A DNA stretch of 56,104 nucleotides from the NCBI GenBank assembly GCA_017510425.1, contig JAFWNJ010000008.1, positions 1-56,104 on the forward strand, written 5' to 3'. This document shows, piece after piece, positions 1 through 56,104 of this stretch. This DNA is from Candidatus Saccharimonadota bacterium. GTDB lineage: Bacteria > Patescibacteriota > Saccharimonadia > Saccharimonadales > Saccharimonadaceae. Position 1 is the stretch's first letter. Each line of letters starts with the position of its first letter. The notes below the pieces were generated by a model. It saw only the letters and a list, made by a program, of their open reading frames with translations. It was not told the origin of the DNA and ran no database searches. The translations under genes and the position numbers were made by a program.

Positions 1-1380
1 AATTCGGTGGACGGTGGCGAGATTGTCTATTTAGTAGATACAGGTGCCATTACAAGATTAGTTTTTCCAACCTTTTGGTTTGAGCCCACGCCACAAGGTA
101 AGTTTATGTTGAACATGGCTTTCGGACAAAGCAAGTATTATGTAGATAGTTTGTCCGAGAATACAAAGCGTGGCTTACGAGAGAAAGTTCGGCGTGGCGA
201 GTTTCCCGGACCGGCACCTATTGGCTACTTAAATGATTATCGTACTAAAACAATTGTGCCGGATCCACAGTTTGCGAGCGTTATTAGACAAATATACGAA
301 ACTTATTCCAGTGGGCGCTATACACTCCGAGAGATTTCTTTCCTTTTAAAAGAAAAAGGAGCGATAACCCGTAATAAAAAGCCTTTCCATCCAAGCAAAG
401 TGCGGTGGATTCTATCAAACCCCTTCTATGTTGGGTTGTTCTATTATGGTGGGGAGATTCACGAAGGCTCGCATCCACCTATAATAGAGAAATCTCTCTT
501 TGATAAAGTTCAGCATATTTTGGATGAGCGCGGGCACGCCGTGCCGAAGATTAAGAAACAATTTGCTTACTGCGGTTTGTTCCATTGCCCTTGCGGAATG
601 ATGGTTACCGCAGAGAAACACATTAAACACTTCAAGAACGGAAACAACCCAGAATATGTTTATTATAGATGCACTAAAAAGCATAGATTCGTGAATTGTG
701 CCGAGCCAGCGGTGCGCGCCGAAATCTTAAACCGAGAATTAGACGAATTCCTACTTGGTTTCGCGCCAACTGATGATATGTTGGATTGGTTGAACGCTAG
801 ATTAGAAAAAGACGCTAACGACAGCAATAACTCGCAAGAAATGTTGCGCAAAAATCTATCGAACCAAATAACTAATCTTAATATTAAGCAGAATCGGCTT
901 GTAGATAGTTACCTAGAACAAGATATTGATCGCGCAACATTTCTTGCTAAAAAAGAGCAAATCGTGAAAGAAAAGCAATCATTAAAAGAAAAACTCGCAT
1001 CATTAGAAAGTGGGCAAAATGCTTGGCTCGAACTAATGCGAAAATGGCTAGAAACGCTTGGCTCTATCCGTAAAATCGTTGAAAAAGACAATCCGAGTCA
1101 GAAAAAGCAACTCGCGCTTGAAATGTTCGGCTCGAACCTCATTTTAAGCGGTAAGAAAATCCACTTGGCAGGCTGTGAAGTCGGGCAAGGGGCAGGCGAA
1201 AATGGGCTCGCGACCCCCGCACCGCGAGCCCATTTTCGCCATTATTCCGAGCTTCGCTCGGCAATAAAAAACGCGCTTTCGCGCGAAGATCCGGAATTTT
1301 GTTCCATGATGGTGGGCGATACAGGAGTCGAACCTGTGACCTCGTCTACGTCAAAGACGCGCTCTAGCCAACTGAGCTAA
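1..1380 (+). CDS. Large serine recombinase, C-terminal part (5' end outside window)
   Basis: The reading frame is open from the left edge, so the N-terminal catalytic resolvase domain lies outside the window and the GTG at 7 is not a real start. What is visible is the middle and C-terminal part of a large serine recombinase: a Recombinase domain (about residues 50-175 of the visible part, ending in the typical SNPFYVGLFYYGG segment), a zinc ribbon with CHCPCG-like and later Cys residues (FHCPCG... YYRC... NC), and a coiled coil rich in Lys/Glu. Such enzymes integrate and excise mobile elements or phages. The last 23 or so codons run through the antisense strand of tRNA-Val, so the gene sits at the very edge of an element whose attachment site is probably that tRNA. 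The family call is firm; the exact C-terminus is less so because the tail after about nt 1190 is hairpin sequence. Confidence 0.9.
   Translation, partial: NSVDGGEIVYLVDTGAITRLVFPTFWFEPTPQGKFMLNMAFGQSKYYVDSLSENTKRGLREKVRRGEFPGPAPIGYLNDYRTKTIVPDPQFASVIRQIYETYSSGRYTLREISFLLKEKGAITRNKKPFHPSKVRWILSNPFYVGLFYYGGEIHEGSHPPIIEKSLFDKVQHILDERGHAVPKIKKQFAYCGLFHCPCGMMVTAEKHIKHFKNGNNPEYVYYRCTKKHRFVNCAEPAVRAEILNRELDEFLLGFAPTDDMLDWLNARLEKDANDSNNSQEMLRKNLSNQITNLNIKQNRLVDSYLEQDIDRATFLAKKEQIVKEKQSLKEKLASLESGQNAWLELMRKWLETLGSIRKIVEKDNPSQKKQLALEMFGSNLILSGKKIHLAGCEVGQGAGENGLATPAPRAHFRHYSELRSAIKNALSREDPEFCSMMVGDTGVEPVTSSTSKTRSSQLS
1195..1261. repeat. Strong hairpins at the 3' end of the recombinase gene
   Basis: Perfect 18-nt inverted arms (1195-1212 and 1223-1240) flank a 10-nt loop. 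A second short hairpin follows, CCGAGC-TTC-GCTCGG at 1247-1261. They lie inside the reading frame of the recombinase tail, just before tRNA-Val. They may be a terminator-like structure or recombinase/attachment-site structure; no clear T-run follows the large hairpin. Confidence 0.7.
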
Positions 1381-1386
1381 CCGCCC
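1310..1386 (-). tRNA. tRNA-Val (GAC)
   Basis: On the minus strand the sequence folds into a full cloverleaf. The acceptor GGGCGGT pairs with ATCGCCC, the D-arm is GCTC/GAGC, the anticodon stem CGTCT/AGACG carries loop TTGACGT with anticodon GAC, the T-arm contains GGTTCGACTCC, and CCA is encoded. The 3' end points at the serine recombinase gene, the usual geometry for an element integrated at a tRNA 3' end. Confidence 0.95.
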
Positions 1387-1450
1387 GCTCGTCAATGCTT
1401 TATGCAAATGATGTTAGTATTATACCATATAATTCGAATATTTAGTATTA

Positions 1451-1876
1451 TTACGTCAATCTAGTAAACAACATAATTAGAGAATAGAGGCATACATAAG
1501 TGCGCCTCTCTGCTATATATATAGGACTAGAAAGTTCTGACGTAAAGAACATATCAGAAACAGCCATGATCGTGCCAGGACCCTGATGTAATACTAAAAC
1601 AGGCAGTTCTCTCTGCATTGCAGCCAACAAATCATCTTCAGTTGGTGCATTAATTGCTATTACAACAGAGGGAAACAAAACATCTGTTTCTATTACGGAT
1701 CCGTCACGTGGCACCATCTTAGACCTCATCGATATTTGGCAATAGGTTTCTTCCTGCAAAGCGCTCGCACACAAATCGTCCAAATCAAACAATTCTTCCG
1801 GCAATTCCGATAGCTCCAACCTAGTCTTTGCATAGGCATAGGTATCAGCATCGTGATGGCAAATATAACCAATCAT
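1451..1876 (-). CDS. Hypothetical protein, probable C-terminal part of a frameshifted gene
   Basis: The 141-residue frame contains no family I recognise. It is acidic, with a hydrophobic strand (LFPSVVIAINAPTEDD) and another near PVLVLHQGPGTIMAVSDMF. No Shine-Dalgarno site precedes the ATG at 1876, and the same frame stays open upstream to about nt 2002, encoding a natural-looking segment (ISQFFILTEKNLSHFPGR). That extension meets the end of the gene at 1974-2264 in a frame one base away. I infer that the two are one gene of about 270 codons broken by a single-base change near nt 2000, or joined by frameshifting. Function unknown. Confidence 0.5.
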   Translation of the reverse strand: MIGYICHHDADTYAYAKTRLELSELPEELFDLDDLCASALQEETYCQISMRSKMVPRDGSVIETDVLFPSVVIAINAPTEDDLLAAMQRELPVLVLHQGPGTIMAVSDMFFTSELSSPIYIAERRTYVCLYSLIMLFTRLT

Positions 1877-1973
1877 CGAAGAGCTAATTCCCTGATAGCC
1901 ATAAATAACACGACCAGGAAAATGTGAAAGATTCTTCTCGGTTAAAATAAAAAACTGAGAAATTCCGTTTCCT

Positions 1974-2264
1974 TTACCGTCTCCTCGATTGTGTCCATCT
2001 TATAATTCGTCCGTACTCGGGCCAGAATAAAAAATGGTCCTTGCTGCAATCGAGATGGTAAATCTTCCCAGCAACCATGCCTTCGGAACTCTTCAGACGA
2101 TCAACAATAGAATTACATGCATATTCTCGAGCCTTCTTGTAAAGCTTTTCTAATTCCAGTCTATTTAATACAGGTAGAATTTCCTTTAGCACCTTCTTTA
2201 CATACGATGAAGTCTCCAAAGAATAATAAAGCTCTTCGTCAAACATTTCTTGAACCATGTCCAT
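1974..2264 (-). CDS. Hypothetical protein, probable N-terminal part of a frameshifted gene
   Basis: I chose the ATG at 2264 because AAGAAGGA lies just upstream; a longer frame starts at 2291. The protein is helical and charged (MDMVQEMFDEELYYSLETSS..., ...LNRLELEKLYKKAREYACNSIVDRLKSSEG), then reads KDHFLFWPEYGRII and ends in a basic, artificial-looking tail (RWTQSRRR). Dropping one base near nt 2000 would continue it into the 1451-1876 frame. No family recognised. It lies in the accessory region next to the recombinase and tRNA-Val. Confidence 0.5.
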   Translation of the reverse strand: MDMVQEMFDEELYYSLETSSYVKKVLKEILPVLNRLELEKLYKKAREYACNSIVDRLKSSEGMVAGKIYHLDCSKDHFLFWPEYGRIIRWTQSRRR

Positions 2265-2374
2265 AATGTTTTCCTTCTTGCAAATGCACAAGAAACCTCC
2301 GATAGTTATAACATATTCTGAGATTTTCGCAAATCAACGAGTATAATTATTCTACAATTATTACTGGACACGCA

Positions 2375-2527
2375 ATGGCATTCGCACCATTTGGGAAAAC
2401 CGAATTCGACTATCCAGAATCATATAAGCCACTTGAAGAAATAATCAGAAAGTATCCTGATAGCAATTTGGTGATAGTAAGCGATTTAAGCACTGAAAAA
2501 CCATTCAATTTAATGCCAAAACATTAA
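2375..2527 (+). CDS. Possible 50-residue ORF or gene remnant
   Basis: An open frame begins MAFAPFGKTEFDYPES and ends NLMPKH. Its amino-acid composition looks protein-like, but no convincing Shine-Dalgarno site precedes the ATG and the frame is open about 25 codons further upstream. It may be a fragment of a longer lost gene. I do not recognise it. Confidence 0.25.
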   Translation: MAFAPFGKTEFDYPESYKPLEEIIRKYPDSNLVIVSDLSTEKPFNLMPKH

Positions 2528-2609
2528 TTCATAAATGCCAAAAATATTTTTAGACATACAATAATTATTCTCGTCTACGTAACAGATTATAAGTAAAGCA
2601 TAGAAGATA

Positions 2610-2638
2610 TTGACAAAAATAACCATATATGATATAAC
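2610..2638 (+). promoter_or_regulatory. Sigma-70-type promoter of the 2803 gene
   Basis: A perfect -35 TTGACA (2610-2615) is followed by a 17-nt spacer and the -10 TATAAC (2633-2638). Transcription should start near 2645, giving a leader of about 158 nt before the ATG at 2803. Confidence 0.75.
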
Positions 2639-2708
2639 AACAGTATAAGTTTGCTGAAACATCTAGAACCTTAAGAAGATGTATTAAACTCTCCTTTGAG
2701 GAAATTTT

Positions 2709-2785
2709 GCGACTCATTTTGCTTATCTATATGGTAATCAAAATGAGTCGCGAAAGCCACTCAAAAAACAGGCGGTAAACCCGCC
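2709..2785 (+). promoter_or_regulatory. Structured leader upstream of the 2803 gene
   Basis: A perfect 13-bp inverted repeat (2709-2721 with 2739-2751; GCGACTCATTTTG and its complement) encloses a 17-nt loop. A second stem, GGCGG-TAAAC-CCGCC (2771-2785), sits directly before the AAGGAGGT ribosome binding site. The arrangement could control translation or transcript stability, but no known riboswitch class is recognised. Confidence 0.5.
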
Positions 2786-2802
2786 AGAAGGAGGTAGTAC
2801 AG

Positions 2803-3186
2803 ATGTGTGAATATGTAGGTATGAGATATCATTTTGGTCCGCCTACAATCTCGAACAAAAAGATGGACAGTTGGGAAAAAGTTTATGCTGGTTTCGAAAA
2901 CTGCATAAAGCAACTGGAAAGCGAAGGGTTTCATCAAACCCAAAGGCCTCATCGCAAGCTTCCTGCCCTGATGGGTTATTGGGAGAAAAGAATGAAAGGG
3001 TCTGGCTATCCAGTTAAGTGGTACAGCAAGAAGATCAAAGGCCGCCGAACGGTTGTCCGTGCGGTTGTCGGAGGTTATGTTTCGTCGTACGTAGACGGTA
3101 CTACTAATGCTAACCACCCCATAATGATTTACTGCGTAAACATCTTCGGCGATCGCGAAATCGAAGAGTACGAGAAAAATCATTAA
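2803..3186 (+). CDS. Hypothetical small protein with strong ribosome binding site
   Basis: The 127-residue basic protein starts MCEYVGMRYHFGPP and contains aromatic and Gly-rich strands (GYPVKWYSKKIKGRRTVVRAVVGGYVSSYVDG). It has no signal peptide or membrane segment, so it should be cytosolic. The start is fixed by AAGGAGGT (2788-2795) eight bases upstream. It has its own promoter, a long structured leader and its own terminator, so it is monocistronic. In these respects it resembles the small accessory genes at 47459 and 48068. No family recognised. Confidence 0.75.
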   Translation: MCEYVGMRYHFGPPTISNKKMDSWEKVYAGFENCIKQLESEGFHQTQRPHRKLPALMGYWEKRMKGSGYPVKWYSKKIKGRRTVVRAVVGGYVSSYVDGTTNANHPIMIYCVNIFGDREIEEYEKNH

Positions 3187-3212
3187 CGCGAGAGGACACA
3201 TCACCCACAAAT

Positions 3213-3258
3213 CCCCGACCTCCACACAACCAGTGTGGGTAGAGCCGGGGCTCTTTTT
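3213..3258 (+). terminator. Rho-independent terminator of the 2803 gene
   Basis: CCCCG (3213-3217) pairs with CGGGG (3246-3250) around an inner CCACAC/GTGTGG stem, followed by CTCTTTTTTC. Confidence 0.8.
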
Positions 3259-3425
3259 TCTTTGAAAAAATTAAACTAAATCATTTAAGGTATTAACAGA
3301 CATTTTAACATGAATGGTGGTGTGGGCGAATTGGGCAGGCATTAACACTATATAGAGAAGATTTGCGAATGAAACTAGATAACGAATATGCTATAATAAG
3401 AGTATAAAACGATGGAGACGACTAA

Positions 3426-4628
3426 GTGGCAGAAATAATAAAGGACATTAACAGAAAATCTAGTGCTAATATACCAGATGAGGAACCGTGGGGTGAAAAA
3501 TATCAAAGGAGTATTCCTGCCTTTGATAGCGAAAGGGCGACAGAGCTTGCTAAGGGAGAGAAACTTGATCGAGAATGCGCACAGACTATCAGGAATTTAC
3601 TAGGCAAAGAGACATTTAATCCGAGCGAGGAATATAATGAACTGGTACAATATGCGCAAAAACGTGGAGAAAGACACGGTATAAAAACCCCGATAAATAT
3701 ATACCTACGTTATGAATCATGGGGCAAAATCAACGACCATTCTTCTGGAATTTTTTATGATCGGTATGATCCGCAGACTGGCAATCATTACAGGGGCAAG
3801 GAATGGGGGTTCGGCACTAGAGCATACCATAGCCCTAAAAATGGAACCTTCATAGATTTTACGGCAACCCCTAGGGGCGAAGAACAAAAACCTCGAGAAA
3901 AACAAGAAACGGTTTTAGGCGGTTACGAGAAAGTAGACGAAATAATCAATTTTGCATATACGGTAGAGCATGAATTACAGCACGATGTACAACAACAACG
4001 CTTAGATTCTGGAGAAATCTCTTACGATGCACTAAGAACGGCTCGCGATAATGTAGTGTTAGCTTGTCTACCAATGATTAAAAACGGAAATTATTTCTAT
4101 GTTAATGCACACGACGATTTCTTCATAGAGAGAGAAGCAAATGATAGTGCAGACGATTTTCTATCTAAAGTCTTACCGGTAGGTGGTACGCATTACGAAT
4201 CTAAGTTTATAGATAAAAATGACCCCCAAAAACGATTATATAAGGTCGGGGATATCTTAGAGCAACGCGCCAAAGAAGGTCGGATTGGAGTAGGTAGAGG
4301 ATATACCTTGACAGTTGATGAAACAACATTAAAAATTAAAAGAAAGACATATAGTGGTAAAGCCGAAGAAATCATTTCTGATTTATGCGATGATTTGGTT
4401 CGAGCGTACCCAGGTTTTTTGGCTAAGTATCCAGTTTTATTATTGGAATATGATTCTAACGGAAATCGTCGCAAACGTGAAGATATAGAAGCCGACATGG
4501 CATCGATCGATAATGGTGAGAATTTTTCATTTGGCGGCAAAGAAGCTGACGCAAAACGGTTGAAGACAGCGTACTATAGATTATTAAAACATTCCAAGAA
4601 ATTCAATCCTGGCTCAATAATAACCTAG
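3426..4628 (+). CDS. Putative zinc metallopeptidase-like protein (HELQH motif)
   Basis: This 400-residue protein starts at GTG 3426 with a GGAG element just upstream. The clear motif is VEHELQHDVQQQ, an HExxH zinc site at residues 182-186, followed about 50 residues later by IEREANDSADDFL (Glu235/Glu237), which could supply the third zinc ligand as in gluzincins. There is no signal peptide or membrane segment, so it is cytosolic or exported by an unusual route. The C-terminal third is charged and Lys-rich. It stands alone in the accessory region near a recombinase, so it may be mobile-element cargo such as an effector or toxin. The motif is seen directly; peptidase activity and the third ligand are inference. 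Confidence 0.65.
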   Translation: MAEIIKDINRKSSANIPDEEPWGEKYQRSIPAFDSERATELAKGEKLDRECAQTIRNLLGKETFNPSEEYNELVQYAQKRGERHGIKTPINIYLRYESWGKINDHSSGIFYDRYDPQTGNHYRGKEWGFGTRAYHSPKNGTFIDFTATPRGEEQKPREKQETVLGGYEKVDEIINFAYTVEHELQHDVQQQRLDSGEISYDALRTARDNVVLACLPMIKNGNYFYVNAHDDFFIEREANDSADDFLSKVLPVGGTHYESKFIDKNDPQKRLYKVGDILEQRAKEGRIGVGRGYTLTVDETTLKIKRKTYSGKAEEIISDLCDDLVRAYPGFLAKYPVLLLEYDSNGNRRKREDIEADMASIDNGENFSFGGKEADAKRLKTAYYRLLKHSKKFNPGSIIT

Positions 4629-4677
4629 TCCAATGATTTCATCCAGATTTAATGGGGTATTAACAGGAAGTTTTATA

Positions 4678-4702
4678 GGGGCAAAACGGCAGTTTTTGCC
4701 CC
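4678..4702 (+). terminator. Hairpin downstream of the metallopeptidase-like gene
   Basis: GGGGCAAAA (4678-4686) pairs with TTTTGCCCC (4694-4702). The flanks TTTATAGGGG and TTCTTCGTGCA recur around a second hairpin at 10423-10448, so it belongs to a small repeated unit. Confidence 0.6.
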
Positions 4703-4736
4703 GTTCTTCGTGCAAAATTGACGTAAACAATCATCC

Positions 4737-4840
4737 CCACTTCCACCACCAGTCGGCAATCTCCATCCTACTGGGAAGAAATCCCCGGCCACATTGCCGC
4801 TCGCCATTTCATAATTACCATTCCCTGCTATGGCAGTAAC
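4737..4840 (-). pseudogene. Fragment of a FISUMP-domain gene
   Basis: About 104 nt closely match part of the intact FISUMP gene at 7681-7783 on the same strand. On the minus strand the fragment still translates as AGNGNYEMASGNVAG followed by GWRLPTGGGSG, against GNGNYDMASGNVAG and GWRLPTGGGSG in the intact copy, and the conserved ICP has become FFP. Neither a start nor the rest of the domain is present. It is the debris of a duplicated or recombined copy and abuts the LiaF-like gene promoter. Confidence 0.85.
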
Positions 4841-4847
4841 TCTATGT

Positions 4848-4853
4848 TATAAT
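4848..4853 (+). promoter_or_regulatory. -10 box of the LiaF-like gene
   Basis: The element is TATGTTATAAT with TATAAT at 4848-4853. It predicts a start of transcription near 4860 and a short leader that includes the AAAGGAG site. Confidence 0.6.
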
Positions 4854-4874
4854 TACACCAAAGGAGTATTAAAC

Positions 4875-5585
4875 ATGAAACAAATCAAACCAATCATCTG
4901 GGGAATCGCTATTATAGCCCTAGGTATTATTTTCGGCGGCAACGCACTTGGCCTCTTCAGCCTCGACATCTTTTTCGATGGCTGGTGGACTCTCTTTATT
5001 ATCATCCCCAGCATTGTCAGTCTCATCACCGACAAAGACAAAATCATGAGTCTCGGCTTCATCGCCGTCGGCATCATTCTGCTCCTCGCAGCTCAAGACA
5101 TCTTCTCCTACGATGTCGCATGGAAAATCATCCTCGCTGTCTTTCTTGTCGCTATCGGTCTTTCCATTATCGCAAGAAGCCTCTTCCATAGCAAAAACGA
5201 CCAAGAAGTCGCGAAGAAAGTCGCCGAAGCTGCAAAAGACGACAAATCCATGGACTCCCAATTCGCCGCCTTCTCCGGCACTGATCGCATCTACAAAGAC
5301 GAAGTCTTTAACGGCTCCAACGTTGCCGCCATCTTCGGCGGAGTCAAGTTGGACCTTCGCCATGCCAAATTCGAAAAAGATACCGTCATCAAAGCCTTTG
5401 CTCTCTTCGGCGGTATCGATATCATCGTCCCCAGCGACATCAAAATCAAATTAAAATCCGGCTTCATCTTCGGCGGCTTCTCCGATGACCGCAAAAACCC
5501 TTCCGACAAATCCAAATACACCATCTACATCGACGCAGCCGGCGGCTTCGGCGGCATCACCATCACCGACAAACCTGAGAAATAA
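4875..5585 (+). CDS. LiaF-like membrane protein
   Basis: This 236-residue protein begins with four hydrophobic helices in the first 100 residues (IIWGIAIIALGIIFGGNALGLF; WWTLFIIIPSIVSLI; LGFIAVGIILLLAAQ; IILAVFLVAIGLSIIA). A soluble C-terminal beta domain follows, with the repeated pattern FGGVKLDLRHAKF, FGGIDIIVPSDIKI and FGGFSDD typical of LiaF-type cell-envelope stress proteins (DUF2154). In Firmicutes LiaF inhibits the LiaRS two-component system. No liaS or liaR homologue is adjacent here, so its partner is unknown. The ATG at 4875 is chosen because AAAGGAG (4860-4866) precedes it. Confidence 0.8.
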   Translation: MKQIKPIIWGIAIIALGIIFGGNALGLFSLDIFFDGWWTLFIIIPSIVSLITDKDKIMSLGFIAVGIILLLAAQDIFSYDVAWKIILAVFLVAIGLSIIARSLFHSKNDQEVAKKVAEAAKDDKSMDSQFAAFSGTDRIYKDEVFNGSNVAAIFGGVKLDLRHAKFEKDTVIKAFALFGGIDIIVPSDIKIKLKSGFIFGGFSDDRKNPSDKSKYTIYIDAAGGFGGITITDKPEK

Positions 5586-5617
5586 TCACGCTAATTATAT
5601 TTTCATTAAATCTCGTA

Positions 5618-5646
5618 TTGTACTGCATTATATGTCATGTTATAAT
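5618..5646 (+). promoter_or_regulatory. Promoter of the secreted FISUMP gene at 5677
   Basis: The -35 TTGTAC (5618-5623), a 17-nt spacer and TATAAT (5641-5646) predict a leader of about 24 nt containing AAGGA. Confidence 0.6.
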
Positions 5647-5676
5647 AACCATAAGCAAATAAGGACATACATTACA

Positions 5677-7209
5677 ATGAAGCATACAAACAAAAGCTCA
5701 CTATATATAATAAGTAGTCTAACCATCACTACTCTAATTTTAGGTTTAGTATTATCTTCAGCTTTGGTTTCTGCCGATAACGATACTTCTGTTGTAGACG
5801 AAATTAATATAACTATCCCAGTCTCCTGTACTCTATCTGGTACCGGAATGAATACTCATAATGCAGAGATTAACAATGGACAATATAATTCTGCTATTGG
5901 TGAAACTACTATGAAAGCATTTTGTAATGATAATAATGGTTTTGCTATCTATGCTATAGGCTATACTGACAATGAAGATGGTAAGAATGTACTAACTAAT
6001 TCTACTCTAGGCAGTACCTATGACATAGAAACCGGTACAGCAATCACTGGCAATGATTCTCAGTGGGCTATGAAACTATCTACCATTACTAATCCAGCCC
6101 CAACTTATCCTATCATCATTGCAGGCAGCACAGACGATACCGAAAAAGAACAAGGCGACCCAGACTACACCAGCTTCCAGGAAGTCCCAGATGATTACAC
6201 CTTAGTCGCCAAACGCACAGCCGGCACAGACATTGGTACAAGCGCCGAAGGCTCCACTCTTACCACTACTTACCAAGCCTACATCAGCCCTACTCAATCA
6301 GCTGGGACTTACACTGGACAAGTCAAATACACTTTAGTTCATCCGCATAATGCCACGGCGCCTATAAAACCATTAGTGAATTGCAATCCATCAGGCACTA
6401 CAATTTCCGATATCATATGTATGCAAGATATTGATTCATCCAATAAAGTCTCTATCCTAGCCTCTATGACCGAAAGCATACCACACTCATTATACGATTC
6501 ACGCGATGGTCAACAATACAATGTTGCTAAGCTAGTCGATGGCAATATCTGGATGTTAGATAACTTAGCTCTAGATCCTACAGACACTATTACTGCAGCC
6601 AATTTGAGCCAATATAACACAAACGCACCTGATGATGCGATTGCCAATCTGTTAAGAGGCGGCAATACCGACAATAACCCAGGTTGGACTAGTGAAGCAA
6701 TAGTTAATAAAGTTTCTGATTGGAACAGTATTAGCCCTAATAATGCCTACGAGTATCCTTATATCAATAACGTTAGCAAAGATACTGTGGTTACTAGCTA
6801 TGGCGATAGCAATGGCAAAGTCGGCGTTTATTATAATATTTGTGCCGCCACGATGGGTACCTACTGTTATCCCGGGTCTGGTAATCAGCCCAATCCAATC
6901 TATGACTTATGCCCAGCCAACTGGAGGATACCATCATCTACAGATATTGAAGGTATTTTAACCACTATTGCAGGCTCATCACAAGTATTTGATCCAGTAA
7001 AAACCAATGATGTTCTCAATGCCTTATCCTTATCATTATCTGGTTCCTTCCAAAATTCCTCGGCAAATGAGCAAAACACCATTGGAACTATTTATACTAG
7101 AGACATTAGCCCTTATACTATCATTCTGACCTATGAGAATCAATATATTCTCGTCGTCAATAGCAATAGAGGATTAGGTTATTCAGTTCGCTGCGTTTTG
7201 AACCATTAG
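5677..7209 (+). CDS. Secreted FISUMP-domain protein
   Basis: This 510-residue protein has an N-terminal signal peptide (hydrophobic stretch about residues 9-31, ending ALVSADN). A beta-rich segment with Cys residues follows (about 35-230), then a FISUMP domain (Fibrobacter succinogenes major paralogous domain, about 265-510) with its landmarks: YDSRDGQQYNVAKLVDGNIWMLDNL, DLCPANWRIPSSTDIEG and a terminal GYSVRCVLNH. It is probably exported and exposed on the cell surface; the domain's molecular role is not established. It is a distant paralogue of the products at 7412-10306 and 54013-55905 and lacks the InlB-type repeats of those two. The ATG at 5677 fits the signal peptide and the AAGGA upstream; the frame is open further 5' only by chance. 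Confidence 0.85.
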   Translation: MKHTNKSSLYIISSLTITTLILGLVLSSALVSADNDTSVVDEINITIPVSCTLSGTGMNTHNAEINNGQYNSAIGETTMKAFCNDNNGFAIYAIGYTDNEDGKNVLTNSTLGSTYDIETGTAITGNDSQWAMKLSTITNPAPTYPIIIAGSTDDTEKEQGDPDYTSFQEVPDDYTLVAKRTAGTDIGTSAEGSTLTTTYQAYISPTQSAGTYTGQVKYTLVHPHNATAPIKPLVNCNPSGTTISDIICMQDIDSSNKVSILASMTESIPHSLYDSRDGQQYNVAKLVDGNIWMLDNLALDPTDTITAANLSQYNTNAPDDAIANLLRGGNTDNNPGWTSEAIVNKVSDWNSISPNNAYEYPYINNVSKDTVVTSYGDSNGKVGVYYNICAATMGTYCYPGSGNQPNPIYDLCPANWRIPSSTDIEGILTTIAGSSQVFDPVKTNDVLNALSLSLSGSFQNSSANEQNTIGTIYTRDISPYTIILTYENQYILVVNSNRGLGYSVRCVLNH

Positions 7210-7411
7210 CTTAGAGCATATAATTACTATAACAAATCAAAGGCTACTAACCATACAATAATAGTTACCCTTATAACGAAGATGAAAAGGTTGTGAGACA
7301 CACCTTTTACTGTCGAAGAAACTTGCGATTAGGCCAATCCTATGCATCTCAATGAATAATCATACCAAATACCACACTCTAATCGTATTGTGTATTTTGC
7401 ATAATTACCTT

Positions 7412-10306
7412 CTATTTCACCACACATCTCACCGCAAACGCATCCCACTTGTTCCAAGACCCGTCCGGCGTCACCCAGTTAGACTGCGCCACTCCAAGTC
7501 GGAATGCTTTCGCCTTACCATTCGGCGTCGCACTCCAATACCTACCATAAGTACCTCTTCCACCACTAGTATTATAATTATAATCACCAGAATAGATAAA
7601 GTTATTCGGAAATGCCAGCAAATTATTATTCTTCTCCATATTGTTCGCTCCACCCACTGCATTCGTCAAACTCACATATTCTCCACTTCCACCACCAGTC
7701 GGCAATCTCCATCCCGCTGGGCAGATATCCCCGGCCACATTGCCACTCGCCATATCGTAATTACCATTCCCCACCGTAGCTGTATACCAACCATACATCA
7801 CACCATAACTATACCAAGAATAAATGGTACCGTTGTCACTAGGCGAAGGCGTCAAATTGCTACCTCTATTAATATCATTCGCATTAAACAATACCTGGTC
7901 GATACAAGCCGAGCTATCAGTATTACAAAGCGTATTAGAATCTTGTGACGTCACTGCCTCGGTTATAAAATCAGCAGTCGGACTATTCGTATTAGTAGTA
8001 CTAAACGCCACCGCCGAAGGCGTCAGTCTTAAATTCTCCGTCATCCAACAATGTCCATCCGCTAGTTTTGACACTGCATATACATCATTGTCTCGTTCAT
8101 CTCGGAGTGCCAAGTATTCACCAGTATTCATCGTGGCGCAACGAGTACTGCTAAAGCTCTGCATCGTATCAGTTGTATCCGCCGGCAACCACACCGCATA
8201 AAGCGTAATCTGATTATTGGCATCCGCATTACTAGTAAATGTATTGTCTAGCTTCACTACTTGATTTGGCCCATACACCGTCACGGACTCATGGTTTAGC
8301 AGTTTAGTTCCAGCATTCGCATCAGCACTCCACCCCGCAAATCCGTATCCATCCTTCGAATAATTCGAAGCTATCAAATTAAAGATACTAGGCACGTCTT
8401 CTTGTGTCACGCTCGCCATCGAACCCGCATCCGCGCCATTTCCAGCATACACTACACGGTAAACCGGTTGCCACATTGCATAAAGCGTTAATGTGTCGCC
8501 ATCCACAAGTTGCGATTGTGTCGCTGCTGTATCAAGTGCGCCTCCCTCTGACACCGCTACGCCAGAACCATTCGAACGCGTATTCCAACCCGTAAATCTA
8601 TAATTTGCTCTTGTAAATTGGTTGCTAGAAGCAACAGCGGTCGCGAAATCCACTCCAGTTTGATCATTCATCGTACCGGTACCGCCATTACTATCATAAT
8701 GAACATTTCCTACTATAGTTATAGTATCTCTAGCCAAGCAACGCACCGTCTGGCCACGTAACTTCGATGTATTATTGGCAGTCATGTTTACACCAGCAGA
8801 CCTAATCCATAGGTTGTATGTTGATATCGCGGCGTAGTTATTAGCAGAGTTCATCCCAGTTGAGTTTCCTCTATTATAGCCAGTCCCATCTCTATATTCG
8901 CCACTATATATATAATTAAGCGGATAAGCTCGCCACCGTTCCGAAGCAAGAGGCCCATCTTCGTCTGTATCCTGTTTTACGCCCGTACCTCCATATGCTA
9001 CGTCGAGCGTACCCAAATCATTGGACTTGATGTATCCTGTAGGCATCCTCCACCCCATCGGACAAATATCACCATTTACCTGTGCGCCCTTCGTAGTCAA
9101 ATCATACCCACCATTCCCCGCCGTTGCCGTGTAGTAATTGTAATACACTCCATAAGAGTACCAAGAACTATTAGAATCATTCCTGATGGGGGACGCAGGC
9201 TTATTTCGATTTATATTATTGGTATTATAAAGCACTCTATCTACGCACCCTGCATTGCCACCATTACAAAAACTGTCTGACGAAACCGGATGCGCATTTG
9301 CAAGAGTAATAAAATCGCTTTTCGGCTTATTGGTATTTTGAGTACTAATCGTCACATCCGGATTAGACAAATCAAGCCTCAAATTCTCCATCATCCAGCA
9401 CTTCCCATCCGCGTATTTTGCCACCGCATAAGCATTACCATCTCTCGTATCTGTGAGCGCCGTCACATCCCCCTCGTTCATCGTTTCACAACCTCTCCAA
9501 CCCTGCAAATCCCCTTCCGATTGCACCCATTTAGCATATAATTGCAATCCTTCCTCCGACAAATCCCCTACCGTAATCGTCTGACTCGGCCCATAATCCG
9601 TTCCCGATCCGTCCATAGCTGTATTCCATCCAGCAAATCCATATCCAGGCTTCGAAAAATTACTCGGACTCAGCATTACACTGCTACCAGACACCACATC
9701 TTCTTGATCCTCCATCACGCCATCACCATCATCTCCATTCCCGAAATAGCAAATGCTTTCCATCGCGCAAGGCTCCAAATTCGACACAATTTCAATTACA
9801 AAAGTATTCGTATAAGTCCCCACCGCAGTGTCCATCGGCACATTAACTCCAAAAGTTAGTTCATGTTGATTCTGACCAGCACTAGTTGTCTTAAACAAAG
9901 TCGTTGTTTTCACCGCCGAAGGCTCCGGTACCGGCAGATAATTCTCACCTCCATCAATGCTATAACCATATCCGTCATCCAGCTCGTCCACCGGAATGCT
10001 CTCAGTCCCAGTAGGTAAAGTAAACGTCGGAATCGTGTAACTATTATCTGCCACATTTGTAAGCGCGCTGCTCGTTCCCGTCGTCCTCATCCCAACCGTA
10101 TACCCAACTTCATTCGAAGTCCATGCCGTAATTATTTGCGACTCTTCCCCAAACTCTCCCTGCATCAAATTCATCACCACCGAATCATCAGAAATCGAAA
10201 TACTAATCGTCTCATCCTCAGCCCAAACACTAGCGCCAGTGCAAGCCATCAAAATCATGAAGAAAACAGATACCAATAACAATACCTTACCTCTCCACAC
10301 TCGCAT
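7412..10306 (-). CDS. Large secreted protein with InlB-type repeats and two FISUMP domains
   Basis: This 964-residue protein begins with a signal peptide (KVLLLVSVFFMILMACTGASVWAEDE). MAC could be a weak lipobox, otherwise cleavage after VWA is likely. Order of parts: a beta-rich N-terminal domain (to about 190), Listeria/Bacteroides InlB-type repeat (PGYGFAGWNTAMDGSG...), FISUMP domain 1 (about 270-530, CPMGWRMPTG), two more InlB-type repeats (YRFTGWNTRSNGSG; GYGFAGWSADANAG), then FISUMP domain 2 (CPAGWRLPTGGGSG, ending FAVRCVVK). It is presumably a surface protein involved in adhesion. Transcription starts from TATAAT six bases before the ATG, so the mRNA should be leaderless; a longer frame to 10324 only reads through the promoter. 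Its paralogue is at 54013-55905. Confidence 0.88.
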   Translation of the reverse strand: MRVWRGKVLLLVSVFFMILMACTGASVWAEDETISISISDDSVVMNLMQGEFGEESQIITAWTSNEVGYTVGMRTTGTSSALTNVADNSYTIPTFTLPTGTESIPVDELDDGYGYSIDGGENYLPVPEPSAVKTTTLFKTTSAGQNQHELTFGVNVPMDTAVGTYTNTFVIEIVSNLEPCAMESICYFGNGDDGDGVMEDQEDVVSGSSVMLSPSNFSKPGYGFAGWNTAMDGSGTDYGPSQTITVGDLSEEGLQLYAKWVQSEGDLQGWRGCETMNEGDVTALTDTRDGNAYAVAKYADGKCWMMENLRLDLSNPDVTISTQNTNKPKSDFITLANAHPVSSDSFCNGGNAGCVDRVLYNTNNINRNKPASPIRNDSNSSWYSYGVYYNYYTATAGNGGYDLTTKGAQVNGDICPMGWRMPTGYIKSNDLGTLDVAYGGTGVKQDTDEDGPLASERWRAYPLNYIYSGEYRDGTGYNRGNSTGMNSANNYAAISTYNLWIRSAGVNMTANNTSKLRGQTVRCLARDTITIVGNVHYDSNGGTGTMNDQTGVDFATAVASSNQFTRANYRFTGWNTRSNGSGVAVSEGGALDTAATQSQLVDGDTLTLYAMWQPVYRVVYAGNGADAGSMASVTQEDVPSIFNLIASNYSKDGYGFAGWSADANAGTKLLNHESVTVYGPNQVVKLDNTFTSNADANNQITLYAVWLPADTTDTMQSFSSTRCATMNTGEYLALRDERDNDVYAVSKLADGHCWMTENLRLTPSAVAFSTTNTNSPTADFITEAVTSQDSNTLCNTDSSACIDQVLFNANDINRGSNLTPSPSDNGTIYSWYSYGVMYGWYTATVGNGNYDMASGNVAGDICPAGWRLPTGGGSGEYVSLTNAVGGANNMEKNNNLLAFPNNFIYSGDYNYNTSGGRGTYGRYWSATPNGKAKAFRLGVAQSNWVTPDGSWNKWDAFAVRCVVK

Positions 10307-10312
10307 ACTACC

Positions 10313-10318
10313 ATTATA
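10313..10318 (-). promoter_or_regulatory. Leaderless -10 box of the 10306 gene
   Basis: TGTGCTATAAT places TATAAT six bases before the ATG at 10306, so transcription should begin at or next to the start codon. Confidence 0.7.
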
Positions 10319-10422
10319 GCACAAGCGTTACAAAAAAATGCAAAATGGAAACAGATTTATCTGATACCCCGTTCTAGACGATAAAACGCTAAAAACGTCA
10401 TTTTCTTAGGATTTATAGGGGT

Positions 10423-10448
10423 AAAAATGCGTTTTCGGACGCATTTTT
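10423..10448. repeat. Hairpin related to that at 4678
   Basis: AAAAATGCG (10423-10431) pairs with CGCATTTTT (10440-10448). The flanks TTTATAGGGG and TTCGTGCA match those around the 4678 hairpin. Confidence 0.6.
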
Positions 10449-10540
10449 CGTGCATAATCGGTACAAAATAGCACCCTATAACTTGCAGGGTACTTAACAG
10501 AAATTTGCTACTAAAAAATCGGCTAAAATGCCGAGTTAAC

Positions 10541-10655
10541 CCAAATTTGTTAGATAGAATCGCTTAGATTGGTGATTTCTTCGCTTGAAGCGCGTCTTGT
10601 CGACGAGCGAAAGCGAAAAATCGCCAAGATAGGCGATTTTATCAACAAATTTTGG
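10541..10655. repeat. Long imperfect palindrome abutting tRNA-Phe
   Basis: The two halves form an imperfect palindrome across the whole stretch: CCAAATTTGTT at 10541 pairs with AACAAATTTTGG ending at 10655. Inner stems include GAATCGC/GGCGATTTT segments and AAAATCGCC (10617-10625) with GGCGATTTT (10632-10640). The latter hairpin lies just past the tRNA-Phe 3' end and can act as its terminator. The right arm overlaps the encoded CCA of the tRNA. Confidence 0.7.
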
Positions 10656-10728
10656 TGGCGCCGACTGGACTTGAACCAGTGACACAAGGCTCTTCAGGCC
10701 TCTGCTCTACCAACTGAGCTACAGCGCC
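10653..10728 (-). tRNA. tRNA-Phe (GAA)
   Basis: A full cloverleaf is present on the minus strand: acceptor GGCGCTG/CGGCGCC, D-arm GCTC/GAGC, anticodon stem GAGGC/GCCTT with loop CTGAAGA (anticodon GAA), T-arm ACTGG/CCAGT and encoded CCA. Confidence 0.96.
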
Positions 10729-10757
10729 ACAGTGCGCTTATTATAGCATACATATGT

Positions 10758-10763
10758 TATAAT
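10758..10763 (+). promoter_or_regulatory. Leaderless -10 box of hisS
   Basis: TATGTTATAAT ends seven bases before the hisS ATG and no Shine-Dalgarno site intervenes. Confidence 0.7.
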
Positions 10764-10770
10764 TAAAAGT

Positions 10771-12108
10771 ATGAAATCTATCAATACATCTAAAGTTTCC
10801 GGCACTCAGGAACTCCTTCCCGAGACTCAAGCCGTTTTTAATAAACTTAAAACCGACATCGCAAATACATACCATTTATATGGTTTTCAAGAAATCGAAA
10901 CCCCATTCATAGAGCGCACCGAAATCCTCCTAGCTAAAGCCGGTGGCGACACCGAGAAGCAAATCTACAAGCTCATCAAGACCGGTGACAAATCTATAGA
11001 ATCCGCCGATCAGGCACTTAGGTTCGATCACACCGTACCACTAGCACGCTATGTCATCGAACACGAAAGTGAACTAATCTTTCCATTTAAGGTCTCTCAA
11101 CTCGGCGTTAATTTCCGCGGTGAAAGAGCCCAGAAAGGCCGTTTCCGTGAATTTTATCAATGCGACATCGATATCATTGGTCGTAATGAATTATCAATCG
11201 GATACGATGCTGAGATTATCGCTACCCTTCTGGCCACTTTCAAGTACTTCGACCTTAGTACCCCAGTGCTAGCACGAATTAATAACCGTAAAATCATCGC
11301 CGGCTTGCTCGAATCCTTTAATCTTAGCAACCAAGCCAAAGAAATCATGAATATCATCGACCACGCCGAGAAAGTTACCCCAGAGCAAACCAAATTCAGT
11401 CTTGAAGAGCTAGACCTCGATAAAAAAACAGTCGCAACTATCATCTCCTTCATAAATTTACACGGCAGTCGTTCCACAATCATTGATGAGCTAAATAATC
11501 TTGACATTGATAACCCAACTTACAAAGAAGGTGTGACAGAACTTGATCAAGTTCTCTATCTTCTAGAGTCTATCGAGATGAGCGACCAAATCGAAGCCGA
11601 CATGAAAATCATCCGCGGCCTCGACTACTACACCGGAACCGTCTTTGAGTTCATCCTTCCCGAATATCCCAATATTGGTTCCGTCGCCGGCGGCGGGCGT
11701 TATGAGAATCTCACCAAACACTTCTCCGATCAATCCTTCCCCGGCGTTGGTGGCTCCATCGGCCTAACACGCTTATTTTATGTTTTAAACGAAGAGAATC
11801 TACTTAATCCCGAAATACAGGATCTCCTAGATTATGCCGTAATTCCGCTTTCCGAATCAGAAAACGACGAAGCCATGAATGTCGCAAATAAACTCCGCGA
11901 CAAAAATCACAGCACCACCATCGTTCTAACCAATAAGAAACTTGGCGACAAAATGACCTATGCTTCAAAAATCGCCAAAAACTGCATCGTCATTGGCCCT
12001 AAAGAAGTTAAGACAAAATCTCTGCAATCCAAGAACTTCCAGACCGGCGAGGTTACCGACCTCAATATCGAAGTAATCTCCAATCCTGAAGATTTCTGGG
12101 GCAATTGA
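10771..12108 (+). CDS. hisS: Histidyl-tRNA synthetase
   Basis: Class II enzyme charging tRNA-His, 445 residues, the usual length. It starts with VSGTQELLPETQAVFNKL. Motif 2 is seen in VNFRGERAQKGRFREFYQCDIDIIG, the histidine-specific signature in GLDYYTGTVFEF, and motif 3 in PGVGGSIGLTRLF. The C-terminal anticodon-binding domain covers about residues 345-445. The next gene, glyQS, follows after about 30 nt but has its own -10 box. The ATG at 10771 is preceded by a promoter only seven bases away, so the mRNA is predicted leaderless. Confidence 0.95.
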   Translation: MKSINTSKVSGTQELLPETQAVFNKLKTDIANTYHLYGFQEIETPFIERTEILLAKAGGDTEKQIYKLIKTGDKSIESADQALRFDHTVPLARYVIEHESELIFPFKVSQLGVNFRGERAQKGRFREFYQCDIDIIGRNELSIGYDAEIIATLLATFKYFDLSTPVLARINNRKIIAGLLESFNLSNQAKEIMNIIDHAEKVTPEQTKFSLEELDLDKKTVATIISFINLHGSRSTIIDELNNLDIDNPTYKEGVTELDQVLYLLESIEMSDQIEADMKIIRGLDYYTGTVFEFILPEYPNIGSVAGGGRYENLTKHFSDQSFPGVGGSIGLTRLFYVLNEENLLNPEIQDLLDYAVIPLSESENDEAMNVANKLRDKNHSTTIVLTNKKLGDKMTYASKIAKNCIVIGPKEVKTKSLQSKNFQTGEVTDLNIEVISNPEDFWGN

Positions 12109-12127
12109 GAAAATCGACATTCGGAGT

Positions 12128-12133
12128 TATAAT
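12128..12133 (+). promoter_or_regulatory. Leaderless promoter of glyQS
   Basis: TATAAT (12128-12133) lies six bases before the ATG, with TTGAGA 17 nt upstream of it overlapping the hisS stop codon region. Confidence 0.7.
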
Positions 12134-12139
12134 TACATC

Positions 12140-13483
12140 ATGAGTAAATTAGAAGATATAGTAAGCTTATGTAAACGCCGCGGTTTTATTTTCCCCGGCT
12201 CCGACGTATACGGCGGATTCGCTGGCACTTGGGACTTCGGTCCACTCGGCGTTATGTTAAAGAAAAAAATCATGGACGAGTGGTGGAAATTCTTCGTCGA
12301 AGATCGCGAAGACATTTATGGCATCGATGCCGCCATCTTAATGAACCCTAAGACATGGGAAGCATCTGGTCACACTGCGACATTTGCCGATCCATTAGTA
12401 GAATGTAAAGAATGTAAATCTCGTTTTCGTGCCGATAAAATCGCCGACGGCATCAACGAATCCGTCACCACCGAAGAGTTTCTCGCAACCCATACCAAAT
12501 GTCCAGTCTGTGGCAAAGAATCTTGGGGGCCAATCCGTAAATTCAACATGATGTTTCTAACTCACGTTGGCGCCGTTCTTCCAGACGATGACCAAAAAAT
12601 CGCCGAACAGAACATTGCTTATCTTCGTCCGGAAACCGCCCAGGGCATTTTCACGAATTATAAAAATGTCATAGATACTATTTATCCAGATTTGCCCTTC
12701 GGTCTCGCCCAGCAGGGTAAGGCCTTCCGCAACGAAATCAGCCCTCGTGATTTTATTCTACGCGACCGCGAATGCTCTCAAATGGAAATTGAATACTTCG
12801 TAAATCCAGCCAACTGGGAAGAGAATTTTGAGAAAATGCGCAAACTTCAGCACGAATTTCTTGAAAACATAATGCATTTACCAAAAGAAAGCATCCACGA
12901 ACTAGAAGTCCCCGCGGAAGATCGTGCACATTACAGCAAGCGCACTATCGATTTTATGTTTGATTATCCAAATGGCGAAGAAGAATTAATGGGCCTTGCC
13001 TATCGTACTGACTTTGACCTAACAAATATTGCTAAAGCATCCGGTAAATCCATGGACTACCGTGATAAACAAACCAACGAATCTTTCGTTCCACACGTCA
13101 TCGAGCCATCCATTGGTGTTGAGCGCTTATTCTTAGCCATCCTTTCATCCGTCTATACCGAAGACGAAGTCGATGGAAGTAAACGTATCGTCCTGAAATT
13201 GCCAATCAATCTCGCACCCTATAGATGTTGTGTTTCTCCATTACTAAAGAACAAGCCTGAGCTCGCAGAGAAAGCTAAAGAAGTCTACCAAAAACTTCGC
13301 GCCAAATACGGTAACGTTACTTGGGACGATTCTGGCAACATCGGTAAGCGCTATCGCAAGCAAGACGAAATTGGCACACCGGAATGCATTGTTATTGATT
13401 TTCAGACCTTAGAAGACGACACCGTAACCGTCAGAGATCGCGACACAACAAAACAAAAGCGTGTTCCTATTGCCGAATTATAG
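12140..13483 (+). CDS. glyQS: Glycyl-tRNA synthetase (alpha2 type)
   Basis: Class II synthetase of 447 residues, dimeric eukaryote/archaeal-like type. Visible landmarks are the N-terminal CKRRGFIFPGSDVYGG, a zinc-binding pair CKECKSRFRADK and HTKCPVCGKESWG, motif 2 YLRPETAQGIFTNYKNV and FRNEISPRDFILRDRE, motif 3 IEPSIGVERLFLAIL, and an anticodon-binding domain from about residue 350 (PYRCCVSPLLKNKPELAEKAKEVYQKL). It loads glycine on tRNA-Gly in the cytosol. It shares direction with hisS but has its own promoter. Confidence 0.95.
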   Translation: MSKLEDIVSLCKRRGFIFPGSDVYGGFAGTWDFGPLGVMLKKKIMDEWWKFFVEDREDIYGIDAAILMNPKTWEASGHTATFADPLVECKECKSRFRADKIADGINESVTTEEFLATHTKCPVCGKESWGPIRKFNMMFLTHVGAVLPDDDQKIAEQNIAYLRPETAQGIFTNYKNVIDTIYPDLPFGLAQQGKAFRNEISPRDFILRDRECSQMEIEYFVNPANWEENFEKMRKLQHEFLENIMHLPKESIHELEVPAEDRAHYSKRTIDFMFDYPNGEEELMGLAYRTDFDLTNIAKASGKSMDYRDKQTNESFVPHVIEPSIGVERLFLAILSSVYTEDEVDGSKRIVLKLPINLAPYRCCVSPLLKNKPELAEKAKEVYQKLRAKYGNVTWDDSGNIGKRYRKQDEIGTPECIVIDFQTLEDDTVTVRDRDTTKQKRVPIAEL

Positions 13484-13517
13484 TTCTCATGCTAAAATAG
13501 AACCAACAGGAAGAATT

Positions 13518-13985
13518 ATGATTGATTCTCAAAAAAAGAATAAACCAATCGTCGTAGGATGTTTAATTGCTGCCGTTCTAGCGCTAATTATTGTTATACT
13601 CATAGTACTATTCAATAATAACACCATCCCTGGCAGGATTGATCAGTCATTCTTTACACCTAACGATAATAAATACGTCATTACAGTCACCGGTTCAGAC
13701 ATCTTCCCCGAAGCCGACAAAGAATACACACCAATTAAGATTCATCGCGTTTACACAACCGCCAATAATAGTGTAAACGGACTCAAAATCTATCAAGAAT
13801 ACGAAAACAACAAAATCGCCAAGTTGGCCTACGAACAAATTGAGGAGCTGGACCGCAATATATATGAAGCTATTGACCTAGATGGCCCCTACGTAATCCT
13901 TACAGCTAAACCAATCGAATATGAAGATATCACTGTAAGAGACCTCAAGAATCAGACTGAAGCTGAAGAGCAAACTAACGACTAA
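13518..13985 (+). CDS. Small single-pass membrane protein, unknown function
   Basis: This 155-residue protein has a short basic N-terminus (MIDSQKKNKP), one membrane helix (IVVGCLIAAVLALIIVILIVLF, about residues 11-32) and an extracytoplasmic domain with beta strands and a helix (IAKLAYEQIEELDRNIYEAI), ending in an acidic tail. TAAAAT (13493-13498) and AGGAAG upstream support the ATG at 13518; the frame is open further 5' into the glyQS stop region. No family recognised. Confidence 0.7.
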   Translation: MIDSQKKNKPIVVGCLIAAVLALIIVILIVLFNNNTIPGRIDQSFFTPNDNKYVITVTGSDIFPEADKEYTPIKIHRVYTTANNSVNGLKIYQEYENNKIAKLAYEQIEELDRNIYEAIDLDGPYVILTAKPIEYEDITVRDLKNQTEAEEQTND

Positions 13986-14020
13986 TATCAGTACTCTTAA
14001 AGAGTAAAACATAGCCACAA

Positions 14021-14046
14021 AATATCTCCCCCCATGGGGAGATATT
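14021..14046. terminator. Bidirectional terminator
   Basis: AATATCTCCCC (14021-14031) pairs with GGGGAGATATT (14036-14046) around a CCAT loop, followed by TTTTT on the plus strand. It separates the convergent genes at 13518 and ppa. Confidence 0.85.
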
Positions 14047-14069
14047 TTTTCAGACAACCAAACAATTAA

Positions 14070-14603
14070 TTAATTGTTCTTCGCGTATCGTTCCATCGCA
14101 GCAGCAATCACCTTCTTGGCAGATTCTATACCTTCAAACGATTTCACTTCTGTCGAACCAGGCTTCTTTAAGTCCTTATAATGATTAAAATGATATTCTA
14201 TTTGCTTCAAAGTTTGTTCTGGTAAATCCTCTAGCTTATTATAAGCATCGCCATTGTTGCGATCATCTGCTGGGACACAAATAATCTTATCATCTACCTC
14301 GCCGCCATCTACGAATTTCATTACGCCCAGTATCTTAGCTTTCATCCAGATACCAGTCGTAAGTGGCTGCTCAGTAATCATTAGCACATCAAGTTCATCA
14401 CCGTCCTCGTCCAGAGTTTGCGGAATGAAACCATAATTACATGGCTTCGCAAACGCCATCGGTTCTACTCTATCAAGCATGAAACAAGCATGCTTCCGAT
14501 CCCACTCAATTTTATGATTTGATCCAGTTGGGATTTCAATTACGACATTCAGCTCGCCTTTTTCCGGCTCTCCCGGAGTCAAAACTTTATTAAAATCTGC
14601 CAT
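14070..14603 (-). CDS. ppa: Inorganic pyrophosphatase, family I
   Basis: Hydrolyses pyrophosphate to phosphate in the cytosol. It is 177 residues long, as usual. It carries the family signature DGDELDVL (around residue 66), the upstream YGFIPQTLDEDGDELD segment and the later DDKIICVPADDRN segment, which supply the metal-binding acidic residues. AAAGGAG precedes the ATG, and TGTGTTATAAT with TATAAT at 14633-14628 gives a short leader. Confidence 0.95.
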   Translation of the reverse strand: MADFNKVLTPGEPEKGELNVVIEIPTGSNHKIEWDRKHACFMLDRVEPMAFAKPCNYGFIPQTLDEDGDELDVLMITEQPLTTGIWMKAKILGVMKFVDGGEVDDKIICVPADDRNNGDAYNKLEDLPEQTLKQIEYHFNHYKDLKKPGSTEVKSFEGIESAKKVIAAAMERYAKNN

Positions 14604-14676
14604 TTTATTCTCCTTTTTATACTATATATTATAACACAAACACCCAGTAAAAAACTCTTTTCCCAATATCATTAGC

Positions 14677-15366
14677 TTATTTCTTAGCCAAGATTCGCAC
14701 CAGCCCCATTGCATTGTCTAAAACTTTGTCAACATTTTTTACCCTAGTTATCACGCTTAAATCCGCAGAAGACAACAATCGTAAAAACTTTATTTCATCC
14801 GCACCATATAAACCATTCGGATTCATCGCAAAACAACCCTCCGCCACATCATAATTATAACGGCTCTGCTCTAATAATTTTTCACCGTTTGAGTCTCTAT
14901 ATAAATTAGCCTCCTCTCCCATTGCTTTCATCAAATTAAGCCAGAACCATCCTTCAATTATATTTATACGCATTCCATCGTTTAACGCCCTCAAGCTCTG
15001 ATCAACTATACTATAATAGTCCGAATTGTCCGAACTGTCAGCTGCAATGCTAATTTTTTTTAAAATTTGCCCAGCCAGCTCCATCCTGTCAAAAGATTTT
15101 AAAATATTCCCATAATAGTTAAGCATCCTAGCTCCAGTTAATACCCCCATGTCACCTTTTCCAAAATGAATCACAAAATCAGTCAACGAAAACAGTTCCA
15201 CACTGCCAGCAAGTTTAGATTTTTCTTTCCTCACCCCCCGCGCCATCACGGTCATCTTCCCGGATGGCGTAATTATATTTAAAATCCTATCCGCTTCACC
15301 ATAGTTGGTACGCCGAATCACGTAACCGTGAGTCCGAATGTCTTTATTTGCAGTACTTATCGACAT
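14677..15366 (-). CDS. recO: DNA repair protein RecO
   Basis: RecO helps load RecA on gapped DNA through the RecFOR pathway. The 229-residue protein has the N-terminal OB fold (THGYVIRRTNYGEADRILNIITPSGKMTVMARGVRKEKSKLAGSVELF...), followed by a helical domain; no zinc-finger cysteines are seen. The start overlaps the end of the upstream response-regulator gene by 23 nt, so it is the last gene of a histidine kinase/response regulator/recO operon. A start a few codons downstream is also possible. Confidence 0.85.
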   Translation of the reverse strand: MSISTANKDIRTHGYVIRRTNYGEADRILNIITPSGKMTVMARGVRKEKSKLAGSVELFSLTDFVIHFGKGDMGVLTGARMLNYYGNILKSFDRMELAGQILKKISIAADSSDNSDYYSIVDQSLRALNDGMRINIIEGWFWLNLMKAMGEEANLYRDSNGEKLLEQSRYNYDVAEGCFAMNPNGLYGADEIKFLRLLSSADLSVITRVKNVDKVLDNAMGLVRILAKK

Positions 15367-15691
15367 AATTCAAAACATCCTCCGGCACCATGTTTTCTTT
15401 ATTTAAGAATCCCACTACACCATAATTAGATAAATCCCTCCCAGTAAAATCTAACGACGACACGATTACGATTGGGATTCTTGCAGTATCCGAATAAGAT
15501 ACCAACTCGTTTAAGAAAGTAAACCCATCCGGCCCATCCAGGAGTATGTCCAAGAAAATTAAATCAGGAACTATGCCGTCATCAATCTTCGCCATCGCAT
15601 CTATAGCATTAGAAAAAACCTTCGCTTCACATCTGGCCATATTCACCAAGCACTCTGCCATTATTTCATCGTCATCAATTACAAAAATCAT
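15344..15691 (-). CDS. Single-domain response regulator (CheY-like)
   Basis: 115 residues, receiver domain only. The acidic pocket is DDDE (residues 6-9), the phosphoacceptor is Asp48 in LIFLDILLDG, the switch Ser is in VIVSSLD and the conserved Lys is in FLNKEN. With no DNA-binding output, it must act through protein contacts. The ATG at 15691 starts one base after the stop codon of the kinase gene, so translation is probably coupled. A longer frame upstream lies inside the kinase and is not used. Confidence 0.88.
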   Translation of the reverse strand: MIFVIDDDEIMAECLVNMARCEAKVFSNAIDAMAKIDDGIVPDLIFLDILLDGPDGFTFLNELVSYSDTARIPIVIVSSLDFTGRDLSNYGVVGFLNKENMVPEDVLNYVDKYCK

Positions 15692-15692
15692 T

Positions 15693-16373
15693 TTAGAATA
15701 AACTCGCTTGCTTAGAAATCGATAACTCGACGAAAAAGCTTGTCCCATCTCGATGCCGAATGGCACCCACATTGGCCCGCATAAATCTGGCGAAACTCGA
15801 AGCGATATAAAGTCCTAAGCCCGAAGAACCAGGGCGCATTGCAACCGATAAAGGCTCCTTAATCCACCCTTGCTTCATTTCCTTCCAGACATTAATAGGC
15901 AACATTGGGCCATAATCACGCACGATTATCTTCACCTTATCTTTAGAATCCTTCACTAACAGTTCCGCCCTCGTCTTGTCACTAGAATAATGCATTGCAT
16001 TTAATAGAAAGTTATACACTACACTATATAATAATTCCCTATTTGCCGTCACTAGCCTAGCGCGATTAGAATATTTCAAAACCAAACCCCTCTTATTGTA
16101 TCTAAACAAGTATTCAAGTTCCCGACTCACCGCATCGCACACTTCTCTCACCGCCACTGGCTCCATTTCGAATAATCCATCCTCTAGCCGCCGAATCTTA
16201 ATCAAATCATTCACCTGCCGCATCGCTCGTTCCGAGACACTAATCATTTGTGAACGAGTTCTCTCGTCCTGCATTCCAAGCTCACCTAGTGAAAAAGCTA
16301 GCTGCCTTAGAAGGGTCAGCGGCGCTTTAAGTTCATGCGCCGCCACCAAAATACCATCGACCTCCTTTTCCAT
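15693..16373 (-). CDS. Soluble histidine kinase
   Basis: 226 residues. The H-box is AHELKAPLTLLRQ (His near residue 13), followed by a DHp helix pair, the N-box VVYNFLLNAMHYS, the G1 box VRDYGPM and the G2 box GSSGLGLYIASSFA. It has neither a membrane segment nor a PAS or other sensor domain, so the kinase core begins almost at residue 1 and the signal must come from a partner. It should phosphorylate the response regulator encoded immediately downstream. A -10 box lies six bases before the ATG (leaderless). Confidence 0.88.
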   Translation of the reverse strand: MEKEVDGILVAAHELKAPLTLLRQLAFSLGELGMQDERTRSQMISVSERAMRQVNDLIKIRRLEDGLFEMEPVAVREVCDAVSRELEYLFRYNKRGLVLKYSNRARLVTANRELLYSVVYNFLLNAMHYSSDKTRAELLVKDSKDKVKIIVRDYGPMLPINVWKEMKQGWIKEPLSVAMRPGSSGLGLYIASSFARFMRANVGAIRHRDGTSFFVELSISKQASLF

Positions 16374-16379
16374 GACCCC

Positions 16380-16385
16380 ATTATA
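16380..16385 (-). promoter_or_regulatory. Leaderless -10 box of the histidine kinase operon
   Basis: TGTGTTATAAT ends six bases before the ATG at 16373. It sits just past the stop codon of the upstream gene. Confidence 0.7.
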
Positions 16386-16390
16386 ACACA

Positions 16391-17152
16391 CTAAGAATTG
16401 AATTTAATTGATTGCACTATCCTATCGAAATCGTCTTTAAATAGCACCGAATCAGTTTGCAAGAATGCGGTTTTATCACGTATCTTAAATATCAGAATGT
16501 AGCCATTTAGCTCCGTACTCGGTATCGTACCATAATACAAATTCGCCGTCGTGCCATTCACTGTCACCGACTCAACATTAAGAGGATTATTGCGATTCTC
16601 AAGATATCTCTGGTATTCTTTCGCCACATCATCGAAACTCTTATTAACTATCCTCACCCTCAGAGCATTGACGGCGCTATTAGAAATCGGCTCAACCTGT
16701 ACCGGATTAAGATATGCCTCAAAATCTCCACCATTCGCTGCATCCTTTGCGATATATGCACTCCATGTTTTCGGATATTCGAAATTCAGTTCACCATAGT
16801 CCACCGGACCGGCAAAAACCTTATAAGGAAAATCTTTCTCTTCCTGACATTTGTAAGCATCAGCAATGGACTGCTCATCCTTCGCCTTAGCGACCTCAGC
16901 CGCAACATCCGCATCATAATCAGTCTTTAAAGTATTGTACTCAGTAAACATCCACAAAAACAGCCCAGCAAAAGCAACCGCGACTAGCGCAAGAACAATA
17001 ATAACTAACGTTTTTGTTAAGCCTGAGTTATTCTTATGCTTTAACTTTGCTTGATTTGTTTGCATTTGCTGCACCCGCCGAGCCAACTGCGCCTGCTGCG
17101 CCGTCATATTCTCCGGTGTAGATTGTGTTTGTGATGACTGCTTATTATCCAT
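16391..17152 (-). CDS. Single-pass membrane protein, unknown function
   Basis: 253 residues. A Gln-rich cytoplasmic N-terminus (about 1-48, MTAQQAQLARRVQQMQTNQAK) leads to one membrane helix (TLVIIVLALVAVAFAGLFLWMF), a short coiled coil and an extracytoplasmic domain beginning FPYKVFAGPVDYGELNFEYPKTWSAYI, which recalls PsbP-like or other lipoprotein-type folds. The general plan (disordered N-terminus, one helix, outside domain) recurs at 33818 and 44874. A promoter sits six bases before the ATG. Confidence 0.7.
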   Translation of the reverse strand: MDNKQSSQTQSTPENMTAQQAQLARRVQQMQTNQAKLKHKNNSGLTKTLVIIVLALVAVAFAGLFLWMFTEYNTLKTDYDADVAAEVAKAKDEQSIADAYKCQEEKDFPYKVFAGPVDYGELNFEYPKTWSAYIAKDAANGGDFEAYLNPVQVEPISNSAVNALRVRIVNKSFDDVAKEYQRYLENRNNPLNVESVTVNGTTANLYYGTIPSTELNGYILIFKIRDKTAFLQTDSVLFKDDFDRIVQSIKFNS

Positions 17153-17158
17153 ACCCTT

Positions 17159-17164
17159 ATTATA
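17159..17164 (-). promoter_or_regulatory. Leaderless -10 box of the 17152 gene
   Basis: TATGGTATAAT ends six bases before the ATG at 17152. Confidence 0.7.
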
Positions 17165-17177
17165 CCATAAGTAGTTA

Positions 17178-17384
17178 CTATTTACTGAAATCTTCCGTCA
17201 GAACTTCTATCTCGTTTTTTAATTCACTCAAATCTTTCTCGATGCCTTTCGCCAGCTCAATCGCCTGCTTGTATTTTTCTACGGCTTCGTCAAGTTTAAA
17301 ACTATCCGAATAAAACCATTCTACTTCATTATCTAGCTTCTCAATCTTCTGATTCAAAGATAAATCATCTTTTTCCATAGTCAT
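17178..17384 (-). CDS. xseB: Exodeoxyribonuclease VII small subunit
   Basis: 68 residues, the normal size, with the family pattern LNQKIEKLDNEVEWF...KLDEAVEKYKQAIELAKGIEKDLSEL. It binds the large subunit to form the single-strand-specific exonuclease. Its ATG overlaps the xseA stop by four bases (ATGA), so the two are translationally coupled. Confidence 0.93.
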   Translation of the reverse strand: MTMEKDDLSLNQKIEKLDNEVEWFYSDSFKLDEAVEKYKQAIELAKGIEKDLSELKNEIEVLTEDFSK

Positions 17385-18532
17385 CTCTCCTTTATGTTAT
17401 TAATTGTTGCATTGATTTCCTGTTTCATGGTGGTTATTTTTAGTACCTCTCCCGGAGAAATCTTACCAGACAAAATAGCATAACCCTGGCTTAACACCTT
17501 CTCGGGATTCACCACTTCGAGAATTTTCATCTTCTGCTGCAAATTATTATTTATATTGGCAAATGATTCTTGTATTGCCTTTAAGCATTTACTAAGCTTA
17601 TCCGAGTTCGCAGTAAGCATTGGCTCAATGTATTTCATATTAATACCACTGGCAATTCTCTTCACGCTGCTTCGGTTCTCGTCACTAGCTCGCCCAATCG
17701 CCTGCAAAACGACCTGATAAGTCCGGTTCATTACTTTCGCTAACTTCACTTTTTCTTCGCTTTTATCGCGAGTTAGAATTTCAGCCGCATTCGACGGTGT
17801 CGAAGCCCTCACGTCGGCCACCAAATCCGCCAACGATTCATCTCTCTCGTGGCCAATACCAGTAATCACGGGAATCTTCGAAGCAGCAATCTCTCTCGCC
17901 AATTTCTCGTCGTTAAAGCATGACAAATCGTCAGCCGAACCACCACCCCTTAAAATCGCAATCATTTGCACATTGCCCCGTTCATTGAAATACTTTAACG
18001 CCCGAATTATCTGATCCGGAGCATCCATACCTTGTACTTGAGTATGCGCTACAATCACCTTCATGCCGCCCCATCTCGCATTAATAATTTTGATAAAATC
18101 CGTATACCCCGCCGCTGCCGTCGAAGAAATCACTCCAAGACGAGTCAAATCGGTAGGCACCGCCCGCTTACGCGACTCGTCAAATAAACCTTCTGCAGCT
18201 AGTTTTTTCTTCAATAACTCAAACGCTTTCTTAATGGATCCCTCACCTACCGGCTTAATACTACTTACTGTGAAAGAAAACTTACCCCACTTCGTCACCT
18301 TCGGCACACCGCTCACCACCACTTTCATACCATCTTCTATTGGTACTCTAAGACTCCATAATGACATGAAACAAGGTATCGACGATTCCTCGTCCTTTAT
18401 ATCGAAAAATACCCACTTCCCTTGATTCACTTTATAGCTCGCCACTTCGCCCGTTATCATTACTGGAGAATAGGCATATTCTAAAGTCTGATTCACTACC
18501 GCAATGAACTCAGTCGGCGAGAAACTATTCAT
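17381..18532 (-). CDS. xseA: Exodeoxyribonuclease VII large subunit
   Basis: 383 residues. The N-terminal OB fold (FSPTEFIAVVNQTLEYAY to about residue 100) is followed by the catalytic domain with RLGVISSTAAAGYTDFI, RGGGSADDLSCFNDEKLAREIA and PVITGIGHERDESLADLVADVRASTPSNAAE. Then come a coiled coil and the C-terminal VLSQGYAIL segment. It is somewhat shorter than the E. coli protein because the coiled coil is short. It begins within the last 8 nt of the flippase-like gene and is followed by xseB. Confidence 0.95.
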   Translation of the reverse strand: MNSFSPTEFIAVVNQTLEYAYSPVMITGEVASYKVNQGKWVFFDIKDEESSIPCFMSLWSLRVPIEDGMKVVVSGVPKVTKWGKFSFTVSSIKPVGEGSIKKAFELLKKKLAAEGLFDESRKRAVPTDLTRLGVISSTAAAGYTDFIKIINARWGGMKVIVAHTQVQGMDAPDQIIRALKYFNERGNVQMIAILRGGGSADDLSCFNDEKLAREIAASKIPVITGIGHERDESLADLVADVRASTPSNAAEILTRDKSEEKVKLAKVMNRTYQVVLQAIGRASDENRSSVKRIASGINMKYIEPMLTANSDKLSKCLKAIQESFANINNNLQQKMKILEVVNPEKVLSQGYAILSGKISPGEVLKITTMKQEINATINNIKER

Positions 18533-19571
18533 CTTCTTTTCCCCTTATTGCCTCATAGTAAGGATATGACCCCGATGCAATCGTAAACAGTAGCGTTATC
18601 ACTCTAGTCATTACCGTAATAATCGTAGCGGTTGGAAAATCCACACCCAGCGCAATCATCACACCGGCCATTCCTAGCTCATACAAACCATATGGCACGA
18701 TTCCGTCAAACACTGACCCGATTGCTTCACCCACCATAATAAACGGCAAAAGTTCTGGTCTACCAAGAGAAATCGCCACAATCCAATAAGTTGCAATCTC
18801 ACAAAAGCTATATACTAGTCCCCACAGTATTGGCTTTTTCAAAAACCTTCTATTCGCCTTCGCAATCATTACACTTTGATGAATATCCATGAAGTAATCA
18901 TCGATGTTCTTATGCTTTAAAACTTTATCCTTATGGCCAAATGTAGCACTTTTCGCAATAAAATCTAAAAACTTATTAATAACACTAGAAAACTTCTCAA
19001 TTCGCTTCACACTACTAGCAATAAAGATCACGAACCACAGGAAGAAGAATACACCCATATTCATCAGTAGCGACACCGGAATAATCCATTTCGCATCGCT
19101 TGGTATTAAATCAAAAACCAGCAAAACTAATATTGCAATCAACGCCTGCAGATAATTAACTACCGTAGTAATAGCATAACGAAATAAATACAAGAAACTA
19201 GCTTGTCCAGCCGATACTTTAAACGGCATTAGTCGATAAGTTAAGAAAGCCAACCCCCCAATTCCACCGGCCGGTACTGCATGATTCACAAAATTAAGCT
19301 CAGTCGAAATTAATAACACCTCCTTCGAGGAGAATTTTTTTACGTCTCTTTTATTACGTAAATACGAAAAGAATATCTGACCACAAGCAAAATACATAAA
19401 TAGTTGCTCTGGTATTAGTAGCATTAGCACAAAACCATTTGCCTCATGTAAATGTTGCAAAGTTTCTATAATGTCTGGCCAATTCTTATAAACCACATAA
19501 ACAACCAGGATCAAGGTCAAAACCGAAATAGCAGTTCGAAAAGAAAACCACTTACGTCTTTTTTTAGCCAT
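18525..19571 (-). CDS. LPG-synthase transmembrane-domain protein (flippase-like)
   Basis: 348 residues with about eight hydrophobic helices. Landmarks include SYLRNKRDVKKFSSKEVLLISTELNFVNHAVPAGGIGGLAFLTYRLM and FDGIVPYGLYELGMAGVMIALGV, typical of the lysylphosphatidylglycerol synthase membrane region (UPF0104/AglD-like). The soluble aminoacyl-transferase domain of MprF is absent, so a role in moving or modifying a lipid is more likely than lipid lysylation. It heads an operon with xseA and xseB. TATAAT lies six bases before the ATG; the longer frame to 19589 only reads through the promoter. Confidence 0.82.
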   Translation of the reverse strand: MAKKRRKWFSFRTAISVLTLILVVYVVYKNWPDIIETLQHLHEANGFVLMLLIPEQLFMYFACGQIFFSYLRNKRDVKKFSSKEVLLISTELNFVNHAVPAGGIGGLAFLTYRLMPFKVSAGQASFLYLFRYAITTVVNYLQALIAILVLLVFDLIPSDAKWIIPVSLLMNMGVFFFLWFVIFIASSVKRIEKFSSVINKFLDFIAKSATFGHKDKVLKHKNIDDYFMDIHQSVMIAKANRRFLKKPILWGLVYSFCEIATYWIVAISLGRPELLPFIMVGEAIGSVFDGIVPYGLYELGMAGVMIALGVDFPTATIITVMTRVITLLFTIASGSYPYYEAIRGKEDE

Positions 19572-19577
19572 AGAACA

Positions 19578-19583
19578 ATTATA
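19578..19583 (-). promoter_or_regulatory. Leaderless -10 box of the flippase-xseAB operon
   Basis: TGTGCTATAAT ends six bases before the ATG at 19571. Confidence 0.7.
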
Positions 19584-19594
19584 GCACAAAAAAA

Positions 19595-19616
19595 TAACCC
19601 CGAAGGGTTACTTTTT
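19595..19616 (-). terminator. Terminator of the tyrS-methyltransferase-rpmA operon
   Basis: Read on the minus strand, TAACCC pairs with GGGTTA around a TTCG tetraloop, followed by a T-run (positions 19594-19588). Confidence 0.85.
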
Positions 19617-19887
19617 AACGGACTTCAACTCTTATTCTTGGCAAAGATTTACCCGAAAAATGCGTTCTCTTAGTCTTCACGAAAGTCACTACCCCATCCT
19701 TAGCAGCATGAATCGTAAAATTCCGTGACATATAAGTACCAGGACCAGCTATCTTAGTGGCACCAGTTTGACGAACTAGAACCTCGCCGTTCTTGACCTT
19801 TTGCCCACCAAAACGCTTCACGCCAAGGCGCTGACCAGCATTGTTATGGACATTTTTGGCGGTACCGCCAGCTTTTACATGTGACAT
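19615..19887 (-). CDS. rpmA: 50S ribosomal protein bL27
   Basis: 90 residues with the family core RLGVKRFGGQKVKNGEVLVRQTG and the later HAAKDGVVTFVKTKR. The N-terminus SHVKAGGTAKN matches the peptidyl-transferase-reaching tail of bL27. AAGGAAA precedes the ATG. It is the last gene of the tyrS operon; bL21, its usual neighbour, is not here. Confidence 0.93.
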   Translation of the reverse strand: MSHVKAGGTAKNVHNNAGQRLGVKRFGGQKVKNGEVLVRQTGATKIAGPGTYMSRNFTIHAAKDGVVTFVKTKRTHFSGKSLPRIRVEVR

Positions 19888-21153
19888 TTACTTTTTCCTT
19901 AAAATTAATATATCTCTCGCGACAACCTGACCATCTCGATGATAAAGAAGCCCCTCTCGCGTTTTACTATCAACATTATACCCCAGTTTATCTATTTCGT
20001 CAAGAATCCCCAGCCTCTCGTAGTTACCGTCCTCGCGTAACCACGCCGGCACCGCAATTACCACCGGAGTATTAACCTTAATCTGACCAGCCAAGTTTTC
20101 CAAAAATCCAACAATAGTCGCCCTACACTCCTGTTTTTGTTCCTTTAGTTCTATATCTGTCGGTATTCTTGAAAAAGGCTTTCCGAGATATCCCTCACAA
20201 GCCACTGCATCGATAGGCTGATTCCAGTGAAAAGAAGTCGCATCGCCCTGGCTGATTTCAAATACTTCCTTCTCGGGCACAGGGTCGCTCGCGCCCGTCG
20301 TTACGGGGCTCGCGCCCTTTCTGTCTCGGTCGTAACCTCCGACAGATCCCTCTAAGAAAGTATTTGAAATCAACCGTCGTACGTATTTTTCACTAAACCA
20401 AACGAGGTTTGTTTCGCTGTATTCAATCATCCTATCGCTGATATCGGTGCCGTAAGCACGATATCCCATCAAAATAGCCTCTTGCAAGACTACGCCAGTG
20501 CCGCAAAACGGATCTAATATCATCGAACCAGGCTCAAGTGTCCCACATAGATTAATTAGAATTTGGGCAAGTTTCGGTGGCAACATTCCCACCCTAGCAT
20601 CGCGCGCCGGCCTTGCCTGATCGCGTTTCGCGTACGCATCAATATCTTGCACCCCAATCACCCTATACCACTCGTCATCAACTTTAATAAACTCTACTTT
20701 ACGCTCATTTTTACCACTAAGACCATTATGTAATGATGTCGCCGTGGAAAGTACCGCATCTTTATTCTCCACTACTCGCACTGATCTACCATGTCGCACC
20801 AGAATCTTCTTCAGCTTCAATGCTTCTTGCTGTGCGCTTTTTCGCGATGCCTGCCTAGAATAATCCGACACTCCAATCGTAATCTTCCCCTCCGACAACC
20901 TCTGAAGGTATTCAAGGGGCTTTTGCTCTAACTCAATCGCCAATTTGAGCACTCCACCAAGACGATTTACATCGACGGGTGACACCACTTGGGGGTCCCC
21001 CATTGAGCTTGACGAAAATGGGGGAAAAGTGGTGGCAGGACCCGTCGAGAATAAAGCTAAATTAGTGTCAATTCGGCGAACGTCAAGAAAAAGTGAGTCA
21101 AGTTCCGCTATTGATATTTCCGGCTGCCTACCTAGAATCGCTAAATATTTCAC
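19888..21153 (-). CDS. Trm11-like THUMP/methyltransferase interrupted by two palindromic inserts
   Basis: 421 residues. The C-terminal half is a Rossmann methyltransferase with the SAM motif ILDPFCGTGVVLQEAI (about residues 215-230), the GTDIS acidic loop, and CEGYLGKPFSRIP in the place of the NPPY catalytic motif, as in Trm11-type tRNA guanine-N2 methyltransferases. The N-terminal half has a THUMP-like region with VNRLGGVLKLAIELE. Two stretches look foreign: about residues 36-61 (insert of repeat family A, nt 20972-21048) and about residues 261-300 (family B, nt 20253-20372). Both keep the frame and lie at domain-surface positions. The ATG overlaps the tyrS stop by four bases. A DNA methylase is the alternative call. 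Confidence 0.75.
   Translation of the reverse strand: MKYLAILGRQPEISIAELDSLFLDVRRIDTNLALFSTGPATTFPPFSSSSMGDPQVVSPVDVNRLGGVLKLAIELEQKPLEYLQRLSEGKITIGVSDYSRQASRKSAQQEALKLKKILVRHGRSVRVVENKDAVLSTATSLHNGLSGKNERKVEFIKVDDEWYRVIGVQDIDAYAKRDQARPARDARVGMLPPKLAQILINLCGTLEPGSMILDPFCGTGVVLQEAILMGYRAYGTDISDRMIEYSETNLVWFSEKYVRRLISNTFLEGSVGGYDRDRKGASPVTTGASDPVPEKEVFEISQGDATSFHWNQPIDAVACEGYLGKPFSRIPTDIELKEQKQECRATIVGFLENLAGQIKVNTPVVIAVPAWLREDGNYERLGILDEIDKLGYNVDSKTREGLLYHRDGQVVARDILILRKK
20253..20372 (-). repeat. Family B palindromic element, copy 1 (inside Trm11-like gene)
   Basis: The outer arms TGATTTCAAATACTT (20253-20267) and its exact complement (20358-20372) enclose a GC-rich core. The core shares two long exact blocks with copy 2: 25 nt (20288-20312) and 17 nt (20325-20341), inverted relative to copy 2. 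Inner pairings include GTTACG/CGTAAC, GGGC-GCGA-GCCC and TCTGTC/GACAGA. The element is translated in frame. Confidence 0.85.
20972..21048 (+). repeat. Family A structured repeat, copy 1 (inside Trm11-like gene)
   Basis: Three nested stems: TCGACGGGT/ACCCGTCGA (outer), ACCACTT/AAGTGGT (middle, 20984-20990 with 21027-21033) and CCCCCATT/AATGGGGG (20997-21004 with 21017-21024). The constant internal loops GAC, GGGGGT and GGCAGG match copies 2 and 3. It is read in frame on the minus strand as part of the methyltransferase gene. Confidence 0.88.
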
Positions 21154-22562
21154 TTCACCACCAAGAATTTATTCTTACCCTTTTTCACCATCGCCGTCTG
21201 ATTCACGGTTATGTCTTCTTTCACTTTCTCACCGTTTACCGTAATTGCGCCCTGCAAGATAAACTCTCGCGCTTTCTTCTTAGATTCCGCAAACCCATTC
21301 TTAACTAAAATATCCGCAAGCTGCTTCCCCCTCTTCTCCACAGGCAGGTATTTTGCAAATTCAAGTAGCTCATCTTCACTGAATTCCGCAAAATTCGTCT
21401 CTCGGTTAAATAACACCGTGGTCAGATTCTCAATCGCATCGGCCGCATTCTTACCATGCACCACTTCCGTAGCTCCTCGCGCCAAAGCTTTCTGCGCAAT
21501 TCTCTCCTCCGGATGCTCACGGTGTTTCGTTAAGATTTCTTCAATTTGCTCCTTCTCAAGTAGCGTATAAATCTTTATTAAGTATTCCACTGCTTCATCC
21601 GGTTGGTTCAGCCAGAATTGATAAAAGTCAAAAATCGACGTATAGTTCCCACCACCATTGTCAGACGATGCGAGCCAAATAGCATTACCTTCCGATTTGC
21701 CAAACTTCCTCCCCGTTACCGGATCAATCACAAGCGGTGTCGACCAAACATCAGCCTCACCACCCTCTATCCTCTTAATCAAATGGATTCCGCTCGTACA
21801 GTTACCATATTGATCCGCTCCACAAAGCTGCAAATCTACACCATATTCTCTATATAAATGCAAGAAATCGTAGCCCTGAATCAAAGTATAGGAGAATTCA
21901 GCATACGATATCCCCGAGCCACCTTCACCAATCCGGTTCTGCACAAATTGCCGATCGAGTAGCTGGGTCATCGAGAACGCCTTCCCGACCTCGCGCAGGA
22001 AATCAAGATACTTCATATCCTTGAACCAATCATAGTTATCAACCATAGTCACGTCGAGGTGATTAGGTAATGCTACTTCGAGATCGTCCGCGACAACGGG
22101 AGCGGTATGAGCGCCGGAGCCCCGTAACAGACCGTCGGAGGAGTCGAGAGAATGAGCAACTTGTTGCTCATTCTGAGACGACGACTGACGGACGACTTCA
22201 GTCGACGGGCGCGCAGGCGCGAGTCGAGAAGTAGTATTACTAATCACTTCCTCAACCTGCTTTTTGATACATTGTTTATTATGCTCGACTTCTTCAAGCG
22301 GCTTCAAATCGCGTTCTCCATTATCCTTCGGATCACCAATCTGACCAGTCGCCCCACCTACTAGTAGGTATGGCTGATAACCATGCCTTACAAAACATGC
22401 ACACATCATTAGTGCCGCCAAATTTCCAATCGTCAACGAATCTGCTGACGGATCAGCGCCCCAGTAAAATTTTTTATTTTTACGATTATCCAAATCCATT
22501 GGATTGCTAATCGTCGTCTCGGCCGAAAAGCCGCGATAAATCAATTCTTCAGATAGTTTCAT
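21150..22562 (-). CDS. tyrS: Tyrosyl-tRNA synthetase with in-frame palindromic insert
   Basis: 470 residues; bacterial TyrRS is usually about 400-420. Class I landmarks are KFYWGADPSADSLTIGNLAALMM (HIGH-like region), VGGATGQIGDPKDNGERD, NYDWFKDMKYLDFLREVGKAFSMTQLL, YTLIQGYDFLHLYREYGVDLQLCGADQYGN and GRKFGKSEGNAIWL (KMSKS-like KFGKS), plus a C-terminal S4-type domain (FAESKKKAREFILQGAITVNGEKV). The extra length is a low-complexity stretch of about 58 residues (about 107-165) before VTMVDNYDWF, encoded by a GC-rich palindrome at 22059-22247. Its position just ahead of the conserved NYDW motif suggests a surface loop. TATAAT lies seven bases before the ATG (leaderless), and a Trm11-like gene overlaps the stop codon. 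Confidence 0.92.
   Translation of the reverse strand: MKLSEELIYRGFSAETTISNPMDLDNRKNKKFYWGADPSADSLTIGNLAALMMCACFVRHGYQPYLLVGGATGQIGDPKDNGERDLKPLEEVEHNKQCIKKQVEEVISNTTSRLAPARPSTEVVRQSSSQNEQQVAHSLDSSDGLLRGSGAHTAPVVADDLEVALPNHLDVTMVDNYDWFKDMKYLDFLREVGKAFSMTQLLDRQFVQNRIGEGGSGISYAEFSYTLIQGYDFLHLYREYGVDLQLCGADQYGNCTSGIHLIKRIEGGEADVWSTPLVIDPVTGRKFGKSEGNAIWLASSDNGGGNYTSIFDFYQFWLNQPDEAVEYLIKIYTLLEKEQIEEILTKHREHPEERIAQKALARGATEVVHGKNAADAIENLTTVLFNRETNFAEFSEDELLEFAKYLPVEKRGKQLADILVKNGFAESKKKAREFILQGAITVNGEKVKEDITVNQTAMVKKGKNKFLVVK
22059..22247. repeat. Divergent family B palindromic element (inside tyrS)
   Basis: The outer arms (22059-22081 and 22224-22247) pair over about 20 positions with one bulge and a wobble. 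Inside are a perfect 11-bp hairpin AGAATGAGCAA/TTGCTCATTCT, CGACTGA/TCAGTCG, and short blocks shared with copies 1 and 2 (GAGCCCCGTAAC, GACGGGCGCG). The insert encodes about 58 residues in frame with tyrS. Its relation to copies 1 and 2 is weaker than theirs to each other. Confidence 0.7.
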
Positions 22563-22569
22563 GTCATTA

Positions 22570-22575
22570 ATTATA
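22570..22575 (-). promoter_or_regulatory. Leaderless -10 box of tyrS
   Basis: TATAAT lies seven bases before the ATG at 22562, with TTGTTG 17 nt upstream. Confidence 0.65.
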
Positions 22576-22610
22576 CTCTAACTCTACGAAGTCAACAACC
22601 CCCTAAGAGA

Positions 22611-23039
22611 TTATATCGTCTCCCCCGTTCTAGCCCGATTTGCCCACTCGTCCGCAAGCTCATTAAATCTCGCACCCATGTGTCCACGCACCCATATTAG
22701 CTTCACAGGATAATCACAATATAGTTCATACAGCTCCTGCACCAAATCCAGATTCTTAATCGGCCCAGTTTGCTTCTTCCATCCATTCGCCTTCCATTTT
22801 GGTGCCCATTTCGTTAAAACATTAATCCAAAATTCTGAATCCGAATGTATTTCACAACCCTCATTTCCCGCATACTTAATCGCTGCAATCATCGCCGAAC
22901 CTTCCATTCGAATATTAGTCGTATCATCCTCACGGCCAAGCACTACCGGCTTGGCAGTATTTTCATCTATTTCAAGCACAGCAAATCCACCCGGCCCAGG
23001 ATTCGGACTCGCACTTCCATCAGTCCACAGTATTTTCAT
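22611..23039 (-). CDS. rnhA: Ribonuclease HI
   Basis: 142 residues. It degrades the RNA strand of RNA/DNA hybrids. Catalytic residues are visible: Asp in WTDGSASPNPGPGGFA, Glu in RMEGSAMIAA, Asp in IHSDSEFWIN and the final Asp in GHMGARFNELADEWA, where the His-containing loop is RGHMGARFN. The ATG at 23039 follows GGAGG; an upstream GTG at 23051 overlaps that site and is unlikely. A -10 TATAAT is seen at 23101-23096. Confidence 0.94.
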   Translation of the reverse strand: MKILWTDGSASPNPGPGGFAVLEIDENTAKPVVLGREDDTTNIRMEGSAMIAAIKYAGNEGCEIHSDSEFWINVLTKWAPKWKANGWKKQTGPIKNLDLVQELYELYCDYPVKLIWVRGHMGARFNELADEWANRARTGETI

Positions 23040-23107
23040 TAAAACCTCCACTTCTGACCGCAGCTAACCTAGCCACAGTGTTAATAATTACTTCTTATTA
23101 TACCAGT

Positions 23108-26100
23108 TTAATATCTCGGCGCAATCTCATGAACGTAGGTTTCGCTAAGACCAGGAGATTCCGATGTATCAGCCTTATTCGCACCCCACAAGTAAAGAGT
23201 AGCATCGTAGTTAATTATTTCGGCCGGAATAACCGAATTCACGCCTTTAGCTGCACCATAAGTGCGATTAGCAGATAAAGTATCGGTGATAACTGAACCA
23301 TTAATAATTAATTGATTTGAATGTAAATTATCATTTATATCATCAGAATTATAACACGTGTTAATATCATTCTCTGCAATAAGTACCGCATCTATCTGAG
23401 TTACTGTACAATTAATTTTTATATTCTTCGCAAATATTATTAGTTTCGGAATATCGCTCATCCTTTCATAAGGCTGAGCTGGATTGTTTAAGAAATCAAT
23501 ATTGTGGTCGATAGTTACATCCACACCTTGAGCATCTATTACCTTGGTCCTGCCTCTTTCTACTGCAATGTTATCTGTAATTATATAATCAGTAATAATT
23601 TCTTCATAATCAATCGTAGTAGTCTCTTCTACATTTTTAAAACGATCGATCAGTGCTAGCTTATTTTTCTCAGAATCATTCTTGCCAGACCCTCCAAGAC
23701 TACCAGCGCTCCCGTTAGTGCCAGTGCAGCCCTCATTAGCAAAGCTAAGAACGCTTCTTAGACAGAAATTAACACTCGTTTCATAGCTGCCGCCAGGACC
23801 ATAAGTAGCAAGAAACTCAGTATTAGACGTGTTGTCGGAATTATAACTTGGCCATAGTGCACCATTCTCAATATGTGAAAACCCAGTGCTAGCTCCACTA
23901 CTAAATCCGGACACCTTACCAAACGACACCACTTCAAGCTCCGTTCCAGAACCGAAAATGTAATTTTTGTTGCTCGAATTAATATTATAATCAGCATATC
24001 CGTTCAGATTGTTCTTAGCACTTACCGGAGTCGTCAAAATATCCTTTGAAAAAACCCCTCCACCCCACACCTGAATGCTCGGCTTCTTCGCAATCGTAAA
24101 GCACTTTGATTTGGATACATTCCAAGTGTCGCTACCTTTAGAATCTAAATTCGTATCGCTTCCACTACTGGACGGGAACAGTGCTACAGCCACACAAATC
24201 TCCGACCCCGCATCGGCATCTGGTACATTAAAGGAAATATTCTTTAGTGGTGAATTTTCGCCAGGATTAAAAGTCTTAGATGAATAAGTCACTTTTTCTC
24301 CACACAGAGAAGCCCCCACATACCTTCCACATATTCCATTGGAACCCATAGAATAATTCTCATCCCCATTTCGAACCGTTCCACTGCCAGGAACATATAC
24401 CACCACCCTAAGAGAAGATGCAATCGTCTTAGTAGCATAAGCTTGTTCTTCACTACCGTCCGTTGTTTCACGATTGGTTTTTTTCAAAACGTTAATTGTG
24501 GCATCCACTGTACTACTTTCTCCGGCCATCACAATGCTATTACTAGAACTTATATCAATTGCAGTACGATAATTATATGGGACTTTGGCATAGGCTGTCT
24601 TTTTAATCTGATTTGTTCTTACATTGGCCAAATTATAATCTGCCCCATCAATCGTAGTTTTCGTGAATTCTACCTGGTATGACGTAGTTTTAATTGCATC
24701 TAAAGTAATTACATTAGTCATAGCATTTCCTTTCAAAGTCTTACCAACTTCAGATGAAACAACTTTATGTTCATTAGTATTGGATTGGAACGCCGTATTG
24801 CCAACGGTATAAATATAACTTTGATTAAACGAAGAAGAAGAGGCAAAGCCATCATTATTTATAGCATATGCATTGTTCCATTCCTTTATCGCACTAGAAA
24901 CACTCGCCCGATTATCATTGAATAATTTACCTAAAGTAATAGTGGTATTCGCCCCATTCGCAGGAAAGGTTTTAGTAGTATTCACGTCGATATATCTCAT
25001 TCGCTGCGGTTTTAAATTATAAGTATACTGCAAGACAGGATTATAAACGCTTCTAAATGCCAACGTATCATTTGGCTTAGCATAAACCGTACGCTGATAG
25101 TTTGAATACTTAGATACATCTTTATTCCTAACCTTAATATTAAGGAAAGATTTATCACCAGAGTCCTTATTCGGGTCTTCTTCCGCATCCGGATTATCAG
25201 GATCCGGCGGCTGCGCCTTGCCAAGCGCCGAAGCACACACCGTTAAGGTCTTATTGCCATCCACACTATTAGCGGCGAATGTCAGTGTCTCGCATACCAC
25301 CTGCCCAGGCTTCAATTTACTCACGAAAGCCTCTTCGCGTACTTTTAGTACGCCATTACTATCAAACCCAGTTGCTGTCGTTTGGCTTATTACTTGACCT
25401 TCACTCACGGAAGAATAGTTCGATGTTCTACTAATACTATAGGTTGTCGTACCGGAGCCACTTCCACGCTTCAAATAATGCCAGAACTTCGCCGTACAAC
25501 CACTTACCGGATCGCAATTATTAATATAATACGTCACAGTTCCCGAAGTCTGCGTAAACGTATCATTCGCACCCAACGAAGCACCATTGTCACTAGTCCA
25601 TGCACCGTTCACTGATGACACCATTGATTTACCATAAAATTCATCCCTATCAGCCGTCACACTAATTGTAGTATCATTGCTAACATAATAACGCGTATCA
25701 GTACAATAACGTCCGAGCGGCGAAACCGATGCCGGAGTATTAGTTCCCTCCTGAATTGTATATGACTTAAGAGTATACCCGCCCTGGACACTCACGCAGA
25801 TTTTTAGCTTATCGTTACCGTAGATGGCTGAGTTATTCGATAAGCTACCCGTCGAATTACCATAAGGCGATTCCTCTCGCTCCACCGACACACTAACTCC
25901 AGTCCCAGCATTAATCTTCAAAGTATACTCTGGAGCATAGTATGCATATACTGTATGATCTTCCGTCAAATATTTATGATAATTAATACAGGCATTGTTA
26001 CTCAAATTCGAAACATGAGGATCGGTCTCTTCGCCCAAACTGTTTATACAATTACTCGTACCAGTTGACACTGTAGTTTTCCAGCAAATAAATTTCTTCG

Positions 26101-26767
26101 CGCTTAACTCTGTTCTAGTAGCACTCTGCCATCCATTACCAATCGCCGCCGGAGTGATATTGGCTTCCGATATGTCATTATTATTATATATATTCTTCCC
26201 CACCACATTCAAATCAAATGCCTTCCGCTTCCGAATCCTCCCACGTATTGGTTGCCAATCAGGCCCATACGTATCATAGCCTGGATCACCATAACCAATT
26301 ATCAATGGATTGTGGTAATGCTCTTCTGGTGGTAAAATGTCAACATAGTAGTATTCCCACTCACTACTCTTATTCGTACTGTCTACATCAAGACTCGTGG
26401 TAATCCTTGTGGTATAACCTCCACCACTCATATTCGCACTGTCACTCCCACCCCACTCATCCAATTGATAACCACCATCATTACACCAAAAACGATATCC
26501 AATCGGTCCGACCCACCCAGTCATGCCACTATTATAAGCTATTTCACATTCTCCGATACAATCCCCACTATATTCCAACTCAACATCGAATATTGAGTGA
26601 CCACCAATACGATGTTCAAGATCATCATACCAAGTATAACCTGCATTCGGTCTCCACTTCACACTTGCACCTACCACAAGATCGTCAGCATAAGCATCAC
26701 TAGTACCAACAAGGCCAATACCCAGTAACAAGAACAAAGTTAATGACAGGAACCACGTTTTTTTCAT
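23108..26767 (-). CDS. Very large secreted surface protein (paralogue of 27459-30533)
   Basis: 1219 residues. A signal peptide (WFLSLTLFLLLGIGLVGTSDAYADD) precedes a Trp/Tyr-rich N-terminal region and Ser/Thr/Asn-rich beta domains. Shared with the 1024-residue paralogue are a CDPVSGCTAKFWHYLKRGSG block, a VVCETLTFAANS-VCASALGKAQPPDP block and a long C-terminal domain ending in NQLIINGSVITDTL...NRTYGAAKG...PAEIINYDATLYLWG. The C-terminal block looks like beta-helix or pilus-tip (PilX-like) domains seen in CPR surface proteins. There is no sorting signal or C-terminal membrane helix. The ATG overlaps the stop of the 210-residue gene upstream by four bases, so they form an operon. An adhesin role is inferred. 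Confidence 0.8.
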   Translation of the reverse strand: MKKTWFLSLTLFLLLGIGLVGTSDAYADDLVVGASVKWRPNAGYTWYDDLEHRIGGHSIFDVELEYSGDCIGECEIAYNSGMTGWVGPIGYRFWCNDGGYQLDEWGGSDSANMSGGGYTTRITTSLDVDSTNKSSEWEYYYVDILPPEEHYHNPLIIGYGDPGYDTYGPDWQPIRGRIRKRKAFDLNVVGKNIYNNNDISEANITPAAIGNGWQSATRTELSAKKFICWKTTVSTGTSNCINSLGEETDPHVSNLSNNACINYHKYLTEDHTVYAYYAPEYTLKINAGTGVSVSVEREESPYGNSTGSLSNNSAIYGNDKLKICVSVQGGYTLKSYTIQEGTNTPASVSPLGRYCTDTRYYVSNDTTISVTADRDEFYGKSMVSSVNGAWTSDNGASLGANDTFTQTSGTVTYYINNCDPVSGCTAKFWHYLKRGSGSGTTTYSISRTSNYSSVSEGQVISQTTATGFDSNGVLKVREEAFVSKLKPGQVVCETLTFAANSVDGNKTLTVCASALGKAQPPDPDNPDAEEDPNKDSGDKSFLNIKVRNKDVSKYSNYQRTVYAKPNDTLAFRSVYNPVLQYTYNLKPQRMRYIDVNTTKTFPANGANTTITLGKLFNDNRASVSSAIKEWNNAYAINNDGFASSSSFNQSYIYTVGNTAFQSNTNEHKVVSSEVGKTLKGNAMTNVITLDAIKTTSYQVEFTKTTIDGADYNLANVRTNQIKKTAYAKVPYNYRTAIDISSSNSIVMAGESSTVDATINVLKKTNRETTDGSEEQAYATKTIASSLRVVVYVPGSGTVRNGDENYSMGSNGICGRYVGASLCGEKVTYSSKTFNPGENSPLKNISFNVPDADAGSEICVAVALFPSSSGSDTNLDSKGSDTWNVSKSKCFTIAKKPSIQVWGGGVFSKDILTTPVSAKNNLNGYADYNINSSNKNYIFGSGTELEVVSFGKVSGFSSGASTGFSHIENGALWPSYNSDNTSNTEFLATYGPGGSYETSVNFCLRSVLSFANEGCTGTNGSAGSLGGSGKNDSEKNKLALIDRFKNVEETTTIDYEEIITDYIITDNIAVERGRTKVIDAQGVDVTIDHNIDFLNNPAQPYERMSDIPKLIIFAKNIKINCTVTQIDAVLIAENDINTCYNSDDINDNLHSNQLIINGSVITDTLSANRTYGAAKGVNSVIPAEIINYDATLYLWGANKADTSESPGLSETYVHEIAPRY

Positions 26768-27396
26768 CGCTTATCATCCTCCTCACTTACTGGTGCATTC
26801 ATTCTTTTTTCCCATTCTATAGCTTCTTCTCTAGCCTTTTCTACTGCAGCCTCCGTCGCATCCGCCAATTCATGATACTTACTCGCAATTTCATCCTCGC
26901 CCAGCCTCTCGGCAATGCTTATGATTCGATAATAATAACGGTTCTGTAGGTTTTCAGGGAAAAAACTGTAGTCTATAGCAATTAACGCATCCATCGCTTC
27001 TCTATCATAACCACGCTTTATTAAATTACTATTCCGCATAAGCACAAAAGTCTGAGCGCTCGTATAATCCTGTTTTCCCAAATAATAATCAATCGTAGGC
27101 CCATAAAGTTCCAATATCTCGTCTGCCGAAACTGATTCGTGGCTATAAAGCTCGTCGGCTTTCGCCATTACTGCATCATATCTATGCATATACTCATCAA
27201 ACTCAGCTTTCTCTTCCTCGGTTGTCATGGAATAATCAATATTTTCATCATCATCAGATGGTTCATCATTATTACCATTATTCCAAACTAATACAATACC
27301 AATTGCTAAACCAATAATAATTAGCACTAAAACAATCAAAATAATCACCAGCTTTATATTGCTGTCTTTTCCGTTCTCCTTCCTTCCACTAACCAT
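26764..27396 (-). CDS. Single-pass membrane protein between two surface-protein genes
   Basis: 210 residues. A short basic N-terminus precedes a strong membrane helix (LVIILIVLVLIIIGLAIGIVLVW, about 17-39), an acidic linker (NDEPSDDDENIDY) and an all-helical domain with TPR-like spacing (YYLGKQDYTSAQTFVLMRNSNLIKRGYDREAMDALIAI). It lies between, and is cotranscribed with, the two large secreted proteins, so it may help their export, assembly or anchoring. The -10 TAATAT (27408-27403) lies six bases before the ATG, in a TATGC context. Confidence 0.72.
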   Translation of the reverse strand: MVSGRKENGKDSNIKLVIILIVLVLIIIGLAIGIVLVWNNGNNDEPSDDDENIDYSMTTEEEKAEFDEYMHRYDAVMAKADELYSHESVSADEILELYGPTIDYYLGKQDYTSAQTFVLMRNSNLIKRGYDREAMDALIAIDYSFFPENLQNRYYYRIISIAERLGEDEIASKYHELADATEAAVEKAREEAIEWEKRMNAPVSEEDDKR

Positions 27397-27402
27397 ATAT
27401 CT

Positions 27403-27408
27403 ATATTA
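27403..27408 (-). promoter_or_regulatory. Probable leaderless -10 box of the 27396 gene
   Basis: TATGCTAATAT ends six bases before the ATG at 27396. Confidence 0.55.
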
Positions 27409-27458
27409 GCATAATCACCATATAATCACAATATTCTTTTTTAAAAATATTCAAAAGC

Positions 27459-30400
27459 TTAATATCTCGGAGGCACATCATGAAGATAAGTCGGCATTAA
27501 TCTTCCAGTATTGGCTGTACTAGCCTGATTATTCCCCCATAAGTATAAAGTTGTATCATAATTAACAATTTCTGCCGGCACAATCGAATTTGCACCCTTA
27601 GCGGCACCATAAGTACGGTTCGCAAACAAAGTATCGGTAATCACTGAACCATTAATAATCAGTTGATTAGAATTAATTCTATTATCTATATTGTCAGAAT
27701 TGTAACAAGTATTGATATTATTTTCCGCAATCAACACCGCATCAATACGCGTAACATTACAATTAATCTTAATATTATTTGCATAAATTATCAGTTTTGG
27801 TATTTCTTCCCTTTTGCTGTACATCTGACCACTCAAATAATCAATATCATGATCAATAGTAACGTCCGAACCTTCAACGTCTATTATTCTTGTCATTCCT
27901 TTATCAACCACAATACTTTCAGTAATAGCATAGTTGACTCTATTCTCATAAATGATATCATCCTTATCCTTATTGCTTCTAAATCGCTCTATTAAGTTCT
28001 TCTTGCTATTCTCCAAATTGCTTCCTTCAGAAACATTGCCAATACTCCCAGCCACACTACGTGAGCAAGATTCGTTAGCAAACGTCAATACGCTTCTAAG
28101 ACAATAGTTCGAACCCGCCTCATAACTACCGCCCGGACCATAAGCTGTAAGAAGTTCGGTATTAGGTGTATTGTCACTATTATAATTTGGCCACAAATTA
28201 GCATTATCAATATTAGCATAACCCGTACTAGCGCCACTACTTAACCCCGTGACAGCACCCAGCGCCACTACTTCAAGCTCTGTCCACGAGCCAAAAATAA
28301 ATGATTTACCACTCGAATTAATGCTATATTCCGTATAACCATTTATATTATTTTTTCTACTTGTCAGTAACCCAATATCACCGTTTGAAAATATGCCAGC
28401 ACCCCACACTTGAATACTTGGTTTCTTCGCAATCGTAAAGCATTTCGAATCAGAAACATTCCACTGGTCATTTCCCTTTTTGTCAAGATTGGTATCGCTG
28501 CCACTATTCGAAGGATAGACTGCAGCCGCCACACATACTTCTGCCCCAGCATCTAAATCTGGCACATTAAAAGACACTGATTTGACACCATCGCCAGTCT
28601 TACCAGCAAGATTACCGTCTGAATTAAGCAACGTATTGTTAGCAATCGTTTTTTCATTGCATAAAGAAGCCGAGCTATACCTTTCGCAAATACTACTTCC
28701 GCCAGTTCCATAGTTTATGGTACCACTTTTTGTGGTTCCAGAACCTGGTACATAGACAACCATCTTAATATTCGCACCCCGCACTATTGTAGCATATGCT
28801 TCATCATTACTTCCACTTGTTGTCTCGCTATTGGTTTTCGTTAAGACATCTACCGGAATATTCACCACGCCACTTTCTCCCGCTCCAATCACTTCGTTGC
28901 CCGAATTAACGCTTATCGCTGTGCGAAAATTATATGGCACCTTAGCATAAGCAGTACTACTCAGTGCTCCAGTTATTACATGCGCTACATTATAGCTTGC
29001 CCCACCAACAGTTTGTTTTTCAAATGCAACCTGCCTAGGTGTAATTTTTATATCAGCAACAGAATTAGTCTGAGCATTGCCATCTAAAGATTGTCCCACG
29101 TTTGTTGATGTTACTTTATACTCATCGACATTAGTTCGTGTTTGAGTATCACCCGCACCATACTGATATTTTTTTCCAAAGCTCGAACTAAACCCACCGT
29201 TTACTACATAAGCATTCTTCCAACTAGTAGATACAGCCACCTCATTATATAAGTCGCCCAATTTATTTGAGTTACGACCAGACAAAGGCAAGATTTCGCC
29301 ATCGTCAATTCTTATTCTTTCCGGAACAATATTATACGCATACTGAAGGACGGGGTTATAAGTGCTCCGATACGACAACGTGTCACCCGGCTTCGCATAA
29401 ATCGTTCTTTGATAACTATTGTATTTTTCGACATTATTATTCTTTACTTTAATATTTAAATACGCCTGGTCACCAGAAGGCGAATCCGGTTCCGGATCCG
29501 ATGGCTGCGCATTGCCAAGCGCCGAGGCACAAACCGTCAAGTTTCTTTCATCACCATCTCTGTTGATGGCAAATGTCAATTTCTCACACACAACCTGTCC
29601 AGGCTTCAGTTTGTTAACAAACGTTTCTTCGTACACCTCTACAGGATTGGCGCTGTCAAATAACTCTACCGCATTTTTTACCGATACCTCATTGCTGACC
29701 GATGAATAATTTGAAATCCTACTAATATTATAGGTAGTCGCACCATCACCACCTTCACGTTTTAGGTAATGCCAAAACTTAGCCGAGCACCCATTCACGG
29801 GATCGCAATCATTAATATAATATGTTGCTTTACCATCCTCCTGAGTAAATCCAAGCACAGCGCCTTCGCCATTATTTAAGGCTTCATCCGAAGACGACAC
29901 TGCAACTCTCCCGTAATAATAGTCGTAGTTCTTCACCACCACCTTAATCTCCTCATTCATACAGCTACATGCTCCAGGGTAAGAAGAGCAACTCGAAGCC
30001 GAACCATTCCGTCTACAGACTTCTACGTACCTTGTGTACACATCACCTTCGCTCGAAGTAGTTTTTAAAGAGCCGTCTATAAAATTTGCCACATTCAAAG
30101 TCGTATTCACAAAAGTTGGACTTCCCCAATATCCTCTCCTAAGATTAACTGAGCTATCAATCGAATTGTTATCGTTTTCCACCCAAATCTTCGCCGTAGT
30201 ATTTGGACGATCTGTACACATACCATAATAGTGAACTGTTTTATACTCATTAACACTATCAACATAAATTGTCGGATCAACACTACTATCACCGCCCAGC
30301 CATAACGAACAAACATTCGTCTCACCATAACCCTTTGCCCATACGTCACACGCCCATTGCACCGATTCAATTGCTTCCCTGCCACCACTATTATACAAAC

Positions 30401-30533
30401 AATCATCCTTCATGTCAGCCGAGACATTTTGCACTAATGCAAACTGTCCAGTCACAAAAACACAAAGCACAAAAACAATCTGCCCAAACAGAACCATTAT
30501 TCTATTATTAGCAGATTGTTTGGCTGTTCTCAT
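27459..30533 (-). CDS. Very large secreted surface protein
   Basis: 1024 residues. An N-terminal signal peptide (IMVLFGQIVFVLCVFVTGQFALVQNVSAD) precedes Cys-containing beta domains (CSLWLGGDSSVDPTIYVDSV; CRRNGSASSCSSYPGACSC), the CDPVNGCSAKFWHYLKREGG block, VVCEKLTFAIN and VCASALGNAQPSDP, repeated Gly/Ser-rich segments and the C-terminal NQLIINGSVITDTL...NRTYGAAKG...PAEIVNYDTTLYLWG. From the CDPVNGC block to the C-terminus it aligns with the 1219-residue protein; the N-terminal parts differ, as expected if each recognises a different target. TTGAAC and TAAGAT place a promoter about seven bases before the ATG. Confidence 0.82.
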   Translation of the reverse strand: MRTAKQSANNRIMVLFGQIVFVLCVFVTGQFALVQNVSADMKDDCLYNSGGREAIESVQWACDVWAKGYGETNVCSLWLGGDSSVDPTIYVDSVNEYKTVHYYGMCTDRPNTTAKIWVENDNNSIDSSVNLRRGYWGSPTFVNTTLNVANFIDGSLKTTSSEGDVYTRYVEVCRRNGSASSCSSYPGACSCMNEEIKVVVKNYDYYYGRVAVSSSDEALNNGEGAVLGFTQEDGKATYYINDCDPVNGCSAKFWHYLKREGGDGATTYNISRISNYSSVSNEVSVKNAVELFDSANPVEVYEETFVNKLKPGQVVCEKLTFAINRDGDERNLTVCASALGNAQPSDPEPDSPSGDQAYLNIKVKNNNVEKYNSYQRTIYAKPGDTLSYRSTYNPVLQYAYNIVPERIRIDDGEILPLSGRNSNKLGDLYNEVAVSTSWKNAYVVNGGFSSSFGKKYQYGAGDTQTRTNVDEYKVTSTNVGQSLDGNAQTNSVADIKITPRQVAFEKQTVGGASYNVAHVITGALSSTAYAKVPYNFRTAISVNSGNEVIGAGESGVVNIPVDVLTKTNSETTSGSNDEAYATIVRGANIKMVVYVPGSGTTKSGTINYGTGGSSICERYSSASLCNEKTIANNTLLNSDGNLAGKTGDGVKSVSFNVPDLDAGAEVCVAAAVYPSNSGSDTNLDKKGNDQWNVSDSKCFTIAKKPSIQVWGAGIFSNGDIGLLTSRKNNINGYTEYSINSSGKSFIFGSWTELEVVALGAVTGLSSGASTGYANIDNANLWPNYNSDNTPNTELLTAYGPGGSYEAGSNYCLRSVLTFANESCSRSVAGSIGNVSEGSNLENSKKNLIERFRSNKDKDDIIYENRVNYAITESIVVDKGMTRIIDVEGSDVTIDHDIDYLSGQMYSKREEIPKLIIYANNIKINCNVTRIDAVLIAENNINTCYNSDNIDNRINSNQLIINGSVITDTLFANRTYGAAKGANSIVPAEIVNYDTTLYLWGNNQASTANTGRLMPTYLHDVPPRY

Positions 30534-30569
30534 GTTTATAATCTTATCATAAACATAAGCTTAGTTCAA

Positions 30570-31151
30570 CTATTGAATGATTTCGTCAATGATGCCATAT
30601 TTAAGAGCTTCTTCCGCACTCATCCAATTATCACGATCCATGTCCTTCTCCACCTGCTTCAAATCCTTGCCAGTATTCTCGGCAAAAATCTCCGCAAGTC
30701 TCTTTTTCAAGAACACACCTTCACGCAACATAATTTCCTGGTCAGTAATCTTACCCTCCGTGCCAGACGATGGCTGGTGAATCATGATTCGTGCATTTGG
30801 CAAACAATACCGCTTCCCCTTCGCTCCGGATGACAGAAGCATTGCCCCCATCGAAGCCTGCAGCCCAATCCCAATCGTCTCCACATCCGGCTCAATATAG
30901 TTCATCGTATCAATAATCGCCAGCCCGTCATACACCGACCCACCAGGCGAATTAATGTAAAGCTTGATTGGTTTCTTATTGTCCTCATGCGCTAAATATA
31001 ATAGCTGCGCAATAATTAAATTTGCCGTATGTGCATTCACATCCTCTCCAAGGAACACAATCCGGTCATTTAACAAACGCGAATAAATATCATATGCACG
31101 CTCCCCCTTATTGGTTTCCTCTACGACTGTAGGAACTAAATAATCTTTCAT
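30570..31151 (-). CDS. clpP: ATP-dependent Clp protease proteolytic subunit
   Basis: 193 residues, the usual length. Catalytic Ser lies in [19 protein letters not shown] (Gln-Ala-Ser instead of the common Ala-Ala-Ser), His in ARIMIHQPS, and Asp in [18 protein letters not shown]. It works with Clp ATPases; clpC is immediately upstream on the same strand. AAAAGGAG precedes the ATG. Confidence 0.95.
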
Positions 31152-31171
31152 TATATTATTACTCCTTTTTT

Positions 31172-31297
31172 AGCTAACAACCTGCATAGTGTTTGTGGGG
31201 CGCTCCGGAGGTTACGACCGAGGTGGCGAGGGGTCCGAGCCCCGTAACGACGGGCGCGAGGAACCCCGTCCCCAGAAACACTATCAGGTTGTTAGCT
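31172..31297 (+). repeat. Family B palindromic element, copy 2 (clpC-clpP junction)
   Basis: A 22-bp outer stem with a single bulged base (C31185) is formed by AGCTAACAACCTG (31172-31184) with 31285-31297 and ATAGTGTTT (31186-31194) with 31276-31284. The core contains the two blocks shared with copy 1: 17 nt at 31206-31222 and 25 nt at 31236-31260. The right arm includes the last codons and the TGA of clpC. It may also act as a terminator or processing site between clpC and clpP. Confidence 0.88.
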
Positions 31298-33749
31298 TTA
31301 ATTTATGGTTAAACAATCTTAATACAGGAATATCACCTTTCTTCAGGCGTTCAGCAATAATTTCTTCCGAGAGTAGTGATTCTACCTCGTCTTCAATCTT
31401 ACGCCTCAGCGGCCTTGCGCCATTCTTCGGGTCATATCCTTCTTTTATGAGATAATCCTTCGCCTTTTCATCAACTTTTAATCCAATTCCTTTTGTTGCT
31501 AATCGCTTTTTTAAATCATCAATCAAATTATCAAATATTTTCTCTACATCTTTTCTAGTCAAAGCATGGAAGACTAGAATATTATCCAGTCTATTAATTA
31601 ACTCTGGTCGCATTACTTTCTTTAGTGCTTTCATCGCATAGGATTTGTTTTCCTCGTATTCTTCTGCTAAGGCTTTCTTATCCTTGGCAGTCCTCGCCGT
31701 GAATCCAAGTTCCGATTCGCGGTACATATCGACCGAACCAAGATTGGAAGTTAGAATCACGATAGTGTTATTAAACTTGACCTTATTTCCTTGTCCATCC
31801 GTCAGGACTCCATCCTCCAGAATTTGCAGGAGCAGATTAAATACGTCCGGGTGTGCCTTCTCAATCTCATCGAATAGGATTACCGAATACGGTTTCCGCC
31901 TGACCGCTTCGGTTAGCTTACCGCCATCTTCATAGCCAACATACCCCGCCGGCGCCCCGACCAGTCGCGATACGTTATGCTTCTCACCAAATTCCGACAT
32001 ATCAATCTTCACCAAAGCATTTTCACCACCGAACACTTCCCGCGCAATCACCCTCGCGAGTTCCGTCTTGCCTACACCAGTTGGCCCCATGAATAGGAAC
32101 GAACCAATCGGACGGCGCGAATCCGTAATACCAGACCGTCCTCTTCGAATCGCCTTCGCCACTGCACTAATCGCTTCGTCCTGGCCAATCACTGATTTCT
32201 TTAGTTCGTCCTCTAATCCCAGAAGCATTTTCATCTCCGAACCATGCACCTTAGATACTGGAATTCCAGTTTTGAGAGAAACCGCTGTCGCTAAATTCTC
32301 TTCAGTTAATTTCGGGTTGACATTCTTCTTTACACCAGCTTTCTCCAGCTTTTTGATTTCCTTTTCTAATCTAGCGAGCTCAGTCTTGTATTCCGCTGCT
32401 TTTTCGTAGTCTTCTTTCTCTGCCGCTTCGGTAATCTTATTCTCGAGCTGCGATTTCTCGATCTTCATCTTCTTGTATTTGCTACCGCCTTTTTTATCCG
32501 CTGCTACCTTTGCAATTGCCGATGCCTCATCAATGATGTCAATCACCTTATCCGGCATAAACCTATCATTAATATACCTTTGCCCCATCGTGATTGCCGT
32601 CTCGAGCAGCTCATCCGGAATAATCACGCCGTGATGTTTTTCATAGTGACTTTTAATACCTTTCAAAATCCTGAGAGTCACCGCTGCGCTCGGCTCCTCC
32701 ACCATCACCGTCTGGAATCGCCTAGAAAGCGCCTTGTCTTTTTCAATCGTCCTACGATACTCATCAAGTGTCGTCGCACCAATCAGATTGATTGTATTAC
32801 GCGCCAGCGCCGGCTTCAAGATGTTCGCCGCATCCATCGATCCCTCGCCAGACCCAGCTCCACAAAGTAAATGTATCTCATCGATAAATAGAAGTATAGA
32901 GTCATCCCCAATCGCTTCGTCAATCACACCTTTGATGCGCTCTTCGAACTCACCGCGGAATTTCGTCCCCGCAACCAGTGACGACAAATCCACCTGATAA
33001 ATATGCTTACCAATTAGGTTACCCGGCACTTCATTATTGGCTATCCGGGTCGCAAGACCCTCCACGATTGCGGTTTTACCCACACCGGCCTCACCGATTA
33101 ATACCGGATTAGATTTAGTTCGCCTCGACAGCACCGTCACCACCCGCTCAATCTCATTCTCACGCCCAATCACCGTATCTAGGTGCCCCTGCTTGGCTTC
33201 TTCCGTCAAATCTTTTCCGTAACGTGTCAAAAATTTCAGTTGCTTTTTGTTCATATACTTAGCTTTTTCGGCCTTGGTTCTCTCGTCTTTCGTCTGCTCT
33301 TCTACTAATTTCTCGATTTCATTTAGGACCTTTTCATTATCCACCTTGAGACCGGTTAAGATCAGAGAAGCTCTCGAATTCGGCTGTGACAAAAGCGCAT
33401 ATAATATATGCTCAGTCCCAATTACATTGAGACCCTGCTCGCGCGTATAGTTCTGCGCCATCCGGAGTGTCAAAATCACCGCTTCCGAAAGCGACATCAT
33501 CGCCATATCCGAGCCTGGCACCTCTACGGCTACCTTATTTAAGGCCTTCTCGACTTCATCTGTCGTAACACCCTCTTCTCGTAGCATTTTCGCACCAGTC
33601 GAATTGTCCATCGACATAATTCCGAGTAGCAAATGCTCCGTCCCCATGTAACCGTTATTATACCGTTTCGCAAAGTAATCTGATTTCTGCAAAGCAAACC
33701 TTGCATTTTCAGATAGTTTGTTCATTATTTCGCTAAATTCCTCTTGCAT
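31284..33749 (-). CDS. clpC: ClpC-type AAA+ unfoldase
   Basis: 821 residues from the ATG at 33749. Parts in order: a double Clp N-domain ([47 protein letters not shown]), AAA+ domain 1 (Walker A GEAGVGKT, Walker [10 protein letters not shown]), an UVR-like middle helix ([22 protein letters not shown]), AAA+ domain 2 ([24 protein letters not shown]) and a ClpB-type C-terminal domain. It feeds proteins to ClpP, encoded next. The promoter carries a perfect CIRCE operator. The frame is open to 33782 only by reading through the promoter. Confidence 0.95.
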
Positions 33750-33758
33750 AATACCCCC

Positions 33759-33787
33759 ATTGTAACAAATTAGCACTCTCACGTCAA
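33759..33787 (-). promoter_or_regulatory. clpC promoter
   Basis: Read on the minus strand, TTGACG (33787-33782), a 17-nt spacer and TACAAT (33764-33759) lie nine bases before the ATG, so the transcript is leaderless or nearly so. Confidence 0.75.
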
Positions 33788-33796
33788 GAGTGCTAA
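33770..33796. promoter_or_regulatory. CIRCE operator (HrcA site) over the clpC promoter
   Basis: TTAGCACTC (33770-33778), nine bases, then GAGTGCTAA (33788-33796): an exact match to the CIRCE consensus. It covers the -35 box and spacer of the clpC promoter, so HrcA binding should block transcription until heat or unfolding stress. The hrcA gene itself is not in the window. Confidence 0.95.
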
Positions 33797-33817
33797 TTGC
33801 CTAGTTATTTCCAATTT

Positions 33818-34600
33818 TTAGATTGTTGAATAGCTTTCTTTATTCTCTAGCATTTTCTCAATCGCATCTCTACTTTTGATCTCTATCTCTTTTTCAGCTT
33901 CATCGGTAGAGAAATAAGCTTGTGGACCAATATAATAATAGTCATAATTATCGTCGCTAAAAACTAACAATCCAAAATTACAAGTTGTAGTAACAGTACA
34001 AGGATCGGTTCCTAATGGATATCTTGAAACATGCCCCAAGCCACTAGTATTCTCCCAACGGTTCGCAAATTCCAACATAGTATCGCTACCAGACACCCCC
34101 ACGACGGCAAGACTTTCAACGAAGAGTCCACTACCAATCTTTGTCTCCCCAATCGTGTATCTATAAGATACATATTTCAGATTCTCCGGTATCTTAATTT
34201 TGTACCCCCACTCTCCTACATAAATATAATCTGCCGAATCGACATCACTAGAAACATCAAGATTACTTATCTTTTTCTGCAGCTCATTATTCTGCTTCTT
34301 CAGAGCACTAATCTGCTGGTTCAAGGCATCCTTTTGTGTATTCCCATCCATCATCATCCATACACCAAATCCAATTCCGCCCGCTGCAAGCAGTAAGCAC
34401 AGAATTAAACCAATCACCATTCCGCTTCCACTCTTTTTCTTCTCTTTCGTCGGCGCAGCCATCATATTATCCTTTGGCAACGACTCGCTAGCATCACCCT
34501 TAACTGGTGCAGCTGTCGCACTTTGCACTGGCGTAGCCGCCATATTCTGTCCTGCCGCACTAGCGCCAGGCGCCCCCGCTGTATTCTGATTCGGTTCCAT
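33818..34600 (-). CDS. Single-pass membrane protein, unknown function
   Basis: 260 residues. An Ala/Pro/Gln-rich N-terminal tail (about 1-57) leads to one membrane helix (GMVIGLILCLLLAAGGIGFGVWMMM), a coiled coil (NQQISALKKQNNELQKKISNL) and an extracytoplasmic domain with a Cys pair (PCTVTTTC). The plan matches the proteins at 16391 and 44874. AAAGGATAAT precedes the ATG and TATAAT (34633-34628) lies about 28 bases upstream. No family recognised. Confidence 0.72.
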   Translation of the reverse strand: MEPNQNTAGAPGASAAGQNMAATPVQSATAAPVKGDASESLPKDNMMAAPTKEKKKSGSGMVIGLILCLLLAAGGIGFGVWMMMDGNTQKDALNQQISALKKQNNELQKKISNLDVSSDVDSADYIYVGEWGYKIKIPENLKYVSYRYTIGETKIGSGLFVESLAVVGVSGSDTMLEFANRWENTSGLGHVSRYPLGTDPCTVTTTCNFGLLVFSDDNYDYYYIGPQAYFSTDEAEKEIEIKSRDAIEKMLENKESYSTI

Positions 34601-34664
34601 TATTATCCTTTCAAATTATTTGTATTCATTATAGCATAAGCATATTAATAAATAAAGCTTTCGC

Positions 34665-34798
34665 TTCTTGCATGATTCATCAATATCGAAGGACATAAAG
34701 GCAAAATTTTACATTTTGCCGCTGTAGAGGCGAAGCGATGTGATAAAATTTATTATCACATCGCGAAGCTCCTAAGATATTGATGAATCATGCAAGAA
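34665..34798. repeat. Large palindromic element with two inner hairpins
   Basis: Perfect 23-bp outer arms (34665-34687 and 34776-34798) enclose two inner hairpins: GGCAAAAT/ATTTTGCC and a perfect 12-bp GCGATGTGATAA/TTATCACATCGC. It has the same plan as family B (outer stem plus branched interior) but an unrelated, less GC-rich sequence. It lies between divergent genes. Confidence 0.85.
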
Positions 34799-34843
34799 CA
34801 CTTGTTTTTATTCTTATAACCCTTATGCTATACCGCTTATAGT

Positions 34844-34970
34844 TTACAATTTTACAAAAATATGCTATACTTAATATCAAGTGGGGTAGCAACTTAAGAG
34901 ATTAACGTCTATAGTGGGCTTTTTTAGGGCCAACTTATAGCGCATTTCATACAATTGTCAATTTTTAAAG
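34844..34970 (+). promoter_or_regulatory. Promoter and leader of the acyl-adenylate ligase gene
   Basis: TTTACA, a 17-nt spacer and TATACT (in TATGCTATACT, near 34863-34868) predict a start near 34875. The leader of about 100 nt contains a T-run after GGGC (34917-34925) that could be an attenuator. AAAGGAG lies before the ATG. No riboswitch class is recognised. Confidence 0.5.
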
Positions 34971-34973
34971 GAG

Positions 34974-36683
34974 ATGAATATGTTAAAAATCAAAGGGCAG
35001 AAAAGGGACCCACTCGTCCCCCCTATCAACATATCGACATTATTCAATTTATCCAGCTTTCGACACTGGGATGATATCGTCATCAACCAAAAGGAAATTG
35101 ATTTTACCCGTCGCGAGCTGAAGAGAGATGCTAAGGAATTAGCTAAGGTATTTCTTTCTCTCAATATCAAACGTAAAGACATCATAACCGTCGCTACTGG
35201 ACGACCGATGTATGAAAGCGTGTTAATCTTTCTCGCTGCCAATCGCATCGGAGCCGTAGTCTCTTTCCTCGACGAAAGAACCACTCGCGACACTCTGATC
35301 TTTTACCTTGAAGAATTTAAATCTAAGTTATTAATCACCTATAAATACAGCGAACGACGTATTCGTGAGCTAAAGCGCGATGTTAAGACGCTCGAGCACG
35401 TCATTAATCTAGACGGTCGCACCGTTGACGAGGCCGATCCTGATGAAAACCAAGTTGAAGATAAGGTTTTTCATGCACTTGACGGTTTCTGGCTCGGCAA
35501 AACCAATGCCACCGCTATCGCTCAAAAATTCCGCGGTCACGTTCCAAGAAACACTTTTAAGGCCAATAACGAGGCCTTAATTTCTTTCACGTCCGGTTCC
35601 ACTTCTGGCCCCAAACCGATGGTGTTTACCAATAAAAACATCATCGCATCCGCCATTTATTCTAAAGTAGCCAGCGGCGTAAAAATGTGGGATAAAAAGT
35701 ATCACACCTGGTTAGATTACGTCAGGTTCGACTGCCCCTATGGGTTCGTCGTTTCCACTCTCGCACCAATCTGTGGTGGCGGCGAGGTCATTTTGACCCC
35801 CGACATCAACGATAATAATCTCGATTACTACATCGGCAAGAATCCTAACACTATTTTCGGCATTCCATCACTGCTTAAAGAAATGCCCAACCTTAAAGAA
35901 ACCACCGATATTAGCAACCTCAAGCTATTCGCATCCGGGGGTGAACGCCTAGAACGCTCCGCCTCAATCGATGTACTCAATTTCTTCAAATCTCGTGGCC
36001 TAAAAGACATCAGAATCAGTAACGGTTACGGAGTCGGCGAAGCCCTAGGCTTAATTTCCACCGCAGTCGGCAATGCGCCATATAACCCTCGCTCAGTAGG
36101 TGTAGTTCCAGCCGGCGTTCACGTCATGATTCTAGATTCCGAGACCGGCGAAGAGCTAAATTTTGGCAAAACCGGTGTCATCTACGTCACAGGTAAGCAT
36201 ATTCTGAATCGTTATTTCAATCGTCCTGAGCTTGACGACGAGAAAATCGTCAAAATCCATAGGAAAAAATATGTCAAAACAGGCGATCTCGCCTACGTTA
36301 CACCCACTGGCTACGTCAACCTCGTCGGACGGGCCAGATTTTTTATTAACAACCTTCCCGCTAAAGTTTATTTTGAAGTAGTCCGTACTGCCATCAGTAA
36401 ATCTGAACTCGTAGAGAAATGCTTCGTCGTCAAAGGCCCCGATCGCAGGCTCAAGCTTGCTCCATATGCTTATATTATTACGAAAGAAGGCGTGCCGCAC
36501 GACAAAGAAACCCGCAAACAAATCAGAGCCACTGCTAAACAACCCTTCAATCTTGGCCGCCGCCGTATCACTCTCAAATCTTACGAACTCCCAAGCCGGA
36601 TTATTTTCCTGAAAGAATTCCCTTCCACTCGTGCCGGCAAAGTCGACTTCCGTAAGCTCGAAAAAATGGCCAGCAAGATGTAA
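34974..36683 (+). CDS. AMP-dependent synthetase/ligase (ANL superfamily)
   Basis: 569 residues. It activates a carboxylic acid as an acyl-adenylate, probably a fatty acid. Landmarks are SFTSGSTSGPKPMVFT (P-loop, about 205), NGYGVGEALGL (A5), YVKTGDLAYVTPTGYVNLVGRARFFI (A7-A8) and FPSTRAGKVDFRKL with the A10 lysine at the C-terminus. The sequence is divergent from known acyl-CoA synthetases, so acyl-CoA or acyl-carrier ligation and the substrate are uncertain. CPR bacteria rarely make fatty acids, so a role in processing scavenged lipids is plausible. AAAGGAG precedes the start at 34974/34980. Confidence 0.82.
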   Translation: MNMLKIKGQKRDPLVPPINISTLFNLSSFRHWDDIVINQKEIDFTRRELKRDAKELAKVFLSLNIKRKDIITVATGRPMYESVLIFLAANRIGAVVSFLDERTTRDTLIFYLEEFKSKLLITYKYSERRIRELKRDVKTLEHVINLDGRTVDEADPDENQVEDKVFHALDGFWLGKTNATAIAQKFRGHVPRNTFKANNEALISFTSGSTSGPKPMVFTNKNIIASAIYSKVASGVKMWDKKYHTWLDYVRFDCPYGFVVSTLAPICGGGEVILTPDINDNNLDYYIGKNPNTIFGIPSLLKEMPNLKETTDISNLKLFASGGERLERSASIDVLNFFKSRGLKDIRISNGYGVGEALGLISTAVGNAPYNPRSVGVVPAGVHVMILDSETGEELNFGKTGVIYVTGKHILNRYFNRPELDDEKIVKIHRKKYVKTGDLAYVTPTGYVNLVGRARFFINNLPAKVYFEVVRTAISKSELVEKCFVVKGPDRRLKLAPYAYIITKEGVPHDKETRKQIRATAKQPFNLGRRRITLKSYELPSRIIFLKEFPSTRAGKVDFRKLEKMASKM

Positions 36684-36749
36684 TTGCAATTAATCGAATT
36701 TATAATCTGTAATTTGGCAAAATATGGCATTCTGACTTGGCAATTCCAT

Positions 36750-36829
36750 GGGCGGGTGACGGACCTGGAGGGGGTCCCCCACGGAGCCTTTGCGACGTGG
36801 GGGAGGAGAAGGTCCGGCAGGACCCGCCC
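36750..36829 (+). repeat. Family A structured repeat, copy 2 (upstream of galU)
   Basis: The stems are GGGCGGGT/ACCCGCCC, GGACCT/AGGTCC (36761-36766 with 36810-36815) and CCCCCACG/CGTGGGGG (36776-36783 with 36796-36803). The constant parts GAC, GGAGGGGGT, AGGAGA and GGCAGG are shared with copy 3. A small palindrome, TGGGTCCACCCA, follows at about 36855-36866. The element lies between the ligase gene and the galU promoter. Confidence 0.88.
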
Positions 36830-36883
36830 AGAGAGCGGGTCCATCCAGAAAGCATGGGTCCACCCATAGCACAAAATCTATGC

Positions 36884-36889
36884 TATAAT
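36884..36889 (+). promoter_or_regulatory. -10 box of galU
   Basis: TATGCTATAAT ends nine bases before the ATG at 36899, so the mRNA is leaderless or has one or two leader bases. Confidence 0.65.
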
Positions 36890-36898
36890 TGCCTTATT

Positions 36899-37726
36899 AT
36901 GATTACAAAAGCAATTATCCCAGTCGCCGGTTGGGGCACCAGGCGCCTGCCAATCACTAAAATTATCGAAAAATCCATGTTGCCAGTCGGCAATCGCCCC
37001 CTGGTCGATTACTCCGTCCAGGATCTAATCAAAGCCGGCGTTAAAGACATCTACATGGTTATATCCAATGTCGAACCCTGCCAAGTTCAGGAATTTTATA
37101 AAGATAATCTAGCCTTAAACCAATACCTAATCGACCGCGGCAAAGAAGACCGACTCGCGCTCGCCAAGACTCTACCCGATGATGTAACCATTCATTATAC
37201 CGTCCAGGATCCTGCCAGTAAATATGGTACCGCTGTGCCCATCGCGCTGGTCATGAAAGAATATCGTCTAGATGAGCCAGTACTAGTCTTCATGGGTGAC
37301 GATTTTATCTGGAACCCTGGTGGCGAATCTGCCGCTGAAGCCCTCATCAAATCCGTCGGGGATAGTGCTGATTCCGCCATCCTCGGTGTCGAAATCGACA
37401 AATCCAAAGTCGAAAAATACGGTGTTCTCTCAGCTAAGGACGGCCACCTGGTCGGCATCGTCGAGAAGCCAACTCCCGAGACCGCACCATCCAATCTCAT
37501 CAATGTTTCCAAATACATCCTTTCACCAGAGCTTCTTCGTAAAATCACCGATTATGTCGACAGCCACGATTTCGGTCCCCTAGATCAAGAGTACATGATT
37601 ACCGACCCAATCGATGAATTCATCAAAAACGGCGGCATCATGCATATCGCCACCACCAAAGGCGAATATCTCGACGGTGGCTCCGTAGAAGGTTGGCTCC
37701 ACGCAAATAACGTAGTTTGCAGCTAG
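36899..37726 (+). CDS. galU: UTP-glucose-1-phosphate uridylyltransferase
   Basis: 275 residues. It makes UDP-glucose from UTP and glucose-1-phosphate. Landmarks are the nucleotide loop IIPVAGWGTRRLPITK, EKSMLPVGNRPLVDYSVQDLIKAGVKDIYMVIS, FMGDDFIWN, VGIVEKPTPETAPSNLINVSKYILSPEL and EYLDGGSVEGWLHAN. The ATG at 36899 fits the family start; the frame runs further 5' through the family A repeat and the promoter and should not be used. Confidence 0.92.
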   Translation: MITKAIIPVAGWGTRRLPITKIIEKSMLPVGNRPLVDYSVQDLIKAGVKDIYMVISNVEPCQVQEFYKDNLALNQYLIDRGKEDRLALAKTLPDDVTIHYTVQDPASKYGTAVPIALVMKEYRLDEPVLVFMGDDFIWNPGGESAAEALIKSVGDSADSAILGVEIDKSKVEKYGVLSAKDGHLVGIVEKPTPETAPSNLINVSKYILSPELLRKITDYVDSHDFGPLDQEYMITDPIDEFIKNGGIMHIATTKGEYLDGGSVEGWLHANNVVCS

Positions 37727-37743
37727 TTTAACAACCAAATCTC

Positions 37744-37787
37744 AAAATAGATGCTATCCCCCTATGAAACGGCAATGCATCTATTTT
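37744..37787. terminator. Bidirectional terminator between galU and gpmI
   Basis: AAAATAGATGC (37744-37754) pairs with GCATCTATTTT (37777-37787) and is followed by a T-run on both strands. It overlaps the gpmI stop codon. Confidence 0.75.
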
Positions 37788-39430
37788 TTGTGCACTTTAA
37801 TAAGCGGCTTACTCCACCTCTCAGGATAATCATCCTGCCCACAGAAAAGCGCAATCGTCGCGGCCACATTAGCCAGTCCCGGATTGTCCAAATTATTTAG
37901 GTCATATTTTTCACGATTGCCCGTATCGTCACAAATAATACACGGCACCCGATTAATCGTATGTGAAGTCTTCGGATGATTCTCGTAATCCAGTAGTTCC
38001 TCCGCATTACCATGATCGGACAAGACAATCATTACTCCACCCAGCTCCTGAACTTTGTCATATAACCGTTTCAAACTTAAATCAATCGCCTCCATTGCAG
38101 TAATCGTCGCGCTCATATTGGCAGTGTGCCCCACCATATCACCACCCGGATAATTAATCCTAATAAACTTATACTTATCCAGATTCTTCACCGCCTCATC
38201 CGTAATGTCAGCCGACCGCATCCATGGCCTGTCCTCATACGGCTCAGCATAAGACTCGATCTCCACGAACTCTTCCTGCGGCGCCTTCTCATAACTATTA
38301 CCATTAAAGTAATAAGTTATATGCCCATATTTCACCGTCTCCGATATCGCTAGCTGGGAAATCCCGCGCTCGCCCAGGAACCTACTTAGTGTCTCGTCAA
38401 TTTGCACCGGCTTCACCAACTGATGTTCCGGCACGTGTGTATCCGAATTGTATTCCGTCATCCCCACGAAATACACATCATCCGGTGTATAATTCCCTCG
38501 GTTAAAATACGGAAAATCCCAATACGTAAACGCCATCGCAATCTCAATCGCCCGATCCGCCCGGAAATCATAATAAATCAGCACATCGCCTTTTTCAATC
38601 TTTCCCACCGGCTGCTCATTTTCATCCACAATCACGAATGGCGGCAAATTCTGATCCTGTACATCAGGCTCAATCCGACGAAGCATATTGATAGCCTCCT
38701 CCGCACTCTTGAAATAATAATCCGCCTTCGCGTTCACCATCATATCCCAGCCTCGTGCCACCACAGTCCAATCATTCTCATACCGATCAGCCACGCACAC
38801 CATTCTACCACCACCGGAAGCAATCTTAATGTCCGCATCGTCAAATTTACTCACAAATTTCTCAAGTCTCTGGATAAACTTCGGCTCCGATTGTGGCAAC
38901 ACGTCACGCCCATCAAAAATCGCATGAATTCTCATCCTCCTCACGCCATCGCGATAAGCCCGCTCAATCATCTGCTCAAGGTGTGAAATATGACTATGTA
39001 CCCCTCCGTCAGAAAAAATACCTGCGAAATGCAAAGTCGCAGGCCATATCTCCTTATTATACAACAAATTGTCAGAATTGTCAAGCATAACCTTATTCTC
39101 GCTTAGCGCCCGAGTAATCGCACCCTTCCAAGCCTCAGATTTAAAAATCTCACCAGTACGAAAAGCATTTTCAATATGAGCAATCCCTTGCTTAATAATG
39201 CATCCTGCCCCCATTGTGTTATGTCCGACCTCAGAATTACCCATTTGTCCCGGCAGCAAGCCCACAGCTTCACCCGAAGCACTTAGCGCAGCATGCAAAT
39301 ATTTCCTTGCTGCTTCACCTAAAAATGTTGTTCTTGCTTTTGAGACCGCATTTCCCGGTCCATCCGGAGCCAAACCGACCCCATCTAAGATTGCGAGCAC
39401 CACAGGCCCATCATACTGTAGTTTATCCAT
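37781..39430 (-). CDS. gpmI: 2,3-bisphosphoglycerate-independent phosphoglycerate mutase
   Basis: 549 residues. It interconverts 3- and 2-phosphoglycerate using two metal ions. Landmarks are ILDGVGLAPDGPGNAVSKA, the catalytic serine in MGNSEVGHNTMGAG, FSDGGVHSHISHL, FDGRDVLPQS, DFRADRAIEIA, KYGHITYYFNG, NYPGGDMVGHTANM and LSDHGNAEE. The ATG at 39430 is preceded six bases away by TACAAT, so the mRNA is predicted leaderless; the frame to 39499 only reads through promoter and hairpin. Confidence 0.95.
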   Translation of the reverse strand: MDKLQYDGPVVLAILDGVGLAPDGPGNAVSKARTTFLGEAARKYLHAALSASGEAVGLLPGQMGNSEVGHNTMGAGCIIKQGIAHIENAFRTGEIFKSEAWKGAITRALSENKVMLDNSDNLLYNKEIWPATLHFAGIFSDGGVHSHISHLEQMIERAYRDGVRRMRIHAIFDGRDVLPQSEPKFIQRLEKFVSKFDDADIKIASGGGRMVCVADRYENDWTVVARGWDMMVNAKADYYFKSAEEAINMLRRIEPDVQDQNLPPFVIVDENEQPVGKIEKGDVLIYYDFRADRAIEIAMAFTYWDFPYFNRGNYTPDDVYFVGMTEYNSDTHVPEHQLVKPVQIDETLSRFLGERGISQLAISETVKYGHITYYFNGNSYEKAPQEEFVEIESYAEPYEDRPWMRSADITDEAVKNLDKYKFIRINYPGGDMVGHTANMSATITAMEAIDLSLKRLYDKVQELGGVMIVLSDHGNAEELLDYENHPKTSHTINRVPCIICDDTGNREKYDLNNLDNPGLANVAATIALFCGQDDYPERWSKPLIKVHKK

Positions 39431-39436
39431 ATGCTT

Positions 39437-39442
39437 ATTGTA
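39437..39442 (-). promoter_or_regulatory. Leaderless -10 box of gpmI
   Basis: TGTGCTACAAT ends six bases before the ATG at 39430. Confidence 0.65.
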
Positions 39443-39451
39443 GCACATATA

Positions 39452-39517
39452 AAAGCAAAAAACTACTTTTCGCTCGCGCTTCGCATACGCGCCGGGCAAA
39501 AGTAGTTTATTTGCTTT
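39452..39517. terminator. Long hairpin after the transporter gene
   Basis: Arms 39452-39470 and 39498-39517 pair over 19 bp with one bulge (AAAGCAAA...ACTACTTTT and its complement). The loop is GC-rich (CGCTCGCGCTTCGC...GCGCCGGGC). It can end arc operon transcription ahead of the gpmI promoter, but it is unusually long for a simple terminator. Confidence 0.7.
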
Positions 39518-39523
39518 AAAGAA

Positions 39524-41347
39524 CTACAATGAGAACAAGCACAACACTATGATGTTCACCACTGCTACGCAAGCTACTACGCGGATACTCCACTTAAACC
39601 AAGTCGAGTAATCCACCTTTGCCAGTGCCAAGCCCGCCATAATCGCACCACAAGTAGGTGTAATTAAGTTGACCAGACCATTCGCAGCCACAATTGTCAT
39701 TGCTGCCACGTTGGTACTGTAACCAAGCTGTGCCGCCACTGGCGCAATAATTGGTGTCGACAAGGTCGCAAGACCAGATGACGATGGCACCAATACGGAA
39801 AGTACTATATGTAGCACATAGTTTAGTGGCACAAATAGCATTTCCGGTAACGTTTCGAGCCAGGTCGCCGCATTAATAATGATGAAATTGTCCATCGCCG
39901 TCTCCGACATAAGCACCGAAGCGCCACGCGCTACCGCAATCACCAGAATGACACCAATCATATCGTCGGCACCATCCACGAAGGCATCCACGAAACCATG
40001 TTCACCTTGACGATTGATAATTGCAATGATAATTGCGCAAATCAAGAACCAAAGCGCCGCTTCGTAGAACCACCAGTTACCCAGTGACGAACCAGTTAGC
40101 CAGCCAGTCCATGAGTCAAAGAAGGTGATACCAAATTCACCCCACGGGATGAACCCAACAATCATCACTAGGAACGTAATTCCAAACACAACCAAAGTTG
40201 CAATTTGTTTACCCGATAATTTGGCTTCATCACCCTGAGCTTTCAGGTATTTACCATACAACTTCTCAGCCGCAGCCTGTTCGCGCAAGCTAAGGAAAGT
40301 AGAACCCTTGTCACGTTGTACTTTTTTGGCGTATTTTATGACGAAGAACGCCGCAATCGCAAGCGTTGTGAGCCACAAAACCACAGCAATCGCAATCACC
40401 GTCCCCTGGCTAAACTCAATCCCAGCATCCTTCATTGCGGAAATCGCCACGCCAGTTGCAAACGGGTTAATCGTAGAACCGAGCACACCCGCACCAGCAC
40501 CTAGCAAAATAGTAGCGACACCTACCAGCGGATCAAGTCCAGCTGCAAACATGGTTGCTGCAATTAGTACGTAGAACCCAACGCTTTCCTCTAGGAAACC
40601 ATAAGTAGTACCAAGTACCGAGAAAATAAACATGAGCAAAAGTATCAACAAATACTCTTTACCATGCAATTTCTGCACCAGTAACTTAATACCGGTCTCT
40701 AGAGCCTTGGTTCTAGCCACTACGGCCAAGAGCCCACCAAGCATCATGATGAATATACTAACATCAATCGCATCGGCAAAACCAAGGATCGGTGCCATTA
40801 ACACCTGATAAAGCGCTGCTCCTTCGACACCAGAGCCGTCCACAATTGCACAGCCACCTTCACCGTAAACTTCTTCACAAGCCTCCAGCGTATCAAAGGT
40901 CTCTTCAGCTTCCGTACCAGTTGCAATTACAACTTCTTCACCAGCTGAAACTCCACCATCGGATGTTACTGTTTCTTCCTTTTCTGAAATCAGCATCACA
41001 TCGTCAGCACTACGATTTGACATTTCATCGTCAGCCACCGGTGCCTCAGTAAGCATTCTGCTCTCAGATAGATTTTCGCCAGTCACTTCGTCACCAACTG
41101 CGGGCTCGAAAGATTCGCCTTCTGGTAAAGATAGTTCTTCTGAACCACCAGCTGGAGCCTCACCTTCCCATTCGCCTGGGCCAACTTCTACACTGGCTTC
41201 TTCCTCATCGAGAGGAGCCATAGCGTACTTGGCCCTAGGCAGTACATGTGACAAAATGCCAAGCAAAATAATCAAAATCATAATAATCGAATACGCCGAA
41301 AGCATCGCGCGTGTTCGTTTCTTACTTCGATTCTTCTTCCTAAACAT
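39524..41347 (-). CDS. YfcC/DcuC-family transporter, likely arginine/ornithine exchanger
   Basis: 607 residues. The first membrane helix (AYSIIMILIILLGILSHVLPRAKYAMAPL) is followed by an unusual acidic extracytoplasmic loop of about 140 residues (GPGEWEGEAPAGGSEEL... to DGSGVEGAALYQVL), then about ten to twelve helices with YfcC-type motifs (IFSVLGTTYGFLEESVGFYVL; LVPSSSGLATLSTPIIAPVAAQLGYS; VNLITPTCGAIMAGLALAKVDYSTWFKW). It is the last gene of the arcB-arcA operon, so it most likely imports arginine in exchange for ornithine. It belongs to the YfcC branch rather than the classical APC-type ArcD; the substrate is inferred from context. Confidence 0.85.
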   Translation of the reverse strand: MFRKKNRSKKRTRAMLSAYSIIMILIILLGILSHVLPRAKYAMAPLDEEEASVEVGPGEWEGEAPAGGSEELSLPEGESFEPAVGDEVTGENLSESRMLTEAPVADDEMSNRSADDVMLISEKEETVTSDGGVSAGEEVVIATGTEAEETFDTLEACEEVYGEGGCAIVDGSGVEGAALYQVLMAPILGFADAIDVSIFIMMLGGLLAVVARTKALETGIKLLVQKLHGKEYLLILLLMFIFSVLGTTYGFLEESVGFYVLIAATMFAAGLDPLVGVATILLGAGAGVLGSTINPFATGVAISAMKDAGIEFSQGTVIAIAVVLWLTTLAIAAFFVIKYAKKVQRDKGSTFLSLREQAAAEKLYGKYLKAQGDEAKLSGKQIATLVVFGITFLVMIVGFIPWGEFGITFFDSWTGWLTGSSLGNWWFYEAALWFLICAIIIAIINRQGEHGFVDAFVDGADDMIGVILVIAVARGASVLMSETAMDNFIIINAATWLETLPEMLFVPLNYVLHIVLSVLVPSSSGLATLSTPIIAPVAAQLGYSTNVAAMTIVAANGLVNLITPTCGAIMAGLALAKVDYSTWFKWSIRVVACVAVVNIIVLCLFSL

Positions 41348-41348
41348 T

Positions 41349-41492
41349 TTAAATCCTTTTAACTTTAATATTATCCCCTACCAAATTCTGTCTATTAATC
41401 TCCATAAAGTTTATCGTTTTAATATCCTTAAAACCAATTTTCTTCACTTCATGTACGCTAATATCCATTCTGGTCTTTATGTTTATTTTCAT
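41349..41492 (-). CDS. 47-residue ORF inside the arginine deiminase operon
   Basis: An ATG at 41492 with AAAGGAG at the ideal distance starts a frame that ends one base before the ATG of the transporter gene. It reads MKINIKTRMDISVHEVKKIG in its first 20 residues and ends GDNIKVKRI. It is basic, with no membrane helix or signal peptide. The stop/start spacing (TAAAATG) implies translational coupling to the transporter. It could be a real small protein or a leader peptide that sets transporter expression. Confidence 0.6.
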   Translation of the reverse strand: MKINIKTRMDISVHEVKKIGFKDIKTINFMEINRQNLVGDNIKVKRI

Positions 41493-41543
41493 TTTTTTCT
41501 CCTTTTGTTTTGTCCCCCCCTAGATTTACCTCAACTTATAAAT

Positions 41544-42776
41544 CTACTTCCCCTCCTCTCTGACGAGCGCCATCGCCATGCAGTGCGAGCCTCCGCGCCC
41601 GCGCGACAATTCTGAACTTGGAATCTCAATCACTTTTATTCCATGCTTTCTTAGTGTCTGATTCGTAACGAAATTCCGGTCATACGCCATTACTACACCA
41701 GGGCGAACACACATCAGATTAACACCGTCGCTCCATTGTTCACGCTCAGCATCAATCCTGCGGCCATTTCCACATTTAATCAGTTCTACCTTGTTTAAGT
41801 GCAGGTATTTTTCCAGAACCCTAGCCAATCCTTGATGTGTTTCCATTATTTCAATTTCGCCACCACGACCCGCCGTAATCTCATAGATTGTTGAGATGTC
41901 CATAATCGCATCTTGCACCGCGAATTTATCCACATCCACCTGTGTCATCACCGTATCAAGATGCATGAAACTTCTCTCGTCCGGAATATCAATCGCAAGC
42001 ACATACTTAAATTCATTAGAGTTATCCTTAAATAATCTCCTCGCGAAATCCGCAATCGCATCCGGCTCAGTTCTTTGTGAAATCCCAATTGCCACCACTT
42101 CTGACGACAGCACCTGGATATCACCACCTTCAATACAATAAGGTTCACTCCGATCGTAATATAGTTTAGTGTCATCATAGAACGGATGATATTTAAAAAC
42201 ATACTCCGCAAAAATCGATTCTCTAGTTCGCGTAACCGACCACATTCTGTGCAAGGTCGCACCATGTCCAATCGTTGCCATCGGGTCACGCTGGAACAGA
42301 ATATTCGGAATCGGATCAATAATCATTCGCCCAGCATCACGTGTTGCATAAAATCCTGAAACCTTACCAAGCTTCTTAAGTTCCGAAATATCCACCCCGG
42401 CGATACATTTTTTAACCATATCGCGTGCATCTTTAAACGAATTCAAATAATCGAAGCAGTGTTTTGCTACCTTCGGCGAAGTCACCCCAGCCTCTGCAAT
42501 AAACTGTTCCAGAAACTTTTTGCGCACCGTCCTTCCGCCCGCCTCAATTGCTTCCGCCGCTAGGTCAGTAATATAGACCACTTCGACACCTTCCGCTCGC
42601 ATCGCATTAGCATAAGCATCGTGCTCCTGCTGCGCTATTTTTAAATACGGAATATCATCGAAAAGTAGTCTCTCTAAAGTATTCGGAGTTAAGTTTAAAA
42701 ACTCATCCCCCGGCCGATGCATTAGCACCTTCTTTAACGGGGCGATTTCGCTAAAATTTGATATTGATTTTTTCAC
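41544..42776 (-). CDS. arcA: Arginine deiminase
   Basis: 410 residues. It hydrolyses arginine to citrulline and ammonia, the first step of the ADI pathway. Landmarks are EIAPLKKVLMHRPG, NILFQRDPMATIGHGATLHRM, EPYCIEGGDIQVLS, FMHLDTVMTQVD and the catalytic cysteine in GRGGSHCMAMALVRE at the C-terminus. The start is GTG 42776, with AAGGAG eight bases upstream. It lies 20 nt after arcB in one operon. Confidence 0.96.
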   Translation of the reverse strand: MKKSISNFSEIAPLKKVLMHRPGDEFLNLTPNTLERLLFDDIPYLKIAQQEHDAYANAMRAEGVEVVYITDLAAEAIEAGGRTVRKKFLEQFIAEAGVTSPKVAKHCFDYLNSFKDARDMVKKCIAGVDISELKKLGKVSGFYATRDAGRMIIDPIPNILFQRDPMATIGHGATLHRMWSVTRTRESIFAEYVFKYHPFYDDTKLYYDRSEPYCIEGGDIQVLSSEVVAIGISQRTEPDAIADFARRLFKDNSNEFKYVLAIDIPDERSFMHLDTVMTQVDVDKFAVQDAIMDISTIYEITAGRGGEIEIMETHQGLARVLEKYLHLNKVELIKCGNGRRIDAEREQWSDGVNLMCVRPGVVMAYDRNFVTNQTLRKHGIKVIEIPSSELSRGRGGSHCMAMALVREEGK

Positions 42777-42795
42777 TATGCTTTCTCCTTATCCT

Positions 42796-43851
42796 TTAAT
42801 TATTGTTTCCTAGCTTATTAGCATCGTTTATTTCACCATTAGTCTCTTGCTTATCAGAATTACCATTCCAAAGAGTCAAGAACACTACAGCCTTAATTGT
42901 ATGCATTCTGTTTTCGGCCTGCTCAAATACCAACGATTTTTCCGAATTAAATACCTCGTCCGTCACTTCCATTTCACTAATGCCAAATTTCTCATTCACA
43001 TCGCGTGCAATCGAAGTATTAAGATCGTGGAAAGACGGCAAACAATGCAAGAATATCACCGAGTCTTTCGCTCCAGACATTAACTGTGCATTCACCTGAT
43101 AAGGTCTAAGCAGCTCAATTCTTTCACCCCATTTTTCTTGCGGCTCGCCTAGAGACAACCATACGTCAGTGTATATTACATCCGCTCTGCCGTTCAGGGC
43201 TGCAATATCCGAAGTAATCGTAATCGTAGAACCATTTTTCTCCGCAATTGGCTGGCACTTATTCACAATCTCGTCCGAAGGCCTAAGATGATTCGGACCA
43301 CAAGCGATAAAATTCACCCCCATCTTTGCGCTCATCGCCATGAGTGAGTTCGCTACATTATTGCGCGTATCACCCACGAATGCCAAAGTTAGTCCCTTCA
43401 ATTTACCAAAATGCTCCAGAATCGTTAAGAAATCACCTAGCGCCTGAGTCGGATGGCATTCATCAGTTAAACCGTTCCATACTGGCACATCAGAATACTT
43501 CGCAAGATCATCCACAATCTTCTGATCAAATCCCCGGTATTCAATTCCATCATACAACCGTGACAACACCCGCGCCGTATCTGCAATCGATTCCTTATGC
43601 CCCATCTGTGACCCAGTCGGATCCAGATAAGTCACCCCCATGCCAAGATCATATCCCGCCACCTCAAACGAACAACGTGTCCTAGTCGACGTCTTTTCAA
43701 ATAGTATTGCAATGTTTTTATTTGGAAAATATTTATGATTCTTACCGCTATGCTTTAATTCCTTAAACCACCTCGACATATCCAGCATGTAACGTAGTTC
43801 CTCTTCGCTAAAATCTAGTATTCTTAAGAAATCTCTTCCATAAAAATCCAT
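42796..43851 (-). CDS. arcB: Ornithine carbamoyltransferase (catabolic)
   Basis: 351 residues. It converts citrulline and phosphate to ornithine and carbamoyl phosphate in the ADI pathway. Landmarks are the carbamoyl-phosphate motif FEKTSTRTRCSFE, LTDECHPTQALGD, FVGDTRNNVANSLM and the ornithine-binding FLHCLPSFHD. It heads the arcB-arcA-small ORF-transporter operon and is divergent from arcC, which supports a catabolic role. The promoter TATAAT sits near 43882-43877, with AAGGG before the ATG. A polar tail (NSDKQETNGEINDANKLGNNN) follows the catalytic domain. Confidence 0.95.
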   Translation of the reverse strand: MDFYGRDFLRILDFSEEELRYMLDMSRWFKELKHSGKNHKYFPNKNIAILFEKTSTRTRCSFEVAGYDLGMGVTYLDPTGSQMGHKESIADTARVLSRLYDGIEYRGFDQKIVDDLAKYSDVPVWNGLTDECHPTQALGDFLTILEHFGKLKGLTLAFVGDTRNNVANSLMAMSAKMGVNFIACGPNHLRPSDEIVNKCQPIAEKNGSTITITSDIAALNGRADVIYTDVWLSLGEPQEKWGERIELLRPYQVNAQLMSGAKDSVIFLHCLPSFHDLNTSIARDVNEKFGISEMEVTDEVFNSEKSLVFEQAENRMHTIKAVVFLTLWNGNSDKQETNGEINDANKLGNNN

Positions 43852-43917
43852 ATGTGCCCTTTTTTTAATTTATGTTTATTATATATCAAAAAAATCCAAA
43901 GCACAAGCACATTATGC

Positions 43918-43923
43918 TATAAT
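43918..43923 (+). promoter_or_regulatory. Leaderless -10 box of arcC
   Basis: TATGCTATAAT ends six bases before the ATG at 43930. Confidence 0.7.
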
Positions 43924-43929
43924 AAATAC

Positions 43930-44871
43930 ATGAAAAAACGAATTGTCCTAGCACTCGGTGGCAATGCTCTTCAGAAAAATGGTGAAGCATCCGCCGAAGC
44001 TCAGAAGAAAATCGCTATCGCGGTCGGAAACAAAATTGCTGAACTCGCCAACAAATACGAAATCATCGTCGCACATGGCAATGGTCCTCAAGTTGGCAAC
44101 ATCCTCATTCACGAAGAATCTGCCGCTACCGACAAAGCCCCCGCTATGCCGCTCGAAACCGCCGTCGCCATGAGCCAAGGCCAAATCGGCTATTGGTTAA
44201 CTCAGGCTATCAATAACGCTTTTACTAAATTAGGCAAACGTAAAACCGTGGTTACGGTTATTTCCCAAGTTGTAGTCGACCGCAATGATCCCGCCTTTAA
44301 TAATCCGACCAAACCAATCGGGCAATTCTACTCCGAAAAGGAAGCTAAAGCCTTAGCCAGAGAAAAAGGCTGGACCGTTAAAGAAGATGCCGGCCGTGGT
44401 TGGCGTCGAGTCGTGGCTAGTCCTAAACCAATCGACATCGTCGAGAAGAATTCCATCAAAGATCTCGTCTCCGACGGTGCCACCGTTATTGCAGCCGGCG
44501 GTGGTGGCATTCCAGTTTACCGCACTAAAATCCTGAAGCACCTTAAAGGTATTGATGCTGTAATCGATAAAGATTACGCCGCCGAAAAACTCGCCGAGCT
44601 CACCGGTGCTGACATTTTTGTCTCAGTTACCGCCGTACCAAACGTATATATTAATTATGGTTTACCAAATCAAGAAGCCATTGGTAAAACCACTCCTCAG
44701 GAAATCAATCGCCTAATCAAATACGGCTACTTTAAGTCCGGCTCCATGCTACCAAAAGTTGAAGCCGCCATCAAATTTGCCAGCAAATCCGGCCGCACCG
44801 GCATCATCACCGACATCAATCATCTCACCGAAGCCCTCCAAGGTAAAGCCGGCACCATCATCGAAAAATAA
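43930..44871 (+). CDS. arcC: Carbamate kinase
   Basis: 313 residues, normal length. It makes ATP from carbamoyl phosphate and ADP, the energy-yielding step of the ADI pathway. Landmarks are VLALGGNALQKNG, IVAHGNGPQVGNIL, MSQGQIGYWLTQAI, VIAAGGGGIPVY, DKDYAAEKLAELTGADIFVSVT and GSMLPKVEAAIKFA. It is divergent from arcB. The ATG at 43930 lies six bases after TATAAT; the frame further 5' covers the intergenic region only. Confidence 0.96.
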   Translation: MKKRIVLALGGNALQKNGEASAEAQKKIAIAVGNKIAELANKYEIIVAHGNGPQVGNILIHEESAATDKAPAMPLETAVAMSQGQIGYWLTQAINNAFTKLGKRKTVVTVISQVVVDRNDPAFNNPTKPIGQFYSEKEAKALAREKGWTVKEDAGRGWRRVVASPKPIDIVEKNSIKDLVSDGATVIAAGGGGIPVYRTKILKHLKGIDAVIDKDYAAEKLAELTGADIFVSVTAVPNVYINYGLPNQEAIGKTTPQEINRLIKYGYFKSGSMLPKVEAAIKFASKSGRTGIITDINHLTEALQGKAGTIIEK

Positions 44872-44873
44872 AC

Positions 44874-46178
44874 TTAGTTATCATCGATACAATAAGCCGT
44901 ATCCGATAATTCCAACCGATAAACAATAGCGAAGTGTCTTTTCCCATTTTCCACCACTTCTCCTTTATCGTTGCACATTGCTCCGTTGAAAACATAGACA
45001 ATGTGATTCATCTTATTCCCAATTTCGTCTTGATAATTCCAGGTCGTCTTACCAAGTGCAGAAAAATCTTGAATATTCAAACTATAATATGTTTCGTCCG
45101 GATCTTGGAATATATTTGTAGTAGCAGTACCAGCAATACCAGTATTCATATAGTTACGCACAAACGAGCAGGCAGCATTCGAACTACAATCTTCTGTAAA
45201 TGTCATAGTCCCCTCCCAATATCCCGGCAATGGCAAATTGGATCCATTATTAGTCCCATGGTTGTTGGTTTGGTATTGTATTAAAGAAGTATCTACACGC
45301 ATCATATCGTTCCGTCTTTGGGCGTCTCTTTTCTCTGCTTGAACATTATAAATATTCATGATATCGGCTATCGGATCATTGTCAGTCTCTTTATTCGTCG
45401 TAGCAGATGAACCCACACGACTACGATCCGGAAAACCAAGCTCCACCAATAAATCTTCAGCATAAGAATCGTCCATTGCCATCAACGAAATAATCGCATT
45501 CTTATACATAGCCATATAATAATAGTGAGTAACCGAATTATAACTATAAGAATAATAATTCTTTTTATATGTATCAGAGTCTTCAAGAATAGTAAAACCA
45601 TCATTCATGATAGTCAAATTACCTATACTAACTATTTGTTCCTTATACTTATCAACTGAATCATCTGTTACAAAAAAGATCCTGTAATTAAAGGAATTAC
45701 TTAACTCAGAGCCATCACAAGACAAAGCATCAGTATAGTCCTCACTATTATTTAAATGATCTTTGCTATCATATATTGTCCCCCCATGCTTTTCACACAC
45801 CGATCGAGCAAGCTCAATAGTGGGTGTAGATACGCCACCAAACTTAATCACTCCGCCAAGTATTAATCCTACTATCGTTCCAGCAGCACCAAAGACTAAA
45901 GCTACTATAACAACAATCCATATCAGCCTAGAATTATTCTTGGGCTTTGCCGTTTGCCCCAGCCGCGCATAAGGCTGCATAACTTGTGTAGGCTGTGTAG
46001 GTGGCACCGGCTGTACAGACTGTACAGACTGTACAGGCTGCATTGGTTGTGCGGGCGGCATCGATTGCATAGGTTGCACTGGTTGTATTGGTTGTATTGG
46101 TTGAATTGGTTGCGCTTGTCCCTCAAACTGCACTGGTGGCACATTGCCTTGATTATTGTTTTGACTATCGGGGTCCAT
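44874..46178 (-). CDS. Membrane protein with Pro/Gln-rich repeat tail
   Basis: 434 residues. The cytoplasmic N-terminus has short imperfect repeats (QPIQPIQPIQPVQPMQ, then QPVQSVQSVQPVPPTQ). One membrane helix (LIWIVVIVALVFGAAGTIVGLIL, about 84-106) follows, then an extracytoplasmic domain of about 320 residues with several Cys (CEKHGGTIYD; LSCDGSEL; CSSNAACSF) and a C-terminal beta region. Function unknown. AAAAGGAG and TATAAT precede the ATG at 46178; a TTG just before it is a less likely start. It is convergent with arcC. Confidence 0.78.
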   Translation of the reverse strand: MDPDSQNNNQGNVPPVQFEGQAQPIQPIQPIQPVQPMQSMPPAQPMQPVQSVQSVQPVPPTQPTQVMQPYARLGQTAKPKNNSRLIWIVVIVALVFGAAGTIVGLILGGVIKFGGVSTPTIELARSVCEKHGGTIYDSKDHLNNSEDYTDALSCDGSELSNSFNYRIFFVTDDSVDKYKEQIVSIGNLTIMNDGFTILEDSDTYKKNYYSYSYNSVTHYYYMAMYKNAIISLMAMDDSYAEDLLVELGFPDRSRVGSSATTNKETDNDPIADIMNIYNVQAEKRDAQRRNDMMRVDTSLIQYQTNNHGTNNGSNLPLPGYWEGTMTFTEDCSSNAACSFVRNYMNTGIAGTATTNIFQDPDETYYSLNIQDFSALGKTTWNYQDEIGNKMNHIVYVFNGAMCNDKGEVVENGKRHFAIVYRLELSDTAYCIDDN

Positions 46179-46198
46179 CAATTCTCCTTTTACTTTTA

Positions 46199-47335
46199 TT
46201 ATACACTATTTTCCATAAGCTTCTTAAGTTCATTTTTATACGCTTCCACTCCTGGCTGGTCAAATGGGTTCACTCCGATCATTTTTGCCGACAATGCACA
46301 GGAGAGTTCAAAGAAATAAATCAGCTCTCCAAACCCTCGCTCATCAAATGACGGCACACTAATTGTTAATACTGGAATCCCACCACTCGCATGTGCTAGC
46401 TGCACCGCCTTTACCACCTTCGCATTCATTTCATCCGTCGGGTAATCAATAATCGTCTCGAACAAATTTCGTCGACCATCCTGAATATACTGCCCTAGTG
46501 AATGCAAATCCGTCGAATAAATTACCGAATCCGGCAATATTCCCCGCTTATCCTTCCCCTCCGATTCGCCGAATAATTGCTTCAGCCATTCATTAAAATA
46601 CATCGTCGACGGCTCAAAACTCGCAAAAATTTCCGTATCATAATGTCGCCTATCCAGCTCATAGCGCATCGTAGCATATTTTAGAGCCGGCTCCATTGCC
46701 GTCTCCACAGCCTCACTAGCTCCTTCAAGCAGCTTATCAATATCAATCCCAGCTACCGCCATCGGCAGAAGTCCCACCGCGGTCAGCACCGAATAACGCC
46801 CACCAATATTATCGGGTACTACAAACATTTTATAACCATTTACTACCGCTTCATCATGAAGAGTTCCTTTCTCAGCATCCGTAGTAGCATATATGCGCCG
46901 ATAAGCCTCTTCTTCTCCGTATTTTTGCACCAGTTTTTCCTTAAATGCATTGAAGGCTATCGTCGGCTCCAGTGTCGTCCCCGATTTCGAAATCACATTG
47001 ACCGCAAAATCATGCTCACCCACTTGCTCCAGTGCGTAATCCAATTCACGCTTTGAAAGTGAATTACCAGCATAGATTATTTTAATACCAGAAGTTGGTC
47101 TCAGCGCTTCGATAATCGCCCGGTGCCCTAAATATGAGCCACCAATTCCAATACACACTAAATACTCTGCCTGAGACTGTATTTCTTTGGCCGTTCCCTT
47201 AATCCTCTCTAATTCAGCCTGGTCAATCTCTTTCGGTAGCATCAACCACCCCCCCATCGCATCCTCAGCGATTTCATCTAAAAACTTCCTGCCTTTTTCA
47301 GAATCCACCTCATAATTAAAATTTAGCTTAATCAT
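46199..47335 (-). CDS. pgi: Glucose-6-phosphate isomerase, short form
   Basis: 378 residues, against the usual 430-550. It interconverts glucose- and fructose-6-phosphate. Landmarks are LVCIGIGGSYLGHRAI, VISKSGTTLEPTIAF, VPDNIGGRYSVLTAVGLLPMA, STDLHSLGQYIQDGRRNLFETII and GVNPFDQPGVEAYKNELKKLM with the catalytic lysine region. The N-terminal helical extension is missing. GGAGG precedes the ATG and a GGTATAAT box lies upstream. Confidence 0.93.
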   Translation of the reverse strand: MIKLNFNYEVDSEKGRKFLDEIAEDAMGGWLMLPKEIDQAELERIKGTAKEIQSQAEYLVCIGIGGSYLGHRAIIEALRPTSGIKIIYAGNSLSKRELDYALEQVGEHDFAVNVISKSGTTLEPTIAFNAFKEKLVQKYGEEEAYRRIYATTDAEKGTLHDEAVVNGYKMFVVPDNIGGRYSVLTAVGLLPMAVAGIDIDKLLEGASEAVETAMEPALKYATMRYELDRRHYDTEIFASFEPSTMYFNEWLKQLFGESEGKDKRGILPDSVIYSTDLHSLGQYIQDGRRNLFETIIDYPTDEMNAKVVKAVQLAHASGGIPVLTISVPSFDERGFGELIYFFELSCALSAKMIGVNPFDQPGVEAYKNELKKLMENSV

Positions 47336-47458
47336 ATTACCTCCAATATCTTATATATATTATACCAATCCATATTATAATTAAAACTCTTGCATAATAT
47401 AATAATTATTATATTATATAAATAACGGTAGAAGCTCATTAAAAAGGAGGTGATTAGT

Positions 47459-47764
47459 ATGGTGATAGTGTTTGCAATACTGCGCACTTCTCACACCTAC
47501 GAACTAAGGAAACTACTAAGTCAAAACGGATTCAGAATCTATCTTCATAACGTAGATGAGAAAATCCCAGAAGATATCAAGGAGAATTACAACCTGCCAG
47601 AAACGATTCCCTCCTCGGTACAAGACGAGAGCAACAACTTTGTCTATTATTGCATCTACAACAATAGTAAAGAATTTCCTCCTCAGGAAGAAGAAGTACG
47701 CAAAGCTCTGAGAAATGGAAAAGCCCGAGGCATCGTAGTAAAATACAACTTTGAAGAAAGATGA
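47459..47764 (+). CDS. Hypothetical small protein
   Basis: 101 residues starting MVIVFAILRTSHTYELRKLLS. The ATG at 47459 is chosen because AAGGAGGTGA precedes it; a GTG at 47450 overlaps that site. It is a compact alpha/beta-looking protein with no signal peptide, ending EVRKALRNGKARGIVVKYNFEER. The gene is monocistronic with its own terminator, next to tRNA-Leu, and shares its strong Shine-Dalgarno and terminator style with the accessory genes at 2803 and 48068. No family recognised. Confidence 0.72.
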   Translation: MVIVFAILRTSHTYELRKLLSQNGFRIYLHNVDEKIPEDIKENYNLPETIPSSVQDESNNFVYYCIYNNSKEFPPQEEEVRKALRNGKARGIVVKYNFEER

Positions 47765-47776
47765 GCCAATACCGCC

Positions 47777-47807
47777 GCCCTGAAGTCTATACTCCAGGGC
47801 CTTTTTC
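47777..47807 (+). terminator. Terminator of the 47459 gene
   Basis: GCCCTG (47777-47782) pairs with CAGGGC (47795-47800), followed by CTTTTTC. Confidence 0.85.
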
Positions 47808-47810
47808 TGT

Positions 47811-47816
47811 TATAAT
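47811..47816 (+). promoter_or_regulatory. -10 box of tRNA-Leu
   Basis: TGTTATAAT ends eight bases before the mature 5' end of tRNA-Leu. Confidence 0.6.
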
Positions 47817-47824
47817 ATATGCAT

Positions 47825-47911
47825 GCCCGAGTGGCGGAATTGGCAGACGCGCTAGCTTCAGGTGCTAGTGGTAGCAATACTGTGCAGGTTCAACCCCTGT
47901 CTCGGGCACCA
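47825..47911 (+). tRNA. tRNA-Leu (CAG)
   Basis: Long-variable-arm tRNA: acceptor GCCCGAG/CTCGGGC, anticodon stem CTAGC/GCTAG with loop TTCAGGT (anticodon CAG), a variable arm, a T-arm with GGTTCAACCCC and encoded CCA. Confidence 0.95.
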
Positions 47912-47918
47912 CATAACT

Positions 47919-47945
47919 AGATAGTTTCAGCTATCTCCTTTTTTT
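47919..47945 (+). terminator. Terminator of tRNA-Leu
   Basis: AGATAG (47919-47924) pairs with CTATCT (47931-47936) and is followed by CCTTTTTTT. Confidence 0.8.
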
Positions 47946-47979
47946 ATAGTATTAGTATTGTCACCGCTGATGAGAAAAA

Positions 47980-48008
47980 TTGACGAAACAAGAAAATAAT
48001 GTTATTAT
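47980..48008 (+). promoter_or_regulatory. Promoter of the alpha-CTD-like gene
   Basis: TTGACG (47980-47985), a 17-nt spacer and TATTAT (48003-48008) predict a leader of about 50 nt with an AGAGGTGA ribosome binding site. Confidence 0.65.
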
Positions 48009-48067
48009 AACAGCACTGAGTGGCTATGTGGCGCTATAGTTCCGACTAAGTAAGAGAGGTGATTTGT

Positions 48068-48430
48068 TTGAAAGTAAAAGTTGGAATCAACAAAATTTAC
48101 AGCGACAATGCAAAAGAAGTTAAAAGGTTATTAATAGAACTTTCTGAACTTCGCAAGCAAGAGGATGCCATCATTGAAAAGCTAAAAGAGATTTCGAGAA
48201 ATCTCAATGAAGGCGAAGAAAAACGCAACCTCAAAGCTTTAAAAGATTTAGGGTTATCCACTTACGTCTACAATGTATTAAGAAAAGCCGGATTCAGTAC
48301 GATTACCGACATCATTGTATTCCCCAAATCCAAATGGAGGAACGTCTACCATCTTGGCAAAAAATCCGCCAAAGAACTTGAAACCAAGATGAGAGGTATT
48401 GGGTACCCAGATTTCACAATTGAGTTTTAA
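48068..48430 (+). CDS. Free-standing RNA polymerase alpha-CTD-like protein
   Basis: 120 residues from TTG 48068 (AGAGGTGA at 48055-48062); GTG 48059 overlaps that site. The N-terminal half is a helix or coiled coil (EVKRLLIELSELRKQEDAIIEKLKEIS). Residues about 56-115 match the helix-hairpin-helix C-terminal domain of the RNA polymerase alpha subunit: LGLSTYVYNVLRKAG then HLGKKSAKELETKM, against LTVRSANCLKAEA and NLGKKSLTEIKDVL in E. coli. Residues equivalent to Asn268, Lys298, Ser299 and Glu302 are kept, but Arg265 is Tyr. It may bind DNA or sigma/activators in place of the normal domain. The gene is convergent with the sigma-4-like gene at 48541-49218. Confidence 0.75.
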   Translation: MKVKVGINKIYSDNAKEVKRLLIELSELRKQEDAIIEKLKEISRNLNEGEEKRNLKALKDLGLSTYVYNVLRKAGFSTITDIIVFPKSKWRNVYHLGKKSAKELETKMRGIGYPDFTIEF

Positions 48431-48457
48431 AACCCAAAATAGTCACTCAGCACCCCT

Positions 48458-48487
48458 AAAAAGCTCCGATCACAACCGGGGCTTTTT
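48458..48487 (+). terminator. Terminator of the alpha-CTD-like gene
   Basis: AAAAAGCTCCG (48458-48468) pairs with CGGGGCTTTTT (48477-48487), with a T-run on the plus strand. Confidence 0.85.
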
Positions 48488-48508
48488 AACCGTATCAACA
48501 ACAATGAA

Positions 48509-48537
48509 AAATGCGCAGGACATAATCCTGCGCATTT
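48509..48537 (-). terminator. Terminator of the sigma-4-like gene
   Basis: AAATGCGCAGGA (48509-48520) pairs with TCCTGCGCATTT (48526-48537). A T-run follows on the minus strand. Confidence 0.85.
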
Positions 48538-48540
48538 AAT

Positions 48541-49218
48541 TTAGAGCTTGATCTTGGTAAGAACATCCAGCATGTCCACCACATTATAAAGTCCACGAAT
48601 TGACTTTCTTATGTGATAACGTACCGTGCTCTCCGCCCAACCAAACTCTGCTGCGATTTTGTTCACAGTTTTGTACTGCGAATCTGACCCAAGGCCAAAT
48701 TTCATACAAATGATCGCAAAATCAATCTCTGATAGGTTCCCCTCCAATAGCTTCAGTATTTGTTCAATCGTATCGTCGCTAAACCCCATCCACTTTTCAT
48801 ATGCCTCGTTATCCAGTTTCCTGATTAACCGAGGTATATAATCTTCGTGATCAAAATAATGATATGAGGTCTCAGTAAATCGCTCTTCTATGGCTTCTTG
48901 AAGAGCAAAAATACTCGCCGAAATGCGAAATCGTTCTGACTCGTAAAAGTCATGACGAATCGCACCGAGTCGCTCTAGGCCCAATTTAACTTCATAAGCT
49001 AATTGGTTGATTTCCCTAATTTCCAAATGAAGTATGTCTAGATATCGCAATCTTTTCTTATATTTAATTACTTTATCTAGGTCATGATAAGGTGGAAAAT
49101 CTCCCGTTCTCACCAGCATCACGACATCCTCGAGCGGCAACGACAATCGCAGAAACAGTTTTTTACTGTATTCACTAAGCTGAAGTTCTTCGAGGCATAG
49201 GTTTTTTATACTTCTCAT
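48541..49218 (-). CDS. Protein with sigma-region-4-like helix-turn-helix
   Basis: 225 residues. The C-terminal part (about 160-215, NLSEIDFAIICMKFGLGSDSQYKTVNKIAAEFGWAESTVRYHIRKSIRGLYN) resembles sigma factor region 4, the -35 recognition helix-turn-helix. The N-terminus (LCLEELQLSEYSKKLFLRLSLPLEDVVML) resembles the first half of the alpha-CTD fold, but the GKKS loop is missing. There is no sigma region 2, so it cannot melt promoters alone and is more likely an auxiliary or competing transcription factor. AGGAAGGGGGTGA precedes the ATG. A -10 TATAAT with TTGTAT 17 nt upstream lies about 75 nt ahead, leaving a leader with a GCTAG/CTAGC stem. Confidence 0.7.
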   Translation of the reverse strand: MRSIKNLCLEELQLSEYSKKLFLRLSLPLEDVVMLVRTGDFPPYHDLDKVIKYKKRLRYLDILHLEIREINQLAYEVKLGLERLGAIRHDFYESERFRISASIFALQEAIEERFTETSYHYFDHEDYIPRLIRKLDNEAYEKWMGFSDDTIEQILKLLEGNLSEIDFAIICMKFGLGSDSQYKTVNKIAAEFGWAESTVRYHIRKSIRGLYNVVDMLDVLTKIKL

Positions 49219-49326
49219 GTTTCACCCCCTTCCTAAACCAAAAAGTTGCTAGCCCGTAGCCAACACAGACTAGCACTAATTATACAATATTTTTAACGGC
49301 AATACAATACTTTCAAATCATTGGTT

Positions 49327-51786
49327 CTAAGTGTTTTTCACCGCATCCACCACCGCTGCCCGATTCTCTTTAATCAGATTCAATCTGGAGCGTATTTCAT
49401 TTTCGCCAATCTCTATCGCCCGCTTAAGTGCTAGGTCTTCTCGCATTGGCCCGAAGAATTCTACGAACTTTTTCAGCTCCTCCTCAGTTTTTGCTAGTCT
49501 AGCAATATATGTCGGATAGTCACTTAAAGTCTTGTCACCACCAGTTTTTTTCACAGAATCCCAATTGTGAGTCAACCAATCAAAAGCTCGCATTCGACAC
49601 TTCGGATTCCTATATAGATATATAAACAGCAATATTTGATCTTGCGATTTCACAACATTAAGATTTCCCAGTAAGGCCAGTAGCTTCCCGGCCTTTTTTT
49701 CGTCCTTCGTAAGACACGCTGCAGCTAAATAATCAAATTTCACATCCGGATCTGCTACCTTCTGATACTTCTCCAAAAAATCATCAATTACTTCTGGTTC
49801 CAAATAAGCTTTCGCGCTCAAGATATCGCTACGAATTTCCTTGTCCATCTTGTTGTAATCCGAATTATACATCTCGACTAACTTACAAAACCGCTCCTCG
49901 TCCTCCGCAAAATAATCTAGCCCTAAGAGATTCGCTCTCAGCCTAATCATATCCTCATCGTCACCATCTCTCGTCACAAGCCCAATCTCATCCAGTTTCT
50001 CATCAATCAAATTTAGCACTAGTCTCTTCAACAATTTTTCCTCATCCGAATCATCCTCGAAATACACCTTTAGGTTACCAATCAAAGTCACCACTTTGTT
50101 CCACACCGCAGGCTCCGACTCATGCTGGAATTGCATCACGAGCGGCACTATAGAAGCCGCACTTTGAAGTCCCGACCTTGTAATTAAATCCCGGTCAATC
50201 ATAAGCCTCAGTTTTTCTTCCAACCCTAGTTCACCAAAATCACGTAATCTCGCTTCAAATTCCACATCAGACAGATTCAAAATATAATGTCCACTCATAT
50301 CTTCCGTAATCTCCGGCAAAGGCCAATCCGAATCAGTCATCAATCCATCCAGTAAAAACCTCTTCTGGCCAAACTTAGCAAAATCATCACCCAGGTTCGT
50401 AATCACCGGATACCCAGGTTTATCAATAAATGCATGCATTAATTCGCCAGGCTCAAACTCCGCATAAGGCTTCAAGCACTCCCACAAATCGTTCCCCACC
50501 GTATTCCGATATTTATATTTATCAAAATAATCGACCAAGCCCTTACAGAAATTGTCCCACCCCATCAAACGAATTAGCATGAGCATCAACCTCGCACCTT
50601 TAGCATACACTATCGCCGAGTCGAACAACGTCGCAATCTCCGCCGGATCGTTCACGTCCTGATGCACCGACTGCACTCCACTATAGGCATCCCGCATTAA
50701 CGCCGCATAGGCATCGCCCGTAAAAAACGCCTCGAATATCTTATATTCTGGATGAATCGCATCCACCGCATAATACTCCATTACAGTTGCGAATGATTCA
50801 TTCAACCATAAATCATCCCACCATTCCATCGTCACGAGATCACCAAACCATTGATGAGATAATTCATGCGCCACAGTCAAAGCCACATCCTTTTTCGCAC
50901 CTAGCGTCGCATCTTTTGTAATAAGTAACATCGATTCGCGATAAGTCACCAGCCCCCAGTTCTCCATCGCTCCCGCTTCAAAATCTGGCAATGCTACTTG
51001 ATCAAGTTTCTTCAAAGGATATGGTTCGCCGAAATTATCATCGTAGAACTCTAGCGACCTTGCGGCAATCTCGTTCGCAAAATCCACCGAATCCACATCA
51101 TGAGCAAGCGAACAATAGGTTGTAATTTCCACCCCATGCCCATTCGTCACCGTCTTACTGTGGAAACGTCCAATCACCCATGCCAATAGGTACGTCGACA
51201 TCCTCGGTGTTGGCTCGAAATGATACTCTATAAATCTACTTGCAGACTTCTTACCGTTATCATCATAAAATATATTATATTTACCGTCCGGTACTTTATA
51301 GTATTTCTTAGTCTCTGCCACCGGCATATTCGAAATCACGATTTCGTCCTCGGATTCCGGCACTGTCAGAGTTAAATCAAACACCGCCTTCGCCCCTGGC
51401 TCGTCAATACACGGAAAGGCCTCCCTCGCATAATGACTCTCAAATTGTGTCGCTACGATTATTTCAGTCTTACCCTCATATTCATAGGTAGATAAATACG
51501 CCCCCTCCATATTCTCATTCAAAGTTCCATCATAAGTTATCAGGATTTCAGCCTTGCCTAGTTTAACTTTCGAAATTTCCAAAATCTCCCCGTCCGCCTT
51601 AAACTTCACGTTTTCACCATTTACTATCACCTGATTAATCTTCAGCCCCACTGCATGAAATTTCACCGTCTCTCTTAACACCTCACCCAGGACCACCACC
51701 ACTCCGCCAATCTTTTTATCAATTTTATTAATGCCAATGTTTAAAAAGTATTTTTCCGGTACAAAGTATTGAATCAATCTCTCCAT
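49327..51786 (-). CDS. pepN: M1-family aminopeptidase
   Basis: 819 residues. Zinc metalloprotease that removes N-terminal residues. Landmarks are the substrate-binding GAMENWGLVTYRE, the zinc site VAHELSHQWFGDLVTMEWWDDLWLNESFA (HExxH-18-E) and the transition-state Tyr region, followed by a helical C-terminal domain (ERAP1-like). No signal peptide, so cytosolic. It probably breaks down peptides imported from the host. GAAAGGAAA precedes the ATG. Confidence 0.94.
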   Translation of the reverse strand: MERLIQYFVPEKYFLNIGINKIDKKIGGVVVVLGEVLRETVKFHAVGLKINQVIVNGENVKFKADGEILEISKVKLGKAEILITYDGTLNENMEGAYLSTYEYEGKTEIIVATQFESHYAREAFPCIDEPGAKAVFDLTLTVPESEDEIVISNMPVAETKKYYKVPDGKYNIFYDDNGKKSASRFIEYHFEPTPRMSTYLLAWVIGRFHSKTVTNGHGVEITTYCSLAHDVDSVDFANEIAARSLEFYDDNFGEPYPLKKLDQVALPDFEAGAMENWGLVTYRESMLLITKDATLGAKKDVALTVAHELSHQWFGDLVTMEWWDDLWLNESFATVMEYYAVDAIHPEYKIFEAFFTGDAYAALMRDAYSGVQSVHQDVNDPAEIATLFDSAIVYAKGARLMLMLIRLMGWDNFCKGLVDYFDKYKYRNTVGNDLWECLKPYAEFEPGELMHAFIDKPGYPVITNLGDDFAKFGQKRFLLDGLMTDSDWPLPEITEDMSGHYILNLSDVEFEARLRDFGELGLEEKLRLMIDRDLITRSGLQSAASIVPLVMQFQHESEPAVWNKVVTLIGNLKVYFEDDSDEEKLLKRLVLNLIDEKLDEIGLVTRDGDDEDMIRLRANLLGLDYFAEDEERFCKLVEMYNSDYNKMDKEIRSDILSAKAYLEPEVIDDFLEKYQKVADPDVKFDYLAAACLTKDEKKAGKLLALLGNLNVVKSQDQILLFIYLYRNPKCRMRAFDWLTHNWDSVKKTGGDKTLSDYPTYIARLAKTEEELKKFVEFFGPMREDLALKRAIEIGENEIRSRLNLIKENRAAVVDAVKNT

Positions 51787-51808
51787 ATTATTTCCTTTCT
51801 ATTTTACA

Positions 51809-51890
51809 TCGACGAGTGACGGAACTGGAGGGGGTCCCCCAAAATTGTTGCCAATTTTGGGGGAGGAGAAGTTCCGGCAGGACCCGTCGA
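51809..51890 (+). repeat. Family A structured repeat, copy 3 (ftsH-pepN junction)
   Basis: The stems are TCGACGAGT/ACCCGTCGA (one mismatch), GGAACT/AGTTCC (51821-51826 with 51870-51875) and CCCCCAAAATTG/CAATTTTGGGGG (51836-51847 with 51852-51863) around TTGC. The constant loops GAC, GGAGGGGGT, AGGAGA and GGCAGG are the same as copy 2. The flanks ACATCGACG and CGTCGAGAA also match copy 1. Confidence 0.9.
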
Positions 51891-51897
51891 GAAAAAG

Positions 51898-53817
51898 TTA
51901 ATGTAATTTGGCGTTTGTTGGTAATTTTGCCGATTTAAGAATCGGAGCAAGCTCAGCTTCTTCCAAAGTTTCATGCGCAAGCAGTTCCGCGGCAAGCTTA
52001 TCAAGTGTAGTCTTATTAGCTTTTAAGACTTCCTCCGCCCGCTTCGCTGCTTCATCAGATAACTTCTTGATTTCCGCATCGATCAGCTCAGCCGTCTTTT
52101 CCGAATATGGCTTGCCCGTCGTGATAGTATAATAGCCAGTTTCTTCACCTGGGAACACAATGTTTCTTAAACCTACGCCCATACCTTCTTCTATAATCAT
52201 CGACTTCGCCAGTGCTGCTACATTCTTGAGATCCGACGAAGCTCCAGTCGTTACTGCATCAGTACCGAAAACCAGCTTCTCCGCCATTCGGCCACCCATC
52301 GCCCTAGCCAAGACATCCTTTAGCTCATAGATATTCTTATAGTTCCGGTCTTCCGGTGGCAAGAACCAAGTCACTCCACCAGTCTGCCCACGTGGGATAA
52401 TCGTAACCTTGTGTACTGGATCCGAATCAGGCAACACGTGTCCTACAATCGCATGCCCCGCCTCATGATAGGCCGTAATTTTGCGTTCCTTCTCATTCAT
52501 TACCTTGGATTTCCGCTCCGGGCCAATCGCTACCCTTTCAAATGCTTCCGTCACATCATGATTTGAAATAGCCTTATGCCCTTCACGTGCTGCTGTAATC
52601 GCCGCCTCATTCGCAATATTAGCAAGATCCGCGCCAGATGAGCCAGCCGTCTTCTTCGCTAGGGATTCCAGGTCCACATCCGCTTCCACCGGCTTACCTT
52701 TAAAATGCACCTTCAGGATTTCCAATCTATCCTTTCGCTCCGGCAAAGTTACATTAACATGCCGATCGAACCGCCCCGGACGAAGTAGCGCCTTGTCTAG
52801 CATATCCACCCGGTTAGTCGCCGCCATCACTATCACCCCCGAATCATTATCAAACCCATCCATTTCCACTAGGATTTGGTTCAAAGTCTGCTCATCCTCG
52901 CGCCCTGCACCGCCCCGTGCATCACGCTTATGTGCAACTGCATCAATCTCATCAATAAAGATAATCGACGGCGCATTCTTCTTCGCTTTCGAGAACAAAT
53001 CTCGCACTCTCGAAGCACCAACCCCCACAAACATCTCCGCGAATTCCGAACCCGAAATCGAGAAGAATGGCACATTAGCCTCACCCGCCACCGCTCGTGC
53101 CATTAAAGTCTTACCCGTACCCGGATCACCAGCCAGTAGCACCCCGCGCGGAATCTTGGCGCCTAGCTTCTCATACTTCTTCGGACTCTTTAGAAAATCC
53201 ACGATTTCAGTCAAATCTTGCTTCGCCGACTCGTTCCCCGCTACATCCTTAAATGTCACCTTCTTCTTATCTGGACCGTATAGTTTCGCCCTAGATTTAC
53301 CAAAAGCCATCGATTGATTATTCGCCGATGTCGCCTGCTTCATCATCCACGAGAAGAAGACCACTAGCGCCACAATCGGTAGCACCGTCAAAGCTACATC
53401 AAGTACAATACCCCATACATTGTTATCTTCTTTATATTCAATCACGGGATACTTTTCTTCGCACTCTTTCAGCTCTTCGCCCTCTAAGTCCAGGCAGTGA
53501 TTTTTAAGGCCCTGATCATATAAAGTTCCAGAACCATCCTTCCGAGAAACTTCCGTCGGTGTATCCTTACCTTTAAGCGTAATCTCCAAGTTCTGCCCTG
53601 TTACCGTAATCTTTGCAATATCGCCATCCGGGTCATTAGCTCTCCGAATCACATCTGAGATTGGCACTTCTGTCTTTTGCTTATCACCCTGATTCAGCGA
53701 TGATATCAGCAACATGCCAAAACATATCATTATAAATATAAACAACGCGCTTCGAATTGTATTCGATGCATTGTTATTTTTTTGTCCTAAATTCTTATTC
53801 GGTATTTTATCTGCCAC
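51898..53817 (-). CDS. ftsH: ATP-dependent zinc metalloprotease FtsH
   Basis: 639 residues. Two N-terminal membrane helices ([44 protein letters not shown]) flank an extracytoplasmic domain. The AAA+ domain has [18 protein letters not shown] and the second region of homology [20 protein letters not shown]. The zinc protease has [10 protein letters not shown] and the third ligand region. It degrades membrane and regulatory proteins. Start is GTG 53817 after AAGGAG. Confidence 0.97.
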
Positions 53818-53874
53818 TTTTTTCTCCTTACTTTTTTTATTTTACCATAATAGGATAATTTATGAAACAAAAAA

Positions 53875-53950
53875 TGGTCTGGGTGACAGGACTTGAACCT
53901 GCGACCTCGACTTCCCAAAAGTCGCGCGCTACCAACTGTGCTACACCCAG
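53875..53950 (-). tRNA. tRNA-Pro (TGG)
   Basis: A full cloverleaf on the minus strand: acceptor CTGGGTG/CACCCAG, anticodon stem CGACT/AGTCG with loop TTTGGGA (anticodon TGG), T-arm GCAGG/CCTGT-type and encoded CCA. Confidence 0.95.
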
Positions 53951-54012
53951 ACACTACCTATATTATACCACAAACAACATTCTATAAGCAAAAGTCATCG
54001 TCCTAAAGAACA

Positions 54013-55905
54013 CTAATCATCATACACACAACGAAACGCATCACCATAGTATTTCCCACCACGTCCATTTCCTGGTCGAATCATGTTCCCATCCATATAA
54101 AGGTAATGAGCTTCTAAACCAGTACCATAAGAAGTAGCGGTCCAATAAAAGCCGCTCTCGCCCCCATTAAGTGCTGAATCCTCATACCAACGGCCCGAAT
54201 AGACAAAATTATTTGGGTATTCACGAATAGATTCAGAGTATCCTGCACCACGATAATAAGCATTCTCCGTATTAGGATTCGTATTAGGCTCATCACTCGT
54301 TAAACTTTTAACCAACGTGTAATAGTCATTTTCTAAACCTATCAATGCCGATCCGCCACTTGGCAACCTCCAACCTGAAGGACAAATTGAAGTACTGACC
54401 ACGGTCGTACCAGATCCGTAACTCATAGAACTAGCTACCACGGCCGGCCAAGAATAATAATAGCCATATAAGTAACTTCCATCAATGGAGTTACTGTTAT
54501 TAAATTGAATCGTCGTATTGCCCATACTCCAATTATTACTACTTGCTGGTAACACACTAAAGCCTTGACCCAAGGAATCAGAGCCAGCAATCATGGTCTG
54601 AGCATCTACGGAATCATCAAGTCGCATATTCTCAACAACCCAACACTTATTATCGACCAATTTTGCAACAGCATACACATTGTCGTCGCGTTCATCCCGG
54701 AGCGCAATTATATCACCGGTGGCTAGTTCATCACAGTTGTTCCACCTCTGCAATGTTCCAGTAGGTTCAAGCCAAATCGCATACAAATGTAAACCAATTT
54801 CCGACAAATCCCCTGTCACAATAGTCTGATTAGGCCCATAAATAGTAACAGTCTCATCATTTAATAATTTAGAAGCGGCATTCCTATCTTCACTCCAGCC
54901 AACAAATCCATGTAATGGCAAAGAATAGTTTGAAGCCAACAAGGTAATACTCGAATTACTCGCCGCCGTTTGGTATTCCATTGTGCCATTTGCACTACTA
55001 TTATTCTTGTAATAGCAAATTTTATTTTCTAAACAATTATCCCACTGTGCATAAAGCGTAATTGTATCTCCCACCGGCACCAAATCGATTACAGATTGGC
55101 CACTCTCATATTGCACACCAGTACCGTCTTGCGAAGTATTCCAACCCATAAAATAATATGTAACACCATCAACGACTGGATTTCCATAGACATCCGTAGT
55201 CAAATTATCAGTCACACCTTCAGCAATATATTGGTTCGATACATTCCCAGTACCAGTTATAGGTATACCCAAATTAGTACCAGTCGGATTATACTCCACA
55301 GTATACCTAAAACAATCTTCAGATAATGTCGCATAGTATACGACTTTTCCCAGCTCTTCATTCTCGTCTCTTTTCATCGAATAATACCCTGGAATCAAAT
55401 CATCGGAAGCCTTTATGCCATAGTATAGCGAAAAAGTATCATCAATCACTCCAGTGCTTGCAGTTTCAGAATCGTTCCTTATCGTTGCAAAATTTCCCAC
55501 TACCGGTACAGCTGAAAAAACGCTACTACTACTAGGGGCAACATTTTCACCTGAATAATAGTATCCCCACGTGTTACTTGTAAGGGCAAGACTAGCCACG
55601 CCATCCGAAGGTGCAAAATACTCGTTCGGATTATCATAACCTGGATCGCCATCTAAATACAGACTGTTGTCATCAACTGTTGATGATAGGAAAAGATTAT
55701 AGCCAGACTTGCAAGTCGTGGTAATATTTAGCTCCGTCTCGGCAATCGAAACACCATCGTCTGAAGCTACCACATTAATAGTTTCAAGTCCCGATGTAGT
55801 AATGCTAACAGTATGCTCTGCATAACTACTATGCGAAAATAGCATAGGCAACACAAAAAAGCTCCCTAAAGTAAATACTATTCTAACGAAGTTATAATTT
55901 TTCAT
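54013..55905 (-). CDS. Secreted protein with InlB-type repeats and a FISUMP domain
   Basis: 630 residues. A signal peptide (IVFTLGSFFVLPMLFSHSSYAEH) precedes a beta domain with paired Cys (to about 200), InlB-type repeats (TVEYNPTGTNLG...YYFMGWNTSQDGTG; GFVGWSEDRNAASKLLNDETVTIYGPNQTI) and a FISUMP domain (about 395-630) with ALRDERDDNVYAVAKLVDNKCWVVENMRLDD, SICPSGWRLPSGG and GDAFRCVYDD. It is a paralogue of the 964-residue protein at 7412-10306, with which it shares blocks such as LLNDETVTIYGPNQ, but carries one FISUMP domain instead of two. A surface location is likely. Confidence 0.87.
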   Translation of the reverse strand: MKNYNFVRIVFTLGSFFVLPMLFSHSSYAEHTVSITTSGLETINVVASDDGVSIAETELNITTTCKSGYNLFLSSTVDDNSLYLDGDPGYDNPNEYFAPSDGVASLALTSNTWGYYYSGENVAPSSSSVFSAVPVVGNFATIRNDSETASTGVIDDTFSLYYGIKASDDLIPGYYSMKRDENEELGKVVYYATLSEDCFRYTVEYNPTGTNLGIPITGTGNVSNQYIAEGVTDNLTTDVYGNPVVDGVTYYFMGWNTSQDGTGVQYESGQSVIDLVPVGDTITLYAQWDNCLENKICYYKNNSSANGTMEYQTAASNSSITLLASNYSLPLHGFVGWSEDRNAASKLLNDETVTIYGPNQTIVTGDLSEIGLHLYAIWLEPTGTLQRWNNCDELATGDIIALRDERDDNVYAVAKLVDNKCWVVENMRLDDSVDAQTMIAGSDSLGQGFSVLPASSNNWSMGNTTIQFNNSNSIDGSYLYGYYYSWPAVVASSMSYGSGTTVVSTSICPSGWRLPSGGSALIGLENDYYTLVKSLTSDEPNTNPNTENAYYRGAGYSESIREYPNNFVYSGRWYEDSALNGGESGFYWTATSYGTGLEAHYLYMDGNMIRPGNGRGGKYYGDAFRCVYDD

Positions 55906-55929
55906 TTTTGTATGACTTTCTCTACCAAG

Positions 55930-55958
55930 AGTATACTACGCTTATGATTACTTGTCAA
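55930..55958 (-). promoter_or_regulatory. Promoter of the 54013-55905 gene
   Basis: On the minus strand, TTGACA (55958-55953), a 17-nt spacer and TATACT (55935-55930) give a short leader of about 18 nt. The rest of the window to 56104 shows no gene. Confidence 0.8.
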
Positions 55959-56104
55959 CAAAATGTATGCGTCCATAACATATTAGACTTTTCCTGATCC
56001 AATTTTAGCATATAAATATAAGCCCTTAATGGCGGAATTTGTACGTTTTTGTTTTCTGGATTACGATGATTAAAATGAGGTCTTTTGGTATTGTAAAAGA
56101 TACA

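Follow-up and report, generated by a model that had tools for sequence, protein, structure and literature searches.

A short palindromic DNA element, probably mobile, in Saccharibacteria and other Patescibacteria

Rickettsia palindromic elements (RPEs), reportedly described by Ogata et al. in 2000, are the best-known selfish DNA translated inside conserved bacterial proteins; to our knowledge, no enzyme that mobilises them is known and their mode of movement is not established. MITEs such as ERIC, RUP and Correia have terminal repeats that stay constant and produce a direct duplication of the target site, and KOPS- and Chi-type chromosome motifs are short, frequent and constant. In two reviews, RPEs are described as short non-autonomous palindromes of 105–150 bp with 12-bp terminal repeats, dispersed between genes or lying in frame in conserved protein genes (PMC2229807, PMC10969869). 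The ends of IS200/IS605 elements act as folded single-stranded DNA, show a replication-strand preference and find their sites by short base pairing (PMC6006769).

Here we analysed three hairpin-forming sites in a window of 56,104 nucleotides (the whole stretch of DNA under study, from a Candidatus Saccharimonadota bacterium). Sequence comparison suggests that they are quite probably copies of one short non-autonomous mobile palindromic DNA element, which would probably insert as a single-stranded DNA hairpin at replication forks. The element is spread across the ultra-small Patescibacteria and appears to be previously undescribed; a literature search, which covered few subscription papers and is weak evidence, gave no description of an element of such kind in Saccharibacteria or other Patescibacteria. 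By analogy, it probably acts like RPEs, to which it is likened by features and not by sequence: it is a palindromic repeat scattered through the genome, with in-frame copies in conserved protein genes that are unrelated to one another, and each genome can hold several families. Unlike RPEs, it occurs in another phylum, is mostly 79–97 nt long and has a variable 5-bp arm joined to GGGT/ACCC, and neither strand polarity nor arms that vary between near-identical copies are among the RPE features given in the accessible parts of PMC2229807 and PMC10969869. It would represent a second, much wider RPE-like system, marked by clear strand polarity and by arms that seem to record each insertion, in which the mechanism would become testable by comparative genomics.

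Like ERIC, RUP and Correia (PMC2229807), the element is non-autonomous, forms stable hairpins and is occasionally fused in frame; unlike these MITEs, its outer 5 bp differ by copy and constant terminal inverted repeats were not found, so that by this test it is not a standard MITE. The folded single-stranded DNA and replication-strand preference proposed for it recall IS200/IS605 ends (PMC6006769), whereas it has neither a Y1 transposase gene nor left and right ends flanking a cargo gene. A GTTRRRY-type core of integron attC sites was not recognised in the copies read by eye.

Shared fold and variable arms

The three copies, reported in a preliminary description made from the letters alone, are real, all lie on the plus strand and fold alike, with folding z-scores of −5.3, −5.3 and −4.4 for copies 1, 2 and 3 and none of 200 shuffles as good (Table 1). 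They had been placed at three unrelated places; the sites are indeed three, but they are not equivalent, as copy 1 lies in a reading frame of the opposite strand and copies 2 and 3 are intergenic. Copy 2 is flanked by an AMP-binding enzyme gene (end 36683) and a nucleotidyltransferase gene (ATG 36900), and copy 3 by the start of a peptidase M1 gene (49327–51786, minus strand) and the end of an FtsH-like gene (51898–53817, minus strand). Directly 3' of copy 2, positions 36834–36868 read AGCGGGTCCATCCAGAAAGCATGGGTCCACCC, which looks like remnants of more element 3' ends.

Table 1. Positions of the element copies, their outer arms and the host gene of copy 1 in the window
Feature	Position	Strand	Description	Basis
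Copy 1	20970–21051	+	Inside and antisense to methyltransferase gene	R1 match, E 2.2e-14
Copy 1, left outer arm	20972–20980	+	TCGAC + GGGT	Sequence, fold
Copy 1, GGCAGG loop and right outer arm	21034–21048	+	ACCC + GTCGA	Sequence, fold
Copy 2	36747–36833	+	Intergenic	R1 match, E 1.4e-20
Copy 2, left outer arm	36749–36757	+	TGGGC + GGGT	Sequence
Copy 2, GGCAGG loop and right outer arm	36816–36830	+	ACCC + GCCCA	Sequence
Copy 3	51807–51893	+	Intergenic	R1 match, E 5.0e-19
Copy 3, left outer arm	51809–51817	+	TCGAC + GAGT, one mismatch	Sequence, fold
Copy 3, GGCAGG loop and right outer arm	51876–51890	+	ACCC + GTCGA	Sequence
Host gene of copy 1	19888–21153	-	RlmKL/Trm11-like methyltransferase (PF01170)	Translation, Pfam, congener comparison

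In the element, the outer stem is followed inwards by the internal loop GAC/GGCAGG, the middle stem P2, a loop rich in G and the inner stem P3; its conserved hairpin runs GGGTGAC, P2, G-rich loop, P3 (which starts CCCCC), P2' and GGCAGGACCC. The outer stem comprises GGGT/ACCC plus usually 5 base pairs specific to each copy, and the length overall ranges from about 53 to 110 nt. As claimed, GAC, GGCAGG and GGAGGGGGT, the last in full or shortened, are fixed in the loops and the stems exist in alternative paired versions, changes on both sides occurring in 17 of the 22 pairs across 104 copies, in which the covariation score is 0.552 as against 0.144 for shuffled and at most 0.100 for slid controls. 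One correction concerns the outer stem of copy 3, in which GAGT stands opposite ACCC with one mismatch.

Outside GGGT/ACCC, arm pairing is high over five positions and then falls to near chance. In 33 copy pairs at different sites with cores at most 2 bases apart, the two copies disagree at 32% of arm positions as against 2% of core positions; of the 26 pairs with differing arms, 21 are such that each copy keeps at least four of its five arm base pairs. Since near-identical cores carry different yet paired arms, the outer-stem covariation probably arises with each insertion and not via slow compensatory evolution; the argument from covariation alone to a shape under selection is not supported. 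The copy L241:3243 has 12-bp arms, the right one of which matches a promoter-like region of the empty homologue, so its left arm resembles the target in inverted form; as a single case, this is suggestive only. Among variant forms, short ones of 53–58 nt (L043, L041, L125 and L128) keep the outer and middle stems and have no inner hairpin, L023 (G000:C12:6991) is a copy nested within another with a third 3' half beyond, and at G000:C15:42200 the 3' half is present twice.

Occurrence in genomes and inside genes

The 840-kb genome contains the motif GGCAGGACCC 21 times. A covariance-model search for homologues, as proposed in the preliminary description, found many: with a model built from 17 copies, this genome has about 23 copies at E<1e-4, congeneric species have 0 to 14 (zero in many near-complete genomes), and 18 of the 60 genomes searched, this one included, carry the element, at 0–24 copies per genome overall. 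A second model detected it in 21 of 380 Patescibacteria genomes, representing 18 of 313 genera. An exact core pattern was also run against GTDB, at one genome per species; among the matches listed, the majority are Saccharibacteria from ruminant gut samples, Blackburnbacteria, Levyibacteriota, Gottesmanbacteria, Uhrbacteria and a Parcubacteria bin share the same core, and there are no Rickettsia records. Three further core-pattern matches (L215, L218 and L219) fall in Legionellaceae, Actinobacteria and Nitrospirae MAGs, whose contig identity is taken as labelled; L218, with poorly paired stems, is probably a chance match. Rfam 15 gave no match at gathering score and chance-level weak hits when loosened, and the family is as unrecognised as had been stated. 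Viral spread was set aside, with 0 exact matches in IMG/VR. Patchy occurrence together with near-identical copies at unrelated sites argues for mobility.

Counting as in-gene those copies on both sides of which the reading frame runs for at least 45 codons, 95 of 208 unique copies lie within reading frames, 63 in sense and 32 in antisense orientation. The hosts, named from sequence, include IleS, UvrB, ObgE, YchF, PheT, TopA, QueA, TyrS, LepA, PriA, LeuS, AlaS, LigA and FtsI; Pfam confirmed the genes of the window as well as ObgE and YchF. A core length of 1 mod 3 is seen for 64 of the 95 in-gene copies and for 15 of the 47 intergenic copies (p = 3e-4), which fits a model where insertions survive only if they keep the frame. 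In the window, conceptual translation of the methyltransferase gene turns copy 1 into the in-frame peptide STGPATTFPPFSSSSMGDPQVVSPVD; orthologues in the congeners G006, G016, G025 and G032 are shorter at this site, and in G003 and G018 this region carries separate insertions.

Insert-free homologues are known for TopA, QueA, ObgE, UvrB, IleS and the Trm11-like protein, and an empty-site homologue is available for 66 copies. TopA of G029 has VDGVAAAGPAAASSPTVAKAPSGVPQAASPADESD at the position of ANNTNPQA in this genome. Between two conserved motifs, IleS has 29 residues without and 59–65 with the insert; the corresponding lengths are 32 versus 58–62 in QueA and 40 versus 65 in ObgE. Net insert lengths scatter because empty-site homologues are just ~65–82% identical, and in alignments with relatives at this distance no direct target-site duplication was seen. 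In-gene copies with a 72-nt core have 5-bp arms too, and the frame arithmetic fits no single rule: judged by core length mod 3 and arm length, neither a palindromic-target nor a one-arm-duplication model fits all copies. RNA splicing of in-gene copies is unlikely, as a third of them are antisense to the gene. Many Patescibacteria core proteins would hence contain predicted inserts of roughly 20–35 residues derived from mobile DNA, which is relevant to annotation, phylogeny and structure prediction.

UvrB genes of the genus (L271–L300) are hypervariable in length between conserved motifs, with inserts that differ across many species, and this stretch may be a hotspot for in-frame insertions. 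The TyrS gene of the window (21150–22562) contains a long in-frame insert of low complexity, NTTSRLAPARPSTEVVRQ...HTAPVVADD, in a place where G035 has a copy of the present element and L314 is far shorter.

Strand polarity

Strand composition was measured as GC skew at third codon positions (GC3), with the element itself left out. The skew is negative in element orientation, 100 of 112 copies lying on the C-rich strand (p = 2e-18, with copies on the same contig not independent), and direct reading of long contigs agrees. All copies point in the same direction in 23 of 27 multi-copy contigs, where 9.1 are expected by chance. The skew is alike in co-directional and anti-directional genes (−0.294 vs −0.273); element orientation follows strand composition and is independent of genes, the latter as already proposed from the window. 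The element core is G-rich (skew +0.24), so compositional drift does not explain why it lies on the C-rich strand. This strand-composition bias and the in-frame insertion into housekeeping genes, the two most important facts, are absent from the preliminary description. The leading strand is usually G-rich; by this rule, the printed strand would have the sense of the new lagging strand, a sign not independently confirmed because ribosomal operons in the genus split 15 to 14 and are uninformative.

The preliminary description had left the choice between a mobile DNA hairpin and an independent RNA. Dispersed near-identical cores, polarity and in-gene copies support the former. An independent structured RNA, sRNA- or ribozyme-like and present in many copies with stems conserved through RNA folding, would match the strong consensus structure, the fixed internal-loop bases and the paired changes, as well as the 45 G-T versus 22 A-C mismatches on the printed strand. 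We nevertheless regard it as improbable, as orientation tracks strand composition and not transcription, a third of the in-gene copies are antisense, near-identical copies bear different paired arms, most relatives are without the element and there is no Rfam family. Moreover, 2.2% of the stem pairs in the element are G-U, versus 7.4% in 51 tRNAs from the same loci, a threefold rarity that favours DNA over RNA.

Mode of movement and further alternatives

As a mobile DNA hairpin, the element would move as single-stranded DNA folded at replication forks, where a putative recogniser may read GGGTGAC and GGCAGGACCC; insertion would create one arm by copying the target in inverted form, and within genes only frame-keeping insertions would survive. 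Neither a transposase nor an integrase could be linked to the element. Of 36 congeners, a single one, itself free of copies, has the Y1_Tnp domain (PF01797), which was absent from all element-bearing congeners searched; the control genomes gave a positive signal. RVT_1 was found in 24 of the 36 and was absent from the copy-bearing G003, G004, G018, G026, G029 and G033, so that the presence of a reverse transcriptase does not track the element, and it was rejected as mobiliser. Between close copies, no recognisable transposase or other candidate gene was found, with short ORF starts judged by eye.

It is conceivable, though we consider it unlikely, that several palindromic DNA families spread without a dedicated transposase, via one-end hairpin joining and fold-back copying of the target. 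One end of a single-stranded hairpin would be joined to a strand at the replication fork and the opposite end would prime fold-back copying, leaving an outer arm that is an inverted copy of the target; if true, this would be a mode of transposition that gives inverted, not direct, target duplications.

Mobilisation as a REP-type element by a Y1 transposase (TnpA-REP/RAYT) that was lost or escaped the search is very improbable. IS200/IS605 and REP/REPIN systems are indeed known for small multi-copy DNA hairpins, a replication-strand link and, occasionally, insertion in frame (PMC6006769), but here the only congener positive for PF01797 has no copies, the structure is larger, with three stems, and about half of the copies lie in genes. 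Nor was the 5' foot tetranucleotide of REPs (GTAG, GTGG or CGTC) found in the 5' base composition of 208 copies or in the flanks read, the usual foot being CA(T) followed by the variable arm; by both the transposase and the foot-motif test, the element is not a REP system.

There is little to recommend a cis-acting RNA of neighbouring genes, i.e. a terminator, attenuator or mRNA stabiliser: copies 2 and 3 of the window are intergenic and such strong hairpins can alter transcription or mRNA decay, but the genes next to copies are unrelated, about half of the copies lie within genes in either orientation, and gene orientation does not predict that of the element. Secondary cis effects of single copies are possible. 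Least probable of all is a polar chromosome motif for replication, segregation or recombination, KOPS- or Chi-like, which would account for the strong polarity relative to GC3 skew but sits badly with just 0–24 copies per genome, absence from many equally complete congeners, nested and truncated copies, and arms that vary between near-identical copies.

The methyltransferase gene that hosts copy 1 also contains, at 20254–20371 on the minus strand, a repeat of a second in-frame palindromic family, with the core GGGCGCGAGCCCCGTAACGACGGGCGCGAG, the peptide GASPVTTGASDP and 18-bp inverted arms (GATTTCAAATACTTTCTT / AAGGAAGTATTTGAAATC) on either side; the arms of other copies of this family differ. 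In comparison with orthologues without the repeat (e.g., L302), its right arm aligns to old gene sequence, so that the left arm seems to have been copied from it in inverted form. A further match to the second-family core, CCCCGTAACGACGGG, lies at 31240–31254 on the plus strand.
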